Part shown: positions 1 to 64,000 of the stretch, piece by piece
How the letters are laid out: every line of letters starts with the position of its first letter
Numbering within the stretch: the first letter of the stretch is position 1
Source of the DNA: Planctomycetota bacterium
GTDB lineage: Bacteria; Planctomycetota; UBA8108; JACQVS01
Direction: 5' to 3'
Assembly (NCBI GenBank): GCA_028280485.1
Contig: JANQLS010000031.1
Span: 1-64,000, forward strand
Length of the DNA stretch: 64,000 bases
Made by a program: the position numbers and the translations under genes
The notes under the pieces: model-generated
Seen by the model: only the letters and a program-made list of their open reading frames with translations
Told to the model about the DNA's origin: nothing
The model's database searches: none

Positions 1-318
1 TTCGATTTCATTTTTACTCAATCCTTCTGGATGATCATCGACTGGAGGCATGCGTTCGTCAGGATCATCCGAGGTGATTCTGACCATGAGTTCAGATTCA
101 GCCGGTTTTCCCGGGACGATTGGAGCTTTTCCTTTCCGATCTTTCTTATACGGACTTTCCGAATTCGTGAACGAAACTCCGCCGGCGCGTTTGACTCCGC
201 CGTGGCAACTCGCACACTTATTGGTGAGGATCGGGCGGATATCTCGATTGAACTGAACTTCTTGAGAGAAGATGGATCCGCTAATGAACAAACTGATGGT
301 GAGTAAAGTTGTTTTCAT
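1..318 (-). CDS. Planctomycete cytochrome c (PSCyt1-type) protein, N-terminal part, cut by window edge
   Basis: The minus strand is open from an ATG at 318 to the window edge (106 codons), so only the N-terminus is present. The first 19 residues are a Sec signal peptide ending near Ser-Gln. The mature start contains NRDIRPILTNKCASCHG, a CxxCH haem c site in the setting typical of planctomycete PSCyt1 domains, followed by a GGVSF segment and an EMPP-like ERMPP motif. In this family the haem domain usually precedes DUF1549 and DUF1553 domains in proteins of 700-1,000 residues; that part lies outside the window. The start codon is only 3 bases after the stop of the upstream Gfo/Idh gene, so the two are very likely co-transcribed. 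Role inferred: exported electron-transfer protein tied to a periplasmic oxidoreductase or sugar catabolism. Confidence 0.85.
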   Translation of the reverse strand, partial: MKTTLLTISLFISGSIFSQEVQFNRDIRPILTNKCASCHGGVKRAGGVSFTNSESPYKKDRKGKAPIVPGKPAESELMVRITSDDPDERMPPVDDHPEGLSKNEIE

Positions 319-321
319 CGA

Positions 322-1680
322 TTAAAGCTTAAAGGATTTGCGGTAGGGGCGGTGGAGGTATTGATTGGCTTCTTCTTTTTTGAACTTGAGTTTAGAACCA
401 TCCCAATCGAGTTTTTCGCCGGGGAAGTACATACCCACGATGCCCATAAGAATCGTGGCGGTCATCGGACCCGCGTAAGAGAAACTCGTTCCGGGTTCGC
501 CTCGATTGATCTTTTCACCCTTACAGGCCATCACCCATTCTTTATAGTGACCTTCACTTCGAGGAAGGGTTTTCTTTGGACGTTTGTAATTTGAGTCGAA
601 GGGTTGGCAAAAACTCGCGTGAGAACCACCTAACATGCCTCCCTTATCTCCGAGGAACATACAGCCATTACCACCGAGGCTACGTTTTTTGGGAAGTCCT
701 TCGGGACGTGGAGGTTTCTTGCCTCCATCGTACCAGAAGACTTTCACTGCAGGTCGGTTTCCTTTGGCGGGGAAGCCCCATTCGGTAATCGTCCAAGCGG
801 GAAAGGAGAATTTATTGAACTCGCTACACTCGGTTTTGACGTAATCGGGCTGATCTAAGTCGAGAGCCATGAAGGCGGGATCCATGTTGTGACAAGCCAT
901 ATCCCCGATGGCACCCGCGCCAAAATCTAAGTAGCCTCTCCACTTGAAGGGGTGGATGGCTCCGGAGTAGGGCATTTCGGGAGCAACTCCGAGGAAGGAG
1001 TTCCAATCGATGTGTTCAGGAGCCTTGCCTTTGTCTTCGGGGAACTTCACATTGGGACCTTGAGGCCACCAACGTTGAGCACGATCCGTCCAAACGTGAA
1101 CTTCTCTAACGGTTCCGATGACGCCTTCAGCGATGCACTCACGGGTTTGTTCTAAGCCACCCCCCGAGTGACCTTGATTCCCCATCTGAGTCACTACTTT
1201 ATAACGAGCGGCATAGTCACGCATTTGGTAACACTCTTTGATGGTTCGAGCGACCGGTTTTTGGCAGTAGACATGTTTACCTAATTGCATGGAAGCTAAT
1301 GAAACGGGCGCGTGCATGTGATCCGGTGTGGATACGACCACGGCATCAAATTTCTTTGCTTGAGCATCCAGCATTTTTCTAAAATCAGTATAGAGTTTGA
1401 TCCCTTTTGATTTTGGATGACGGAGAGTGCCTTGTGCTCTTTTTGGATCGATATCACAAAGAGCTGCCGGTAGCCCACCGGCTTTAAGTACGGAATTAAA
1501 ATCTCCTCCTCCCATTCCTCCGCATCCCACTTTGGCGAAGTATAAAGTCTCAGAGGGGGCGGGGCGGTTGGCTGTATTTCCTAAGCAGAAATTGGGTGCG
1601 ATCGTAACCGAACCCGCAGTGGCTAAAGTTGTCGATAGAAATTGACGCCTCGATACTTTCTTAGAGATGACTTTTTTCAT
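322..1680 (-). CDS. Gfo/Idh/MocA family oxidoreductase, Tat-exported
   Basis: A 452-residue NAD(P)-dependent oxidoreductase-like protein. The N-terminus carries a twin-arginine signal (SRRQFLSTT followed by a hydrophobic stretch, residues about 10-34). A Rossmann fold follows (VGCGGMGGG, then ALCDID) and the family's catalytic lysine motif appears as CQKPVARTI, with Gln instead of the usual Glu before Lys-Pro. The C-terminal half fits the alpha/beta substrate domain of the planctomycete branch (GAGAIGDMACHNMDP, WYDGG). Members act on sugars, inositols or amino sugars; the substrate cannot be read here. It is the first gene of an operon with the cytochrome c protein 3 bases downstream, which suggests a periplasmic redox pair. 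The ATG is preceded by GGGGAAAG, a usable ribosome-binding site. Confidence 0.9.
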   Translation of the reverse strand: MKKVISKKVSRRQFLSTTLATAGSVTIAPNFCLGNTANRPAPSETLYFAKVGCGGMGGGDFNSVLKAGGLPAALCDIDPKRAQGTLRHPKSKGIKLYTDFRKMLDAQAKKFDAVVVSTPDHMHAPVSLASMQLGKHVYCQKPVARTIKECYQMRDYAARYKVVTQMGNQGHSGGGLEQTRECIAEGVIGTVREVHVWTDRAQRWWPQGPNVKFPEDKGKAPEHIDWNSFLGVAPEMPYSGAIHPFKWRGYLDFGAGAIGDMACHNMDPAFMALDLDQPDYVKTECSEFNKFSFPAWTITEWGFPAKGNRPAVKVFWYDGGKKPPRPEGLPKKRSLGGNGCMFLGDKGGMLGGSHASFCQPFDSNYKRPKKTLPRSEGHYKEWVMACKGEKINRGEPGTSFSYAGPMTATILMGIVGMYFPGEKLDWDGSKLKFKKEEANQYLHRPYRKSFKL

Positions 1681-2195
1681 GCTTCTTTCCCCTTCGTTGA
1701 GATTGCAGGTTAAGAATAAAGGTGATTTGTATATTTAATGAACTCCATGTGTGCCCTCCATCATATTTGGACCTTCCGGAAAAATGTAGCTCAAGGTCCG
1801 GTAATTTTAGAATTTTTTAAGGGTTTGAACGGATAATCTGTCGCACTGAATCAGAGTGATAGATTATGGCTTTGTTTGTGTTTCAGATTTGGAATTTTAA
1901 ATAAAAGTAAAGGACCGATACATATTTAGTTTCTGCTGCGGTTCAAAATTAAAGAGATATAAGTGAGATGGATTTATCCGTCTTTTCCTAAACTATTATC
2001 TTCCTATCAATTGTCTTGGGAGTGTTCCGGAAATCCTTCGTTGTTAAGTCTTTGTTCAGTTCTGATAAGTTGCCGTTATCGCCTAGTGAGTTAGACTTCC
2101 CTGGGTTCATCAAGATCAAGGGTCTATTTGATCACGATAACAATCGGCTGGGTTCATTTTTGGTTTCAGTTCTGACATACGTACTGTGAGGGAAC
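1681..2195. other. Divergent intergenic region (515 bp)
   Basis: No coding region. It separates the minus-strand oxidoreductase operon from the plus-strand lectin gene and must hold both promoters; none is clear enough to call. A weak inverted repeat GGACCTT (1769-1775) / AAGGTCC (1792-1798) is present. TCAGTTCTGA occurs twice (near 2055 and 2164), ahead of the lectin gene. Confidence 0.5.
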
Positions 2196-2909
2196 ATGCG
2201 GCGCATATTTGGACTACTCATACTCGTGGGTTTAAGCACTCCGGCATTTGGAGCTCCCGTTGTTTGGGACACCCAGGTTGGCGGGAATGGGAACGCGTAT
2301 CAGATCATTCGTGCTCGATATATCACTTGGGATCGAGCGAATACGATCGCTCAATCATTAACCTTTCAAGGAGTACAAGGTCATTTAGCGACTATCGCCT
2401 CAGCAGAAGAAAATACCTTTGTTAATGACTTGAGAAGAAGGTCATTAAAAAGAGGAAGGTGGTTTCGTCGAGGACCCACTGAAGTTTGGTTGGGAGGTTT
2501 CCAAAGCCCCTCCGCTCAGTCTGCCATCGATGGTTGGCAATGGGTGAATGGAGGGGGAAACATTCCCGGGACGAATGGTGGAGCCACTTATACCAACTGG
2601 GCGCCCGGCGAACCTAACAATTGGGGTGGTCGAGAAGATAAATTGGCGATGGGTTTTAGAAACAGCGGGATGTGGAATGATGAAGGCTACGTCGGAAACA
2701 TCGCTGGTTTTGTCGTGGAATACGATACGGGTGGACCCGTTAAGTGGAATGCTGTTCCTGAACCTGCTTCGGTAGCGATGTTTGGCTTAGGTCTTCTGAG
2801 CGCTGGATACATCGGACGAAGAAAGAAGAAGGAAGCACAAGAACGACGGGAGTATGAGGCTTCGAAGGTTTCTAGTCCGTGGTTGGGCCGTTTTAGATCT
2901 CAACTCTAA
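2196..2909 (+). CDS. C-type-lectin-like protein with PEP-CTERM sorting signal
   Basis: A 237-residue exported protein. Residues 1-19 are a signal peptide (cleavage after AFG). Residues about 20-175 form a C-type-lectin-like fold: a GHLATIAS motif after the first helix, EVWLGGFQ, a WQWVNG strand, NWAPGEPNNW (the EPN-type loop used for Ca2+/sugar contact in C-type lectins) and WNDEG. A PEP-CTERM signal follows: VPEPASVAMFGLGLL, a short hydrophobic segment and the basic cluster GRRKKK. Proteins with this tail are normally handled by an exosortase and attached at the cell surface or in exopolymer; no exosortase gene lies in the window. Unusually, 24 charged residues follow the basic cluster, whereas most PEP-CTERM proteins end there. 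It is a close paralogue of the next gene. Confidence 0.88.
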   Translation: MRRIFGLLILVGLSTPAFGAPVVWDTQVGGNGNAYQIIRARYITWDRANTIAQSLTFQGVQGHLATIASAEENTFVNDLRRRSLKRGRWFRRGPTEVWLGGFQSPSAQSAIDGWQWVNGGGNIPGTNGGATYTNWAPGEPNNWGGREDKLAMGFRNSGMWNDEGYVGNIAGFVVEYDTGGPVKWNAVPEPASVAMFGLGLLSAGYIGRRKKKEAQERREYEASKVSSPWLGRFRSQL

Positions 2910-3041
2910 ATTGAAGCTTCATACCGAATCGTAGTTGGATTCTGTGGCCAGGGTTTTCAAGATTGCGCTTTTAAGGTTAATAAAAGCAGTTCTGTGACCT
3001 CCGAACAACTTTAATAGACCTCAAAAACACTGATGTCCTCT

Positions 3042-3069
3042 AAAGCTGCCCCTTTGGGCAGCTTTTTTT
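3042..3069 (+). terminator. Rho-independent terminator
   Basis: Perfect 10-bp stem AAAGCTGCCC / GGGCAGCTTT with loop CTTT, followed by a T run. It lies about 130 bp after the stop of the first lectin gene and would end its transcript. Confidence 0.85.
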
Positions 3070-3524
3070 ATGTGCTTATATAGTATAGATTTATGGCCGA
3101 ATCCATTCGGTCAGGTTGGTGTATTCCGTTTTAATTCGTGGGTACATTGAAGGCCGTAGATCTAGCGGGGGGCGTCTTAAGCGCTTATATAACAATTCCT
3201 TAGGGGATTCATTGCTTCTTGATGTCGGGAGGGAAGAAGCAAATGTACCAGATTTATTAATATTTGTATTAATTGTGAAGTTTCAGAATTTTGAGTTTAT
3301 CCGGGAAAGTGTCCTAGTAGAATATTAGCTTCTGAAATAATAGTTGGCAGGATCAAGCTCCCCTTCATTCTCTACTTTCTTCTGATGACAATGGTCAAAG
3401 CTTTGAGAGAGGTTTCATATTGAGATCTCGTAACAAAGTATTGTCTTCAACTTTGAAGTTGGAATTGATCTCGGGTCAGTCACGTTTAGGGTTAAAAAAA
3501 TATCTATAAGTCAATGAGGACGTC
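3070..3524. other. Intergenic region between the two lectin genes (455 bp)
   Basis: AT-rich, with no convincing gene. It presumably holds the promoter of the second lectin gene. A 70-codon open frame at 3116-3328 has no ribosome-binding site or recognisable product. Confidence 0.5.
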
Positions 3525-4151
3525 ATGAAGAATTGTTTATTAACAATTGTGGCATTGTTAATCGCTTCTCCTGCATTTGCAGGCCCAGTTATTTGGGAGC
3601 CTGCAGATGGTGGAAATGGTCACGCTTACGAAATTATTGAAGCTGATGGCATCAGCTGGAGACAAGCTCGCCGAATTGCAGCCAATATGACTTTCAATGG
3701 TGTCAACGGTCACCTCGCTACCATTACCAGTGATGGTGAAGATGAGTTTGTTAACGATCTTCGCGAAGATGTTGTCGACCCCGGTCCCGGCTTCGCTGAC
3801 AAAGAAGTCTGGTTGGGTGGACGTCAAAGAAGAAATGCACCCGAGCCCGATGGCGGCTGGCGTTGGATCAATGGCGAAGGTGCCATTCCTATGCCTGGAG
3901 ATTCTGGATATGAGAATTGGGCACCCGGTGAGCCAAATGATTATGGTAATGGCGAGAAGTTCCTCGCCCAAGGCCTCAACAACCAATTTGTTTGGAACGA
4001 TGAAGGTAACCGAGCCGGTATCTATGGATTCGTTGTCGAATTTGATTTAGATCCTGTTCTTCCTACTTCTATTCCAGAGCCTACCACGATTGCTCTCTTC
4101 GGATTAGGTGCTGTCGGCGCCAGTTTGTTCAGCCGACGAAGAAGAAGCTAA
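3525..4151 (+). CDS. C-type-lectin-like protein with PEP-CTERM sorting signal (paralogue)
   Basis: A 208-residue paralogue of the preceding lectin gene, with the same order of motifs: signal peptide ending AFA, GNGHAYEII, GHLATITS, EVWLGG, WRWING, NWAPGEPNDY and WNDEG. It ends canonically with IPEPTTIALFGLGAVGASL and the cluster SRRRRS at the very C-terminus. The start ATG has GAGGA upstream at good spacing. Each copy has its own terminator, so the two are independent transcription units that arose by tandem duplication. Inferred role: surface-anchored carbohydrate or Ca2+ binding in the envelope or matrix. Confidence 0.9.
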   Translation: MKNCLLTIVALLIASPAFAGPVIWEPADGGNGHAYEIIEADGISWRQARRIAANMTFNGVNGHLATITSDGEDEFVNDLREDVVDPGPGFADKEVWLGGRQRRNAPEPDGGWRWINGEGAIPMPGDSGYENWAPGEPNDYGNGEKFLAQGLNNQFVWNDEGNRAGIYGFVVEFDLDPVLPTSIPEPTTIALFGLGAVGASLFSRRRRS

Positions 4152-4186
4152 GCTTCTCACGATTACCTACACCGCTTTAGTAGAAT

Positions 4187-4233
4187 AAAAAAACGCTGTC
4201 AGTTTCTTATGAATAACTGACAGCGTTTTTTTT
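4187..4233 (+). terminator. Rho-independent terminator
   Basis: Long stem AAACGCTGTCAGTT / AACTGACAGCGTTT with a 10-nt loop and T8 tail, about 40 bp after the second lectin gene. The A run before the stem also makes it usable for the convergent minus-strand gene. Confidence 0.9.
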
Positions 4234-4280
4234 ATGTATGTTTTGAATTTAAGACTAAAAACTTGAGTGTTGGAGTTCGA

Positions 4281-5468
4281 TTAGAAGTCACCGCGTTCCC
4301 AACTCATTATACATTTTCCTTCCTCGCAGCCTACGAAGGTCGGATCGCCAGCACAGTCGCAGACTCCATCGATACAGCCTTGCTCGCCTTGATCCACGAA
4401 ATCTAAAAACCTATTAGCTAATGCATTGAGATCGTCTTGAGTGACTCTTCCGGCAACTGAGACGTGATAACACCCTCCTAAGCTGATCCCGCAATGACCG
4501 CGCAAGAGTACACAAGGAAGAGTTGAGTCATCACAAGTTGTCGCGTATTCCGAGACCAAGAAATGATAATGTTGCTTGATAGCTTCGCAATCTGGGAGTT
4601 CGCTCACACAGATACGCCCGCCGTGTCCATCGGGAACACAAGGATCTTCTTCCGAGCAAACGACATTGCAATACGTCTCGTTGTCGATCTCACAAAAACA
4701 AGCCGGTAGAGGCTTTTCACCATCTAAAAATAACCAACTTAATAAGGCGACGGCATCGGTGATGTCTCGCTCGTTATCTCCATTGACATCCCCGTTTTCC
4801 AGCCGACGCTCAAAGTCGGGTGAGAAGCAGTTCGGGAGGAAGCAGGTGATTTCTACGGGTGGAGGATCACCTAAAAACAGATGACTCAAAAGATAGATGA
4901 CGTCGCTGATATCGAGAATGTTATCTCCGTTGGTGTCACCATTGAGAGTGGTGCTGCCGATACGCTCAAATCTTAAGTCCTCCAAGAAATTCAGCATGCG
5001 CTCGAGTTGGTCATGAGGTATATGCGGTTGAGCGCAAAGGTCATCGGTTAGGGAGAGCTTATCGATTTTTAATTCGACAATGCGACAGGGATCCCAGAGC
5101 GGGCAATGAGCATCGATTCCGGGATTGAGGTTATCCAAAGTGATATCCAGATGAAGAATTAAAAGTTCTACTTCGTTAGAGGAAAGCACTCTTCCATTTC
5201 CCGGGAGCATGGGAACAACTTCATCCTCAACTAAGAGGGTGTACTGAAAATAATAGAGTCCATCTTCATCGAGTTGCACCTCTGCCGTATAGATGGCTTC
5301 CTCATTTATACAAAAATCGAGCTCCGTTCGATTGTAGGAGAAATGCTTGAAGTGTTCAGCACGAGGATCGATCAAGTTGATGAGTTCACCATGGGCAACT
5401 AAAGGGCTCAAGAATGAGCTGAGCCCTAAGCACAATATAGCTAATGGGAGAGAGAACCTTTTGGACAT
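4281..5468 (-). CDS. Secreted protein with two dockerin-like Ca-binding units and a Cys-rich tail
   Basis: A 395-residue exported protein with a signal peptide at residues 1-27 (ends AHG). Residues 28-170 show a beta-rich region of no recognised family with paired cysteines. Two dockerin-like EF-hand units follow, NGDTNGDNILDISDVI (176-191) and NGDVNGDNERDITDAV (225-240), each continuing into an LLSxLFL helix. The C-terminal 130 residues hold about 16 cysteines, including a helix-plus-Cys pattern (CEAIKQHYHFLVSEYATTC) and a closing CEEGKCI; this resembles Cys-rich tails seen in secreted proteins of myxobacteria and planctomycetes. The gene converges on the second lectin gene. Function unknown; a Ca-stabilised extracellular protein is the safe reading. 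Confidence 0.8.
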   Translation of the reverse strand: MSKRFSLPLAILCLGLSSFLSPLVAHGELINLIDPRAEHFKHFSYNRTELDFCINEEAIYTAEVQLDEDGLYYFQYTLLVEDEVVPMLPGNGRVLSSNEVELLILHLDITLDNLNPGIDAHCPLWDPCRIVELKIDKLSLTDDLCAQPHIPHDQLERMLNFLEDLRFERIGSTTLNGDTNGDNILDISDVIYLLSHLFLGDPPPVEITCFLPNCFSPDFERRLENGDVNGDNERDITDAVALLSWLFLDGEKPLPACFCEIDNETYCNVVCSEEDPCVPDGHGGRICVSELPDCEAIKQHYHFLVSEYATTCDDSTLPCVLLRGHCGISLGGCYHVSVAGRVTQDDLNALANRFLDFVDQGEQGCIDGVCDCAGDPTFVGCEEGKCIMSWERGDF

Positions 5469-6150
5469 GGTTGAACCCTTAAAATTTTGATGAAACGAAG
5501 AAGTGGTCGAGAGTTTGTTTCAAAAATGTCGTTGTTAAGAATTTATCCGAATTTAAGCGTCTTTGTCGTTTTCATCCCTCGTGCATTTCGCCGCAATACA
5601 ATGGATTCGCCGCACAACTTTTTGGAGGGATTCTTTTCTAGTTTAGTTGGCTTCAAGGAGAATCAATGCAAAGAATTCTCCAATCTTTGAAGTTAGGAGA
5701 GATTCCTGAAAAATCTTCCCGTAAGTAACGGTTTGTGTTGGCCTAAAGAGAGGGGGCGTAACTATAGGTATTGTCACAACTCTTTACTGGAAAGAACTTA
5801 TATAGAATGCAAGTAGCCTTAGTGCATTTGGCTTTAATCGAAATGGTGAACTTGAGAAGCCTGAATTTTTAGAGAATTATAGTTTTTGACCTGCTTAATC
5901 AACCTCATCGTAAAGTGAAGGGCGAGATTCTCGGATGTCATTGTCAGGCTGTGGCAATGGAAAATCGCTTAGTAGTGAAACGCGATGGTAAAGATTTAAG
6001 CTGTGCTCCTCAGCAGTTTTGAAATGTAGTAGTACTTTTTTGGTGAATTCACTTCAAGAAATCACTTTATGCTGTCGTAAAGGATAGAGGCCTCCATTCA
6101 TCACTGTGACAAATTGAAGCAATGATTTTTAACCCTCGAATGCGAAATAT
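5469..6150. other. Divergent intergenic region (about 680 bp)
   Basis: No gene seen. It separates the minus-strand dockerin protein from the porin. Its right end passes into the sigma-54-like promoter of the porin; the rest is AT-rich with no clear stem-loop. Space upstream of a sigma-54 promoter would be expected to hold an activator site, but I could not identify one. Confidence 0.45.
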
Positions 6151-6166
6151 GGGAACAGGGTTTGCG
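6151..6166 (+). promoter_or_regulatory. Candidate sigma-54 (-24/-12) promoter of porin 1
   Basis: GGGAACAGGGTTTGCG fits the TGGCAYRNNNNTTGCW pattern at GG(-24), A, Y, R and TTGC(-12) with exact spacing. The predicted start is near 6176, about 108 bp before the porin start. The paralogous porin has the same GGAACA-N3-TTTGC core in its promoter. Confidence 0.6.
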
Positions 6167-6284
6167 AATAAGGCTGCTTGTTCGTTGTTGCAACCAAATT
6201 GGGCAACGATTTTCAAACGGTTGGGGGAAATTTCTCACCCCTCTCGGAAATTATTCCTATTCAAATTCCTTGGAGGCTTATCTC

Positions 6285-7595
6285 ATGATGAAGGGAATCA
6301 CTCAAGTTACCGTAAAAACATTCTTCGTTGTCGGATTCCTGTTCCAGGTGATGGTAGGGGTAGCAGCGCAAGAGAACCAAGGGGTTCCCCCTATTGATCA
6401 GCAGGGAGATTCTGAGCCATCGGTCTTCACTCAATTCATGAATTCCCTCACTCAAGGAAATTTTAATCTCAACTTAAGATTGAGGGCGGAAGTCGTTGAG
6501 CAAAACGCTACCGATACTTCGCAAGCTTATACAGAGAGGTTGAGGCTGGGTTATGGGACACAAGATTTCTATGGATTCTCACTTTATTTTGATGTGGAAG
6601 ACATCCATTCCATCGATCCTGATCTCTACAATGCTGCAAACCTCAACAACCAAGGAAACAAAGCCGTTATCGCTGATCCTGAAGATACGGAGTTGAATCA
6701 GTTTTATCTAAAGTACCTGAAAAAGTTTGAAAACATAAGTATCGCGGCAATCTTTGGACGTCAAAGGGTAAAGCTCGATAACGATCGGTTTGTCGGAAAC
6801 GTAGGTTGGCGGCAAAACGAGCAAACATTAGATGCCTATACATTGGTCACGACCTTTTTTGAAGATCTGACTTTGATTTATAGTTACGTCGATGATGTAA
6901 ATCGTATCTTCGGTCCGGATTCGGGATTGGATTTAGATTCCGATTCTCATGTCATTAATCTTTCCTATAAGGGATTGAAGATCAACGACGTCGCATTGGG
7001 GACTCTTGTCGCTTTTGCTTATTTGTTGGATGTCGATGCCCCGACTGCTTCTTCAGACACCGTCGGATTTCGTTTTTCCGGGAGTCAGTCGATTAACGAA
7101 GATTATTTTGTAGGCTATGATTTATCTTATGCCTACCAAGTCGATGCTGAGAATAATCCCAACGACTACGAAGCCGATTATTATTTTATAGAATCCAAGT
7201 TGGGAATGAAAAAGACCGGGAGTGTAGGGCTGGGTTATGAAGTTCTCGGGAGTGATCAAGGGCAGTTTGCTTTTGCTACTCCTTTGGCTACCCTTCATAA
7301 ATTTAATGGCTGGGCTGATGTTTTCCTGAACACACCTCAAGCCGGTTTAGAAGATCTGTATCTTTTCGTCGATGCCGATTTGCCGTGGGGAATCAAGTCT
7401 CGTTGGGTTTATCACCTGTTTTTCTCTGAAAACCGGAGTTCTGATTTAGGTGAAGAGTTCGATGCATCTCTCAGTAAAAAACTAACCGAGAATCTGTCGA
7501 TCTTGGCCAAGACCGCTATCTTCTTTAATGGGAACAAGAATTATAATTTAGCGAATCGACAAAAGTTTTGGCTTCAGATGGAATTGGTTTTTTAA
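6285..7595 (+). CDS. Outer-membrane beta-barrel porin (alginate-export / Opr-like), copy 1
   Basis: A 436-residue outer-membrane channel candidate. The chosen ATG at 6285 has GGAGG 8 bases upstream and opens a signal peptide (KGITQVTVKTFFVVGFLF, cleavage near AAQ). An in-frame TTG at 6162 would add 41 residues but lies inside the predicted promoter. The mature protein is a run of amphipathic beta strands with alternating aromatics, from NFNLNLRLRAEVVEQN to the final strand QKFWLQMELVF, which ends in Phe as outer-membrane barrels do. Motifs FGRQRV, FVGNVGWRQNEQTLDAYT and HKFNGWADVF resemble alginate-export-family porins. A close paralogue lies at 42.3 kb next to a nitrate-type importer. Substrate inferred: a small anion or oligosaccharide; not readable from sequence. 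Confidence 0.82.
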   Translation: MMKGITQVTVKTFFVVGFLFQVMVGVAAQENQGVPPIDQQGDSEPSVFTQFMNSLTQGNFNLNLRLRAEVVEQNATDTSQAYTERLRLGYGTQDFYGFSLYFDVEDIHSIDPDLYNAANLNNQGNKAVIADPEDTELNQFYLKYLKKFENISIAAIFGRQRVKLDNDRFVGNVGWRQNEQTLDAYTLVTTFFEDLTLIYSYVDDVNRIFGPDSGLDLDSDSHVINLSYKGLKINDVALGTLVAFAYLLDVDAPTASSDTVGFRFSGSQSINEDYFVGYDLSYAYQVDAENNPNDYEADYYFIESKLGMKKTGSVGLGYEVLGSDQGQFAFATPLATLHKFNGWADVFLNTPQAGLEDLYLFVDADLPWGIKSRWVYHLFFSENRSSDLGEEFDASLSKKLTENLSILAKTAIFFNGNKNYNLANRQKFWLQMELVF

Positions 7596-7631
7596 AGGCC
7601 TTGAGCTCTTTAGCAATATTGAATAAAAGGT

Positions 7632-7666
7632 GCAACCCTAGAAACGAGGGCAGGATCTAGGGTTGC
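7632..7666. repeat. Hairpin downstream of porin 1
   Basis: Perfect 11-bp inverted repeat GCAACCCTAGA / TCTAGGGTTGC with a 13-nt loop, 36 bp after the porin stop. It has no T run, so it is more likely an RNA-stabilising or binding structure than a simple terminator. Confidence 0.6.
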
Positions 7667-7794
7667 GGGTTGAGATAGACCTGCAGTTGCAGGATGAGTT
7701 TTTGGTTTACGAGTTCTGTAAATGAATCTTTCAACCATCTAAGTGACTTTAATCGATTTCACGTCTCAAAATTTCAGTGGAAACTTTTTTCGGT

Positions 7795-7832
7795 AAAAGA
7801 GTTCCTGCTTCGTAGGCAGGAACTCTTTTTTT
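7795..7832 (+). terminator. Rho-independent terminator
   Basis: Stem AAAAGAGTTCCTGC / GCAGGAACTCTTTT with a 7-nt loop and T7 tail. It lies between the convergent porin and sulfatase genes. The A4 before the stem may let it work weakly in the other direction. Confidence 0.88.
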
Positions 7833-7912
7833 GTGTGGGATCACTTGAATCTATATATGAGGATCTCTGGTATAGAATGTTAACCCCGCAACCTTAAAAG
7901 AAGATTAAAGGT

Positions 7913-9367
7913 CTAATTTTTATCAATATTTCCGTAAAGATGCTTTCCACGGCGAGCAGCTTCTAATGCCTTCAGGCTGTCTTGCTCAACTCCTGGGTCA
8001 TCCTGGCTTTTGAGCCAGCGGTCGAGTTCACGGCTCAATACTTTGAGTTTTGCTGCATAGTTAGGATCGCTAGCGAGGTTTTTCAATTCATAAGAGTCGT
8101 TTGCCGTTAAATAAAGTTCTTCCTTAGGGCGTTGCATATAGCGCTTAACTAATTTGTAGATTTCAGGATTGTTCCACGCCTCAGCGACCCAAGTTCCCCA
8201 GTAAGGATTGTTGAGGTCGTTACCTTTGGATTTCGTTTTACCCATCAAATGTTTTTCAATGTAGAGTTCGTTTGGGGTGAGATTACGAATGTAACGAAAT
8301 GTTCCATCACTGACCGTGCGAATAGGGTAGGGAGGGCCTTCCGGTACATTGTTATGAACTCCGTAAACATACTGACGATGGGCGGTTCGTTTATTCTTTA
8401 GAACTTCTAAAAAACTTTCACCATCAAAATGTTTAAGCTTCACTTTCCCTCCAGCGGCATCGATCAAGGTGGGCAAAACATCGGCATATTGAACTAAGGC
8501 ATTGGAACGAAAGCCCGCTCGAATTCTTTTTGGCCAACGGGCGATTAAAGCCGTGTGGAGACCCGTATCCCAATTCGTCCATTTACAACCGGGAAACTGT
8601 GAGCCTTGTTCCGAAGAAAAGAAAACGAGAGTGTTGTCAGTTTGCTTTTGATCATCCAAGCATTTTAAGATCTCGCCGACTTGACTATCCATGTAAGTAA
8701 TTTCAGCTAAGTATCGACCGAAATCTTCGCGAGTCCTTTGGGTGTCTGCGATGTTAGGAGGCAGTTGAATTTTGTTGGGTGGGTATTGGGATGCATCACC
8801 CATCACCCAAGGGACGTGAGGTTCAACTAAAGCGACCACTAAGCAAAAGGGCTCTTCATGGTCTTTGGATATAAATGATTTTATTGATTTTAAATCATGA
8901 GGGCGAGTGGGAGCTCGAACGCAGTTGGGATCGAATCCTTGAACTTTTTCAAACGGGTAGACCGATTGGGGTTTTACGTGTACTTTTCCTGCTAAGCCTA
9001 CGCGGTAACCCAGTGGCTTCAATCGATGGGGCATACTTTTGATGTCGGTCTTGCTTCTCGAATGATTCCAAGCACAACCATTTCGGTTGGGATAGAGTCC
9101 TGTGTAAAGTTCAGAGCGGCAGGGCTGACACATAGCTTCACTTAGATACGCACGATTGAAAACTAAGCCCTGTTTAGCTAATGCATCTATGTGAGGTGTT
9201 TTGGCATTTTTCCCGCCGTAGATAGGGAGGTCGTTGTAGGTACAGTCATCAGCGAGAATGATCAAGAAATTAGGTTTGTTTTTTCCACTTGCCTCTGAGA
9301 GAGGAAATATGAGAGTTCCTAAGAGAAAATAACAAATTGTTAGTCTTTTGATGTTCAATTCACGCAT
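7913..9367 (-). CDS. Sulfatase (formylglycine-dependent, type I)
   Basis: A 484-residue sulfatase with an N-terminal signal peptide (to about residue 28). The fold begins KPNFLIILADDCTYNDLPIYGG, where the two Asp ligate the active-site metal. The signature CQPCRSELYTG starts at Cys80 and fits C-x-P-x-R-x4-TG, so this Cys should be converted to formylglycine by a maturase encoded elsewhere. Later motifs include GLAGKVHV, PHVPW and FSSEQGSQFPGCKWTNWDTGLH with the second metal-binding segment. Members hydrolyse sulfate esters, mostly of algal polysaccharides in marine planctomycetes. It is divergent from the giant dehydrogenase/cytochrome gene with 178 bp between start codons, so they may share control. 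Substrate not deducible. Confidence 0.93.
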   Translation of the reverse strand: MRELNIKRLTICYFLLGTLIFPLSEASGKNKPNFLIILADDCTYNDLPIYGGKNAKTPHIDALAKQGLVFNRAYLSEAMCQPCRSELYTGLYPNRNGCAWNHSRSKTDIKSMPHRLKPLGYRVGLAGKVHVKPQSVYPFEKVQGFDPNCVRAPTRPHDLKSIKSFISKDHEEPFCLVVALVEPHVPWVMGDASQYPPNKIQLPPNIADTQRTREDFGRYLAEITYMDSQVGEILKCLDDQKQTDNTLVFFSSEQGSQFPGCKWTNWDTGLHTALIARWPKRIRAGFRSNALVQYADVLPTLIDAAGGKVKLKHFDGESFLEVLKNKRTAHRQYVYGVHNNVPEGPPYPIRTVSDGTFRYIRNLTPNELYIEKHLMGKTKSKGNDLNNPYWGTWVAEAWNNPEIYKLVKRYMQRPKEELYLTANDSYELKNLASDPNYAAKLKVLSRELDRWLKSQDDPGVEQDSLKALEAARRGKHLYGNIDKN

Positions 9368-9545
9368 GTTTTTATTCTATGTTTTGTATACTAAAGAGAG
9401 TGAAGACTTGAGGAAGTCGTTTGGGTTATTGATCTGGCCGACCACCGAAAGAATATTGTAATTCTAACGATAGGTTGGTGCTTCGTTAAGATTGAAGTCC
9501 ATTCTCTAAATAATAAAATCTTAATATCAAATTTGTTTGAGTCCG

Positions 9546-12500
9546 ATGTTTGACGCAAGTAATAAGAACTGCCTTAAGCTCGTTACGATTGCTTTCTTCC
9601 TGAACTTAATCAATACCGATTTAAGGGCGGACGAGTACTTTCCCATTGTCGATTCCGATCTAAAAGTCTCTCTCTTCGCGGAAGACCCCTTAGTGCGTAA
9701 CCCTTGTGCGCTGACTTTTGATTCTAAGGGCCGGTTATTCGTCGGTATGGGGCCTCAGTACAGAAAGCCGAAGCCGGAAACTGGGGGGGACAGTGTTTGG
9801 TTGATGCTCGACGATGATGAAGATGGGAAAGCGGATCGTCGAATTCAATTTGCTACGGGATTTAACTCGATTCAAGGATTAGCCTGGAATGGCTCAGACC
9901 TTTGGATTGCGAACGCACCGGATATGACGATCGTAAGAGATCTCGACGGAGACGACGTTGCCGATGAGTATGTAAGGCTATGGACGGATCTCGGTAACTT
10001 AGAACACGGAATCCATGGTTTGAATTTTGGTCCTGACGGCAAGCTCTATATGTCGAAAGGAAATTCTAAAGGCTTAACGCATCCTCCGGATCGCTTAGCT
10101 CCTCGAGCTTTCCGAAAGCTTTGGGATGTGGATTCACCGGACTTGCCCGAAGCACCTCCTCCTCGAATTTCTGATCGAAAAGATTATAAGAAAAACTTCC
10201 ACAACCCCAATGATGATTGGGGGCGACAGGGAGGTGTCTTACGCTGTAATGCGGATGGGACTGAACTCGAAATCTATTCATATGGATTTAGAAATCCCTG
10301 GGATATCACCTATGACGATGGCTTCAACTGGCTCGGTACCGACAATGACCAGAACATCGGCGATAAAATATTTTCTCCGTTTTTGGGCGCACACTTCGGT
10401 TGGGGGCATTCCTGGAGCTACGATTGGGTCGGTGAAAATCATCTTCCTACGGCTCCGGCTAATGGACCTTTTTTCGAAGGTTCAGGTACTGGAGTTATCT
10501 ACTGTGGGTTGAAGGGCTACCCCGAAAAATATCGTGGGGTTTTTCTCATCAACGATTGGCTTCGTCGAAAAGTTTACATTTATCGACCGAAGTGGGAGGG
10601 GGCTCGAATGCTTCCCACGAAAACGAAATTTGATCTTTTAGCTCATGCTGGGGGTGGTCGATCGATGGGGGAAAGTCGCGGAAGGAAATTCAGTCCTGTG
10701 GATATTGAAATCGGACCGGATGGTGCGATCTTTATTTCGAGTTGGGGGCGCGAATATGGTTTGAAGTTAAAAGATGGAAAGATGGCAAACGAAGGGCGGA
10801 TCTATCGGATTTGGCCGAAAGCGTATAAGCCTAACTTAAAGAGAAACAATCGTTGGCAACTTCCAGTTAAAGAAAGAAGTCTCGCTGAACTCTTTAAGGA
10901 CTTGGGCTCGCATCTTCCTGCAGTACAAGGATTGGCTCAAAACGAATTGATTCGAAGGGGGAAGTCCAATTCAGAAGTATATTCAAAATTGATAAAGCAA
11001 ATAGGGGATTCGCAAACTTCACTGCGAAAATCGACTTGGTTGCTTTGGACTCTCGCGCGATTGAAGGTTTCTGAGAAAGACTCTTTGGCAATCGATGCCA
11101 CCTTTGACGCTCTGGCCAAATCGTCCCCCTCTCTTTCCAAGCGTATTCAAGCTATTCGAATCTTAGGCTATCGAGGAGTTTCTCAATCATTAGTTGATCT
11201 TTTAATCGATCGTGAGCCGAGGGTACGATTTGAAACTCTGCTTTCCATCCGGAGCATCGCTGGAAAACACACTCTTTCTCTGGATACAAAGCTGATTCAA
11301 AAGGTGGTGGATCTTCTTGCCGTCGAAAAAGATCGGCTGGCTTATTACGCTTGTTGGGGGGCTTTGATCGAACTCCTGAATAAGGAGCAGCGAATAAAGT
11401 TGTTGGAAGATCGTCGGCCGCAAGTCCGTCGAGGTGCTTTGTTAAGTTTGCTTGAGAAAGATGAATTGAGTTCAGTTCAAGTTCAATCGTTTGCTTCTGA
11501 TCCCGATCCAAAAACACAAGAATTAGCTAAGCGATTTTTAGCCGGTAAATCGAAAGCGATCATCAAAGGACCTCCATTGAGACCAGCTAATCGAGTGATC
11601 GCGGGTGTCGGTGCGGTTCGACCGCCAGCTCATTTCATTCGACATATCGAATCAGTCAAGGGGCCCGATGCGCTCTATACGGCTTCTCTTTTGTACCCAG
11701 GCGTTCGGGTTTACAACGATCGTTCGTATGCCTTAAAAGACGTTCCCGATGAATTGTTGGGAGATGTTTTTATTCAAACTTCCAATGACGACGGGGATCG
11801 AAGAGAAGTAAGTTTAAAACTCACTCTTTCTGTTGCCTCTGAAATTTATGTGGCTCATGACGTGCGTTTGGCTCAAAAGCCGGCATGGTTAAAAACATTC
11901 GAGAAAACTAAAATTTCCGTCACAACTGACGATGCACCTTTTTTGCTTTATAAAAAGAGTTTTCCCAAGGGCACAGTTCACATTGGGCCCAATCGCGATG
12001 ATGCGGGGCAGGGTGGCAGCTCGAATTACTTCGTGATCGTTCAGCCTCGATTGGTTTCTGAGAAAGAAGAGGCCACTTCAATTGCATCAGCTCAAAAAGC
12101 ATTAAGTGTTGGAAATAAAAAACGGGGAAGGGATCTCTTTCTATCAAAGCGAGGTGCGGGCTGTAATAATTGCCACCGCATGGAAGGTTTGGGAAATAAT
12201 TATGCCCCCGACTTGTCGGAGATTCGAAAACGTGCAACTCAAGAATTTCTGGTGGAATCGATTCTTAAACCGAGTCAAAAGATCACTGAAGGATTTGTGA
12301 CTCAAGTTGTGACCACTAAGACGGGAACCATAATTCAAGGGATTATTATTCAGGAAACCGGGAGGTCCGTCAGTCTGGCCCAAGTGGGGGGGGAGCTCAT
12401 CCACATTCCGAAAGATTTGATACTTCTTCGAGAGAGTTCTGAAGAATCGGCGATGCCTGATTTTTCAACTCTTTTGAGTGCACAGGATGTCGCGGATGTT

Positions 12501-13511
12501 GTGGCCTACTTGTACTCCGAAGTTCCTAAGCAAAAAGCTGAATCATCAAAGCCTGTTGATCAAAAGGTCTCCAAGCCAAAAATTACCGTACAAAAAACTG
12601 CTAACGTAGGAACCCCTAGCAAAAGAATAGATCAGCGACCAGGTATTCGTTTTATAAAGGAAAAGGGAAAGTTAGTTATAGTTATTGATGGTTGGGTTGC
12701 GGCGACTTATCAGTATGAACATCCCAAAACCAAGCGACCTTTCTTCGCAAACCTTTATTCCTTGAGTGATAAGCCGATTAAAGTTTCCAGAAACTTTCCC
12801 CCCATCGAAGGAAAGGATGTGATGGATCACGGAAGTTATCATCCTGGTATTTGGTTGGCGTTTGGAGATATTGGTGGTGCTGATGTTTGGAGGATGAAGG
12901 CACAAGTGAAGCAAGTCGATCTTTCAGAGGTGAAGGCGGGGAAAAATCGAGCGAGCTTTAAAGTGAAGAATCACTATTTGAAAGGTGGGGCTCTGATTTG
13001 TGAAGAGGAATGTACTTACTCGATTGTTCGTACTCCAATGGGTTACTGGATTGGGTATGACTCACAATTTTCTTCAAAGAATCAGGACTTCTATTTTGGT
13101 GATCAAGAAGAGATGGGCTTAGGAATCAGAATCGCAAGTTCCATCACAGTGAAAAATGGGGGTGCCATGTTCAATAGTGTGGGCGGAATCGACGAAAAGG
13201 GCACTTGGGGGAAGGCTGCTGATTGGCTGGATTATTACGGCACGATCGATGGGCGAGAAGTTGGGATGATGCTGATGGGGCATCCTGGGAATTTTAGACG
13301 CCCGTGGTTTCATAGCCGAAATTATGGCGCATGTGTTCTCAATCCATTTGGTCGAAAAGCCATGAAGCAGGGGGCAGTCAGCAAGATCGTTGTAAAGAAA
13401 AAGGACTCCTTTAGATTTCGAGTGGCCGTTTTTATTCACGATAAAAAACAAGGTGAAAAGCTCGACCGGGAAGCGGTCTTCAAATCCTACATAAAATCGA
13501 CTCAAGAATAG
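9546..13511 (+). CDS. PVC-type membrane-bound dehydrogenase / HEAT / cytochrome c protein fused to a DUF6807-like domain
   Basis: A 1,321-residue multidomain exported protein. ATG 9546 is preferred over the in-frame TTG at 9537; neither has a strong ribosome-binding site. A signal peptide ends near residue 27. Residues about 30-430 form a glucose/sorbosone-dehydrogenase-like beta-propeller (ALTFDSKGRLFVGMGPQYR, NFGPDGKLYMSKGN, GFRNPWDITYD, IEIGPDGAIFISSWGR). Residues about 440-670 are HEAT-like helices. A cytochrome c domain holds CNNCH near residue 872 with DLSEI and VESILKPSQ downstream, typical of planctomycete haem proteins. After a Lys/Ser/Pro linker, the last 300 residues (DHGSYHPGIWLAFGDIGG, FGRKAMKQG) resemble the PmoA-like DUF6807 family, normally a separate protein. 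Inferred role: periplasmic oxidation of a sugar-type substrate coupled to cytochrome c. Confidence 0.85.
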   Translation: MFDASNKNCLKLVTIAFFLNLINTDLRADEYFPIVDSDLKVSLFAEDPLVRNPCALTFDSKGRLFVGMGPQYRKPKPETGGDSVWLMLDDDEDGKADRRIQFATGFNSIQGLAWNGSDLWIANAPDMTIVRDLDGDDVADEYVRLWTDLGNLEHGIHGLNFGPDGKLYMSKGNSKGLTHPPDRLAPRAFRKLWDVDSPDLPEAPPPRISDRKDYKKNFHNPNDDWGRQGGVLRCNADGTELEIYSYGFRNPWDITYDDGFNWLGTDNDQNIGDKIFSPFLGAHFGWGHSWSYDWVGENHLPTAPANGPFFEGSGTGVIYCGLKGYPEKYRGVFLINDWLRRKVYIYRPKWEGARMLPTKTKFDLLAHAGGGRSMGESRGRKFSPVDIEIGPDGAIFISSWGREYGLKLKDGKMANEGRIYRIWPKAYKPNLKRNNRWQLPVKERSLAELFKDLGSHLPAVQGLAQNELIRRGKSNSEVYSKLIKQIGDSQTSLRKSTWLLWTLARLKVSEKDSLAIDATFDALAKSSPSLSKRIQAIRILGYRGVSQSLVDLLIDREPRVRFETLLSIRSIAGKHTLSLDTKLIQKVVDLLAVEKDRLAYYACWGALIELLNKEQRIKLLEDRRPQVRRGALLSLLEKDELSSVQVQSFASDPDPKTQELAKRFLAGKSKAIIKGPPLRPANRVIAGVGAVRPPAHFIRHIESVKGPDALYTASLLYPGVRVYNDRSYALKDVPDELLGDVFIQTSNDDGDRREVSLKLTLSVASEIYVAHDVRLAQKPAWLKTFEKTKISVTTDDAPFLLYKKSFPKGTVHIGPNRDDAGQGGSSNYFVIVQPRLVSEKEEATSIASAQKALSVGNKKRGRDLFLSKRGAGCNNCHRMEGLGNNYAPDLSEIRKRATQEFLVESILKPSQKITEGFVTQVVTTKTGTIIQGIIIQETGRSVSLAQVGGELIHIPKDLILLRESSEESAMPDFSTLLSAQDVADVVAYLYSEVPKQKAESSKPVDQKVSKPKITVQKTANVGTPSKRIDQRPGIRFIKEKGKLVIVIDGWVAATYQYEHPKTKRPFFANLYSLSDKPIKVSRNFPPIEGKDVMDHGSYHPGIWLAFGDIGGADVWRMKAQVKQVDLSEVKAGKNRASFKVKNHYLKGGALICEEECTYSIVRTPMGYWIGYDSQFSSKNQDFYFGDQEEMGLGIRIASSITVKNGGAMFNSVGGIDEKGTWGKAADWLDYYGTIDGREVGMMLMGHPGNFRRPWFHSRNYGACVLNPFGRKAMKQGAVSKIVVKKKDSFRFRVAVFIHDKKQGEKLDREAVFKSYIKSTQE

Positions 13512-13633
13512 AAATCAATTCAACACGATGGAGATGTTCGAATGTGGGCATCTCTACCCTTTATTTATATTTACAAATCCAGCGCCTGAACTAAGGACCC
13601 TTTTCTATCATCAGCAAAAGCGGTCGTTCAAAA

Positions 13634-13946
13634 CCGGACACCTTACCTATCAGAGTGAAGTTTCCTTCCACCCCCAACCCCTTACCAGGTAAGGGGGAGT
13701 GTCCGAATTCATCCCCTCAAGACCGAACACTTCATCCCCCAAATCCCTTACCAGGTAACGGATTGTGGAGCCCTTGGGAAGCTGATGAGCTCGTATTCGG
13801 TCAGCTTTAAGCGGACAGTTTACCTTTCAAAGCCACCTCAAATCCCTTACCAGGTAAGGGTGGGTGTTCGTAAATGTGCCCCCAAATCCGAACAATTTAT
13901 CCCTCAAAGTCGTTACCAGGTAGCGGGAGGGGGAGCCCTTGGGGTG
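13634..13946. repeat. Duplicated unit with four CCCTTACCAGGTAAGGG palindromes
   Basis: The noncoding stretch after the giant gene carries four copies of a 17-bp palindrome centred at 13687, 13753, 13852 and 13918, spaced 66, 99 and 66 bp. Copies 1 and 3 are perfect (CCCTTACC-A-GGTAAGGG). Copy 4 reads CGTTACC-A-GGTAGCG, where a C-to-G change is matched by a G-to-C change in the other arm. Flanking text repeats too (GGACAnnTTACCTnTCAnAG; CCGAACAnTTnATCCC; GAGCCCTTGGG), so the whole is a diverged tandem duplication of a roughly 165-bp unit with two palindromes each. Function unknown. Not CRISPR: spacing is irregular and the spacers are themselves related. Confidence 0.8.
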
Positions 13947-14002
13947 TCATAAGTTTATTTATTTTAACAAGATATGGTTTTGGCTGTTTTTTTAATTCTT
14001 TT

Positions 14003-14033
14003 TTGTCACAGGCGGTGGGGAGGGTCGTAAGAG
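14003..14033 (+). promoter_or_regulatory. Bipartite promoter-like element, copy 1
   Basis: TTGTCACAG, 14 bases, CGTAAGAG. The identical boxes with the identical 14-base gap recur at 14599-14629, while the bases between them differ. This is how an alternative-sigma promoter looks. It precedes a small lipoprotein gene by about 70 bp, close to an ECF sigma gene at 16.2 kb. Confidence 0.6.
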
Positions 14034-14104
14034 GAGGTGTAAGGAAGATCGCCAAGGCGGTTCAAAACACTAAAACCAAAAACACAGTCAGGAAGGTCAA
14101 AACC

Positions 14105-14431
14105 ATGCTTAATTCAAAATCACTCGCACGCTCAATCTTCTCACTCCTCACCTTAAGCGTATTAGTTTCTTTTATCGGGGCCGGTTGCGTGGCTCCTCGA
14201 GGCGCAGCAGTCGTCGAAACCACCTACGAAACTACCTCCTATCCCCGCTCAAGCCTCTACCTAAGCTTGCACCATAAAAAGAAGTACTACGGTTCAAAAC
14301 ACTACTACAAAAAACCTGTCTGCAAGAAATCGTACGGATACAAAAAGCCTCACTACAAAAAAAGCTACTCCCACAAGAAAAGTTACTCTCACAAAAAACG
14401 AAGCTACTCTCGCTCCCGCAGCCGTCGCTGA
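14105..14431 (+). CDS. Small lipoprotein with Lys/Tyr/Ser/His-rich basic tail
   Basis: A 108-residue predicted lipoprotein. The frame is open further upstream, but ATG 14105 has GGAAGG 8 bases before it and starts a proper signal peptide. The lipobox is IGAGC (Cys near residue 31). The mature part begins APRGAAVVETTYETTSYPRS and then becomes a low-complexity basic tail built from KKSY, SHKK and SRSR units, with roughly half its residues Lys, Tyr, Ser, His or Arg. No family recognised. A membrane-tethered polycation could bind acidic polysaccharide, nucleic acid or peptidoglycan; this is inference. It has its own promoter-like element and terminator, so it is a single-gene transcription unit. 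Confidence 0.72.
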   Translation: MLNSKSLARSIFSLLTLSVLVSFIGAGCVAPRGAAVVETTYETTSYPRSSLYLSLHHKKKYYGSKHYYKKPVCKKSYGYKKPHYKKSYSHKKSYSHKKRSYSRSRSRR

Positions 14432-14475
14432 TAAGACTCACCCCTCAACCAAAATGAACTTTCAACCCCTGACAT

Positions 14476-14504
14476 GGGTCCGGAGAAATCCGGGCCCTTT
14501 TTTT
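14476..14504 (+). terminator. Rho-independent terminator
   Basis: Stem GGGTCCGGA / TCCGGGCCC (one G-U pair) with GAAA tetraloop and T7 tail, 45 bp after the basic lipoprotein gene. Confidence 0.88.
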
Positions 14505-14598
14505 ATGGGTGTCCGATTGTGACTAATTCTCAAAAGTGTACACACAAAGGTCTAGCCAATTCTCAGCCTCAAAAAACTTTCAAAAACTTTTCTCAATC

Positions 14599-14629
14599 TT
14601 GTCACAGCCTTGGGAAGGGACCGTAAGAG
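14599..14629 (+). promoter_or_regulatory. Bipartite promoter-like element, copy 2
   Basis: TTGTCACAG, 14 bases, CGTAAGAG: the same boxes and gap as at 14003-14033. Limited similarity continues after the second box (purine-rich GAGGnGTnAAG). It lies about 90 bp before the poly-Gly lipoprotein gene and probably drives it and the following YadA-head-like gene. Confidence 0.6.
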
Positions 14630-14716
14630 AGGGTGAAGAGGCTGGTAAGTAAAAACAAAGTGAACCAGCCCAAACCATAACCCGCCAATCATGGCAACCT
14701 TAGGAAAGGAAAAATC

Positions 14717-14977
14717 ATGAACCTCGAAAACCTCTTCGTTCTGAAGACGGTTGTCTCTTCAGAGATCTCAAGACTTAAATTCTTTAAGTCAAAAACGAAT
14801 CGCAGTTTTGTTCGCGGGCTCTTTTCACTCTTAGTTTTAACTGCCGTTACCGTCGCCTTTACTGGTTGTGGAGGTGGAGGTGGTGGAGGAGGAGACGACG
14901 AGGAAATCCAACCCGTCAATCCTGATGAAGAAAACCGTTGGGATTTTATGAACTGGGACGAGGGCGTGTGGGGTTAA
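14717..14977 (+). CDS. Small lipoprotein with poly-Gly and acidic tail
   Basis: An 86-residue predicted lipoprotein of no known family. ATG 14717 follows AGGAAAGGAAAAATC. The N-region is unusually long (about 30 residues, rich in Lys, Arg and Ser) before the hydrophobic core LFSLLVLTAVTVAF and lipobox FTGC. The lipidated Cys would be followed by eight glycines, then an acidic Asp/Glu segment and a short Trp-containing end (WDFMNWDEGVWG). Poly-Gly after the lipid anchor is a common flexible tether. No terminator separates it from the next gene 82 bp on, so both are probably in one operon under promoter copy 2. Its acidic tail contrasts with the basic tail of the neighbouring lipoprotein. Confidence 0.68.
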   Translation: MNLENLFVLKTVVSSEISRLKFFKSKTNRSFVRGLFSLLVLTAVTVAFTGCGGGGGGGGDDEEIQPVNPDEENRWDFMNWDEGVWG

Positions 14978-15059
14978 GCCTCCCTTCAACCTTCAGCTCA
15001 ATTCAAACTTGTAAAAAATCGAAAACAAAAATCAAACTTCTAAACCATAAGGAAAAATC

Positions 15060-16052
15060 ATGATCCGTTCAATCAGCCAAAAAAGCTTCTCAGGTCGCCA
15101 AGTACTCACCGTTCTCACCGTCATGGCCCTCAGCATCACTGTTCTCACTCAAGCCGTCGACATCCCTAACCTCTTTCAAGCCGGCGACACTGCCCGCGCC
15201 GACGACGTTAACCAAAACTTTCAAGTAATCGCCGACGCCATCGAAGCCTTAGAACTTGACCTCGCTACCGAACGTTCACAACGTGAAGCTCTCGAAGAAA
15301 GAATTGAAGATTTAGAATCGCAAAGCAATGAATCCAATCCCTTGTTTGATTTCGTAAGAATCGAAGAGGGTGATCTCGAAGGCGTTGCCGGTCCTCATAT
15401 TGTCTTTGAAGGTGCCAATATACACATTCGAAGTGGATCGGACTTCACCGACGACGACATATCCAGTGGCCAGGAGCCGTTGGGCTTAGGCAATCTGATC
15501 ATCGGCTACAACGAAGCTCCCCAAGACCTATCTGCCGGTGAACGATCTGGCTCACATAATCTTGTCCTGGGTGAACTCAATCGCTTCAGCAGTGTCTCTG
15601 GTATCGTCGCTGGAAAAAATAACGAAATCACCGCTCCTTCAGCTATGACCTTGGGTGGTCAGTTCAATCGAGCAACCGGAGATTTCGCAGCAATCCTCGG
15701 CGGTGGTGGTGCAACACCTAACCTCACAAACGTCGCTTCTGGAAACTACGCCACGATCTCTGGTGGATTCCGAAATGTCGCCAGTGGAAGTCAAGCTTCA
15801 GTCACCGGTGGAAGCAACAACCAGGCAGCGGATTTCCTCTCTTCGGTCACCGGGGGAACTTCTAATGTAGCCAATGGTACCGGAGCAACTGTCTCTGGTG
15901 GAGCCGGAAACATTGCAAGCGGTTCAAACTCAGCGATCAGTGGTGGTCAAAATGGAAGAGCTGAAGGAGGCGCTTCCGCAATCAGCGGTGGCTTAGACCA
16001 AACCGTCAACAGCAACTTCGACTGGCGAGCTTGTGACGTCACCTGCAACTAA
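15060..16052 (+). CDS. Exported coiled-coil protein with YadA-head-like repeats
   Basis: A 330-residue exported protein. The signal peptide ends near residue 32 (TQAVDIP). A segment NLFQAGDTARADDVNQNF leads into a coiled coil (about 55-92). From residue about 160 it consists of roughly 14-residue units of the form GxxNxAxGxxAxVxGG, for example NVASGNYATISGGFRN and NIASGSNSAISGGQNG. These match the left-handed beta-roll head repeats of YadA-type trimeric adhesins. There is no YadA membrane anchor: the protein ends after DWRACDVTCN with two cysteines. In true trimeric autotransporters the coiled coil follows the head; here it precedes it. Inferred role: trimeric surface or matrix fibre. It is the last gene before a strong terminator. 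Confidence 0.75.
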   Translation: MIRSISQKSFSGRQVLTVLTVMALSITVLTQAVDIPNLFQAGDTARADDVNQNFQVIADAIEALELDLATERSQREALEERIEDLESQSNESNPLFDFVRIEEGDLEGVAGPHIVFEGANIHIRSGSDFTDDDISSGQEPLGLGNLIIGYNEAPQDLSAGERSGSHNLVLGELNRFSSVSGIVAGKNNEITAPSAMTLGGQFNRATGDFAAILGGGGATPNLTNVASGNYATISGGFRNVASGSQASVTGGSNNQAADFLSSVTGGTSNVANGTGATVSGGAGNIASGSNSAISGGQNGRAEGGASAISGGLDQTVNSNFDWRACDVTCN

Positions 16053-16078
16053 TCCTAACAACAACCTTTTCTGAAGCC

Positions 16079-16115
16079 ACGCAGGCCAGGTGCTCCACCT
16101 GGCCTGCGTTTTTTT
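16079..16115 (+). terminator. Rho-independent terminator
   Basis: Perfect 14-bp stem (ACGCAGGCCAGGTG and its complement) with loop CTC and T7 tail, 27 bp after the YadA-head-like gene. Confidence 0.93.
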
Positions 16116-16227
16116 GTTTAATTCATTCCTCTTGATTTCCCAATCTCACCCTTCCCCTCGAACACCCGTCCTCTTTATAATAAATAGGACGATTCCTTTT
16201 ATTTGAAAGAACACCGGGGGTGATCCA

Positions 16228-16983
16228 TTGAATCAAGACGATAAGCATCTCAGTCAAATTTCCACCTTGTGGTCGGTTGTACGAAAGGCTCACGGAGATC
16301 TCACTCTCGATGCCCGATCCGCCCAGGAAGAATTATTGATGAAATATGGCGGAGCCATTCGGCGCTACTTGTTAGCTTGTTTAAAGAACGAAGATGCCGC
16401 TGATGATGTTTATCAAGAATTCTCTCTCAAGTTTATTCGCGGTGATTTTAAAGGAGCAGATCCCGATAAAGGGCGTTTTCGATCCTTCGTTAAAACTTGC
16501 CTGTTTAGAATGATCGTCGATCACCAGCGCGGGGATAAAAAGCGAAAAAAAATGGGGGCCATCCCCGAGGGTCACGAACTAGAAGATTTAAATCCTGATG
16601 ATCAGGATGCCACTTTCGTTCAAAGCTGGAGAGAAGAGCTTCTCGCTCGGAGTTGGGATGCACTCAAAACATATGAAGAAGAATCCCAACGACCTTACCA
16701 CACCGTCTTGAGGTACCGCGCCGATCATCCTCAAGCAAGATCTCAAGAGATGGCTGAAGGATTAAGTCAAATCCTCGACCGAGAAGCTAACGCTGCTTGG
16801 GTCCGACAAACATTAAAGCGAGCACGGGATGAATTTGCTCGTATGCTCTTAGAGGAAGTCGGGCATTCACTTGCAGCCACCTCTTTACAAGCCGTTGAAG
16901 ATGAGCTCAGTTCTCTCAATTTATTAGAGTACTGTAAGCCTGCCTTAGAACGCCTCCAGGGAGATGAACCTCATGGTTCCTGA
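16228..16983 (+). CDS. ECF-type RNA polymerase sigma factor
   Basis: A 251-residue sigma-70-family protein with a TTG start preceded by GGGGGTGA. Region 2 is clear: ELLMKYGGAIRRYLLACLKN, DDVYQEFSLKFIRGDF and the DNA-melting part GRFRSFVKTCLFRMIVDHQR. Region 4 is near residues 175-215 (LDREANAAWVRQTLKRARDEF). It is longer than classic 180-residue ECF factors, as is common for planctomycete ECF factors linked to kinases. The downstream kinase gene overlaps its end by 11 bp, so translation is probably coupled and the kinase is the likely regulator in place of an anti-sigma factor. Candidate target promoters lie just upstream at 14003 and 14599. No such promoter precedes the sigma gene itself. 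Confidence 0.88.
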   Translation: MNQDDKHLSQISTLWSVVRKAHGDLTLDARSAQEELLMKYGGAIRRYLLACLKNEDAADDVYQEFSLKFIRGDFKGADPDKGRFRSFVKTCLFRMIVDHQRGDKKRKKMGAIPEGHELEDLNPDDQDATFVQSWREELLARSWDALKTYEEESQRPYHTVLRYRADHPQARSQEMAEGLSQILDREANAAWVRQTLKRARDEFARMLLEEVGHSLAATSLQAVEDELSSLNLLEYCKPALERLQGDEPHGS

Positions 16984-18967
16984 TTCTGACTCTGGGACTG
17001 AATCTGTTCCCCCTGAAGATTCCTCGCATTCTGATGACAAAACTGAACAGGTAGCACCGGAAGATTCTCTCGACGTATCATCTACCGGCTTTGCTCCGTC
17101 GTTTCATGCCGTCCAAAAAGATGCTCCTCCCATACCGAAACCTCAAGGAAGGAAAGCTGGAATTGTTTTTCCGAAAGTCGATGAGGTTATCGATGACTTC
17201 AAGATTCTTCAAGTCTTGGGGGAAGGAGCCTTCGGAGTTGTCTATTTAGCTGAACAACTTTCCCTCGGGAGAAAGGTGGCCTTAAAGATCACCTCCGATC
17301 GAGGTGAAGAAGCCCGAACGATGGCTTCACTCGAACATGAAAACATCGTTCGAGTGTTTTCTGAAAACCGAGATTCGGAGCAAGGATTTCGGCTCATCTG
17401 TATGCAGTACATCCCGGGTCCGACTCTCGCCGAAGTGATCGAGTATTTAAATCGACACGATCCTAAGGAGTGGAACGGGAAACTCTTTATTCAAGCGGTG
17501 GATGAACTCTCGAAGGGATCAACCACTTTAGATCCGGTGGCTCTTCGCGATCGCGAGTACCTTCGGCAAGCTGATTTTCCTACCGTTGTAGCTTGGATTG
17601 GGGCTCGCTTAGCCGAAGCCTTAGAAGTCGCTCATTCGAATCGAGTTCTCCATCGCGATATCAAGCCGGCCAACATTATTCTCAATCAGTATGGTCGACC
17701 GTTGCTGGCCGACTTTAGTTTATCTTTTCAGACTGAAAAAATTGAAGCAGGTTCAGATGTCCTCTTTGGGGGCACGCTCGCTTATATGTCTCCTGAGCAT
17801 CTCGAGGCGTTCAATCCCTCCCATCCCACAGAACCGGATCAAGTTGACGAACGATCCGATCTCTACAGTTTAGCGATTGTTCTCTACGAATTTTTATGTG
17901 GAAAGAGAGCCTTTGAACCTAAACGAACCGGTGCGGATCGAATAGAAGAACTCAACCTGCTCACTGAAGAACGAAAAAAAGGATTACCAGAGTTACCCGC
18001 TCATTTAAACAACCAAGAATTAGAAATCCATCGCAGTCTACTACGCGCTGCCGATGGGGATCCTCGAAAAAGATACTCTACATGCCTAGAATTGGCTCAA
18101 TCATTAGAGGGAGGGATCGTTTTAAGAACGACTCAACAAAAATTTCCCAAAGAGAATTGGTTGATCCGTTTGGGGCAGAAAAAGCCCTATCTGGGATTGT
18201 TCCTCTTAGCTGTGTTCCCTCACTTTTTGGGTAGTGTGGTTAATATTTCTTACAACGCGTCAATGATTACTGAAGATTTAAATGTGGCTCAAAAAAACGC
18301 TTTTTTCAAATTGGTTCTCATCTACAACTCTATTGTTTATCCGATTTGCTTGGGGCTTTTAGTTTGGTTGATTCACCGAATGATGAAACTTAATCAAAGT
18401 TTAAAGCTGACCGATGATTTCGTCGCGATAAGAGGAAGATCAGCTCGGTCCCAGGTTTTATTATTGCCTAAAAGAGCGGCTACGCTTGCGTGTTTGGGGT
18501 GGTTGCCGGGAGCGATCTTTTTCCCGTTAGGAATCGATATTATCGCTGATGGGATCACTTCTAATGATTATTTTCATTTTGGAATCTCGTTTACCATTTC
18601 AGGATTGATCGCCTTGACCTATTCCTTCTTAGGTCTTGCTTGTTTATCGTTGGGATCTTTTTATCCGCGGATGTGGCCGGAACCGGGTGAGTTTCCACAG
18701 AAGGTTGGGGAAGAGTTGATCACTCAAACCGCTTGGTTGAGCTTCTTCAAGATTCTCGCAGGCGTGATTCCTCTGGCTGCGGCCATGATTTTAATTGTGT
18801 TTAGCGATCTCGGAAAGAATCAACAGTCGAGTTCCGATTTACAATTTAGAGTATTAGCGGTGACACTGATTGTACTGAGTGGAATTGGATTTCAATTTGC
18901 CGATCGAATTGTTTCGCGCTTGTCGAATAAGATTCAGATTATGCGGGCAGGGGGGAGTGAGAATTAG
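16973..18967 (+). CDS. Membrane-anchored Ser/Thr protein kinase (PknB-like) coupled to the ECF sigma factor
   Basis: A 664-residue kinase. ATG 16973 is preferred to 16964 because GGGAG lies about 9 bases upstream of it but abuts the other. After an acidic, disordered N-terminus (about 65 residues) the kinase domain shows the glycine loop LGEGAFGVVYLAEQ, catalytic Lys in VALKIT, HRDIKPANIIL and SPEHLEAF in the activation segment. The metal-binding DFG appears as DFS (LLADFSLSFQ). The C-terminal 270 residues hold about six hydrophobic segments in three pairs (for example LGLFLLAVFPHFLGSV, LLVWLIHRMM, LAAAMILIVF), so the kinase is membrane-bound with no large extracellular domain. By analogy with ECF-STK pairs it should phosphorylate or otherwise gate the sigma factor. 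Confidence 0.88.
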   Translation: MVPDSDSGTESVPPEDSSHSDDKTEQVAPEDSLDVSSTGFAPSFHAVQKDAPPIPKPQGRKAGIVFPKVDEVIDDFKILQVLGEGAFGVVYLAEQLSLGRKVALKITSDRGEEARTMASLEHENIVRVFSENRDSEQGFRLICMQYIPGPTLAEVIEYLNRHDPKEWNGKLFIQAVDELSKGSTTLDPVALRDREYLRQADFPTVVAWIGARLAEALEVAHSNRVLHRDIKPANIILNQYGRPLLADFSLSFQTEKIEAGSDVLFGGTLAYMSPEHLEAFNPSHPTEPDQVDERSDLYSLAIVLYEFLCGKRAFEPKRTGADRIEELNLLTEERKKGLPELPAHLNNQELEIHRSLLRAADGDPRKRYSTCLELAQSLEGGIVLRTTQQKFPKENWLIRLGQKKPYLGLFLLAVFPHFLGSVVNISYNASMITEDLNVAQKNAFFKLVLIYNSIVYPICLGLLVWLIHRMMKLNQSLKLTDDFVAIRGRSARSQVLLLPKRAATLACLGWLPGAIFFPLGIDIIADGITSNDYFHFGISFTISGLIALTYSFLGLACLSLGSFYPRMWPEPGEFPQKVGEELITQTAWLSFFKILAGVIPLAAAMILIVFSDLGKNQQSSSDLQFRVLAVTLIVLSGIGFQFADRIVSRLSNKIQIMRAGGSEN

Positions 18968-18981
18968 GCCTTACAGCCCCT

Positions 18982-19085
18982 GTAGCGCCTGGGCTTGTCC
19001 CAGGCTTTCGCCTTATAGTTATCAATAATTAAAAAGAAGGTTCAATCGCTGTTTGAAAAGAGCCACCCGCAAGGGGTGGCGCTAC
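18982..19085. repeat. Inverted pair of GTAG stem-loops (REP pair, 5-nt loop type)
   Basis: Plus copy 18982-19005: GTAGC, stem GCCTGGG / CCCAGGC, loop CTTGT. Minus copy 19062-19085: stem GCCACCC / GGGTGGC, loop GCAAG, then GCTAC. The stems are unrelated in sequence but both pair perfectly and both carry GTAG at the foot. Located 15 bp after the kinase gene. Confidence 0.75.
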
Positions 19086-19141
19086 AGGATCGTAATTCCA
19101 TTAAAACTCAACAACCAGACACCAGTTATATTCTAACTTTA

Positions 19142-19263
19142 GGGAGTGAGTGAGCGTAGCGAACATTCACGAAGGAGTCGCCGATAGCGACGACCATTTA
19201 AAACTGAGGGAGTGAGTGAGCGTAGCGAACATTCACGAAGGAGTTGCCGATAGCGACGACCAT
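19142..19263. repeat. Two 56-bp direct repeats, 66-bp period
   Basis: Copies 19142-19197 and 19208-19263 (GGGAGTGAGTGAGCGTAGCG... to ...GACGACCAT) differ at one base. That base lies in a small hairpin GTCGC-CGATA-GCGAC and becomes GTTGC, keeping a G-U pair. They end 2 bp before the stop of the CotH gene. Confidence 0.8.
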
Positions 19264-19265
19264 CG

Positions 19266-22200
19266 TTACTGTCGAAGCCCCTCCACACATCCCATCGTAT
19301 CCACTCCGGCATCGATGCCGACATCGGGATACGGCGTTTCTGGAGCGGGGCCGCCCAGGAAGAGGTGCACTAAGATTTTGATCGCATCGTCGGTCTCTAT
19401 ATCTTCATCGTTATCCACATCCGCCGCGTCTAAACAAGTGATCGTTTGCCCTCGGAATTGATAGAGTAAGGATGTGATCGCATCTCCAATCTCGACGACT
19501 CCATTGAGATTGACGTCACCGCGGACGAACCGCTCTAATGTTGGAAGTAAGGTCAAAGGCTCAGAATTTGAAATTTTGCCATCGGTGTTTTGGATTTGAA
19601 TGAGTTTCTCTCCGGCATCGCCAAAGGGAATGCTAAATTGCATTCGACTCGAACTGATGCGCTCGGCTCCTTCAACGACTTCGCCATCTAATAAGACTTC
19701 GGCTCCCAGTAGAAATCCAGTTCCCACGATTTCAACGAGAGTTTCAGGTTCTCCCTGGTCGGGGGTGAGAACGCTGATCGTCGGTGCAGGGAAATTGAAA
19801 GTCGTCGTCACCTTGATTTGATCGGTATCTAAAAGCGATCCGTTAAAGTCATTCGCTAATAGCAGAAGATCGTTTTCACCCGGTGAAAGTTCGATGGTGG
19901 TCTCCCAAGAGGTTGTTGAATCCCAATCAAAATCAGGAAGAGGGTAACCGGCGAATACCAATTCCTTTACATCTACGGGAGCTCTTCCCTCGAGGGTGAC
20001 GATTGGGGTCGACACTTCAAAATCTTGCCCGTTGTTGGTGGTGATCTCGATAGGAACATTCGCTGGTTTCTGACCGTTTACAAATGACCTTCGAGATAAC
20101 ATCCAGTTGAGCCCCGCTTGGAAGGCGGATTCCTCTCTGGCGAGTAGTCCGTAATGTTGAGTCCAGCGAGAGATGTTTCCCGTCACAAAAGTTTTCTCGA
20201 CGAGATCCGCCATGTGACCGTGAAACATACGTTGGTACTTCGGCGATTGAAAAATCTTGGCTAAAGTGATCGAGCCCCAAAGAGAGGAATTCGTTCCGCG
20301 AGAAAAGGCAAAGTCATTGTCCCAGTAGAACCACAAAAACTTACCGTCTTCCGGTCGTTGATAGATCAAGGCGTTGTGGTGGTTGCCGGCGTACCAGTAA
20401 GTATCATTGATCCCCGTTAATGAATGTAAGACGTACATTCTGACGACTTGCTCGGTATCGATCCAATCTTCGGCATCTCGAATCACCGTGGAAGTGGAGC
20501 CACCCAAGAATTTCCCGAGTTCGATGAGATTTTGATAATTGTCGCGATCGAGATTGTTCTCTTTCAAAAAGTTCCAACGATAAGCTTCTTTATCGTCACC
20601 TAAGTTTCGTAAGTCGGTTCCGATGACCCCGTCAGGCTGAGGTCGCTTTAATCCTTCAGGGCTTCCGTTATTCGTGGTGGTGGGATAGTAGATGAGTTCA
20701 ATCTTGAACATGTCTCCATCGCTTCCGTTTTTAAACTGAGAATCGAGGAAGACTTTGGTGTATTTACCCATCATCAGTAAACACTCGCCATCTTGAGCAC
20801 TTCGAGGCGCGATGACGTAAGAAAGGTCATCGTACATGCCGGGGATACCTCCGGCGATGTTACCGATGTGTTTCACGATCATTTCATCTTGCCCGGTCGG
20901 GCCACGACCCAATCCCCATCCTCCGGAGCGATCCATCGACACTGTTCGGTGGACTCCACGGAACAATTGCATTTGATCGAATTGAACACTGAAACTTACT
21001 CGATGCCCACCGGGGCGACCGCGTTCACTTCCCTTGAGACGAACTCCAACATTGTAGAAAATTTCAGACTCGCGATAGATGACCGTTCCCCTCAGTCGTT
21101 CGTTACTCATCACATTGGTATCGGTGTGAAGGTAGGTAGTATCAGAGGGAGTCATCAGGATGCGAATGTGATGGAGAGCATTCGAACGTGCTCGGTTATC
21201 TTCTACTCGAATGAGAGCTCTGGATTCTGGCCCTTCTTTAGGGAAGTGAGTCGTTTCTCCTAAATCATCTTCAGCTTCGATATAGAAGTGAACCAGTGTT
21301 CCTCCGCTTTGACCGGGAATCGTTCCACGATAAAAACCATCCGCGTCTAAGCTCATCGATCGCGAGGACCACGCCCCACCTGTGTTGTAACGAATTCTGG
21401 CGGCAGCCACGCCGTCGGGATCTTCGATTTGTGCTTCGATCGCAATAGACTCTCCTGACCTCGGAACAGCGGGGGAGTGAATCATGTTGTCGTAAGTGGG
21501 TCCTAAATTACCCGTAAGGACGGAGTTTTCAGCCCCGGGAGTGCCTTCGCTTTCTGGGCCATCGATTCGAATCGTTTTGGCGACCTTGTGAAAGTAAAGC
21601 CGAGTGTGAAATTGATTGGATCCCGCTAACCAACGAGCCCGAAATCGAATTTCGTATTCTGTGCCGATGTTTACAGCTTCACCATTAGCTAAAGTCGTTT
21701 CTAAGTGGTTGTGCATGTGTTCCGTCGGGCCAGTGGCAACCAAGTGTAAAACTTTGTTGCCGGCATCATCGGGATCATCGATGACTCGACTGTGGCGATG
21801 GTTTCCTAAGAGACGCCACTTATCGGCTCCCGTTTCGAAATCGCCGTTTTGTAAAAACTGAACCGCAGCTCCATCGGGGTTTTCGACCACGGAGAGATCG
21901 TCGACCAGAATTTCACCGGCATCCAATAAGCCAATGATGAATTCTCGCCACTGGCTGGGGGCTGGGCGATTCACTGCTCGTTGGCGATAAGAATAAGTTT
22001 TCCAAGTGGATTGTTGAGTTTCATCGCTTGGAGCCCAAGCTTCAGGCTTCGAGTTGTCGGCGTCGGGATCTAAGAGTTCTAAACTAGATCCACCGCCATC
22101 GGCGTAACTCGCCCAGCGACCACCGTCATAGTACTCTACGCGATCGGCGAGGTTGCCATTCGCATCTTCGAGCTCTAATTCATCGCTTGAATTGGATAAG

Positions 22201-24698
22201 TTACCTCCGAATGTACTCAGGATATTGAGCCCGGGGTATTTGAGTTGAAGGAACTCTTTATCCTCAGCGATCACTAAATACTCACCCGCATCGATCGTAG
22301 TGCCATCCGGGAAATCAAAGTTGATTCCGTCATCGAATTTCCAACCGGTTAAATCGACCGTCTCATTACCGCGATTGAAGAGTTCGATCCAGCCACTGGG
22401 TGATTCTCCGAAGGGGCGCCCGGGATCGGTTAGAATTCGACTCGATAACTCGGCGCCGAAGACTACGTCACTTGAATTCGCACTCCCCTGGTGAACTTCA
22501 ACCGCGAACCAGTTTGTTCCGACTTGAAGGTGTTCGGTGGGAAGAGCAATGAGTTCAGAGGAAGTCGCATTCCCGACTCCAGGACTTGCGAAAGTCGAAG
22601 GAGTGACTCCCGTTAAAGGGAGGTTGAACGATTCGACCGGTTGTCCGTTTAAATAGAAGACAGCGCCGTCATCGATAATGTGGCGAAGAGACAGTTCTGC
22701 ATTCGAGGGTAAGGCGTCGATTTCAAAAGTTGTACGGAAGTAAAAGGTGACGTTCCCTAAGTCGATTTCGGTGGCTTTATTCGCGGGAAGTGAAGAGCCT
22801 TCGTTGTAGAAAAGTGCGGGGCGAGTGATCCAGGATTCACCGGCATTATTTCCGGTTCTCCAACTTGTTCCCTCGATTCCATCATTGGGAGAAGTGAATT
22901 CCCAATTTCCTTCCATCTCGATGAGAATGTCTTCTTCGTAAGTCGGAGGAGTGGCTGCAATCGGGAAGGGGTGGTAGTGAATTTCGTTGATAATCACATC
23001 GGTTTGGAAGCTAAACGTATTATCCGCTCCCGGAGTGGGTTGATTGGGAAATTGCCATCTTCCTTCGAGGCCTTCCGTTTTTCCTCGGTGATCGTCTCGC
23101 AAGTAAACGGCATCGATCAATTGAGTTTCTGAAGCGTCGAAGAGGAAGATTTTTTCGTTCGCTACAATCCCGGCAGGAAAATCATCTTGGTGAATGACAA
23201 TGTAGTCACCCGGTTGAAGTGGGGGACCGTTAAGGGTGTGACTGGCACCCTGATTGTTGGAGGAGTGTAGTACCAATCCCGCAACTGAAATGGCGGCTTC
23301 ACCCTGATTTTGGAGTTCGATCCACGCGTCGTTACCGGGAACTCCGTAAGCTTCGGTAAATCGAAGATGAATCGATTCAGTGTTAACAATCGATTGGGTG
23401 AAATAATCTTGATTGTTTTGAGTCAGGCTGTGGTGCCTTGAAATTTCGTCTGAAGATAAGGCGCGGTTCCAAATGGCGACTTCATCGATGACGCCTTTAA
23501 AGCCTTGTAAGCGACCCGCCATATTTCCGATATAGGCTGAAGTTGAACCCCCACTTTCAATTTCGCTTCCTCCGGGAAATGTTTTGGAATAAACCATAAC
23601 GCCATCGAAAAAGATTGCTTTTAATCCAGAAGCGCTGTGATAGGTCGCGGCGATGTGGTGGGCCGAGCCATCCGTCAGTTCAGCAAAGCTCGGTCGTCCA
23701 TCTTGCCCGTCGAGGGGCATATCTAATTCACTGTAGATATTTTCAATGTTGAGGCCGAAAGAAAGAACAGGCCCCGAGTAAGCTCCTAAATCAGGATCGC
23801 TTCTTCCGTCATCGTTGCCATCATTTTGTAGAGACAAAACGATACGATGACTTCCATCCTCTTTTCGAAAGATGGAGTCGTTGTCATCGGCATCTCCGGT
23901 CCAATCAGAGATGATCAGTGCTTCAATTGTGATTCCAGTCGTAAATTCAAAGGAATCGGATACGCCCGAGCCGACGTTGACCTGAGCGTTGTGAGTGTTG
24001 TCAAACTCTAAGGCCTTATCTCCAACTAGTCCGTCTACTCGATCGGTGGTGGATCCTTTAGGACCTGAGTTGCCCGCATAAGTATCGATGACCGTACTTC
24101 CCGATCCTTCAAAGTTCCAATAGGAAACGATGCCTTCCGGAGCGGGGGGAGGTCCGCCAGGAACGGTAAAATTGATGCGGCCGGGGGTTCCGTTGACTTC
24201 TTTACTGAACGACCAGTTTTCATTGTTCCCACTCCCAGCATCCGGATGGATTTTACTGAGAGTTACTCCTGATCCGTCAGGTGCAACCGGCCATCCACCC
24301 GAATCGCGATAACGTACGCGGTCCATGCGACGGTTGCTGTTATTGAAAATTCTTAAGGTTTCTCCTCCGTTGTCTAGGCGACCCAAGAAGGGGCCCATCG
24401 CATTTGAAAAACCGGTAGCTTGAGAAAGAGCGGTGGGATTGATGGCGACAACAATATAGCCCTTCCCAGGAACGATCGTTCCTTGGGGAAAGGTAAATTC
24501 AATTCCACCATCGATGCGCCAATTGGAGATGTCGAGATCGACGGCCATCTGGTTATGAAGCTCTACCCATTCCATCTGTGCTTCTTGAGTTTGAGGATGG
24601 TACTGGATCTCATTGAACACGAGAGTGCTATCTGCTTGAGCTTGACCGGAAGCAAGGAAGAGCACAGTGAGGAGAGCTAAATAACTAAAACGCATCAT
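19266..24698 (-). CDS. CotH kinase-like giant secreted protein with lamin-tail, LamG, IPT and dockerin-like domains
   Basis: An 1,810-residue secreted protein with signal peptide at residues 1-22. Order seen: lamin-tail domain (VFNEIQYHPQTQEAQMEWVE, about 24-175); LamG-type lectin fold (about 188-425, ending in the GVIDEVAIWNRALSSDEI signature); second lamin-tail domain; a beta-sandwich with a DGAVFYLNGQPV motif (about 600-735); third lamin-tail domain (FGESPSGWIELFNRG); a carbohydrate-binding-like module; a CotH domain (about 1200-1560, RLKGSERGRPGGHR and WFYWDNDFAFSR, the conserved Asp pair); IPT/TIG fold; and a dockerin-like pair (FVRGDVNLNGVVEIGDA, DVDNDEDIETDDAI). CotH proteins are atypical protein kinases in spores; the role of secreted planctomycete versions is unknown. 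Inferred: extracellular, Ca-stabilised polymer-binding protein. Confidence 0.85.
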   Translation of the reverse strand: MMRFSYLALLTVLFLASGQAQADSTLVFNEIQYHPQTQEAQMEWVELHNQMAVDLDISNWRIDGGIEFTFPQGTIVPGKGYIVVAINPTALSQATGFSNAMGPFLGRLDNGGETLRIFNNSNRRMDRVRYRDSGGWPVAPDGSGVTLSKIHPDAGSGNNENWSFSKEVNGTPGRINFTVPGGPPPAPEGIVSYWNFEGSGSTVIDTYAGNSGPKGSTTDRVDGLVGDKALEFDNTHNAQVNVGSGVSDSFEFTTGITIEALIISDWTGDADDNDSIFRKEDGSHRIVLSLQNDGNDDGRSDPDLGAYSGPVLSFGLNIENIYSELDMPLDGQDGRPSFAELTDGSAHHIAATYHSASGLKAIFFDGVMVYSKTFPGGSEIESGGSTSAYIGNMAGRLQGFKGVIDEVAIWNRALSSDEISRHHSLTQNNQDYFTQSIVNTESIHLRFTEAYGVPGNDAWIELQNQGEAAISVAGLVLHSSNNQGASHTLNGPPLQPGDYIVIHQDDFPAGIVANEKIFLFDASETQLIDAVYLRDDHRGKTEGLEGRWQFPNQPTPGADNTFSFQTDVIINEIHYHPFPIAATPPTYEEDILIEMEGNWEFTSPNDGIEGTSWRTGNNAGESWITRPALFYNEGSSLPANKATEIDLGNVTFYFRTTFEIDALPSNAELSLRHIIDDGAVFYLNGQPVESFNLPLTGVTPSTFASPGVGNATSSELIALPTEHLQVGTNWFAVEVHQGSANSSDVVFGAELSSRILTDPGRPFGESPSGWIELFNRGNETVDLTGWKFDDGINFDFPDGTTIDAGEYLVIAEDKEFLQLKYPGLNILSTFGGNLSNSSDELELEDANGNLADRVEYYDGGRWASYADGGGSSLELLDPDADNSKPEAWAPSDETQQSTWKTYSYRQRAVNRPAPSQWREFIIGLLDAGEILVDDLSVVENPDGAAVQFLQNGDFETGADKWRLLGNHRHSRVIDDPDDAGNKVLHLVATGPTEHMHNHLETTLANGEAVNIGTEYEIRFRARWLAGSNQFHTRLYFHKVAKTIRIDGPESEGTPGAENSVLTGNLGPTYDNMIHSPAVPRSGESIAIEAQIEDPDGVAAARIRYNTGGAWSSRSMSLDADGFYRGTIPGQSGGTLVHFYIEAEDDLGETTHFPKEGPESRALIRVEDNRARSNALHHIRILMTPSDTTYLHTDTNVMSNERLRGTVIYRESEIFYNVGVRLKGSERGRPGGHRVSFSVQFDQMQLFRGVHRTVSMDRSGGWGLGRGPTGQDEMIVKHIGNIAGGIPGMYDDLSYVIAPRSAQDGECLLMMGKYTKVFLDSQFKNGSDGDMFKIELIYYPTTTNNGSPEGLKRPQPDGVIGTDLRNLGDDKEAYRWNFLKENNLDRDNYQNLIELGKFLGGSTSTVIRDAEDWIDTEQVVRMYVLHSLTGINDTYWYAGNHHNALIYQRPEDGKFLWFYWDNDFAFSRGTNSSLWGSITLAKIFQSPKYQRMFHGHMADLVEKTFVTGNISRWTQHYGLLAREESAFQAGLNWMLSRRSFVNGQKPANVPIEITTNNGQDFEVSTPIVTLEGRAPVDVKELVFAGYPLPDFDWDSTTSWETTIELSPGENDLLLLANDFNGSLLDTDQIKVTTTFNFPAPTISVLTPDQGEPETLVEIVGTGFLLGAEVLLDGEVVEGAERISSSRMQFSIPFGDAGEKLIQIQNTDGKISNSEPLTLLPTLERFVRGDVNLNGVVEIGDAITSLLYQFRGQTITCLDAADVDNDEDIETDDAIKILVHLFLGGPAPETPYPDVGIDAGVDTMGCVEGLRQ

Positions 24699-24724
24699 GA
24701 AACGCAGACCCTGTAGAGTAAGAA

Positions 24725-24852
24725 TCGGCTCGTAGCCCAGGAGACCTTCCCGGAGCTACGAGCCGAAACCAGCGTAGCCGAATTCGTAAGAATTTGGCCT
24801 TCATAACCAATTACTGAATGAGGAGAAGCCAAACTTTTACAAGTTCGGCTAC
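24725..24852. repeat. 12-bp inverted repeat followed by an inverted pair of GTAG stem-loops
   Basis: TCGGCTCGTAGC (24725-24736) and GCTACGAGCCGA (24755-24766) pair perfectly. A REP pair follows. Plus copy 24774-24798: GTAG, stem CCGAATTC / GAATTTGG, loop GTAA. Minus copy 24828-24852: stem CCAAACTT / AAGTTCGG, loop TTAC, then CTAC. It lies between two minus-strand giant genes, just after the end of the PKD gene. The same pair recurs at 31860-31935. Confidence 0.8.
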
Positions 24853-24860
24853 GGAGTCCT

Positions 24861-27800
24861 CTAACAATTCTCGGGTGGGTTCAGGCAACCGAGGTCGCCA
24901 CCCACAGACTCATCGTCTTCCGTAGGATCAACACCACAGGTGTCTTTTCCAGGAGGAGCGGGAGGAGCCGTGCCTAAGAATTGGTGAGAGAGGTTCGCGA
25001 TCGGATCGGTGATCTCAACCTTACCATTGTCATCGAAATCTGCCGCATCCAAACAAGGAGGCGTAAAGGTTCCGAGGAATTGGAAGGAGAGGTTGTTGAT
25101 CGGGTCGGTGATCTCTAAGGCACCGTTACCATCAGTATCACCACGGCGGAACTCATCGCCAGGTTGGATAATGATCCCACCATCGCCAATGACGACATTG
25201 TCGTAGTCGAGGTTTTGGCCGTTGAAGTAAGACCAAAATCCGAAGTGACCCTCACGGAACATAGAATCGAAAACTTCATCGTTTCCGTCGATATCCGTTT
25301 TGACATCTCCATCGACGATCAGGCGGAAGATCTCTTCCTCGACTTCGATGACCCACTCCACTCCGGGACCGTTGTCGTCGGAGCCTAAAATAGTTAGTAG
25401 GGTGGAGACTCCATCGACCCATTGTAAGACGCGGTAACCCTTATCATCGGGGCGATCGATCCAGTCGATGGTGTAACCACTGTTACCTTGAAAACGAGGT
25501 AAGGTGTTTTGCATGAAGAAGGCGACTCCGGCATGGCGGCCGACGACATCGAGGGGAATGTCATTAAAGGTGAGATCGAATGACATTTCTTCGATATCTA
25601 CGAACTTGTGGGGAGGTGAACCCGCCCAAATCCAAGCTTCAGGGGCGGCAGGAACTTCAGTATGGAGTGAACCATCGACGACTTGCCATTCGTGATCGTT
25701 AACGATGGTCCAATTTTCAGGAGGACCATTTTCTTGTTCAAAATCGTCGGAGAAGCCGGTGAGGGTTTCAACGACCGTGACTGAGGCGGTATTAGTAGCA
25801 ATATCACCGTCCGCAGTTTCGATCGTCAAGGTAACATCGTAAATATCACCATTTTCAAAGGTGTGTTCTACGACCGGGCCATCGGCGACATTTCCATCAC
25901 CAAAGTCCCAAGAATAGCTGGTAATGGAGGAACCTGGGGCTTTAGAGCAATCCGCATTAAATGTTGCGTCTTCACCTGCGTTGAGATCACCAGCCGGATC
26001 GATGCTGAAGCAAGCATCGGCGACTGGGGGTTCTCCAAAGGTTACATTGTCGAACTCGATGAGTTGACCGTTGACGAAGCTCCACATTCCCATGTAACCG
26101 GTTCGGTAGCTTCCTTCAACCACTTCGGCTTTTACCTCACCATCGACAACGAGGCGAATAGTATCACCGTCGAGCTCGACTCGCCAAATCTCACCCGGTT
26201 CAACATCTCCAGTTCCGTTGACGAGGACTTCCCCTACTCCATTTCGAAGTACGATAATGCGATAGCCTCGATCGGCTTCTCGATCGATCCAGTCGATGGT
26301 GTATCCGCTGGTTTGCCCTCTTGGTAAGGGATCTTGGCCGAAGAGGAATAATCCACCATGGCGACCGATGCCATCTGCGGGCGTGTTGATGAAAGAAACA
26401 TCAAACTCGAGTTCCACGACGTCACCAAAGGCTCGAGGGGGAGAACCAGCATAAATAAAGGGTTCAGGTCCCTGAGGTGCATCGACAGTGAGAGTTTCTC
26501 CTGCGATGGACCAATTACCACTTACCGGTGTCCATCCATCAGGATTGCCATCGGCACGAGCAAAGTCATCAAAGAAACCAGCGACAGTCTCAACCACTCG
26601 AACTTGGGTTGTGACTTCACAAGAATCACCACCGGCCACATTCACTGTTAAAGTTACGTCGTAAGTTCCAGGAGCATCGTAGGAATGAGTGGCGACGGCA
26701 TCCGATGAGTTGTTCCCATCACCAAAATCCCAATTGACGGAAGTGATATCTTCGCTCGCTTCTGATTCTGACGAATCAAAAACGCGATCTAAGCCAACGC
26801 CGAGTAAATCTGAGCGAGTGGTGATGTTGGGGCTACAGAAAACATCAGGTTCTTGAACGGAAACATTGTCGAGGGCGATATGCTCGTTGTTGATCCAGGC
26901 CCAGAATCCTAAGAAACCCCCGCGGTGGGTGGGGTCGTTGACGGTCACTAATAGTTGGCCATCGCCATAAATGAGTATTGTTGCGGCGGTGACTACGATT
27001 CTCCACTCTAAGGGAGGCTCAGCGACAGCAGGAGTTCCATTTTGGAGGACGGTGTGCGCTCCGTTGTCGACGCGGATGACTCGAATTCCGTGGTCACCAG
27101 CTCGGTCGATCCAGTCGATCGTATAACCATTTCCAGTTGCGCGAGTGTTGGGTTCAGAGGCGCAGAACATGAGCCCGCCATGACGGCCAACACCATCTCC
27201 TGGAGTGACTAAGAAATCATAAGTAAACGATAATTCCATCACTTCAGGAAGAATGACGGGAGGACTTCCTGCCCAAACCCAGTTTTCACCACCAGCAGTT
27301 TGAGTTTCGAGTTGACCACCTACGATATCCCAATTACCACTTACGGGCGTCCAACCTTCGACGGGACCATCGGGACGTTCAAAATCATCCTCGTAAGAAT
27401 CTAAAGTATCAAAGACGGTGATGACGGTTGTAGCCGTCTCTGTATTACCATCGACATCTTCAACGGTGAGAGTCACGGTGTAGTTATCACCAAATTGGTA
27501 GGTGTGACTGACTTCCTCTCCAGTGTCTTGTGAGCCATCACCAAAATCCCAACTGTAAGAAGCGATATCAGCAACGGCAGTCGTACAACTGGCGTTGAAG
27601 GTTACATCTAAAGGAGCTTCGCCTCCTTGAGGGGTAGCCGTGAGGCAGGGGATGATATTTTTAACTTCAAAATCGATTTCGAGATCATCGATAATATGAG
27701 GTGCTGGGCCTAAGCCACCCATTTGGAAAAGAGTTCCAGATGTGGTGACCGCAGCGTCGGTGAGGACTGCGGTTCCATTGATCGTTAGTGAGTAGCTATC

Positions 27801-28388
27801 TCCGGCTGCGTTAAGAGAAGCTTCGATGATATAGCTGTCGGCAACATCAACTGCACCATCGGCGATGAGAGGACCGTTGTTGAATACTTGGTATCCACCG
27901 TTATCACGAATGAGCATTCCGACTCCAGCGGCTGCTCCATTGACGAAACCGTTTCCACCGGTGGCACCCATATTGAGACAAGCCCAGTCAGCGGAGTCGC
28001 GAGCTGCGTTGTTGGCAACGGGCCAAACTTCGGCTCTAAAGCTCACTTCCGAATCGATAGGAACTATATCGAGCTGAACTGCGGCAAAGCCCGAAATAAA
28101 TGAGAATCTACCCAAGCCTGATTCATCGCCAGCGGCATCGGGGATATCACTGTTCACTTGGATCATGTCGGGAGTTCCCGCGATGATCGCGTAGGTAGCT
28201 GGAGTTGAGTCTCCCGCTTGGCGAATGTCGAGATCTTCGTTCAGTGCGTAACCATTCCCGGCACCGGGAACGAGTTCAGCATCGAAGTTGTCTGAAAACT
28301 GTTGCGCGTTGAGAGTTTGATTAATTCCCAACAATAACAGAAACGTTAAACAATACTTTGAGATTGATGAAACGAATCCAATCCTCAT
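24861..28388 (-). CDS. Secreted PKD / concanavalin-like repeat protein with dockerin-like end
   Basis: An 1,175-residue secreted protein. ATG 28388 has GGGAGGG just upstream and begins the signal peptide (RIGFVSSISKYCLTFLLLLG); an in-frame start 44 codons upstream adds a non-signal extension and is rejected. After a first lectin-like domain come three tandem units, each a PKD domain (YSWDFGDG / VNWDFGDG motif) followed by a concanavalin-like domain with the same landmarks: DDFxRxxGxxxGW, WAGSPP, GRHGGL, YTIDWIDR and a closing DNV. The third unit is more diverged. The C-terminus holds a dockerin-like pair (FRRGDTDGNGALEITDPI, DFDDNGKVEITDPI) and ends CGVDPTEDDESVGG...C, shared with other giants in this window. 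Likely extracellular glycan binding. Confidence 0.85.
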   Translation of the reverse strand: MRIGFVSSISKYCLTFLLLLGINQTLNAQQFSDNFDAELVPGAGNGYALNEDLDIRQAGDSTPATYAIIAGTPDMIQVNSDIPDAAGDESGLGRFSFISGFAAVQLDIVPIDSEVSFRAEVWPVANNAARDSADWACLNMGATGGNGFVNGAAAGVGMLIRDNGGYQVFNNGPLIADGAVDVADSYIIEASLNAAGDSYSLTINGTAVLTDAAVTTSGTLFQMGGLGPAPHIIDDLEIDFEVKNIIPCLTATPQGGEAPLDVTFNASCTTAVADIASYSWDFGDGSQDTGEEVSHTYQFGDNYTVTLTVEDVDGNTETATTVITVFDTLDSYEDDFERPDGPVEGWTPVSGNWDIVGGQLETQTAGGENWVWAGSPPVILPEVMELSFTYDFLVTPGDGVGRHGGLMFCASEPNTRATGNGYTIDWIDRAGDHGIRVIRVDNGAHTVLQNGTPAVAEPPLEWRIVVTAATILIYGDGQLLVTVNDPTHRGGFLGFWAWINNEHIALDNVSVQEPDVFCSPNITTRSDLLGVGLDRVFDSSESEASEDITSVNWDFGDGNNSSDAVATHSYDAPGTYDVTLTVNVAGGDSCEVTTQVRVVETVAGFFDDFARADGNPDGWTPVSGNWSIAGETLTVDAPQGPEPFIYAGSPPRAFGDVVELEFDVSFINTPADGIGRHGGLFLFGQDPLPRGQTSGYTIDWIDREADRGYRIIVLRNGVGEVLVNGTGDVEPGEIWRVELDGDTIRLVVDGEVKAEVVEGSYRTGYMGMWSFVNGQLIEFDNVTFGEPPVADACFSIDPAGDLNAGEDATFNADCSKAPGSSITSYSWDFGDGNVADGPVVEHTFENGDIYDVTLTIETADGDIATNTASVTVVETLTGFSDDFEQENGPPENWTIVNDHEWQVVDGSLHTEVPAAPEAWIWAGSPPHKFVDIEEMSFDLTFNDIPLDVVGRHAGVAFFMQNTLPRFQGNSGYTIDWIDRPDDKGYRVLQWVDGVSTLLTILGSDDNGPGVEWVIEVEEEIFRLIVDGDVKTDIDGNDEVFDSMFREGHFGFWSYFNGQNLDYDNVVIGDGGIIIQPGDEFRRGDTDGNGALEITDPINNLSFQFLGTFTPPCLDAADFDDNGKVEITDPIANLSHQFLGTAPPAPPGKDTCGVDPTEDDESVGGDLGCLNPPENC

Positions 28389-28657
28389 AAGTCCCTCCCT
28401 AGGACAGTGATAAAAGAAAAAGTAGAGAGTTAATTGATTCAGCCCTTTCAAAAGCGTATAGACGCAGACCCCATGAAGGACTGAATAAACTCGGTTGAGA
28501 CCAGTCTTTATTTTAAGCAAGTATCTTTAAAAAGTGGCGCATTTATTCAATTATTTGATTCTGAAGTGGTTAGGATCTCGGTCTAAAATATCTGAAATCG
28601 GTGTTTTTCAAAGCCCTCGTGAGTTTTAACAATTTTTTAAAAAGCTAAGTGAAGTTT

Positions 28658-30364
28658 ATGAAGATCGTTCAGAGGAGTTTTTTTCTTGGTGTAGTCCTTT
28701 CATTAACGGCTCTCGGTTGCCGTTCTAATGAAGTTCAACCCACGCCCCAGGAAGATTTTTGGGGAAAGAGTGAGAACCTTAAAAATGTTTTTGCTCAATG
28801 GGAGAGCCCTGAAAAATGGCTACCCGCAAAGAGCCGAGTGTTTCTTCGAATTGAGGATCCCTCTGCGTTGCTCGATCGAGAAGACGATCCCCTCTCTCAA
28901 GAAGTGTGGCGTTTATTAGAGGGAGCCATTCCGGGTGAAGTTTGGGATGACGCCGCAAAAAAAATGGGGCATAGCCGACGGGAACTTCTATTGGAACTCT
29001 TCGGTCGAGAGTTAGTCCTATGCGATATAAGTCGAAATCATCGAAGGCGAGCTGTCGTTTTTTCTCGGTCACGGCCCAAGCTCTTTCGCCAACTCCCTGA
29101 AGTTTTAAATTTAAGTTATCTCGGTGAAGAAGGATCCATTGGCGATTGGAAGCTTTTTCAGGGCGAGTATGAAAAACGGAAATACATCGCAGCACTCGGT
29201 GGGCCTTGGTTGGCAGTGACGGGGACGAGTGGTATCGATCATCTTAAAGAACTCATCACTTCGAATGCTCAGGGAGAAAAAACGTTATCCCAAGATCCCG
29301 TCTTTAATGAATTGGTCAGACGCCTACCTTCTCAGCGCGATGCAATTATTTATTCGCGCGATGGAGATGGTAGTGACCGACACTGTGTTTCACTCACTTA
29401 TGAAGGTGATCGAGTGGAGGCGCACTACGCGGCTAAGTCAGCTGAGTTTAATCAGTATTTAAATCCTCTTCACGAAATCCCTCAACCTCGCTTTGGCCCA
29501 TTACCGAACTCGGTTTTTCTCGCGGGAACGATCAGTTTGGTCATGCGTGAATTGCCCGGGCAAAGCGCGATTGATTTACTTATTTTCCCCAGTAGTTTTA
29601 AAGAAGATATCCTCGAGAAGATCCAAGCCCCCATTATGATCTTTTTTGGGCAAGTTGGACGAAGTGAGTTTCAATCCGACCCCGGTTTTGTGGTGCCTGC
29701 TTTGGGCATAGCCATCCGGATGAAGGATCCCGTTGTTCGCCATACTCTCGATCGATTGCTTTCGCGGCTTCATTTTTTATTGTCGGTAGGAGAGCTAGAG
29801 CTCGTTGAAGGTTTTTTCGGTGGCTCTAATGTCAACAAAAGGGGCATGAAATATAAGACGGCTGATTTTCGATCTATTTTCTTACAAGGCAATAGCGGCA
29901 TATTGAGTCGTTTAGCAAAGCTTCCGCAGGCTTCGCTCATCTCAACCGTCGCCTATGGTGTCGTCGATGATTACTATTTGATCGCCACCCAAGAAAAGTT
30001 TTTCGAACAGTGGAAAAAGAGTCTGGAAGGACACAACGCCACTCTTAAGGCCGCTCAAGATTTCCCTGAGTTCAAACTCCAAGATAAGGAAGGATTACTT
30101 GTTTCGGTTGTTCTTCGAGGGAAAGAGTTTTCTTCTTATTTAAAAGAGCTTCGTCAGTTTGTAAAAGACAATGTCGAAGGGGAAGAGAAGCCCAAAGATA
30201 AGGAAGATGCAAGAGAGAAAGAAAAGATCAAAAAAGAAGCGACTCAGCTCGACAGCCCCTTTCGACTATTAGTTCGCGGATTCGAAAACCGTCGCCTCGT
30301 ATCCTTCCAAGTCTGGAAAGCTGGCAAAGGCTATTTAGGTGGGATCTTAAGATCGATGCCGTAA
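28658..30364 (+). CDS. Lipoprotein of unrecognised family (DUF3352-like features)
   Basis: A 568-residue predicted lipoprotein. ATG 28658 is favoured; GTG 28649 is in frame but adds only three residues. The lipobox is LTALGC. The body is an alpha/beta protein with no recognised catalytic motif; phrases such as PAKSRVFLRIEDPSALL, the internal half repeat (VFLRIEDP... / VFLAGTISL...) and the pattern of scanning for values that go into a bounded property resemble planctomycete DUF3352-type proteins, but I cannot confirm this. A charged Lys/Glu segment (about residues 510-530, EEKPKDKEDAREKEKIKKE) precedes the last strand. The gene is divergent from the PKD giant (269 bp between starts). A REP stem-loop starts 2 bases after its TAA stop. 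Confidence 0.6.
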   Translation: MKIVQRSFFLGVVLSLTALGCRSNEVQPTPQEDFWGKSENLKNVFAQWESPEKWLPAKSRVFLRIEDPSALLDREDDPLSQEVWRLLEGAIPGEVWDDAAKKMGHSRRELLLELFGRELVLCDISRNHRRRAVVFSRSRPKLFRQLPEVLNLSYLGEEGSIGDWKLFQGEYEKRKYIAALGGPWLAVTGTSGIDHLKELITSNAQGEKTLSQDPVFNELVRRLPSQRDAIIYSRDGDGSDRHCVSLTYEGDRVEAHYAAKSAEFNQYLNPLHEIPQPRFGPLPNSVFLAGTISLVMRELPGQSAIDLLIFPSSFKEDILEKIQAPIMIFFGQVGRSEFQSDPGFVVPALGIAIRMKDPVVRHTLDRLLSRLHFLLSVGELELVEGFFGGSNVNKRGMKYKTADFRSIFLQGNSGILSRLAKLPQASLISTVAYGVVDDYYLIATQEKFFEQWKKSLEGHNATLKAAQDFPEFKLQDKEGLLVSVVLRGKEFSSYLKELRQFVKDNVEGEEKPKDKEDAREKEKIKKEATQLDSPFRLLVRGFENRRLVSFQVWKAGKGYLGGILRSMP

Positions 30365-30365
30365 G

Positions 30366-30858
30366 GTAGTAGGCACACGCCGTGTGCCGGATTAGTAGTA
30401 GTATCGCCCTTACAGGGCTGAGTTTATTTTACTTCACAACCCAGGGCGCCGCTTCGCTCTGCCCTGGGCTATGAAGTATCGGGCTTTCAGCCCTTGTCGG
30501 TGAAGACGTTCAGATTTCTTTTAGTAAGCCCGGAGCGTAAGCGACGGGACAGGGCCTCACAGTTGAATTGAGGTTATGGGTTTATGGTACTCTCGCCCTT
30601 ACAGGGCTGAGTTTATTTTAATCCGCAACCCAGGGCGCCGCTTCGCTCTGCCCTGGGCTATGAAGTATCGGGCTTTCAGCCCTTGTCGGTGAAGACGTTC
30701 AAATTTCTTTTAGTAAGCCCGGAGCGTAAGCGACGGGAAGAGGCTTATCACGGTGGAATTGTGGATACGGGATAGTTAAAACTCTAGGTCAATGATGAAT
30801 TGAATTTCGTTGCTAGTAGAAATTTAAAGAAAGACGGCACACAGCGTGTGCCTACTAC
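30366..30858. repeat. REP pair bounding a 146-bp tandem duplication
   Basis: Plus REP 30366-30389: GTAG, TA, stem GGCACAC / GTGTGCC, loop GCC. Minus REP 30835-30858: stem GGCACAC / GTGTGCC, loop AGC, then TACTAC. Between them a 146-bp sequence is repeated in tandem (30404-30549 and 30593-30738, offset 189 bp) with a few mismatches. Each copy contains further hairpins, including CCCAGGGC / GCCCTGGG around a GCCGCTTCGCTCT loop. The minus REP supplies the stop codon of the LamG gene. No gene inside. Confidence 0.82.
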
Positions 30859-31727
30859 CTTTTTTTCTTCGCTGACAGTTCACTCACACCGTTCTTCAAT
30901 TTAAATAATGTTTCTACTTCTTTCCCACTCAACGCTTGGTTGAAGATAGCTACGTCATCTAAGCCGCCGACATAATTGATACCGAGTTGAATGCTGACCT
31001 TCTTAATGTCCCAAGTGTACTTTTGATCTCGCCCTTCGAGAGTTCCTTGAAGTTTGCCATCGATATAAAGGCTGGCCTTAGCCTTTTTTGCATCGGTATT
31101 AAAGTTTTCGAAGGTGTAAACCACGTGAGTCCAATGCCCTTTCTTGAAGGTCATTTTTTTGGCACTTACCATCGGGCGTTCTGATACTTTGATCTGATCC
31201 CATTTTGTGTTTTTAGGATTCCAGACTTTAAAGTCACAAAAGGCGCCCAGTCGAAAGTCTCGGGGATTTTTATCGGTGAAGTCGACAAAGAACGAAGCGT
31301 CGTTCCATTTCTTATCGGTGATTTGAATGGGGTCGACGTAACCCGGCTCTAAATCTTTTCCTGGATCCAAGCTCAACCAAAGAGAGACCGTTCCCGAAAA
31401 CGCCTTCTTCTTGTAGCCCACATTTTTTCCACCATTGAAGTAGAGAAGGGGTTTGCCTTTTTTCACGTAGTTGAGTGAACCACCGAAACGGCCTTTTTTC
31501 TTTTCATGTTTGACGTGGGGGGCTTCAAAGCCTGGCTTTCCTGTTAACGCCTTTCCCGATTTAGCTGAATAGAGCTTGCCGTCTCCGAGGGCATAAGCAG
31601 CATCTAAAGATTTATCGAAGGGGGCGTGAAAGATCAGCGCATCGGCTAATGCTTTTGTCGCGGGTTTTTCTTCGGGAGAGACGGGTTGATTGAGAAGAAG
31701 GATGGAGAGGAGACACCAGTTCAGCAT
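30855..31727 (-). CDS. Secreted LamG / concanavalin A-like domain protein
   Basis: A 290-residue exported protein with a short signal peptide (NWCLLSILLLNQPVSP). The rest is one concanavalin A-like (LamG) domain: LIFHAPFDKSLDA start, FSGTVSLWLSLDP, GHWTHVVYTFENF, ASLYIDGKLQGTLEGR and the typical last strand YVGGLDDVAIFNQALSGKEV. It ends in a basic AKKKR. Such stand-alone LamG proteins are common in planctomycetes, usually beside sulfatases or dehydrogenases; substrate unknown. Its TAG stop is part of the GTAG tetranucleotide of the adjacent REP, so the repeat insertion or growth has defined or preserved the gene end. Confidence 0.85.
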   Translation of the reverse strand: MLNWCLLSILLLNQPVSPEEKPATKALADALIFHAPFDKSLDAAYALGDGKLYSAKSGKALTGKPGFEAPHVKHEKKKGRFGGSLNYVKKGKPLLYFNGGKNVGYKKKAFSGTVSLWLSLDPGKDLEPGYVDPIQITDKKWNDASFFVDFTDKNPRDFRLGAFCDFKVWNPKNTKWDQIKVSERPMVSAKKMTFKKGHWTHVVYTFENFNTDAKKAKASLYIDGKLQGTLEGRDQKYTWDIKKVSIQLGINYVGGLDDVAIFNQALSGKEVETLFKLKNGVSELSAKKKR

Positions 31728-31803
31728 AGTGATTCCGTTCTATCAGGATGAGTTTGTTGTCAGTTGATTTTAGTGACAATATTTTAGCCGATATCGAACC
31801 CAA

Positions 31804-31838
31804 GAAAAAAGCCCCGGTCAAAGATTAACCGGGGCTTT
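31804..31838 (-). terminator. Rho-independent terminator of unclear assignment
   Basis: Stem AAAGCCCCGGT / ACCGGGGCTTT with a 9-nt loop. The T run (TTTTTTCTTG) is on the minus strand, so it ends transcripts coming from the CotH gene at 31954 before they reach the LamG gene. Confidence 0.85.
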
Positions 31839-31859
31839 AATCATGGGCTTAAGTTTATC

Positions 31860-31935
31860 GTAGCCGAATTCGTGAGAATTTGGCTGTGTTCACTTTTTAG
31901 AATTCAAATAGCCAAACTTTTACAGGTTCGGCTCC
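31860..31935. repeat. Inverted pair of GTAG-type stem-loops (same subtype as at 24774)
   Basis: Plus copy 31860-31884: GTAG, stem CCGAATTC / GAATTTGG, loop GTGA. Minus copy 31911-31935: stem CCAAACTT / AGGTTCGG, loop TTAC, then CTCC (GGAG on the other strand, a known variant of GTAG at REP feet). It lies just after the 3' end of the second CotH gene. Confidence 0.78.
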
Positions 31936-31953
31936 AGCGATCACGTTTTATGA

Positions 31954-34900
31954 TCATCTACGACAAAGATCAGGACAACCTTCAATACGCTGGCAGTTGT
32001 CACCTTGAGCCGGTTCATTACCGTCGAGGAACAGGTAGGTCAAAATGTGAACGGCGTCGGAGTTGTCGACGGAAGAATCACCGTTAACATCTAATAGAGT
32101 GACGTTTGCACCATCGTTAACCGTTTCTCCCTCGCATGGAGGAGTTCGGCCGCCGACGTAGAAATCTAAGAGGAGCGTGATGGCATCGCCGATTTCAAGT
32201 TTTTGATCTTGGTTGGCATCACCAGGAATTTGGCGACCGCCTGATCCTTCCAGTGCTGGATCGATATCCCCGGGAGTTCCGTGGGGTGTCGAACTTGGAG
32301 CCCAAGTTTCTTGGTCTCCCCAGCGAGAGAGGGGAAGGAAAGCGTCGGTGATCGAAAGTGAAGGGCCGTCACCATCAGTTGTGGGATACCAATCTTGTTC
32401 GTATACAAAGTTATGAATCTCTTCTTGAAGAGTTCCGCGCAAGATCACGCGATCACCGGCGTTGTTAAGCTGACCGGAGAATTCTCCAGCGATGCGGATG
32501 CGATCGTCAGGATAGCGAAGACGGAAGGCATCGATATTTTCGACGACTACGATGCGTTCATCGGGAAAGATAACGGCGTTATCTTCGTCAACAAAATCAC
32601 CGAATGTGAATTCGATACCACCGGCTAATTCATAACCTGTCAAGGCAATAGGATCAGGGCCAATGTTCGCGATTTCGACGAATTCAAAATCATCGGCATC
32701 GAGTGGGCTGTCGGGATCAGGATCGTCGGGGTGGTACTGCAACTCGGTGATTACGATGGTTGGATATTCCAGGACGAAAGTTCTGGCGTCTGGAGCACTC
32801 CAACTGGTGGAACTTCCGCGGTTCCTAACCACGATTCTCATGTTCTCGGTAATTGGAATCGCGCCGGTGTATTCTTCAGCATTGGGAGAAATACCACCAC
32901 CGGGTCGTCGAGGATCGGAACCATCGGTCGTGTAGTAAGCCGATCCGCTGATTCCACTCACCGGGATTTCCGTTCCGGGTGAAACTAAACCACTGGGGCG
33001 AAGGATGGTAGGACGATCGCGCCAGCGACCATCGATCCAATTGGCCCGATTGTTGAGCCAAGTGTTTAATTTGTTCACTTCGTTTTGCCAGTTACTGGTT
33101 TGATTCCAGCGTGATTGATCACGGACGGCAGCTTCTTGGAGTTCATTTCTCCAACCATTGATGATGATGGAGATATTGGCAGAACTTAAAGTACCGTCGC
33201 GAAGTTCCGTCCAACGATCGATCCAAAGTTGCATAAAATCGTTGTTTTGTAACCATCTCGACCAATAAGGCGTTCGGTTATCGAAAGCGAAGTAACCCGA
33301 TGAGTCGCCCGATCCACGCCAGGTATTAAAGGCGTTGTCACGGCCGTCAGAACTGTCCATCGATCGATCGAAGTCCCAGACGGGTCCGAAAGTTACTTTG
33401 CCGAAACGAGGTTTGTGGAAATAACCACTGAGACGGAAAGCGTCCACATTTTTTGTGAAAGCGTTGATCATGTGGTGATCGATGGCAGCGCCCGTGTCGA
33501 TCACGGGCATAAAGTTAGCCGTACTGAAAACCGTGCCTAAGTGAGCGCGAATCCAGCTGCTTTGCTGAGATGTGACTTCAGAAGAATCGGGATAGACCCA
33601 CTGGATACTTCCAACACCACCTGCAGAAAAACTTCCACTACCACCGGGGTCGCCGCGGTCTTTCTTAAAGATATATCCACCTTCGACATCGGGTGAAGTG
33701 TTATCCGTGGGATCTAAGCGTTCGATGTCAACGCGGTTATTGTCTCGTTTCACGGATTCCATGAAGCTGTAGACGCCCCAGTAGTCACTCGTCGATAAGT
33801 CACCACCATTGGTGTTGAGATAAACTTCAACGAAGCGAGTTCTCGCAGCCCAACGGCCCATTTGACGACTGATTTCGTAAGCGAAGGGATTTCTCATATG
33901 GGCGCGATCAAAGTTGTAAGCTCCGTAGAGGATCCAATCGGATTCTCGGGGTAAGCCGAGTGGCCTTAACGCCAAATCATCGTCTTGATCATCCCAAAAT
34001 TCGAAGCGATAAGATTTCTTTGGTCGACCTGAAGAGGAAGAACCTCGCTCTTTGATTCCTACTCGATTCGCGATGGTGGGGACATCCGAAAATTTAGCTC
34101 GTCCATCTTCACCTCGATCGAAGATGACCATGAAGGCAGAGCCAAAATTCTGTGAGCCCGTACTGGGGATGCCACCACCTAAAGTGTCAACAACGACGAT
34201 GGGAACAGAAGAACTTCTCGTTCTCAAACTGTTTGTCATCGTGAGGTATGTTCCTTCGACCGTCGAGCTGGGGGCGAAGTTTTCTCTAAATGATTTCGCT
34301 TTGATAAAGGTGGCGTTATTTAGAGTGATATCACTCGTAAAGATCGGTGAGCTTTCTGTGGGCTCTGATCGATTGGTGGTGTATCGAATGACGGCTTCCG
34401 GATCGTTAACCGACATATTGAGTTCCATCGAGCCGCTAAAAACTTGATTCGGAGGATTTAAAGTGGGTTTGGGGGAAATACCGGGGTATCCCGTTACATT
34501 TCCTGATCGGGGGGTCGCTACATCGAAAAACTCGACGACCGAAAGATCTAGCTCGCCAGCACCACCCAAGCCTTCAAGTTCACAAGAATAGAGAGCATCC
34601 GAACTTCCTGTACCATTGTTGAGACCGTGAATGGCGAGGATGTTGGTTCCGGCTTGAAGGTGATTGTCATTCGCGAATTGGTATTCGGTAAAAATGATGG
34701 CTGAGCTATCGGTATGATCATCGGTGGCTCGTGCGTTCCAGGCCGCAGGGGCATCGGGATTGTTTTCCGAGGCGATCTCTCGACCATTTAAATAAGCGAT
34801 AAAGCCATCGTCGTACTTGATTCTAAAAGTAAAAGAGGTGAAGTCGGCGGGATCGTCGATTTCAAACGGAATACGAATCCAAACTGAGGCATTCGTATTA

Positions 34901-35580
34901 TCCATTTCATCTTCAACATCGATATCGATTAAGGGATCGTAATCAGAACCGTTGTCGTAACCGACTCCCTGAGTTCCTGATTCCCAGCTGTTGTCGTTGT
35001 AACCGGCTTCAGTCCAATCGAGATTGTTGGCTGCGGCGGAATCCGAGGACACAGGTACTTTTGCCCGCGTAGCTGAGTTCTCAGTAACTAGATTACTGAA
35101 CGTCGCGTTCATGCGAACGCCATAAGAAAAGTTTTCTGATAGCGCAGGAACGGGATCCATGCTGTGAATGATGGTTTCGCCATCGGGATCCACGAAGGCG
35201 AAAAATTCACCGTTGCTCGAAATTTTAAAGTTGGTGTGGAGGTCCTCGTTAGGATTTCTTAAATCTTTATCCGAAAGGAAGACAAGTAAGAATTGTCCCG
35301 GCTGTATCGTAACGGAAGGAAATCTCCACTTATTGAGCTCGAGGGGATCATCCGTCAGGAAACAACCATTCAGGTTCTCAGCCGTGGTACCGGCATTAAA
35401 AAACTCGACCCAGTCGGGATAATCGCCTGCTTCGTCGGCAATCGTGTCCGTATTGATCGATTGAATCTCACTGATGATGACGTCATCAAGATCAGCTTGA
35501 AGACTTTGGGGACTCGACCAGAAGGCGAGGACCGTAGCAGTTAGTAGGAAGGAATACTTAAGCTTCAAGGGACTCTCCAT
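31954..35580 (-). CDS. CotH kinase-like secreted protein with lamin-tail and dockerin-like domains
   Basis: A 1,208-residue secreted protein, the second CotH giant of the window. ATG 35580 lacks a ribosome-binding site; an in-frame TTG at 35568 follows GGAGAG and directly starts the signal peptide (KLKYSFLLTATVLAF), so it may be the true start. Order: lamin-tail domain (IISEIQSINTDTIADEAGDY), a DGFIAYLNGREI beta-sandwich like that of the first CotH protein, a chitobiase-C-like segment (IRYTTNRSEPTESSP), the CotH domain (GIKERGSSSSGRPKKSYRFE; FGPVWDFDRSMDSSDG with the conserved Asp pair), a second such segment (AYYTTDGSDPRRPGG), a lamin-tail domain and a dockerin-like pair (IPGDANQDQKLEIGDAI; DVNGDSSVDNSDAV). 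The Cys-rich end CQRIEGCPDLCRR echoes other giants here. Confidence 0.85.
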   Translation of the reverse strand: MESPLKLKYSFLLTATVLAFWSSPQSLQADLDDVIISEIQSINTDTIADEAGDYPDWVEFFNAGTTAENLNGCFLTDDPLELNKWRFPSVTIQPGQFLLVFLSDKDLRNPNEDLHTNFKISSNGEFFAFVDPDGETIIHSMDPVPALSENFSYGVRMNATFSNLVTENSATRAKVPVSSDSAAANNLDWTEAGYNDNSWESGTQGVGYDNGSDYDPLIDIDVEDEMDNTNASVWIRIPFEIDDPADFTSFTFRIKYDDGFIAYLNGREIASENNPDAPAAWNARATDDHTDSSAIIFTEYQFANDNHLQAGTNILAIHGLNNGTGSSDALYSCELEGLGGAGELDLSVVEFFDVATPRSGNVTGYPGISPKPTLNPPNQVFSGSMELNMSVNDPEAVIRYTTNRSEPTESSPIFTSDITLNNATFIKAKSFRENFAPSSTVEGTYLTMTNSLRTRSSSVPIVVVDTLGGGIPSTGSQNFGSAFMVIFDRGEDGRAKFSDVPTIANRVGIKERGSSSSGRPKKSYRFEFWDDQDDDLALRPLGLPRESDWILYGAYNFDRAHMRNPFAYEISRQMGRWAARTRFVEVYLNTNGGDLSTSDYWGVYSFMESVKRDNNRVDIERLDPTDNTSPDVEGGYIFKKDRGDPGGSGSFSAGGVGSIQWVYPDSSEVTSQQSSWIRAHLGTVFSTANFMPVIDTGAAIDHHMINAFTKNVDAFRLSGYFHKPRFGKVTFGPVWDFDRSMDSSDGRDNAFNTWRGSGDSSGYFAFDNRTPYWSRWLQNNDFMQLWIDRWTELRDGTLSSANISIIINGWRNELQEAAVRDQSRWNQTSNWQNEVNKLNTWLNNRANWIDGRWRDRPTILRPSGLVSPGTEIPVSGISGSAYYTTDGSDPRRPGGGISPNAEEYTGAIPITENMRIVVRNRGSSTSWSAPDARTFVLEYPTIVITELQYHPDDPDPDSPLDADDFEFVEIANIGPDPIALTGYELAGGIEFTFGDFVDEDNAVIFPDERIVVVENIDAFRLRYPDDRIRIAGEFSGQLNNAGDRVILRGTLQEEIHNFVYEQDWYPTTDGDGPSLSITDAFLPLSRWGDQETWAPSSTPHGTPGDIDPALEGSGGRQIPGDANQDQKLEIGDAITLLLDFYVGGRTPPCEGETVNDGANVTLLDVNGDSSVDNSDAVHILTYLFLDGNEPAQGDNCQRIEGCPDLCRR

Positions 35581-36317
35581 TTTGCACGCCGAAGGATGAA
35601 GGATTCTGCCCTGACTTCATCTCATTACTAAACGTATGAGTTTTGATTAAGAAATGCTGTGAACCTGTGATGAAAAGAGTTGCTATTGACAATTAGCAAT
35701 TCAAAACTCTTTTGGAACTCAGAGAAACAGAGTTCCAGCCAAGCCAACACGCGTTCGATGATTTTGTGGACCCGGTAATTGGATAAGAAAAGAAGAGTTA
35801 AGTTTCTCTTTTAAACTCAGCTCTAAATGCATGAAACTCCACTATTCCAACATTTAATCAGCGGTATTGCCCGAGATGAGTTGTAGGAATATGTTTACTG
35901 AATGTAACAAGCACCAATTACGATTCATCGATTGTAAATCCCATGTAAAGGCTGGGGAAGTAGAAGTTTAGAGAAACAATAAAATGTTCCAATAAGATAG
36001 CGCTTGGCCGTAAGTCTTATATTGATTAGGGTTTAGAGTGCTTTTGTGGAGGCTGTGATCAAAATAATCACTCATTATTTTTAACAACCTTAAGTCAGTA
36101 CGTTGGTTTAATAAGAAATAATAATTCTCACCGGCACCATCCGGCCCCGGGGCTACTTTTAAGTTGTTGTCGGTTAATAGATTGAGAAGGCCATTTTCCC
36201 CAGCAAGAATCTAACATTCGGTGGGATAATCGTCTTTTTAATATAGAGTTCACGGTCAATAAAAACTCGGGCGCAAAACACCTTCTATACCGTATTCAGG
36301 ATACGGGAGTAATACCT
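35581..36317. other. Divergent intergenic region (737 bp)
   Basis: No gene seen. It separates the CotH gene from the export operon. Small hairpins are present: TTGCTA / TAGCAA (35681-35700) and GGAACTC / GAGTTCC (35714-35736). The last bases before the adaptor gene include GGGAG as ribosome-binding site. No promoter can be called with confidence. Confidence 0.5.
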
Positions 36318-38108
36318 ATGATGCGAAAGCTCGCACCTTCCAACCAAGGGGTCATTCAAGTCAAGATCCTCGCAATCGCCGCTGTATTTGTTTTAGGTGG
36401 TATCGGTTATGGCTTGACCCAACTCGGTCCTTCAGGAACGAGTACTGAGTTTATTTATCACACTACCAAGCTGACGGATCTTGATGTCACCGTCACCGAA
36501 CGAGGAAATTTAGAGAGCCAAGAAGTGATCACTGTTTTCAATGAAGTCGATGACATCGAAGGAGATAGTATTCACGGTGCCGTATTGGTCGAAATGGTTC
36601 CCAATGGGTCTTCTGTCAAAGAGGGAGATATCATTGCCCGAATGGATTCCGCTAGCCTCATCGAACGGATGGATCGACAGACTTTAGAGACAGATAAGAT
36701 TCGTTCTTATCAAATCCAAGCTCAAGTTAAGTTCGACAATCAAAAGACCCAGAATGAAACAAACTTAGCTGAAGCTCACTTAGCCGTGGAATTGGCCGAG
36801 TTGGCTCAAAAGCAATTTGAAGATGAAGATGGTGGAACGTTCCAGATCGATCTTCAGGATATCGAACTCACTATTCAAACCGCTCAAGCCAGTAAGCTCA
36901 TTCAGCAAACCAATCTTGAGGGAGTTAAAAAACTTTACGATTTAGGTTACCGCTCGCAGGGTGAACTGGCTCAAGCTCAATTAAGTGCGATGAAAGCGGA
37001 GAGAGAACTCGCCTCTGCTATCGCTAAGAAAAAAGAGTTGGTCGAGTATCAGTATAAGAAGACACGCATGACTCTCGCTGGAAGCGTTGCTTCAGCCAAA
37101 CGTAGCCTTAGGCAAGTAGAACGCGACAACGAAGCCTTGATGGCTCAAGCTCAAGCGACCTTAGACGAAGCCAACAAAGCTCTGAAAAAAGAAGAGGAAC
37201 GTTTCACTCGATACGAAACGCAACTCACAAAATGTGAGATCAAGGCTCCTGCTTCAGGAATGCTTGCCTATTCCGTTCCAAAAAGTCGTTACTACTCAGA
37301 GATTCGTGAGGGAGCGCAGATTCGACCTAAGCAAGCGATGTTCACGATTCCTAATCTCAAGAAGATGCAGGTGAAAACTTCGGTTCACGAGTCTGTACTC
37401 GGCCAAGTTCAACCCGGATTACCCGCAACGATTCGAGTGGATGTGAAATCGGGTACTGCCTACGCTGGATCTGTTCTTAGCGTTGCCGTTCTTCCTGAGC
37501 AAGATCGCTATCGAAGTTCGGATACCAAGGTTTATGAAACCGTGGTAACGATCGATGAAGAAGTGGATGCGATCAAACCCGGTATGACCGCAGTGGTTGA
37601 GATTCACGTAGCGAGCCTCAGTAATGTCATCACGGTTCCCGTGACTTCCATCATTCAAATTGGTAATCAGTCGTGGTGCTTTATTAAAGATGGTTCAGGC
37701 CACAAAGAAGTTCAGATTGAACTCGGTATGACGAATGAAAGATTTGTCGAAGTCAAGAGCGGGCTGAAACCTGATCAAGAGGTCGTTATCAACCCCGATT
37801 CTTTAATCGATGACGAAAGTCGTAAGGCTAAAGAAAAAGCCGCTGAGGAAGAAGAAAAGAAAAATCGACCGAAACCGAAACCCGGCGCAAAGAAGGACAA
37901 CAAATCAACTCTTAGTAATAAAAAGCCTACTCGGGAAGATTTTAAAAACCTCTCCGACGAAGAAAAGAAAAAGAAGATCGCAGAGTACATGCGAAAACGA
38001 GCTGAAGCTGGTGGTGGAGGCAAAGGTAAAGGCGAATCACGAGGAGGAAATCGTGAACGTCGGGGTGGCTCAAGAGGTGAGGGAGGAAGATCGCCTCGAG
38101 ATCGCTAA
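36318..38108 (+). CDS. Periplasmic adaptor (HlyD/MacA/RND-MFP family)
   Basis: A 596-residue membrane-fusion protein. A membrane anchor (KILAIAAVFVLGGIGYGL) is at residues about 17-34. A lipoyl-type half (VEMVPNGSSVKEGDIIARMDS) leads into a long coiled-coil hairpin (about 115-300) and returns through the second half (CEIKAPASGMLAYSVP). A beta-barrel and membrane-proximal domain follow (KPGMTAVVEIHV, VPVTSII). The last 90 residues are an unusual low-complexity tail rich in Lys, Glu, Arg and Gly (KAKEKAAEEEEKK ... GGGKGKGESRGG). The family links an inner-membrane pump to a TolC channel. It heads an operon with a MacB-type permease and a TolC-like protein. The double ATG has GGGAG upstream. Confidence 0.9.
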   Translation: MMRKLAPSNQGVIQVKILAIAAVFVLGGIGYGLTQLGPSGTSTEFIYHTTKLTDLDVTVTERGNLESQEVITVFNEVDDIEGDSIHGAVLVEMVPNGSSVKEGDIIARMDSASLIERMDRQTLETDKIRSYQIQAQVKFDNQKTQNETNLAEAHLAVELAELAQKQFEDEDGGTFQIDLQDIELTIQTAQASKLIQQTNLEGVKKLYDLGYRSQGELAQAQLSAMKAERELASAIAKKKELVEYQYKKTRMTLAGSVASAKRSLRQVERDNEALMAQAQATLDEANKALKKEEERFTRYETQLTKCEIKAPASGMLAYSVPKSRYYSEIREGAQIRPKQAMFTIPNLKKMQVKTSVHESVLGQVQPGLPATIRVDVKSGTAYAGSVLSVAVLPEQDRYRSSDTKVYETVVTIDEEVDAIKPGMTAVVEIHVASLSNVITVPVTSIIQIGNQSWCFIKDGSGHKEVQIELGMTNERFVEVKSGLKPDQEVVINPDSLIDDESRKAKEKAAEEEEKKNRPKPKPGAKKDNKSTLSNKKPTREDFKNLSDEEKKKKIAEYMRKRAEAGGGGKGKGESRGGNRERRGGSRGEGGRSPRDR

Positions 38109-38163
38109 TTCTTCCTTCCAGATGGATGCCCATCATTTCTTTCAAAAAGTAAATTCATTTGTT

Positions 38164-38184
38164 GCCGCCACTTCACGTGGCGGC
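38164..38184 (+). repeat. Intra-operon hairpin
   Basis: Perfect 8-bp stem GCCGCCAC / GTGGCGGC with a 5-nt loop between adaptor and permease genes, without a U tract. It may stabilise or segment the operon mRNA rather than end it. Confidence 0.6.
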
Positions 38185-38231
38185 ACTTTATTTCCCATAT
38201 ATTCAGTTCCCATAAAAGGGTCCTTCCTTTC

Positions 38232-39533
38232 ATGCGATTAGCTACACTTAAGCTCGCAATCAGAAACCTCCTACTTCACAAATTAAGAAGCTTTCTCACC
38301 ATGCTGGGAACCATTCTCGGTGTAGGTTCGGTGATTGCGATGCTCGCCATCGGTGAAGGATCTAAACGGGAAGCCGTCGAGCGAATTCGAGAACTGGGCG
38401 CTACGAATATCATTATCAAGAGCATCAAGCCTCAACAAGAGGATGGAGAGGTCGTCGACTCCAATTCTGGATCGAGTCAACAAGGTTCAAATGATCGAGT
38501 CATCGAATATGGTCTTAAACACAAAGATTTTGACCAGTTGACTCAGTTGCTTCCGCAATTAAAAAAGGCAGTTCCTATCTCTCTGATTAGAAGGGAGGTT
38601 CGAAAGGGTTCAAGAAGGCTATTGAATGCACGGATATTGGGGACGACTCCCGACTATTTCGACATTAAGAATCTTGAAGTTAGTCGGGGACGACTCATCG
38701 CCGATACCGATTTGAGTACCATGGCTAACGTAACGGTTCTCGGGGCCGGTGCTGCTGAAAAACTGTTTTCCTTTAGAGATCCCATCGGGGAAGAGATTTT
38801 GATCGGGGAAGCAGCCTACAAAGTTGTGGGGATTCTAAAGGAACAGGATCCGGGAGGAGCCAAGGCGGGCTCTTTGAACTCGGATAACTTTAATCAGGAT
38901 ATTTATATTTCCCTCGAAGCAGCCCGAGCTCGTTTCGGTGAGCTTCAAATGATCGTACGAGCGGGAAGTCGGGAATATGAACGAACTCAACTGAGTGAAA
39001 TTACTTTAAGTGTTTTTTCAGAAGACCAGGTGAGCATCACCGCTGATCTCGCTCGGAAAATCCTGAAGCCTTTACACCCCGGTGCTCGTGATTATGAGAT
39101 TCAAGTTCCTCTGGAACTCCTTAAGCAAGCAGAACGTGAGAAGCGAGTTTGGAACATCGTTCTGGGCTCGATTGCCGGTATCTCCCTTTTAGTGGGGGGG
39201 ATCGGAATCATGAATATTATGTTGGCTACGATTACAGAAAGAACTCGTGAAATCGGTATTCGCCGGGCCTTGGGAGCACGCCAACGTGATATCACCCTTC
39301 AGTTCCTCGTCGAAACGATGGTTCTTTCAACGACAGGGGGAATTTTTGGTTTAATCGTTGGAGTGGGGATACCGTTTGGAGTCACTCTTTGGTTTGAGCT
39401 TCAGACGGCCATCAGTATGTGGTCAGTCGTTCTCGCGTTCTTTATTTCAGTGGGCATCGGTATTGTCTTTGGAATTTATCCCGCCAGACGGGCGGCTCTG
39501 ATGGATCCGATCGAAGCCCTGCGCCATGAGTGA
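38232..39533 (+). CDS. MacB-type ABC transporter permease (FtsX family), no ATPase domain
   Basis: A 433-residue permease. The first membrane segment (LTMLGTILGVGSVIAMLAIG) is followed by a large periplasmic MacB core domain (about 45-290). Three membrane segments then form the FtsX fold (IVLGSIAGISLLVGGIGIMNIMLA, ETMVLSTTGGIFGLIVGVGIPF, VVLAFFISVGIGIVFGIYPA). Signature RTREIGIRRALGA and the end PARRAALMDPIEALRHE are typical. E. coli MacB carries an N-terminal ATPase domain, absent here, and no ATPase gene lies in this operon. It must pair with a LolD/MacB-like ATPase encoded elsewhere. Acts as a mechanotransmitting pump with the adaptor before and the outer-membrane channel after it. Confidence 0.92.
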   Translation: MRLATLKLAIRNLLLHKLRSFLTMLGTILGVGSVIAMLAIGEGSKREAVERIRELGATNIIIKSIKPQQEDGEVVDSNSGSSQQGSNDRVIEYGLKHKDFDQLTQLLPQLKKAVPISLIRREVRKGSRRLLNARILGTTPDYFDIKNLEVSRGRLIADTDLSTMANVTVLGAGAAEKLFSFRDPIGEEILIGEAAYKVVGILKEQDPGGAKAGSLNSDNFNQDIYISLEAARARFGELQMIVRAGSREYERTQLSEITLSVFSEDQVSITADLARKILKPLHPGARDYEIQVPLELLKQAEREKRVWNIVLGSIAGISLLVGGIGIMNIMLATITERTREIGIRRALGARQRDITLQFLVETMVLSTTGGIFGLIVGVGIPFGVTLWFELQTAISMWSVVLAFFISVGIGIVFGIYPARRAALMDPIEALRHE

Positions 39534-39608
39534 TGGCGAAGTGAAAAAAATATGCGAACTCATTTTCTCAAACGGAATGGAGCCAGAGTTAAAGCTGGTT
39601 CATGGGTG

Positions 39609-42335
39609 ATGAATAAATTCAATTACGGCCTGGGCCTCCTCTGTCTCTCTATCATTTTGATGCACACCTCCTGCGCTCGTAAGGTCTATCGAGAGCGCGC
39701 CGATGAAGAGTCTTACGAGGTGATTCATAAAGGATCCAAGGGAACACCTTGGGAAGTTGAGCAGGGATTCAGCGTCGATCCGTCTAATAAATCTCGACTC
39801 TACGATCCCTCTGATCCGGACTATCCGGTACTTCCAGATCCTCGCCCTAACCTCTACGACTTTAAACTGGAGATCCCTGAACTCATCGGCCAAAAGATAA
39901 TGCGCAAGCTTTCGACCGATGATTCCGAGGGGGGAACTGGTAAGATCCAACCGATTCCAAAGAACTACTGGGAAGTGCTTCCTGTTCCCTGTTTAGAGCG
40001 CATGTTCGAATTCGATAGCGTTTTAACTGAGTACCATCGAGAGTATTCGGATTTTCCTGAGGGATTAGAAAACGACGAAACGCCTCGTCTTTCCTTAGCC
40101 CAAGTTCTGGAGCAAGCGAAGCTTCACAGCCGTTCCTACCAAGCACAAAAAGAAGCTCTTTATCGATCGGCTTTATCCTTAACGTTAGAGCGATTTGATT
40201 ACGGTTTAAAATTCAGCCCCGGTGGGGTGGGATCTGATGCGACTTATACGATGGATGAGTCGGATGGGGTTCGTTCTGAGTCGGGAAGCATCAGTTCCGA
40301 TGTACAGATGGATAGGATGCTCGCAACGGGGGGAACGTTTTTAGCTCGCTTCGCTAACGATGTTGTCTTTACTTTCGATGGGCCGGAAGGTTGGACGAAA
40401 GACCTCAGCTCTGAGCTTTTCTTTGAGATCAACCAAAGTCTCTTTCAGCGAGACATTCAATTCGATTCCTTGATTCAAGCAGAGCGGAACTTAATTTACG
40501 CCGCTCGTGATTACGCGCGATTTAGAAGGCAGTTCTTCTTAGATATCGCCAGTCGGTTTTACGGAATCTTAAGAAACTACCGTAATATCGAAATTGAATC
40601 ACAGAACTACTTTTCTTTAGTTCGTACCTTTGAGCAAGCTCAAGCTGAGTTGCGATCTGGGGTCACGAACTCTCCCAATCCCGTTTCGGTGGATCAATTC
40701 GAGCAAGGGATGTTGAGCGGGAGAAGCTCGTTGATTTCATCCTGGAATCGACTTGAACAGTCCTTAGATTCTTTAAAGATCGAAATGGGGCTTCCCACAG
40801 AAATCCCGATCAATGTCAGTCTGCGTGAACTCACGGAGCTGACTGATTTAGATGCTGGGGAAGTCGATGTTGAGCGAGTACGGCGTTGGTTGGGAAGATT
40901 GAACTATTTGAAAACGCAGCCTCGCTTGAATCGAGCTGAGATTTACAATGCGAATAAATACCTGGTGTCCCGTTTGATTGAATGGTTGGAAGGGACGGGG
41001 AAATCTGGGCCGGGCTTGGAGGAGTTAAAGAAGCTCTTCAAACGAATCTTACTTGAAGAATCTAAAATTAAAGTCAGCGTTGAGCAAGCGAGTTGGTCTC
41101 TCGCTCACGAAGGTCAAGCACGACCGACGATCGTCTTTACCTTGGGCCGCTTGCAGGAACTGATAGGGGTTTCCATCGAGCTCCTCGATCGAGAGATTGA
41201 CTTTGGAATCAGTAGTGGAAATACGGAACAAGATTGGGAAGCCTTAAAAACTCAGTCCGAAGGATTTAAGAAAAGGCTTACTGAGTTTCGAACACAGTTA
41301 CCCGATGCCATTCAGGATACTGAAGGAACCGGTGCTGAATTGAGAGGTCGTGGAGTTCAGCTTAAAGATGAAATTACGGCCTTAACAAATTCTCTCTTAA
41401 CCCAACTTGGGGTTGAATCGGCCGCGACGGCTCAGGAAGAAGATCAAAAAGCGATCGAGATGGCCGATCAGGGTATCAAGCTGGCGAAGGATCTCCTCGG
41501 AGGGACTGAGCTGGGTCTCTATCCCATAACTATCGAGGCCGACCAAGCTATGGAGACCGCTTTAGTTCAACGGTTCGACCTCATGAATGAGCGTGGTCAA
41601 CTGGCTGATGATTTAAGAAGAGTTAAGTTGGAGGCCGACGACTTACGATCGGTCCTCAACTTTAGAGCGAACCATCGCATCTCTTCTCGTGAAGACAAGC
41701 CTCTCAAGTTTTCTTCCAAGGATAGTCGAACGACCTTCAGCTTGGGGATCGACTTGCCCTTCAACCGAATTTCTCAGCGCAATTCTTATCGTGCAGCTCT
41801 GCTGAGCTACCACGCCGGGCGACGCTCGTTGATGCAGCTTGAAGATAACATCAAGTTTAATATTCGAGACGCCTTGAGGGGCTTGGAAGAGACTCGTACT
41901 CAGTATGCGATCAACGTTCGTCGAGCGGCACTCGCAGCGGAACAGGTTCTCAGCATTCGACTTCAATTAGCATTGGGCATTCCCGGTGTTCGGGGAACTG
42001 ACCTTTTGGATGCGTTACAAGATTCAAGAGAAGCTTTGATCTCAGTGGCGAACGCTCGTATCGGTTACATCATCGATCGTGCGGATTTGGCTCATGAACT
42101 TGAGCAGTTGAATCTCGATGAGAAGGGCTTTTGGCCTCATATCGTCGATTCTTCGTTTCAGTTTACTCCGGATTCACGTCACCCCGAAAATGCAGGCCCC
42201 GTCTACGGTCGAATCCCCGATCACATTTGGGTTTCATCTGAGTTGAGAGAACAGCTTACTCCAGTATCGACACAAGAAGAACAAGTGATCCAGAACCAAA
42301 GCGAAACTGTTGCTAACGAAGAATCTAAAAATTAA
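39609..42335 (+). CDS. TolC-family outer-membrane factor, unusually long, lipoprotein type
   Basis: About 908 residues from ATG 39609; an ATG at 39552 is in frame but the signal peptide starts at NKFNYGLGLLCLSIILM, with lipobox HTSC. TolC features: a first coiled hairpin near residues 170-390 (LARFANDVVFTFDG, RRQFFLDIASRFYGILRNYRNIEIE) and the second repeat at about 620-830 (RTTFSLGIDLPFNRISQRNSYR, ALRGLEETRTQYAINVRRAALA). Between them lies an insertion of roughly 250 residues (VRRWLGRLNYLKTQPRLNRA to TALVQRFDLMNERGQ), helical and charged, not present in E. coli TolC (about 490 residues). It ends the export operon 75 bp after the permease gene. Its last 11 bp overlap the 3' end of the convergent porin gene. 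Confidence 0.85.
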   Translation: MNKFNYGLGLLCLSIILMHTSCARKVYRERADEESYEVIHKGSKGTPWEVEQGFSVDPSNKSRLYDPSDPDYPVLPDPRPNLYDFKLEIPELIGQKIMRKLSTDDSEGGTGKIQPIPKNYWEVLPVPCLERMFEFDSVLTEYHREYSDFPEGLENDETPRLSLAQVLEQAKLHSRSYQAQKEALYRSALSLTLERFDYGLKFSPGGVGSDATYTMDESDGVRSESGSISSDVQMDRMLATGGTFLARFANDVVFTFDGPEGWTKDLSSELFFEINQSLFQRDIQFDSLIQAERNLIYAARDYARFRRQFFLDIASRFYGILRNYRNIEIESQNYFSLVRTFEQAQAELRSGVTNSPNPVSVDQFEQGMLSGRSSLISSWNRLEQSLDSLKIEMGLPTEIPINVSLRELTELTDLDAGEVDVERVRRWLGRLNYLKTQPRLNRAEIYNANKYLVSRLIEWLEGTGKSGPGLEELKKLFKRILLEESKIKVSVEQASWSLAHEGQARPTIVFTLGRLQELIGVSIELLDREIDFGISSGNTEQDWEALKTQSEGFKKRLTEFRTQLPDAIQDTEGTGAELRGRGVQLKDEITALTNSLLTQLGVESAATAQEEDQKAIEMADQGIKLAKDLLGGTELGLYPITIEADQAMETALVQRFDLMNERGQLADDLRRVKLEADDLRSVLNFRANHRISSREDKPLKFSSKDSRTTFSLGIDLPFNRISQRNSYRAALLSYHAGRRSLMQLEDNIKFNIRDALRGLEETRTQYAINVRRAALAAEQVLSIRLQLALGIPGVRGTDLLDALQDSREALISVANARIGYIIDRADLAHELEQLNLDEKGFWPHIVDSSFQFTPDSRHPENAGPVYGRIPDHIWVSSELREQLTPVSTQEEQVIQNQSETVANEESKN

Positions 42336-43626
42336 TCTCCATTTGAATCCAATATTTTTGTCGGTTAGCTAAGTTGTAGTTGGAATTTCCATTGAAGAAG
42401 ACCGCCATCTTGGCCAGTACGGCGATATTTTTCGTTAACTTTTTACTCAATACGGCATCGAACTCCTCTCCCAAATCCGCACTTCCCTCATCGGAATAGA
42501 AGAAATGATAAATCCATTTTGATTTGATAGTCCAAGGAAGATCGATGCTTGTAAATATATAGAGATCTTCTAATCCATTGGTCGGGGTGGCTAAGAAGAC
42601 GTCAGCCCAACCATTAAATTTGTGAAGGGTAGCTAAAGGTGTGGTGAAAGCCGCTTGTCCAGAATCGCTTCCCAAAACTTCGTATCCAAGTCCACCAGAG
42701 ATAAGCCCTTTCTTGCCAATCCCAGCTTCCAATTGATAGTAATCCGCTTTGTAGTCTGTAGTATTGCCTTCCCCGTCAGTTTGGTAAGCGTAGGAGGCAG
42801 TATAATTAAAAAGCAAGGTCTCACTTAGGTCAGCCGTTCCATTGATCCTTGCACCTACTGTATTCGAAGAAAGGGCATTCGCTGAGAGGTCTAAGATGTA
42901 GGCGAATGTCGTTACTTTGAGGTAGCTTAAGCCTGAGTAAGCAAAGTCGATGAGGTGGCTGTCAGAATCGAAGTCTCTTCCTGAGCTCGGGCCAAATATC
43001 CGATTGATTTCATCGACATAACTATAGAGGAAAGAAAAATCTTCAAATGCTGACAACTTTAGAGTGTAAGCGTCGAAGGTTTGCTCGTTTTGCCGCCAGC
43101 CTACATTTCCAACGAAGCGAGCGTCATTCAATATAAGTCTTTGCCTTCCTAAGATGGATTCGATGGACAGAGATTCAAAATTCTTCACATACTTCAAATA
43201 AAATTGATTCAGTTCGGTGTCCTCCGGGTCTGCAATAACAGCTTTATTACCTTCTCCGTTTAAACCGGCAGCGTTGTAGAGATCTGGTCCTAATGCATGC
43301 ACATCTTCTAACTCGGCGAAGAGGGATAAGCCGTAGAACGGTTTTGTAGAGTACCCCAAGCGAAGTCGTTCCGTATAAGCCTGAGCAGTGTCTAACCCAT
43401 TCTGCTCGACGACTTCCGCCCGCAACCTCAAGTTAAGATTAAATTTCCCTTCCGTTATAGACGAAATGAATTCGTCAAAAATATTAGCTGGAGTCCCCTC
43501 TTTCTGAGTGTCTTCTCCATAAACTTTATTTGCAGGTAGTATAAAGCCTATTAATAGGAGAAAAGGAATGAGGAAATGAAATCCGTATCGATGGGTAACT
43601 GGACAACTAAATAAACAGATCTGCAT
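42325..43626 (-). CDS. Outer-membrane beta-barrel porin (alginate-export / Opr-like), copy 2
   Basis: A 433-residue paralogue of porin 1. The start is ATG 43626: it has TTAGGAAG upstream at good spacing and opens a signal peptide (HFLIPFLLLIGFILPANKVYG). An ATG at 43698 lies inside the predicted -24/-12 promoter and is rejected. Long stretches match porin 1, including FNLNLRLRAEVVEQN, AYTERLRLGY, GNKAVIADPEDTELNQFYLK, HKFNGWADVF and LGEEFDAxLSKKLT. It ends IQMEINF with the terminal Phe of barrels. It is divergent from the nitrate-type importer genes, so it is the likely outer-membrane entry route for the importer's substrate (inference). It converges on the TolC-like gene with an 11-bp overlap. 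Confidence 0.84.
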   Translation of the reverse strand: MQICLFSCPVTHRYGFHFLIPFLLLIGFILPANKVYGEDTQKEGTPANIFDEFISSITEGKFNLNLRLRAEVVEQNGLDTAQAYTERLRLGYSTKPFYGLSLFAELEDVHALGPDLYNAAGLNGEGNKAVIADPEDTELNQFYLKYVKNFESLSIESILGRQRLILNDARFVGNVGWRQNEQTFDAYTLKLSAFEDFSFLYSYVDEINRIFGPSSGRDFDSDSHLIDFAYSGLSYLKVTTFAYILDLSANALSSNTVGARINGTADLSETLLFNYTASYAYQTDGEGNTTDYKADYYQLEAGIGKKGLISGGLGYEVLGSDSGQAAFTTPLATLHKFNGWADVFLATPTNGLEDLYIFTSIDLPWTIKSKWIYHFFYSDEGSADLGEEFDAVLSKKLTKNIAVLAKMAVFFNGNSNYNLANRQKYWIQMEINF

Positions 43627-43688
43627 ATTTTGCTTCCTAAAGGATGTTCTGCGAACGGCTTTGTTTGCCTTGATGCAAAATTCCTTAG

Positions 43689-43704
43689 TGCAAAGCATGT
43701 TCCT
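43689..43704 (-). promoter_or_regulatory. Candidate sigma-54 promoter of porin 2
   Basis: On the minus strand AGGAACATGCTTTGCA: GG(-24), A, Y, R, TTGCA(-12) with correct spacing; the first T and the C are missing. The predicted start near 43678 gives a leader of about 50 bases before ATG 43626. The core GGAACA-N3-TTTGC is shared with the porin 1 promoter. Confidence 0.6.
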
Positions 43705-43950
43705 TTTTCAGAGCAGCCTTACTTGCATAACTAGTGGTCAGATTGGGAGTCTTTCTTGAGATGTCAAAGACTACTCCTGTGGGCCGCATAAATTATGAGC
43801 AGTTTCTTCTTGAGTCGCTGCTTAATAAATGGCCGGCCTTAAGACGAAGATTGAATTAAAAAAGTGCATAAGCAATTTATAGAATTCATTGAAGTTATTA
43901 ATTAGCCGTAATTACAGCAAGAATTTGAGGATTTCTTTAAAAATAGATCT

Positions 43951-43966
43951 TGGCATAAGCTTTGCG
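43951..43966 (+). promoter_or_regulatory. nrtA promoter: Candidate sigma-54 promoter of the nrt-like operon
   Basis: TGGCATAAGCTTTGCG matches TGGCAYRNNNNTTGCW at all but the last base, with exact -24/-12 spacing. The predicted start is near 43976, leaving a leader of about 48 bases. Sigma-54 control fits a nitrogen-source transporter. No NtrC-type operator was recognised upstream. Confidence 0.72.
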
Positions 43967-44023
43967 CAGAGAATTGCGACGTTTAGAGGTCCATTCGTAG
44001 TTCACTCGTAAAGGTTTTCATTC

Positions 44024-45547
44024 ATGATTCATCATTTTTTGCTGCCGACCCGATACCCAAGAGCTCTTTATTGGATGCTTCTTTTTACTCTTATGGCTTC
44101 TTTATCCTCCTGTGGAGGAGAGGGTACGGGATCCGATGACTCTTTAGATTCACTGTTAGAAAAAGCAGAGAAGACAGCGCCTATTAGTAAAGAAGAAAAG
44201 AGTGGTGACCGTCAGTCGGTGAGCCCCGAGAAGGTCGTTCAAAAAATTTCCTCGACTGTCTTAGAGCGAAATGAGCTGAAATTTGGATTTATTAAGCTCA
44301 CAGACTGCGCCCCTATTGTTATCGCCAAGGAAAAAGGATTTTTCGATGAGGTTGGATTACAGGTTGATGTAGAAGCTCAACCTAACTGGAAAACACTTCT
44401 CGATCGTGTCATCAGTGGTGAGCTTGATGGGGCCCATATGTTATCCGGTCAACCGATTGCTGCCACTATTGGTTTTGGAACTAAAGCTCACATCATTACG
44501 GCCTACACCATGGACCAAAATGGTAACGGCATTACCGTTTCAAATGCTATCTGGGAGCAGATGCAGGAGAACGATTCCAGTCTTAAATTACCTCAGCCCA
44601 AACACCCCATTTCGGCGAATACCCTAAGGCCTATTGTTGAAGAAAGAAAAGCTTCAGGTCAACTTCTTAAAATGGGGATGGTCTTCCCTGTTTCGACTCA
44701 TAATTATGAATTGAGATACTGGTTAGCTGCTTCGGGTATCCACCCTGGGTTTTATACCAATACTGATAAGGTTGGAGAGACAGATGCCGAGGTCTTACTC
44801 TCAGTGACTCCACCTCCCATGATGCCGACGGTATTAGAAGCTGGAAATATCCAGGGATACTGCGTGGGTGAGCCGTGGAATCAGCAAGCCGTAGCTAAAG
44901 GTATCGGTGTCCCTGTCACAACGAATTATGACGTTTGGAAAAACAATCCAGAAAAGGTATTTGGAGTTACAAAAAAATGGGCAGATGAAAATCCAATAAC
45001 TCATATTGCAGTAATTAAAGCTTTGATTAAGGCCGGGAAATGGTTGGATTCCACGAACTCTGAGGGAGATTTAGTTAATCGTGAAGAAGCCTGCAGGATA
45101 CTCGCTCAACCTAATTATGTTGGTGCTGATTACGACGTGATTAAAAATTCGATGACTGGGTTTTTCTACTTTCAAAAGAGTGATAAACGAAAGATGCCTG
45201 AATTTAATATCTTTTTTAAAGATCATGCCACCTACCCCTGGTACAGCGATGGTATTTGGTTTTTAACTCAAATGAGAAGATGGGGGCAGATCACGGAGTC
45301 GAAGCCCGATGCATGGTATCACGAAACTATCAAGAAAGTGTATCGACCGGATATCTACAGGCTTGCAGCGGCTGAGTTGATTCAGGAAGGGGAGCTTGAA
45401 GAGAGTGAAATCCCTCCAGTCACTACCGATGGTTATAAGCCAGCTACTAATGAGTTCATCGATGGTATGACTTATGACGGTAGATATCCCGTTAAGTATC
45501 TTAACTCTATGAAAATTGGAAACAAAGACCTCGAAGCTTCAAGCTGA
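44024..45547 (+). CDS. nrtA: NrtA/CmpA-type substrate-binding lipoprotein of ABC importer
   Basis: A 507-residue lipoprotein with lipobox LSSC (Cys near residue 30) and an acidic linker to about residue 80. The binding fold is that of the NrtA/CmpA/SsuA group: [90 protein letters not shown] and [13 protein letters not shown]. The GEPWN segment and overall length fit nitrate- or bicarbonate-binding members rather than taurine/sulfonate ones. The four downstream-ordered genes (binding protein, permease, two ATPases) match nrtABCD. Nitrate is favoured over bicarbonate because of the sigma-54 promoter; the symbol is provisional. Confidence 0.85.
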
Positions 45548-45555
45548 GATTCACA

Positions 45556-47118
45556 ATGAAATTTAAATTAATTAAATCTTTAGATGTTGCAGGATTGTCG
45601 GTATTTGAGCCGGTGGTGAGATTACTTTGGGGAGAAGAACCTAAAGTGCAGATCAAAAAGATCGGTCTCTATATCGTTATTCCGCTCCTTGTTTTCATTT
45701 CTTTCTTGTTGGTTTGGGATTTTATGGGGCCGAGACATAAAACAAAATCGGGTGAGGTCCCTACCCCAAAAGTCGTCCTCGATGCCTACAAAAAGATCGT
45801 TCTATTTCATGATCAAGAATATGCCAAGTTGGATGATTATAACAGAGAGGGGGAGGACCGCGTTGCCCACCTTACAGAAGTCGAGTCAAGACTAAGAATA
45901 GTACGAGATGTACTCGGCCAAATTCGAATTGCTCTGGAGGACGCTGAGAATCAATTTCAAGAAAAGCTGGCTAAATATTTAAAGCCTTACCAACAAGTTG
46001 TTGCGGAAAAACAAAAGGATTATCAAGCGAGAAAGGCAGAAGTTGAAGGGAAGTTGATTACATGGGGAAAGCAGCTCGATGTAAACGACAAAGAAGGAAA
46101 AAAGGATTACATCAAAGCTGTAGCATTAGCTAAGAGAGAATTCGAAAAGAATGAAAAGCACTTAAAAGTCCTTAGAACCGAACTTGCTGATAAAAAAATC
46201 AATGAGTCTCCTGAGCTGGTTACGCTGCGGCTCCAACAAACTAAATTGGAACAAGAAGAACAATTCTTAGTTAAAAGAATTTCTTACTTAAGCCGGGCAA
46301 ATCGCTCCCTCAAGATCGAGGCAGCGGAAACCATTTTGGGGGATCAACTTGCCAATCTAAGTAATGCCTATGGAGACGAAGGGGTTTACGGGTTGACTTT
46401 AAACATCCTGAATAGCCAAGAGCGTATCGAGAAAATCAAAAAATCGAGTTACGCTAAACCTCCTACCTTTTTTGATCAAATTTGGACGAGTATTAAATGT
46501 GTATTTACTGGATTCTTGATTGCTACCTTCATTGCAATCCCCTTAGGGATTCTGTGCGGTTTAAGTTCCGTGTTTATGGCCTCCATGATGCCTTTGATCT
46601 CGCTCTTTAAACCGGTCTCGCCCATTGTTTGGTTACCGATAGTGTTTATTATTGTTGGAGGGTTTATCACTAATCCTGAAGAAGCATTTATTTCACCTGC
46701 ATTTCTCAGTACTGCGATAACCGTCGCACTTTGCTCCCTTTGGCCTACATTGGTCAATACGGCATTAGGGGTTGCCTCCGTTGAAAATGATCATTTGAAT
46801 GTCGCCCGCATGTTACGACTCAACCTTTGGGATCGATTAACGAAGATCATTATCCCTTCTTCTCTTCCCTTGATCTTTGCTGGATTGAGGATTTCATTAG
46901 GAGTGGGGTGGATGGTGTTGATCGCAGGTGAGCTACTCTCCTCAAGTCCCGGCTTGGGTAAATTTGTGTGGGATATGTTTAATAATGGATCGAGTGAGAC
47001 TTTTGCTCAAATGTTTGTCGTCGTGTTCTTTGTCGGTATCATCGGTTTCCTTTTAGATCGGTTGATGGTCATTATGCAAAAGTTAGTCAGCTTTGATGAA
47101 GCTGTAAGTACACTTTAG
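45556..47118 (+). CDS. nrtB: NrtB-type ABC permease with a long coiled-coil insertion
   Basis: A 520-residue permease; usual NrtB/SsuC proteins have about 270-300. The first membrane segment is [19 protein letters not shown] (about 38-56), then [13 protein letters not shown] as in the family. About 230 residues of highly charged helix follow (around 80-305; heptad-like [35 protein letters not shown]), and the standard permease resumes at [20 protein letters not shown]. The core has five membrane segments and the EAA-like loop [19 protein letters not shown]. With the N-terminus inside, the insertion would face the periplasm. It starts 8 bases after nrtA. The insertion could reach toward the binding protein or the porin; this is inference. 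Confidence 0.85.
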
Positions 47119-47130
47119 ATTTGGGGGTAA

Positions 47131-47973
47131 ATGATTCTTATGGCTTATTTAGAGTTATCTTCAGTCAACTTTGGCTACGGGCCCTCAGCGAACCGATACG
47201 AAGTCCTTCAAGATGTAAATATCGAGGTCAACGAGAATGAGTTTGTGGCAATTCTTGGATTTTCAGGAACTGGAAAATCTACACTCATTTCTTTGTTAGG
47301 CGGTTTGAATTTACCCGATAGTGGGCAGGTACTTTATAAGGGGCAGCCTGTCGTTGGGCCGAGCCCCGATCGGGGAATCCTATTTCAGAATTATTCGCTG
47401 TTACCATGGTTGACTGTTTACGGAAATATCAACCTAGCCGTTAAGCAAGTCTTTCCCGAGTTTTCAAATGAGGAGAAAAAAACTTACATTCAAAAGTACA
47501 TCGATATGGTGAGTTTGAGCGGGTCGGAAAAAAAACGTCCTGCTGAGCTTTCTGGAGGGATGCGTCAAAGATTATCATTGGCCCGTACATTGGCCATGCA
47601 GCCCAAAGTACTCTTGTTAGATGAACCATTAAGTGCGTTAGATGCGCTCACTCGATCTGTATTACAAAAAGAGATTATCAATATATGGGAGTCAGATAAA
47701 AGAACGATTGTGATGATTACCAATGATTTGGACGAAGCCATCTTGATGGCGGACAAAATCTTTTTGCTCTCGCCCGGTCCTAAGGCAAGTTTGTATAAAG
47801 AATTTAATGTTAATATCGAGCGCCCTCGAGATATGGATTCTTTAAATTTGAATGAAGATTTTAATAGTCTAAGGAATCAGATTACTGCATGTATGGTTGA
47901 ATTTTTTCAAAGTGAAGATAACGATTCTGTGGAGATCGAATTACCAGACTATCAACCCGCAGTGTTTACGTAG
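47131..47973 (+). CDS. nrtC: ABC transporter ATPase of the nrt-like importer (first)
   Basis: A 280-residue ATPase: Walker [11 protein letters not shown]-loop [13 protein letters not shown], signature [19 protein letters not shown], Walker [17 protein letters not shown] and the switch region, where the usual His is Asn ([10 protein letters not shown]). In the cyanobacterial NrtC a C-terminal substrate-binding-like regulatory domain is present; it is absent here, though a 40-residue tail rich in acidic residues follows the ATPase core. The Asn in place of the switch His suggests that this subunit has a degenerate catalytic site and that the partner ATPase does most hydrolysis, as in asymmetric ABC pairs. 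GGGGGT lies just before the ATG; another ATG three codons on is possible. Confidence 0.85.
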
Positions 47974-47997
47974 AGAAATCATGGAAGAGTTAGAAGA

Positions 47998-48813
47998 ATG
48001 TCTGCTAAAAATCGATACTTAGAACTTTTTAAATTGACCAAGGCTTATCCCAATCGATTTGGAGAGGAAGTTCCAGTCGTAAAAGATTTTGATTTAATCC
48101 TGAAGCGCGGCGAGCTGGTGAGTTTGATCGGTCACTCTGGATGTGGGAAATCAACCGTTCTAACTATGGTTGCAGGTTTAAATTCTATAACCTCTGGTGG
48201 AATTGTGTTGGATGGGCATGAAGTTTCGGGCCCTGGTCCAGACCGATCTGTGGTGTTTCAGGCTCCGTGTTTGTTAGATTGGATGACTGCATTACAGAAC
48301 GTGAAGTTGGGAGTAGATCGATGCTACCCACATGCAAGTCATTCGGAGAGGTTTCAAATCTGTGAATATTATTTAAGTGCAGTAGGACTTGGAGATTATT
48401 TAGACAAGTATCCAAGGGAGCTATCAGGAGGGATGCAGCAGCGAGTGGGCATTGCTCGAGCGGTCGCTCTTAAGCCGAAGTTACTTTTATTAGATGAGCC
48501 TTTTGGAAGATTAGATTCACTCACTCGGTTAGAGTTGCAGGAGGTGATTCTCAATTTAATTGAACGGGAAAAGCTCACCTCTTTATTAATAACGCACGAT
48601 GTTGATGAAGCATTATTCATGTCGGATCAGGTTTGCATGATGACGAATGGTCCCAATGCGAAAGTGGGTTCTATGGTTAAAATCCCTCACCCAAAACCTC
48701 GAGACCGACAGGAGTTTATCAATGATAAAGATTATTTTGGGTTGCGTGCGAAGTTGGTTCGATTCTTATCCGAGCAAGAAAAATTAAAACTGGCGCCCAA
48801 TGCCGTGATTTAA
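47998..48813 (+). CDS. nrtD: ABC transporter ATPase of the nrt-like importer (second)
   Basis: A 271-residue ATPase with a complete active site: Walker [11 protein letters not shown]-loop [18 protein letters not shown], signature [17 protein letters not shown], Walker [17 protein letters not shown] and switch His in [12 protein letters not shown]. The C-terminal [23 protein letters not shown] is typical of NrtD/CmpD. It pairs with the first ATPase, whose switch His is replaced. It is the last gene of the four-gene operon; the gaps within the operon are 8, 12 and 24 bp. No clear terminator follows before the convergent isomerase gene 60 bp away. Confidence 0.88.
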
Positions 48814-48874
48814 TTTCCAGTTTCTATCTGGGTTTTGCCTGTTTTGAAATTAATAGCAGGATTCTTAGAGTTCG

Positions 48875-49834
48875 TTAAGGAAGCTTTTTGAGGCAGTCCT
48901 CCAAATACTTCCGCGACTTCAAGATCTCTTCAGTAATCTTCTGTGGTGTTTCTAAAATGGGAACACCTCTGGGAACCGGGTGCATGAAAATTTCGGTGGG
49001 TCCTTTGTATTTTGCTTTCTTCAAGCCCTTTAAGATCTCTGCGAAGTCTAACTTTCCCCTTCCCGGCATCTGCAAGAGCTCTTGTTCTTTGGGTAATTTC
49101 TTACTCGATCCCATTCCGTGTTGTTGTGCGTAGAAGAATTTCACTTTAGAGCCCACGTGCTCGGCTAAACCCCCAATTAATTTACCATCTTGAGGAAGAT
49201 GGTGGGGGGCGAGAGCTAATCCAAAAATGGATGAAGGGGAGAGCTCGCCTAACCAGCGAATGGAATCGGGACTCTTGATCATGCTCCCGGAATGATTTTC
49301 GATCGCGATGATACAATTCGATTTTTCGGCTTTTTTAATGTGGGGCTCCATTTGGCGAATGAAGGTCTTGATCGCCGATTTTAATTCTTTTCCTTTTACA
49401 TTTTTAGGCCCACGGGCGGTACAGACCAGGATCACTGGCTTAGAAGATACCTTGGAGGCGAATTGCATTTCGGAATCTAAATTGAAGGGACCTTTTCGAT
49501 AGCACGCGATTCCACCCAGGCTGATTTTCCTTTTTTCTAACTCCTCTTTGAATTTTTCAGGACCTAATGCATCGGCTTGTTCACGTTGGTTGCCGTGAAC
49601 TTTTGGCCAGAGGTCGATCGAATTCGCGCCGGTTTTTTTGACCTGATCTAACACGACATCCAACTTTTCGTAGCCATACATTGCAGAAGATAGGATGTAG
49701 TTGAGTTTGAACTTCTCGGGCTTTTCTTTCGCAGCGAGAAATGGACTCACTGAAGAAAGGGAGAGGCCAGTGAGTAAGCCGGTCGTAAATTGGCGACGAG
49801 TTAGCGGGATATTGGAGTTCGTGAAATCTTTCAT
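48875..49834 (-). CDS. Sugar phosphate isomerase/epimerase-like TIM barrel, exported
   Basis: A 319-residue protein from ATG 49834, which overlaps the stop of the response regulator gene as ATGA; a start 22 codons upstream would run into that gene and is rejected. The N-terminus carries a Tat-like signal (LTRRQFTTGLLTGLSLSS). The barrel belongs to the xylose-isomerase-like/AP-endonuclease-2 superfamily: SIDLWPKVHG, the strand CIIAIENHSGSM with metal-binding Glu and His, LALAPHHL and PTEIFMHP. Members act on keto-sugars or inositols; planctomycetes carry many exported copies beside Gfo/Idh enzymes. Translational coupling to a two-component system is unusual and suggests that the enzyme belongs to that regulon, or is just read through. 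Confidence 0.85.
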   Translation of the reverse strand: MKDFTNSNIPLTRRQFTTGLLTGLSLSSVSPFLAAKEKPEKFKLNYILSSAMYGYEKLDVVLDQVKKTGANSIDLWPKVHGNQREQADALGPEKFKEELEKRKISLGGIACYRKGPFNLDSEMQFASKVSSKPVILVCTARGPKNVKGKELKSAIKTFIRQMEPHIKKAEKSNCIIAIENHSGSMIKSPDSIRWLGELSPSSIFGLALAPHHLPQDGKLIGGLAEHVGSKVKFFYAQQHGMGSSKKLPKEQELLQMPGRGKLDFAEILKGLKKAKYKGPTEIFMHPVPRGVPILETPQKITEEILKSRKYLEDCLKKLP

Positions 49835-50193
49835 TGTAGGGCAACTTTTACTAGATCTAAGACTCGATCTGGGGAGAAGGGCTTTTCTAAAAAGTAACAA
49901 TCTTTTAAGGCTTTAATTTTAGCCGCGATTTCTGGCTTCGCATAGCCAGTCACGAGGATGCATTTAATATTTTCGTGTTTTTGTCGCACTTTTTGAATAA
50001 GGCTTAAGCCATCGAGCTCACCGCCCAGCATCAAATCCGTCATCAATAAGTCCGGTGGGGATTGAAGAGTTTGCGACAAAGCGGTGGGAATAGATTCAAA
50101 GCTAGTGGCTAAATAACCAGCGCCTTTCAAAACATCAACAATTAAGTCTTGGAAGAGCGTTTCGTCATCGATAACGTAAATCGAATGTGACAT
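49831..50193 (-). CDS. Single-domain response regulator (CheY-like)
   Basis: A 120-residue receiver domain without output domain. Key residues are present: acidic pair DD at 9-10, phospho-acceptor Asp53 (LLMTDLMLGG), Thr81-type residue in LVTGYAK, and Lys in FLEKPFSP. It lies 144 bp downstream of the histidine kinase gene on the same strand, so the kinase is its likely partner. Without a DNA-binding domain it must act by protein contact, for example in a phosphorelay or on a c-di-GMP or chemotaxis target. It overlaps the following isomerase gene by 4 bp. Confidence 0.92.
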   Translation of the reverse strand: MSHSIYVIDDETLFQDLIVDVLKGAGYLATSFESIPTALSQTLQSPPDLLMTDLMLGGELDGLSLIQKVRQKHENIKCILVTGYAKPEIAAKIKALKDCYFLEKPFSPDRVLDLVKVALQ

Positions 50194-50337
50194 GAGATGG
50201 CCGTTGGGTTTAAAGAACTATTATTGTTTATCTCCTTTATGGCGACCTCTGATTTTGATGCAAAAAGAGTCTTTAAAGTATGGATACCCCTATAATGAGC
50301 ATCCCCTAAACTAAAATCAATTCTATTTAATTCTAGC

Positions 50338-51996
50338 TTAAGATCTCTCCCCGTTTAAGGGAAGTTGAATTGTTACGTGAGTGCCTTCACCTGGCTGACT
50401 CTGAACATCGATCGAGCCGTTGTTTCCCAGGATGAGTCCATGAGATACGCTCATTCCTAGGCCCGTTCCTCCTTCATTGACACGAGTGGTAAAGAAGGGA
50501 TCGAAAATATGTTCGAGGTGTTCACTCGACATACCTTTGCCTTGGTCGATGATGTTTATTTTTACTCCTCCAACTGCAATTTGAGACTCGATTCGAATTT
50601 TAGAATGGGGTTCGGAAGCCTGGATGGCGTTTCGAATCACGTTGACGAGGACTTGTTCAATTTCTAAATTGTTAATCGAAACCTCAGGGAGTGCTGGGTC
50701 CGAATGAAGATCGATTTCTACGTCTTCTTTCCTCGCAAAGTCTCGACTGAAATCGATGGCTCTTCGAAGGAGGTCGTTGAGGTTGGTGGGTGATTTTTCT
50801 GTTTCTTCAGAACGGGCGAACCTCAAGACATTATTAATGATCTTGGAGCAACGATCCACTTGCTCTTCGATTTCTCGGTTTTGGGCTGATAGTTCTTCGC
50901 AGGAATCACATTTGCAATTCTCAATCAACTTTCGAGTCTTATAAGTAATCAGGTTTATCAATCCTAATGGATTGTTGATTTCATGCGCAATTCCAGCACA
51001 AAGAATTCCTAATGAAGAGAGCCTTTCGCTTTCTTGAAGTTGCTTTTTGGATTCTTCTAATTGTTGAGATCGAATTTCCACCAGCTCTTCTAACTTCGTA
51101 CGGTGATCATCGAGCTCTGCTTCATTAAGATGCTTCTTCAGGGCGATGCCTGCGACATGAGCTGCGATTTGAAGGAGTTCTTTTTGGAAGGCCGTAGGGA
51201 CTCCAGTTCTTTTATTGGAGATGGCGAAAGTTCCAAGGACTTGATTCTCATCGGAAATAATAGGAACTGACCAACAGGATCGGATTCCGTATTCTTTGGC
51301 TACGGGTACAAGTTGTTCCCATAGGGGATCCGTCAAAGTATCTTCTACATAAACGGGCTCACCTCTAAAAGCAGCCGTCCCGCACGAGCCGGCACATTTT
51401 GAAGGCGCTAGACCGTCAAGAAGTTCTCCGAGATCTGGTGGGAGGTTGGTTCCCCCTGACTGGAACATTAAAACTTCTTTCACTTGGTCTAAGAGTAATA
51501 TAGAAGTGATGGATCCAGGCACCAGCTTATCGATTAAGTTGCAGATAAGTTGGGTGGTCTGATTAAAGTTACTTCCTAATGCCATACTCTGAAGAATCTC
51601 TCTTTTTATTTCTAAGAGAGTTTCGGCGTTGACTCGAGTCGTGATGTCTTGGAGGAAGGCTCCGAATCCATCAACTTCTTTGAGGAAATTAACTTCGATC
51701 CACGTGCCGCGATCGGGGTGGTGAAGGATCCATTGGTCGGATCCAGTTTGTTCAATGTTCTTTAATGTTCGATTTTTTTTATTGTGACTCGACTCGGGTA
51801 AGTAGTCCCAGAGTGATTGTCCTATGAGCTGACGATTGCTTGTATCTAAGAATGAACTTGAATTGGAAGTGGCTTGAAGGATTTTACTGGACTTGTCACA
51901 TTGAACGTAAGCGAATGGCGAAGGTGAGATGACGCTGTTGTCTGGCGATTCCGAATTTGTTCTGGAAAAGATTTTGGAAGTCGATTCGGTGATCAT
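50338..51996 (-). CDS. Soluble hybrid-sensor histidine kinase (PAS-GAF-HisKA-HATPase)
   Basis: A 552-residue kinase without membrane segments. A PAS-like domain (about 25-120, FGAFLQDITTRVNAETLLEI at its end) is followed by a GAF domain (125-290) with the conserved CAGSCGTAAF loop. A coiled coil leads to the HisKA box with His338 (GIAHEINNPLGLINL). The ATPase domain has N box VLVNVIRNAIQAS, G1 IIDQGKGM, F box FDPFFTTR and G2 GGTGLGMS. Odd: between the two HisKA helices lies CKCDSC (361-366), a compact four-Cys-spaced motif that could bind a metal or form a redox switch. GGAGG precedes the ATG. Likely senses an intracellular signal and phosphorylates the single-domain regulator downstream. Confidence 0.92.
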   Translation of the reverse strand: MITESTSKIFSRTNSESPDNSVISPSPFAYVQCDKSSKILQATSNSSSFLDTSNRQLIGQSLWDYLPESSHNKKNRTLKNIEQTGSDQWILHHPDRGTWIEVNFLKEVDGFGAFLQDITTRVNAETLLEIKREILQSMALGSNFNQTTQLICNLIDKLVPGSITSILLLDQVKEVLMFQSGGTNLPPDLGELLDGLAPSKCAGSCGTAAFRGEPVYVEDTLTDPLWEQLVPVAKEYGIRSCWSVPIISDENQVLGTFAISNKRTGVPTAFQKELLQIAAHVAGIALKKHLNEAELDDHRTKLEELVEIRSQQLEESKKQLQESERLSSLGILCAGIAHEINNPLGLINLITYKTRKLIENCKCDSCEELSAQNREIEEQVDRCSKIINNVLRFARSEETEKSPTNLNDLLRRAIDFSRDFARKEDVEIDLHSDPALPEVSINNLEIEQVLVNVIRNAIQASEPHSKIRIESQIAVGGVKINIIDQGKGMSSEHLEHIFDPFFTTRVNEGGTGLGMSVSHGLILGNNGSIDVQSQPGEGTHVTIQLPLNGERS

Positions 51997-52019
51997 CTTA
52001 CTATTTTCCTCCGTTATTT

Positions 52020-52083
52020 AGTTTCTGTTGATTTCACAGAAACTAAGCTGAGTTGGGATCAACTCGGCCGCGAGTATTGGCTC
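52020..52083. repeat. Hairpin repeat of the GTTCCTGTT family, diverged copy
   Basis: About 63 bp shared with 54706-54768: stem AGTTTCTGT / ACAGAAACT, then TGAGTTG-GGAT-CAACTCG and GGCCGCGA. Compared with the other copy (GTTCCTG / CAGGAAC) both arms changed together, which keeps pairing. It sits just upstream of the histidine kinase gene. Confidence 0.75.
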
Positions 52084-52536
52084 TTCTGATCAATACTTAG
52101 CGGTGTCATAGCAAATCATTGACTTTCTACAACGTTTAAAAATGATCCCCAATTGACCGGAAGCTTCCCCCAATGTTAAGGATAATTACCTGCCTCCGTG
52201 AAAAAGATCAGCCCTATCTACCGCCAAGAGATACCGAGCAAAAGCATCGAATTGAGTCTGTTTTAGAAAACAAGATTTCGACGTGAGTCAATTTGAGTTC
52301 AGCAAATCTTCATCTTCAGAAGATCTAATCGATAGAAGTATAAATTAATATAAGTTTTTAGATCTGGTTTATTAATGTGCAAATTTTAAAGAATTTGTTC
52401 GCGCATTTAAAGGTTAAACATTGAATTCATTGATAGAACTTACAATCGTGTACCTTTTGAACTGTAGGTTTGATGAGTACGCGACAATCTAAGAGGAATC
52501 CTTAATACTGCTTTAAAAGTGTAACCATTTTAAATT
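52084..52536. other. Intergenic region (about 450 bp)
   Basis: No gene or repeat seen. It is AT-rich, between the histidine kinase gene start and the terminator of the second Gfo/Idh gene; it may hold the kinase promoter. Confidence 0.45.
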
Positions 52537-52590
52537 AAAAAAGCCCTCTCGGTCATTTCAGCTTTTGAAATGCATCGAAAGGGCTTTTTT
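52537..52590 (-). terminator. Bidirectional rho-independent terminator
   Basis: Imperfect stem AAAAAGCCCTcTCG / CGAaAGGGCTTTTT with a 25-nt inner part that folds further (ATTTCAGC / GCTTTTGAAAT). It has A/T runs on both sides. It ends the Gfo/Idh gene at 52615. Confidence 0.82.
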
Positions 52591-52614
52591 GAATTTAGCT
52601 TTTTAGCTTAGGTA

Positions 52615-53964
52615 CTAAGCTTTCGGATATTCCCACTCACCGCGGTAATCTCTTTGGAGCAGGGCGTTCGCTTCAGGATCGTTGACGATAACTTCCTTTT
52701 TTCCATCCCACTCGATGCTTCGGCCGACTTTTAAGGCTAACATTCCGAGGAGACTGACATTAGTCGAATAGTAGATCTCTTCGACATCACAAACGGGTTT
52801 ATTCCCAGTTTTAATACAGTGAAGCAAGTCGGACCAAAGCTCGCGAATATTTTGTTGGTCGGGTTCGTGGAGTTTCGGATCTTCGTGAATGATGGGCTTT
52901 TTGGAATTGGTGGGATAAAACGTCCAACCTTTTTGCCAGCCCATGTGAAACGTTCCTTCAGTCCCGTAGAAATAACAGCCTACATTTTCACCCTTTTCGG
53001 CGTTGTTAGCAGCGAATCTTCGGTGTTCCCAAGTGGCGGTGAAGTTTTCAAATTCGAAGCTTGAAACCTGATGGTCAGGAGCATCGGTCGTTTGTTCTTT
53101 TTCGTTGTAAACGACGGGACCAGCGATGGGGCGACCACCGGTTGAAAAGATTTTCTTCGGCCATTTTTCACCCAAGATCCAAACGATTTGATCCATCCAG
53201 TGAATTCCCCAGTCACCGAGAGTTCCGTTGGCGAAGTCTAAATAGTTTCTGAAACCCTTGGGGTGAATTCCCCGGCCCCACTTGCTGGGAAAGTGGGAAC
53301 AGTAGTGACGAAGGGGAGCGGGGCCACACCACATATCCCAATCGAGTTCCTTGGGTGGTTCCTTATTGGGCATCGGATTTTCGGGGCCTCCACCATAGTG
53401 AACGAAAGCACGAACCATTCCGATCTTTCCGGCTTTTCCCTCTTTCAAAAATTTCATCCCAGAAACATTGTGGGGGGAGATGCGTCGGTGGGTTCCTACT
53501 TGAACGACTCGGTTGGCTGCTCGAGCGGCGTTAACGATGGCACGACCTTCGCGAATGGTATGACTGATTGGTTTTTCGAGATAAACGTGTGCTCCGGCTT
53601 TCACGGCATCGATGGTGATGAGGGCATGCCAATGATCAGGAGTACCGTTGATCACGATCTCGGGCTTTTCTTTCTTAAGGAGTTCTCGATAGTCTGTGTA
53701 CTTTTTCGGCTTATCTCCAGTTTCCTTTTCTACTCGTTCTGCCGCAGGGTTGAGAAACCGTTGGTCGACATCGCAAAGGGCGACAACTTTGCATTCACCA
53801 CTTTTCATCGCTTCGCCCAAAATGTTCATTCCCCACCAACCCGATCCGATGAGAGCGGTTTTGTATTTTTTCGAGGGGCTTGAAGAAAAGAGCGCTGCGG
53901 GAGCTGAGCCGATGAGGCTGGCAGCTGCGCCTGATTGAATAAATTTTCTACGATTAACTTTCAT
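52615..53964 (-). CDS. Gfo/Idh/MocA family oxidoreductase, Tat-exported (second)
   Basis: A 449-residue oxidoreductase with a Tat signal (NRRKFIQSGAAASLIG, residues 4-25). The Rossmann motif is LIGSGWWGMN, followed by ALCDVD; the catalytic lysine lies in YLEKPISHTI, the usual Glu-Lys-Pro form (the first copy has Gln). The C-terminal domain carries GTHRRISPHNVSG, WDMWCGPAPLRHY, GTLGDWGIHWMDQ and the dimer strand typical of the family. It acts on an unknown sugar-like substrate, probably in the periplasm. The hisI gene lies upstream on the same strand, 56 bp away with a hairpin between, and need not be co-transcribed. Confidence 0.92.
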   Translation of the reverse strand: MKVNRRKFIQSGAAASLIGSAPAALFSSSPSKKYKTALIGSGWWGMNILGEAMKSGECKVVALCDVDQRFLNPAAERVEKETGDKPKKYTDYRELLKKEKPEIVINGTPDHWHALITIDAVKAGAHVYLEKPISHTIREGRAIVNAARAANRVVQVGTHRRISPHNVSGMKFLKEGKAGKIGMVRAFVHYGGGPENPMPNKEPPKELDWDMWCGPAPLRHYCSHFPSKWGRGIHPKGFRNYLDFANGTLGDWGIHWMDQIVWILGEKWPKKIFSTGGRPIAGPVVYNEKEQTTDAPDHQVSSFEFENFTATWEHRRFAANNAEKGENVGCYFYGTEGTFHMGWQKGWTFYPTNSKKPIIHEDPKLHEPDQQNIRELWSDLLHCIKTGNKPVCDVEEIYYSTNVSLLGMLALKVGRSIEWDGKKEVIVNDPEANALLQRDYRGEWEYPKA

Positions 53965-53998
53965 GATTCTCTTTTCGATTTTTGAGCGGGCAAGAATG

Positions 53999-54022
53999 AG
54001 TTCCTGTTGAGTAACAGGAATT
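53999..54022. repeat. GTTCCTGTT hairpin at the end of hisI
   Basis: AGTTCCTGTT-GAGT-AACAGGAATT, a 10-bp stem with one G-T pair. It overlaps the first bases of the hisI stop codon (TAA, 54021-54023 on the minus strand). Third copy of the family also found at 54706 and 54811. Confidence 0.78.
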
Positions 54023-54425
54023 AATCCAATTTATAGATCGGATGGTCGGTGTCGATCTCAAGAGGTTCGGATTCACCGGCTTTGAGTTCTCTGAAGAAAC
54101 ACGATCGAGCACCGGTGTGACAAGCAACCTTAGTTCCCTGCTGTTCAACGACAACGAGAAGACAGTCTTTGTCACAATCCACAGTGACCTTGATCACTTT
54201 TTGGGTGTTCCCTGAGGTTAAACCCTTAACCCAATACTCTTGTCGTGACCGACTCCAAAAGCAGGTGAGGCCTTCGGTCAGAGTTCTTTTTAGAGACTCT
54301 TCATTCATGTAGGCCACCATGAGCACTTGGCCGTCGACGACATCTTGAACGACGCAGGTAATCAGACCTTTTTCATCGTACTTCAACTGCGACAGGTCTG
54401 GAAGAGTAGAGCTGGAATCAGACAT
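54021..54425 (-). CDS. hisI: Phosphoribosyl-AMP cyclohydrolase
   Basis: A 134-residue enzyme of histidine biosynthesis (third step: opens the adenine ring of phosphoribosyl-AMP to give ProFAR) in the cytoplasm. Motifs: [49 protein letters not shown] (metal-binding Asp cluster) and [10 protein letters not shown] (zinc cysteines). Length fits stand-alone HisI without a HisE domain. No other his gene is nearby, so the pathway is dispersed as is common in planctomycetes. ATG 54425 opens [14 protein letters not shown]; the upstream AAGATTGAGAAAATC is a weak ribosome-binding site. A palindromic hairpin touches its stop codon. Confidence 0.96.
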
Positions 54426-54705
54426 GATTTTCTCAATCTTTTGCTAATGAAGGTAGTAAGTCACATTGGTTTTAAGCCAAAATTTAAGCTGAAATTTTAT
54501 CAATTGCCCCCAGCTTCTACAAGGGCTTCGGCCGCTCCCGGTGCAGGGGATTTTTAAAGGATCTTTTGTTTGATTTCTCCCGATTGCAGCCGAATCAATT
54601 GGTGAATCTCAGGAATGGGGAAGATATACTCGAAGAGTTCAGGAAATAGGTTGAGATGCTCACTCTGCTATCTTGTTGAGCTTCCTAGAAAGAAAAGCGT
54701 AATTT
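54426..54705. other. Intergenic region, divergent (280 bp before a repeat cluster)
   Basis: No gene. It contains the hisI promoter region and a G+C-rich patch at 54500-54560 with no clear fold. Confidence 0.4.
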
Positions 54706-54842
54706 GTTCCTGTTGATTAAACAGGAACTAAGTCGAGTTGGGATCAACTCGGCCGCGAACCTTGGCTCGTAGAGCCTATGTTTGTGATTTGCGTGGTCCC
54801 ACGCAAATATAATTAGTTCCTGTTATTCAACAGGAACTAATT
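54706..54842. repeat. Cluster of four perfect hairpins
   Basis: In order: GTTCCTGTT-GATTA-AACAGGAAC (54706-54728); CGAGTTG-GGAT-CAACTCG (54734-54751); ATTTGCGTG-GTCC-CACGCAAAT (54787-54808); AATTAGTTCCTGTT-ATTC-AACAGGAACTAATT (54811-54842). The first and last are copies of the same hairpin. It lies 55 bp upstream of the metalloprotease gene. Confidence 0.82.
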
Positions 54843-54897
54843 AGTCTCCGCTACTCAACTGGGTCGAATTAAAAATGGTGATCCTAAAAGAGAATTG

Positions 54898-57800
54898 ATG
54901 TCGATGAACTTAAGTTTCAAATTTTCAAGAATCCTGGCAGTTGTCGGATGGCTTTCTCTGGTTTGGGTTTCCTCTCAACTGAACGCACAAGAGGTCGATC
55001 TCACACTTGAAGCCGCCATAAAAAAACAATTCCAGGCTACGGATTACTCCATCGAGTCCTTGAGTATCCCTGAGAGTCCAAGCGCTAAGAAGATTTCGAT
55101 TTCAGTTCCCATCGAGGGAAGAGTACAAAAGATCCATCTCAAGCGAAAGTCGGTTCGATCTGAAAATTTTGAAGTTCGCATCCATCGTTCAGAGGGCCGA
55201 TTAGAAACTTCTTCCTCCTTTCCAATTAGAACTTACCAAGGCAGCGTTCCTTCTCGGCCCGGGACATTAGCTGCGGGTTCAATTTTAGAACAAGGCTTTT
55301 ATGCCACCCTTCTCATTCAGGGTGAGCCCAGTTGGCACATTCGGCCCTTACGATTGTTGTCGGATGAATATCCACGAGAAGCTCATATCATTTTTCGAGC
55401 ACCCCAAGATCAAGCTATCGATTGTGGAGTTGAAGATCTCGGTCTCGATCGTGACTTAGATTTTTCATTCGAACACAGTCAACAAATTAATGGGCATCGA
55501 CTCAAGGGGCTGGATGGGGATGGTTGTGAAGTTCACGTCGCCCAATTGGCCTACGATTCTGACTACGAATTTTATGATCGTGATTGTGAACAGGATGTTG
55601 AAACTTGTATCGATATCATTGAGACCGGTCTCAATATCACTAACTTGATGTATGTACGCGATGTCAAGATCACTCACGAAGTAACTCTGATCAATATCCG
55701 CACGGATCCCGAGACTGATTTTTGGGCGCAGTTCGATGATGCTTCAAACTTTGGAAGTATGCTGAGTAGTTTTCGTTCTCATTGGAACGATACGATGACA
55801 GAGGTAACTTATGACGTCGCTTATTACATGACGGCGAAGTCTCGCCCGAACTATTTGGGTCTCGCTTATGTGGGAGTCGTCTGTAGTGGTTCGCGCTACG
55901 GTATGGGTGTGGGTGACTGGGGATACGAAGGAGTCTTCCGTCACGAACTGGGACACAACTGGGGGGCGAGTCACAGTTGTGGGACTGAACGCCGATTTAT
56001 CATGTGTGGCAACTCGATCAGTTCGATTTCGGCTTATAACATCAATGTTATGGGCAATCATCGAGATTCGCGCAATTGCCTTCACACGGTTCCTCACGAG
56101 GAAGGAGACCCTCAACCTCCCTACGCTCGATTAGATCGTGTCGTCCTCACTGAGGGTGAAGGGCCGGTGGAGATTTCAGTTGTCGAAGGTGATTCCGATT
56201 ACAACTGTGATGTTCTCTCCCTTGAATCCTTTCCTTCCCACAGCGGTTTCGGTGCGAAATTGAGTCGACTGAATTCTACCGATGAGGATTCTTCTGCCGA
56301 TACAATTTTATATTCTCCGCGATCCAATCTCGTGGGGACCGATTACTTTCGCTATACCGTTTCGGATGGGAGCGGCTTTGAGCGTGAGGGTGCTGTCTTG
56401 GTAGAAATTCGACCGCGCTCCCTTATCGTCTACCTTCCCTTTGAAGAGACCGAAGGAGATGAGGCTGAAGACGAGAGTGGATTTGGTAACGATGGTGAAC
56501 TTCGAGGTGATTTCGAGTTTGATACCGTTTCAGTAGAAGGTCAGTACGGGCGTGGAATGAAGCTGAGTGGGGATGACGATCAATACCTTTCCCTCGGCGA
56601 TGACTCTGACTTTGATCTCCAGCGACAAATCACAGTTTCAGTTTGGTTCAAAGTCGATGGCTTTGAAAATGGAAATGAAAGTTTAGTCGCCAAGGGGAGT
56701 TCTGCTTGGCGTTTGAAGCGAGATGGAGATCGCGATGCTCTCCGCTTTACCTGCTCGGGCTTGAATGTTGGTGGCGATTCCGGTGGTCATCTTCGAGGAA
56801 ATATTCCAATCGGTGATGGAGAATGGCACCACGCGGTTGGAGTTTACGATGGATCACAAATCTCTCTCTATATCGATGGTGAACTCGATGTGAGAGAGCC
56901 AGCTTCAGGCTGGATTCAAAAGAATTCCAGTTCTCTCCGAGTCGGTGACGATGCCTTTAATGGAGTGATCGACGAGGTGAGAGTTTATAACTCAGCACTA
57001 TCACCTGAAGAAGTGAGTGCTCTCTTTAACAACTCCAGAGTAGAAAATTTAGTTCCTTCCCCAGGCTCTCAAAATGTGATACCGAATTCGGTTTTCAGTT
57101 GGTTAGAAGCTCCTCAAGCGACTCAGTATTCCATTTATGTTAATGAAGATCGCAGTGAGCTCGAAGCAGCAGATCCGGGCGCCGGATCACTGAGGGGGCG
57201 AGTGAGTCGACCAGAGATTGCGTTGAACTTAGATCCTGATCGAAATTATTTTTTGAGAATTGATCCTGTGATCGCGGAGATTCCTCAGCGGGGCGAGATC
57301 GTCAATTTTAAAACAGGCTTTGCCTACACCACTTTTTCTGAGCCTGCGGATGGTGCCGCTTCATTTCAGCCGGGTCCCGGGGATGAAGAGTTAGGGTTTA
57401 CTACTGTTCGTCGTGCCTCCGGCGGTGACTCTCCACTGACCGAAGTGATCGATACCAGTTCGACTCCGACTTCTCCCATTTTTAGCCATCGTTCAGTCGA
57501 AGCCTCGACCACCTTTAGCGAAGTCTCATTGGAAGATCGAGGGAGTACTTTTGTTTCTTTAATACTACAAGCTCGATCGACGGGTTATGAATCCGAGGAT
57601 CATCTCTCCATTCAATTGACGGGCCCGAGTACTGAAGAGATCTTCCGTCTCGATGGAGGTTCAGAGCTTTCACAAAGGGCGGGGACTGGTTACCTGCAAC
57701 TCGCCAGTTTGATCCCTGAGAATTGGTCTCAAGCGCAGCTCGTCTTCGATACTTCGAGTAATTCTGGTTCTGCTAGTGAACGCTATGACTTTGATCAAAT

Positions 57801-58662
57801 CAGTTTTGCTTGTATACGGCCCAACCGCGATATCGCCTTTTTCGATGGGGCACAGGCGGGTGCCGGGGAAACATCCTGGGATGCGCCAGAGGGGGGGGCT
57901 GGGTTAAGTTTTTCTACTGAGTTTACTCCAACGGATGGAGCCGATTCCTTTGCTGGCATCGTCGAGGCCGGTGAACAGAATTCCGTCTATTATATGAGTC
58001 ATCGCTCGGTTGACGCCCAATCGACTTTTGGCCCAGCCACTCTCAGTGGTGCCGATCGATTTAAAGTGAATGTCGTTCTCAAGATCCGTGACACCGGATA
58101 TGAATCTGATGATGAACTGAGTATCACATTAGTTGATGGTATTGAAGAACTGATCATCTTTGAGGCTGACGGTTCTTCCCTGGAAGATCTCGCAGGTAAT
58201 GAGGTTGTTTCGTTTAGCTCCCTCATTCCTGAAAATTGGAATCAAGCCTCTTTAAGAATTGAGAGTTCAACCGACTCAAGTGCCGGCTCCGAACAGGTCG
58301 ATATAATACAGGTCGAGTTCTTGGCAATTGATGATTCAGATCCCTGTATCGAGGAACCTACCCCGACAGAAGGATTATTCATTCGCGGGGATGTCAATGG
58401 TGACGGAAAGATCGAACTGACCGACCCCATCTCGAATTTAGATTATCAGTTCCTCGGGAATTTTGAATCCACTTGCCTCGACGCCTTAGATTTTGATGAC
58501 GATGGTACGATCTCTTTAAGTGATCCTATCGGAAATCTGACTTATCAATTCCTCGGTGGAATCGATGCCAAGCTTCCTGGACCCGGTCAGTGTGGCGTGG
58601 ATACCACTCCCAGTAATTTAGCTCCTTGTGTCAGAGATGCTGAACAAGGCTGTTCTGAGTAG
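54898..58662 (+). CDS. Secreted metzincin metalloprotease with LamG and dockerin-like domains
   Basis: A 1,254-residue secreted protease. ATG 54898 is chosen over TTG 54895. The signal peptide ends near NAQE (residue 31). After a propeptide-like part (to about 210) comes the catalytic domain with HELGHNWGASH near residue 349, the HExxHxxGxxH zinc site, and a following Met (INVMGNH), as in reprolysin-like metzincins. A cadherin-like linker (about 410-510), a LamG lectin domain (about 520-720, ending GVIDEVRVYNSALSPEEV) and two repeated beta-sandwich units (SHRSVEASTTF / SHRSVDAQSTF; LIPENWSQA / LIPENWNQA) follow. It ends with the dockerin-like pair FIRGDVNGDGKIELTDPI / DFDDDGTISLSDPI and a Cys tail. 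Likely degrades extracellular protein while held to polymers. Confidence 0.9.
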   Translation: MSMNLSFKFSRILAVVGWLSLVWVSSQLNAQEVDLTLEAAIKKQFQATDYSIESLSIPESPSAKKISISVPIEGRVQKIHLKRKSVRSENFEVRIHRSEGRLETSSSFPIRTYQGSVPSRPGTLAAGSILEQGFYATLLIQGEPSWHIRPLRLLSDEYPREAHIIFRAPQDQAIDCGVEDLGLDRDLDFSFEHSQQINGHRLKGLDGDGCEVHVAQLAYDSDYEFYDRDCEQDVETCIDIIETGLNITNLMYVRDVKITHEVTLINIRTDPETDFWAQFDDASNFGSMLSSFRSHWNDTMTEVTYDVAYYMTAKSRPNYLGLAYVGVVCSGSRYGMGVGDWGYEGVFRHELGHNWGASHSCGTERRFIMCGNSISSISAYNINVMGNHRDSRNCLHTVPHEEGDPQPPYARLDRVVLTEGEGPVEISVVEGDSDYNCDVLSLESFPSHSGFGAKLSRLNSTDEDSSADTILYSPRSNLVGTDYFRYTVSDGSGFEREGAVLVEIRPRSLIVYLPFEETEGDEAEDESGFGNDGELRGDFEFDTVSVEGQYGRGMKLSGDDDQYLSLGDDSDFDLQRQITVSVWFKVDGFENGNESLVAKGSSAWRLKRDGDRDALRFTCSGLNVGGDSGGHLRGNIPIGDGEWHHAVGVYDGSQISLYIDGELDVREPASGWIQKNSSSLRVGDDAFNGVIDEVRVYNSALSPEEVSALFNNSRVENLVPSPGSQNVIPNSVFSWLEAPQATQYSIYVNEDRSELEAADPGAGSLRGRVSRPEIALNLDPDRNYFLRIDPVIAEIPQRGEIVNFKTGFAYTTFSEPADGAASFQPGPGDEELGFTTVRRASGGDSPLTEVIDTSSTPTSPIFSHRSVEASTTFSEVSLEDRGSTFVSLILQARSTGYESEDHLSIQLTGPSTEEIFRLDGGSELSQRAGTGYLQLASLIPENWSQAQLVFDTSSNSGSASERYDFDQISFACIRPNRDIAFFDGAQAGAGETSWDAPEGGAGLSFSTEFTPTDGADSFAGIVEAGEQNSVYYMSHRSVDAQSTFGPATLSGADRFKVNVVLKIRDTGYESDDELSITLVDGIEELIIFEADGSSLEDLAGNEVVSFSSLIPENWNQASLRIESSTDSSAGSEQVDIIQVEFLAIDDSDPCIEEPTPTEGLFIRGDVNGDGKIELTDPISNLDYQFLGNFESTCLDALDFDDDGTISLSDPIGNLTYQFLGGIDAKLPGPGQCGVDTTPSNLAPCVRDAEQGCSE

Positions 58663-58663
58663 A

Positions 58664-58848
58664 GTAGTAGGCACACGCCGTGTGCCGTACGAAGCAAGAA
58701 CGTGTAATCGATCAAGTAGCACTTGAATAACTCGTTACTTTGCTGAGTCTAATCACTCTTACTCAAACTCTCCTTGCTTTCAAGCGTTCCTGGAACACGG
58801 CTCGAAGGTCGAGCCTACCACTAACGGCACACGGCGTGTGCCCACTAC
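58664..58848. repeat. REP cluster: one plus and two minus stem-loops
   Basis: Plus 58664-58687: GTAG, TA, stem GGCACAC / GTGTGCC, loop GCC. Minus 58798-58821: stem GGCTCGA / TCGAGCC, loop AGG, then TACCAC. Minus 58825-58848: stem GGCACAC / GTGTGCC, loop GGC, then CACTAC. The intervening 110 bp hold no gene. It begins 2 bases after the protease stop and ends 17 bases before the next start. Confidence 0.85.
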
Positions 58849-58864
58849 CCTGAACCCACAAACA

Positions 58865-60736
58865 ATGATCAACATCACTTCAAAGCTCCTCCTTGTATTA
58901 TTCATTCTAACCAGCTTGATCCCAGCCGCTGAAAACGAAAAAGTCACTAAACCGCGAGTCTTCTTGGACAAGAATCCTCGTATTGTTGCCTATCAATTGA
59001 AGCGCTTGAGTGACAAGCAAATTGTTTTGGTTGACCGCAAGACCGATCACATCAAATATCGCCCCGTCTTCCATTCGTTTCTCTATCGAGCATCTTTGGA
59101 TCGAAAGTACTGGCAGGAAGCTTTAGCTTCACTCTCCATTATTAATAAGACTTCGATGATGCGGGAAGTGCTCGAAGCTATTTCAAGAAACGACGGCTCC
59201 GACAAACGAGCGATGATTTCGATGGAGTTGGGGCATCACCTAATGAAAAACTCCAATGAAGAGTTAAGGAAAGAAACCGCTCTGTTTGAAAAGTTGGCAT
59301 TTTCATCGGAGAGTCCTGTTAGCCGGAAGATTGGTTTTTATGGCTTAGCTCGACTGGAAGACACTAAGAAACTTTGGGAACGGGCAGTCAAAGCAGATGG
59401 TGGTGCATCGGCGCTTTTAGGTATCGTCCCGATGTTGCCGAAAAAATCGGAGGCCCTCGAAGGGCTCGCGGGTGAGGTTGAAGCTATATTAGAAGGCTCA
59501 CAAGATTCACCCCTCGTTCCCATCGCGCTTCGGGCTGTCACTCATTTTGGAGCTTTGATTCCTTCTTCTTTCGATTATCTCACTCGGCAGTTTCGTCTCG
59601 GTAAGCATCGAGCGGTCGCTGTTTCAGGTTTCCTTCAGCTCCCTGCTTCGAAATGGCGAAAAGATGTTGTTTCTGAACTTGTGAATGAAATCACCGAGGT
59701 CGCAACGCAAGTTCCTCCCGCTCAAAGAACTGAAAGTGAGTTTATCGATCTCGTACGTTTAGGAAGAGAGTTTTCATTAGTCTTGCCCAAGGCAGAAGGC
59801 AAACAGGTGAGGGCGCTTTTGAGCGAACTCGGGGTCACCGTGATCATCATCAAAACTCTTCGAGATCAAATGCTTTACGATCGCCGTAAGTTTGTCGTCG
59901 AAGCCGGGGAAGATGTAGAGATTGTTCTGATGAACGAAGATCTCATGCCTCACAATTTGATTATCACCGAAATCGGAAAACGCGAGGAAGTGGCCCTCGC
60001 AGCCGAGAAGCTTCCGCCGAAGCCCGATGATCGGGGATTGTTGTACGTTCCAAAATCAAAGTCAGTACTCGTCGCTTCCAAAATGCTCGAACCGGATCAA
60101 ACTCAGAAGTTGAGTTTTAAAGCTCCTAAGAAACCAGGGCGATATCCTTATGTTTGCACATTCCCAGGTCACTGGACGCGAATGTGGGGGACGATGATCG
60201 TGGTCGAAGATATGGAAGAATATCTCGCGAATCCTGAGAAGTATGGAGAAGAAGAAAAAATCACCGAATGGAAAATCGATGACTTGGCTAAAGATTTGAA
60301 GAAGATCAGCAAAGATCGTTTTGATTCTGGGAAGAAAGCTTTTCTCAAAGCGGGTTGCCAACAGTGTCACAAAGTTGCAGGTGAAGGTAAAACCTTGGGA
60401 CCGGATCTCGATGATGTGTTCAAACGCTTTGAGTCGAATTCAAAATTAGTTCTCGAAGAGATATTAAATCCAACGAAGAGTATTCGTGAAGGTTTCGAAA
60501 ACTATCAAATCATCACTTCGGATGGAAAGACCTTATCCGGCTTAATTCTTAAACAAAACGAGAAAGAACTCACTCTGCAAACCGGTCCTAACGAGGACCA
60601 AGCCGTTAAACTCAAGACCGAGCAAGTGCTCTTGAAAAATCCCCAAGGAAGTTCCCTGATGCCCGAAGGGCTCTTAGGCACTTTAAGCCGGGAAGAGATC
60701 ATCGATCTAATGTCTTACCTAAAGTTTTCAGGGTAG
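58865..60736 (+). CDS. Exported cupredoxin-cytochrome c protein with HEAT-like helices
   Basis: A 623-residue exported protein. ATG 58865 is preferred; a GTG at 58838 lies in the upstream REP. The signal peptide ends near PAAE (residue 22). Residues about 25-310 are helical repeats. A cupredoxin domain (about 325-460) shows all type-1 copper ligands: His in MPHNLIITE, Cys-His-Met in YVCTFPGHWTRMWG. A cytochrome c domain follows with CQQCH near residue 497, GPDLDDV, EILNPTKSI and a closing LMSYLKFSG, as in planctomycete haem proteins. A copper centre joined to haem c points to electron transfer in the periplasm. The TAG stop is the TAG of a REP tetranucleotide. Confidence 0.88.
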   Translation: MINITSKLLLVLFILTSLIPAAENEKVTKPRVFLDKNPRIVAYQLKRLSDKQIVLVDRKTDHIKYRPVFHSFLYRASLDRKYWQEALASLSIINKTSMMREVLEAISRNDGSDKRAMISMELGHHLMKNSNEELRKETALFEKLAFSSESPVSRKIGFYGLARLEDTKKLWERAVKADGGASALLGIVPMLPKKSEALEGLAGEVEAILEGSQDSPLVPIALRAVTHFGALIPSSFDYLTRQFRLGKHRAVAVSGFLQLPASKWRKDVVSELVNEITEVATQVPPAQRTESEFIDLVRLGREFSLVLPKAEGKQVRALLSELGVTVIIIKTLRDQMLYDRRKFVVEAGEDVEIVLMNEDLMPHNLIITEIGKREEVALAAEKLPPKPDDRGLLYVPKSKSVLVASKMLEPDQTQKLSFKAPKKPGRYPYVCTFPGHWTRMWGTMIVVEDMEEYLANPEKYGEEEKITEWKIDDLAKDLKKISKDRFDSGKKAFLKAGCQQCHKVAGEGKTLGPDLDDVFKRFESNSKLVLEEILNPTKSIREGFENYQIITSDGKTLSGLILKQNEKELTLQTGPNEDQAVKLKTEQVLLKNPQGSSLMPEGLLGTLSREEIIDLMSYLKFSG

Positions 60737-60935
60737 TAGGCACACGCTGTGTGCCGTCTGAAAAGTGAGCGTAATATTGATGCCAGCGAACTCGAAAAAC
60801 AGTTAAGCTATGCTGAGTTTCATAACCCCTCGCTAGCGCTTCGGGCTAGTTAAATCTCGTTTTAATTACTGAGGTATTGACCTCCTTAAATTCTTACCCC
60901 CTAAAAGATCACGACGCGCGGAGCGCGCCTACTAC
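60733..60935. repeat. REP pair flanking the cupredoxin/cupin junction
   Basis: Plus 60733-60756: GTAG, TA, stem GGCACAC / GTGTGCC, loop GCT; its TAG is the stop codon of the cupredoxin gene. Minus 60912-60935: stem GACGCGC / GCGCGCC (one mismatch), loop GGA, then TACTAC. The minus copy ends 4 bases before the cupin start codon. A further hairpin CTAGC-GCTTCGG-GCTAG lies between. Confidence 0.85.
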
Positions 60936-60939
60936 TAAA

Positions 60940-61299
60940 ATGACTGATCCCAAAGAATCCAAAGGTTACCTCGTCGCTCGCTTAGAGGATGTTCCCCCAG
61001 TTGATTGTCCTTGCGGCGTTTCTCGGCGTGCATTCTCTGTTCCGGAAAATGATACCGCTACATTACATTTAGTGGATATCTCGAAGGACTCTCAGGTTCA
61101 CTATCACAAAAAACTCACCGAAATTTATTATGTCCTAGAGGGGGAAGGGTATATGGAGTTGAATGGGGATCGAGTGCCGCTTGAACCGGGGGTGAGTATT
61201 TTGATTCAACCTTTAACGCGCCATCGCGCGGTGGGTAACTTAAAGATTTTGAATATTGCGATTCCGAAATTTGACCCTGAGGATGAGTGGTTTGATTAG
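60940..61299 (+). CDS. Small cupin-domain protein
   Basis: A 119-residue single-domain cupin. ATG 60940 follows the REP directly; the frame is open further upstream only through repeat sequence, so the short form is right. Cupin motif 1: VHYHKKLTEIYYVLEGEGYMELNG with two His and Glu for the metal. Motif 2: LEPGVSILIQPLTRHRAVG with its His. An N-terminal CPCGVSRRAF segment with two Cys is seen in planctomycete cupins of this kind. Members bind sugars or act as isomerases or dioxygenases; nothing here decides. There is no ribosome-binding site, so it may be translated from a leaderless or repeat-derived promoter, or coupled weakly to the upstream gene. Confidence 0.85.
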   Translation: MTDPKESKGYLVARLEDVPPVDCPCGVSRRAFSVPENDTATLHLVDISKDSQVHYHKKLTEIYYVLEGEGYMELNGDRVPLEPGVSILIQPLTRHRAVGNLKILNIAIPKFDPEDEWFD

Positions 61300-61305
61300 A
61301 TGATG

Positions 61306-61502
61306 GTAGTAGGCACACGCTGTGTGCCGTTTTCATTTAAAAGCGTTTTTGATCCAATAAATTTTAAAAAAATAGCTTGGTGGATACTCATTGCCTCTCT
61401 CTCGATAGACCTTTGAATCTGCTAAAACGTATAACTTAAATAAATCTGATTTTTTGAATTTATAGACGCCAGAAAAACCGGCTCACGGGGTGAGCCGACC
61501 AC
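61306..61502. repeat. REP pair between the cupin and STAND-like genes
   Basis: Plus 61306-61329: GTAG, TA, stem GGCACAC / GTGTGCC, loop GCT. Minus 61479-61502: stem GGCTCAC / GTGAGCC, loop GGG, then GACCAC. It lies between two convergent genes, 7 bp after one stop and 6 bp before the other. The spacer of about 150 bp is AT-rich and without a gene. Confidence 0.85.
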
Positions 61503-61507
61503 TAAGA

Positions 61508-63667
61508 CTACTCTTCACCCGCGATCGAAGCTAAAATCTTATTAAACGTTTCTTCCCCTGTCGTCTCTTTTAGTTTTTCGATGCGCGTGTTGATCGAATC
61601 AATCACCTCTGCCACATTGCTGGACTCGCCGGTCATCTCTTGTACTTTTTGAAGCTTTTCAACGGTGGCGCGAGCTGAAAATAAATAAACGAGCGACTCT
61701 TTGTATTTGTGTCGCTTCTCTTGCATCGCCCCTAAATGGATTTCGCAATTGGCTTCTTCAGTGAGATCACCCAACTGACGAGCCAAGTCTTTGGCTTCTT
61801 GGAATTTATTCAAGGCTTCAGCATCTTTGTGCATCCGCGTGGCGACGACTCCTTGAACTTGTTGAATTTTCATCAAGTGTCGCAAGTCTTCTTCTTCGCG
61901 AGCCGTGGTTTCGGCTTCCAACAAAACTTCATCCGCTTGGGAGAATTCCTTTCGGTTCAAGTGAATTTGGCCGAGCTGTAAACTCAAAGCGGTCACCATC
62001 AACTTATTGCTACTCGTTCGAGCAGCATTGAGTGCTTCCCCGTAGACTTCGAAGGCCGCTTCAAAATCTTTGAGAGCAAATTGAATATTCGCTACCTGAA
62101 CTCTCGCCATCATGGCGATGTTCTTGTCGTCTAAATTTTCAGCGATCTCTAGGCAACTCTGGTAATTGGTCAGAGCCTTTTCGTTCTTACCTTGAAGGTA
62201 ATAAGTATTTCCAATTTGGTGGTAGACCCGAGCTGTATTTGCAGCGTCACCTCGTTTGGCGAACGCTACTAACGACTCTTTGTAGATTCTGATCGCTTCG
62301 TCGTGATTTCCTTCGTTCTTATAAACGATGGCCAGGTTTCCTGCGACGATTTCACGGTAGGGGCTCTTGACGGCTTCGATGCATCTCTCCAAGACGCTTT
62401 TTGAGATTTCCAAGAAACCTTGACCGAGAAGTGTTTCCAGAAAGGTTTTTTGAACTTCGTAGGCATCTTGGTGATGCCCACCTACGAAGTAATGTTCAAA
62501 GCTTTGGTAGAGTTTCCAAATCGATCGAGAGCGTTTAGCGGTCTCTAAATGGTGATGGGCGATCGTTTCGTGTAATTTTGACCAGAGATCGGGATTCTCC
62601 CGTTGAAGATCTTTGTCAGCTCCGCGTTGTAGCGCCGGGTCGAGCTGTAGTCGAGGGTCGCTAGCTTTTTCGTGGGTAACGACATTCCACTTACGCAGTT
62701 CTTCTAAGCCCGCTTCTATGATTTCAGGTTGATCGAGGGCTTTCGCAAATCCTCGTAATGCTCCTCGCGTCATTGCAGTACCGTGAATTGCGAGGATGTC
62801 GAGTAGGTATCGACCCGCATCGGAGAGCCGTGATCGCAACTCCCTTGAGATTCCTTCTAAGGTGCGAGATCTAAATGAGGTGTTGTCAGGACTATAGATT
62901 GCGTTTTTAGCGATCAGATTCAGGGCGAAGGCATTCGATCGAAGTTCGATGGGAATATCATTAAGATTCGGGAATTCGAAGTTTTCTACTCCTTCGCATT
63001 CACTTTGAAAATGCTCCCAAAGTTCGGCTTCAGAGCTGATATCCCCGGGAGAAAGTTCTAAGCACTGGGCTTTGAACGCTTCCACTCCGATTCCGTCGGG
63101 ACCTTGTGAATTCGTAGTGATCAAGATTCTCCCTTTTTGGGAGTCAAAGCTCGAACAACATTCACTCAAGATTTCAATCGCTGACTTGGAGCAGCGATGG
63201 CTTGTTCCCACTAAATTTTGAAAGTCGTCGAACCAAATCGTGATCGGGAGTTGCTCGAGCAAGCCAATCAAGATTTGAATTTTGGCTCGAAGCGTATTCC
63301 TTTGCTGAAGGATGCGGTCGTAGTCATGAATTCCTAATTGGCATAGAAATTCAGAGATGATGGTTAGGGACTCTTCTAGTCTCAGTCGGGGTGAGCAAGA
63401 AACCCTGAGGATTCCCGCCTGCTTCGATTCTCCTGAGTGGAGTTCATTGAGAATCGTTTTGATCAGAGTCGTCTTACCGATGCCTTCAGGTCCTCGGATC
63501 CATTGAATGGAGCTGGGAGAATCTGTCAGGAACGATTTAATCTTCTGATAACCCGGGCCAAAGGGGGCCAGGGTGGGGTGGTGATCTAAGGTGTTGAACA
63601 CCAGCAGAGGACTGTAGTTTTGAGTCGTGTTGGGCTGGTTCGATTCAGTGGTTGGGTCCATCATCAT
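61508..63667 (-). CDS. STAND-like AAA/NB-ARC-type ATPase with C-terminal TPR array
   Basis: A 719-residue cytoplasmic protein. The ATPase part (about 25-330) has Walker A GPEGIGKTTL (near residue 60) and Walker B ITIWFDDFQNL, then sensor-like RILITTNSQGP and a winged-helix-like part (DAGRYLLDILAIHGTAMTRGALRGFAKAL). From about 400 to 690 it consists of TPR helices, with recognisable units AGNLAIVYKNEGNHDEAIRIYKES, VYHQIGNTYYLQGKNEKALT and ALSLQLGQIHLNRKEFSQADEV. ATG 63667 has AAGGAA upstream. No DNA-binding or toxic effector domain was seen at the N-terminus. The family includes signalling switches and, in some branches, defence proteins; with no defence gene nearby, general regulation is the safer reading. 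Confidence 0.82.
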   Translation of the reverse strand: MMMDPTTESNQPNTTQNYSPLLVFNTLDHHPTLAPFGPGYQKIKSFLTDSPSSIQWIRGPEGIGKTTLIKTILNELHSGESKQAGILRVSCSPRLRLEESLTIISEFLCQLGIHDYDRILQQRNTLRAKIQILIGLLEQLPITIWFDDFQNLVGTSHRCSKSAIEILSECCSSFDSQKGRILITTNSQGPDGIGVEAFKAQCLELSPGDISSEAELWEHFQSECEGVENFEFPNLNDIPIELRSNAFALNLIAKNAIYSPDNTSFRSRTLEGISRELRSRLSDAGRYLLDILAIHGTAMTRGALRGFAKALDQPEIIEAGLEELRKWNVVTHEKASDPRLQLDPALQRGADKDLQRENPDLWSKLHETIAHHHLETAKRSRSIWKLYQSFEHYFVGGHHQDAYEVQKTFLETLLGQGFLEISKSVLERCIEAVKSPYREIVAGNLAIVYKNEGNHDEAIRIYKESLVAFAKRGDAANTARVYHQIGNTYYLQGKNEKALTNYQSCLEIAENLDDKNIAMMARVQVANIQFALKDFEAAFEVYGEALNAARTSSNKLMVTALSLQLGQIHLNRKEFSQADEVLLEAETTAREEEDLRHLMKIQQVQGVVATRMHKDAEALNKFQEAKDLARQLGDLTEEANCEIHLGAMQEKRHKYKESLVYLFSARATVEKLQKVQEMTGESSNVAEVIDSINTRIEKLKETTGEETFNKILASIAGEE

Positions 63668-64000
63668 ATTATTCCTTCAAGGGTTCATTGTTCTATCGAC
63701 CAGAGATGATGATGATCTTGGAGGAATTCGGGATGCTTCCTCAGAGAATTCGATTTATCCGTCAAATCTTGATGGGAGCTCCAAAAATTGGATAGATCTC
63801 GAAGGTCAGGTGTTTTTCCGGAACATTTCAGAGGCAATTAAAAGCTTATAACAAGTCATGCTCGTATTTGAGCGATTGGAGATTGTGCTAAAAAGGCTTA
63901 ATTTATAAGGGAGTGTTCAGAAATCTTTATCGGTATATAATAGATTTCAACTTCTAGTTTCCCTGGAAGGGGTATATAAAACTCTTGTTGAGTTGGGAGG
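63668..64000. other. Upstream region at the window edge (333 bp)
   Basis: No convincing gene. It should hold the promoter of the STAND-like gene. A 74-codon open frame (63627-63851) overlaps that gene's start antisense and shows no known product. Confidence 0.4.

Follow-up and report, generated by a model that had tools for sequence, protein, structure and literature searches.

A single planctomycete genome encodes dozens of ECF sigma factors. Several ECF groups are linked to Ser/Thr protein kinases, among them ECF43, with EcfP/PknT and EcfK/PknS, and the planctomycete groups ECF59, ECF61, ECF62 and ECF217 (PMC8999054). A literature search with little coverage of subscription journals returned no paper on the target promoter or targets of the planctomycete kinase-linked groups. 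The locus described here lies in a window of 64,000 nucleotides of planctomycete DNA and resembles these groups in gene arrangement, the level at which the comparison is drawn: a sigma factor and a Ser/Thr kinase are encoded side by side in a planctomycete host, and no anti-sigma factor was recognised beside the pair. In EcfP the acidic DAED motif of region 2.2 is replaced by the uncharged STTA (PMC8999054), whereas the window sigma factor largely keeps an acidic sigma-2.2 motif (AADD, with two acidic residues in most of its homologues), so that charge restoration in the manner of EcfP is not the obvious mechanism.

A second described system with points of likeness is ECF41, whose published promoter consists of TGTCACA, a spacer of 16 +/- 1 bp and CGTC, and whose known targets are carboxymuconolactone decarboxylases, oxidoreductases or epimerases encoded near the sigma gene (PMC3426412). 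The window system shares with ECF41 a small number of target genes, often beside the sigma gene, but differs in its link to a Ser/Thr kinase and in its predicted targets, which are exported proteins of structural appearance. We consider it about 85% probable, from comparison of sequences, that the ECF sigma factor whose gene lies at 16228-16983 uses a bipartite element in this window as its promoter. For one clade of planctomycete ECF factors linked to a kinase, the analysis thereby predicts both promoter and regulon: it supplies a promoter consensus that holds across families, a short list of target genes and a possible autoregulatory arrangement, which would make the output of the clade predictable in the genomes that carry it.

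The element and the genes downstream of it

The features of the locus, with one gene from another contig of the same genome, are as follows.

14003..14041, + strand: site A, predicted promoter TTGTCACAG-N14-CGTAAGAGGAGGTGTA (genome search; PWM score 25.8)
14105..14431, + strand: gene A, 108-aa exported protein, probable lipoprotein (sequence, composition)
14476..14504, + strand: intrinsic-terminator-like hairpin and T run after gene A (hairpin scan)
14599..14637, + strand: site B, predicted promoter TTGTCACAG-N14-CGTAAGAGAGGGTGAA (genome search; PWM score 27.3)
14717..14977, + strand: gene B, 86-aa probable lipoprotein, a Gly run followed by an acidic tail (sequence, composition)
15060..16052, + strand: exported protein of 330 aa whose repeats are similar to a left-handed beta-roll (sub-threshold Pfam match)
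16079..16116, + strand: strong terminator-like hairpin of 14 pairs with a T run, parting unit B from the sigma-kinase genes
16228..16983, + strand: gene for a 251-aa ECF-type sigma factor that is proposed to recognise sites A to D (Sigma70_r2; homologues linked to the element)
16964..18967, + strand: Ser/Thr protein kinase with hydrophobic C-terminal segments (Pkinase, 3.1e-30)
C60:62888-66025, - strand: ECF fusion gene on contig C60 (L043 of G000)

As a sequence-only reading of this DNA had reported, TTGTCACAG-N14-CGTAAGAG occurs twice on the + strand, at 14003-14033 and 14599-14629 (0.00 expected in shuffled windows), with gap bases that agree at 5 of 14 positions. The distances to the next ATG are 71 bp (ATG at 14105) and 87 bp (ATG at 14717), inside the 70-95 bp given at that time, and the sigma ORF does start the stated 1.6 kb further on. 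The extent of the element had however been understated. When the window sites were aligned with a third site, which lies on contig C60 and has one mismatch, the conserved block grew to GTCACAR-N14-CGTAAGAGRRGGTGWA, the downstream part of which is 16 nt long and has four exact copies in the host genome (9.37 Mb, 205 contigs). The shorter form matches exactly only at 14003 and 14599, while the extended form is found exactly four times, the two additional copies being site C (C60:66282) and site D (C27:33730, with the -35 box CCGTCACAG). Frequent occurrence at random positions, which that reading had named as an outcome that would speak against it, is not what the host genome presents: no further copy of the extended form was found there at up to three mismatches, and the reversed control gave 0. 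Weak variants in the host genome (two to three mismatches) stayed near the level of the reversed control and were set aside, except for that on C27, which was accepted as genuine because the full downstream block is present. Near-matches to the downstream block on C44 and C126 were rejected; they have no -35 box and lie inside or overlap coding sequence.

Site A is made up of the -35 box TTGTCACAG and the -10 block CGTAAGAG with a purine block downstream of it, and all four sites lie 58-87 bp upstream of the ATGs of genes with signal-peptide-like starts. A PWM scan of the 64 kb window returned sites A and B only, with no element upstream of the sigma gene itself. Directly upstream of site A, at 13668-13943, is an imperfect direct repeat of 111 nt (77% identity) that contains the near-palindrome CCCTTACCAGGTAAGGG; the region before it, at 9537-13511, encodes a 1324-aa fusion of DUF7133, cytochrome c and DUF6807.

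The designation of the small genes as lipoprotein genes holds insofar as the products are exported and probable lipoproteins, but their lipoboxes (IGAGC, FTGC) are imperfect. Protein A, whose mature part is strongly basic with a net charge of about +21 and is rich in Lys, Tyr, His and Ser, matched no Pfam or NCBIfam family, and for protein B the NCBIfam match was sub-threshold only. The 'YadA head' proposed for 15060-16049 was an overstatement, since Pfam gives only LbR_Ice_bind at 26.3 bits, below the cut-off of 30. This gene is probably the second of the site B unit, as the two are co-oriented, separated by 82 bp and have no + strand terminator between them. The terminator-like hairpins at 14476 and 16079 divide the locus into three units, namely gene A, gene B with the 330-aa protein, and the sigma-kinase pair, in which the two genes share 20 nt, the kinase gene starting before the sigma stop.

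Site C precedes a gene for a secreted basic protein that is a homologue of protein A, and site D a 73-aa acidic probable lipoprotein (C27:33817-34038). Proteins A and C align with a score of 102, against 41.6 +/- 7.8 in composition-preserving shuffles (0 of 2000 reached it), and by this measure are homologous beyond composition. The mature pI is 10.2 for A, 10.7 for C and 4.1 for both B and D; A and C are basic, Lys/Tyr/His/Arg-rich proteins, and B and D are short, acidic, probable lipoproteins. Neither site C nor site D is near the window sigma gene, and the ECF gene that does neighbour site C, at 255 bp, is a different one. The predicted regulon would in this way reach beyond the window locus by two genes, C and D.

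The sigma factor and its homologues

The window sigma factor matches Sigma70_r2 over residues 37-104 (30.7 bits against a cut-off of 24) and has no Pfam region-4 match, although a helix-turn-helix-like stretch is conserved in the alignment of its homologues. The NCBIfam sigma70-ECF model covers residues 32-202 at 37.4 bits, below its cut-off of 42.9, and a single-sequence AlphaFold model (pLDDT 48.5) was too poor to use. As the host genome has 74 sigma region-2 matches, adjacency proves little alone, and homologues of the window sigma factor were therefore searched in 392 planctomycete genomes. A clear homologue (E<1e-30) is present in 11 of the 392; the sigma tree is poorly resolved around the window sequence.

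In five of these genomes (G349, G251, G158, G211 and G051), which belong to another family than the host and constitute one related group that is not fully independent, the sigma homologue is 35-40% identical to the window protein and a nearby gene for an exported protein carries the same element at identical spacing. Examples are TGTCACAG-CTACAGAAGTGGGC-TGTAAGGGGAGTGTC in G158, TGTCACAA-CTCGGAGGGGGGCC-TGTAAGGGAATTGTC in G349 and TGTCACAA-CTCCAAAGGGAGCT-TGTACTGGGAGTGTC in G051. The strict pattern TGTCACAR-N14-YGTAMKRGRR gave 12 matches in seven of the 392 whole genomes, and six of the seven, including the host, are among the 11 sigma carriers. All eight matches in the five relatives lie between directly beside the sigma gene and 13.5 kb from it. 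The corresponding Fisher p for co-occurrence is about 7e-10 and rises to 2e-8 when the host genome is left out; both values apply to a pattern chosen after five of its sites had been seen and to related genomes that are not independent. The match in the seventh genome, G269, sits at a CRISPR repeat-spacer junction and was dismissed as chance; the array, in L262, has the repeat ATATGAACGAAGACCTGTAATAGAAGGGATTGCGAC. In the genus to which G251 and G349 belong, seven genomes are without a clear sigma homologue, and these are also without the element.

A separate test used a PWM built from the four host sites only. It ranked a relative's site first in all five loci, with scores of 19.0-20.3; the highest background score in 516 kb was only slightly lower, at 18.3. 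Between host and relatives the boxes agree at 13.7 of 19 positions and the gap at 3.5 of 13. Scanning the loci of the relatives gave 16 sites (four each in G349 and G251, three each in G158 and G211 and two in G051), and these together with the four host sites present two short boxes at the same spacing (about 16 bp) with an unconserved spacer. When other gap lengths were allowed in three loci, the best matches kept this spacing. All sites checked in G349, G051 and G158 are upstream of genes with a signal-peptide-like start. The cross-genome comparison thus supports the core of the sequence-only reading, that the repeats are predicted promoters of the adjacent ECF-kinase module for exported proteins. 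The search with a 13-15 base gap that it had proposed (TTGTCACAR-N13..15-CGTAAGA) gave three matches in the 392 planctomycete genomes, all in the host. A GTDB-wide scan for TTGTCACAR-N14-CGTAAGAGR (257 Gb, possibly excluding the host) gave five matches in other genomes, which were taken as chance because they lie inside coding sequence or before unrelated genes.

The kinase gene is directly upstream of the sigma gene in all five element-bearing relatives, and in each of them one site heads a co-oriented series of genes, for an M48 peptidase, exported proteins, the kinase and the sigma factor, with operon structure deduced from orientation and short gaps. ECF factors are usually autoregulated in such a manner, and the position of this site suggests that the sigma-kinase genes are autoregulated in the five relatives.

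Conservation beside the same sigma factor is found in these five genomes, but not in those with the closest homologues, G344 (47% identity), G313 (45%) and G376 (42%), where the strict element is absent. A search for the element around the sigma genes of G344, G376, G231 and G229 returned nothing above shuffled sequence. In G313 a different repeated element, TGTAACA-N12-CGCAAAT, lies beside the sigma gene. It has exactly two copies in the 8.9 Mb genome, upstream of two paralogous exported Pro/His/Cys-rich proteins (L198, about 9816-11830, - strand); its -35 part is like that of the window element while the spacing is different, and the likeness is no more than suggestive. The link between sigma factor and strict element is accordingly not universal.

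Other candidate readers of the element

With 74 region-2 matches the host genome offers many alternative candidates. Foremost among them is the ECF protein encoded on C60, a membrane-anchored fusion of 1045 aa (sigma, TM and about four carboxypeptidase-regulatory-like domains) with intact region 2 and region 4 domains, whose gene is divergent from site C at the distance of 255 bp given above. In the five element-bearing relatives, however, the best match to the C60 sigma factor is only generic (E 1e-6 to 2e-11) and it is the homologue of the window sigma factor that adjoins the element; moreover, relatives of the C60 protein occur in 372 of the 392 genomes as against seven for the element. Without an orthologue where the element occurs, the C60 protein was rejected as the reader, and recognition by any other of the roughly 74 sigma factors is considered unlikely. 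Many of the C60-sigma relatives across planctomycete genomes are in long open frames.

The identity of the -35 heptamer with that of ECF41, together with the similar spacing (PMC3426412), raises the question of an ECF41-type sigma factor driving the element. The -10 box is YGTAAG instead of CGTC, and the window targets are unlike those known for ECF41 (PMC3426412). None of the 74 host sigma factors as read has the DGGG/NPDKL signature, a few being incomplete, while Pfam detected no SnoaL-like domain in four sigma candidates of medium length, nor did Pfam or NCBIfam detect a SnoaL-like C-terminal extension in the window sigma factor. Given a shared -35 box but no ECF41 signature or domain in the sigma factors checked, ECF41 was discarded as the reader and is considered very improbable.

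It is also conceivable that the block is an operator, or an mRNA-leader element, for another regulator encoded near the sigma gene. Conservation in the host genome continues for 8 nt past CGTAAGAG, which is more than usual for ECF promoters, and the purine block is Shine-Dalgarno-like and could act in the 5' UTR. In the relatives, however, this downstream block is looser while the -35 box, the spacing and the -10 box stay fixed, and an asymmetric bipartite form at fixed spacing is ECF-like. A leader peptide in the purine block was rejected on reading the sequences, which contain no consistent leader ORF; at site A a GTG within the block runs straight into TAA. We regard such an operator or leader as very improbable.

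Proposed mechanism and putative surface products

Recognition of the element by the window sigma factor is thus preferred, because the signal recurs next to this sigma factor in distantly related planctomycetes, where it precedes genes for other exported proteins as well as the genes of the sigma factor and kinase. Promoter activity and sigma-DNA recognition, like kinase control and a role in the envelope, are inferred. In this model the -35 box TGTCACAR would be bound by sigma domain 4 and the -10 box YGTAAG, at a distance of about 15-16 bp, by domain 2, and transcription would start within or just after the purine block. The sigma factor would switch on at least four units in the host genome, all for small exported proteins, and at site B the acidic protein B would probably be co-made with the beta-roll-like protein. 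The adjacent kinase, encoded next to the sigma factor in the relatives and with an overlap of the two genes in the window, would most likely gate sigma activity on an envelope signal.

Just after the sigma-kinase pair, on the - strand at 19266-24698, is the gene for an 1810-aa secreted protein with lamin-tail, concanavalin-like and CotH kinase domains; it has no copy of the promoter element and lies 5 kb from the gene for protein A, which is rich in Ser, Lys, His and Tyr. CotG/CotB-CotH is a spore-coat phosphorylation module of Bacillus subtilis (PMC7821199), and the Ser/Lys/Tyr/His repeats at the end of protein A have a broadly similar character, a likeness that serves as a lead only. By analogy with Bacillus CotH/CotG, the CotH-domain protein and protein A are a possible extracellular kinase-substrate pair, although the likeness is one of composition and gene neighbourhood and, unlike in Bacillus, no spores are implied. 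It may be speculated, with considerable reserve, that a small surface matrix of complementary charges is under the control of the kinase-gated ECF clade and is perhaps patterned by extracellular phosphorylation, the latter idea deriving from the CotH-domain protein encoded next door. If so, basic proteins and acidic lipoproteins would be co-made from one very stringent promoter. Adjoining the CotH-domain gene, at 19140-19265, GGGAGTGAGTGAGCGTAGCGAACATTCACGAAGGAG is repeated twice, and similar CGTGAGCGAGGGTGAA-type strings are present on many other contigs.
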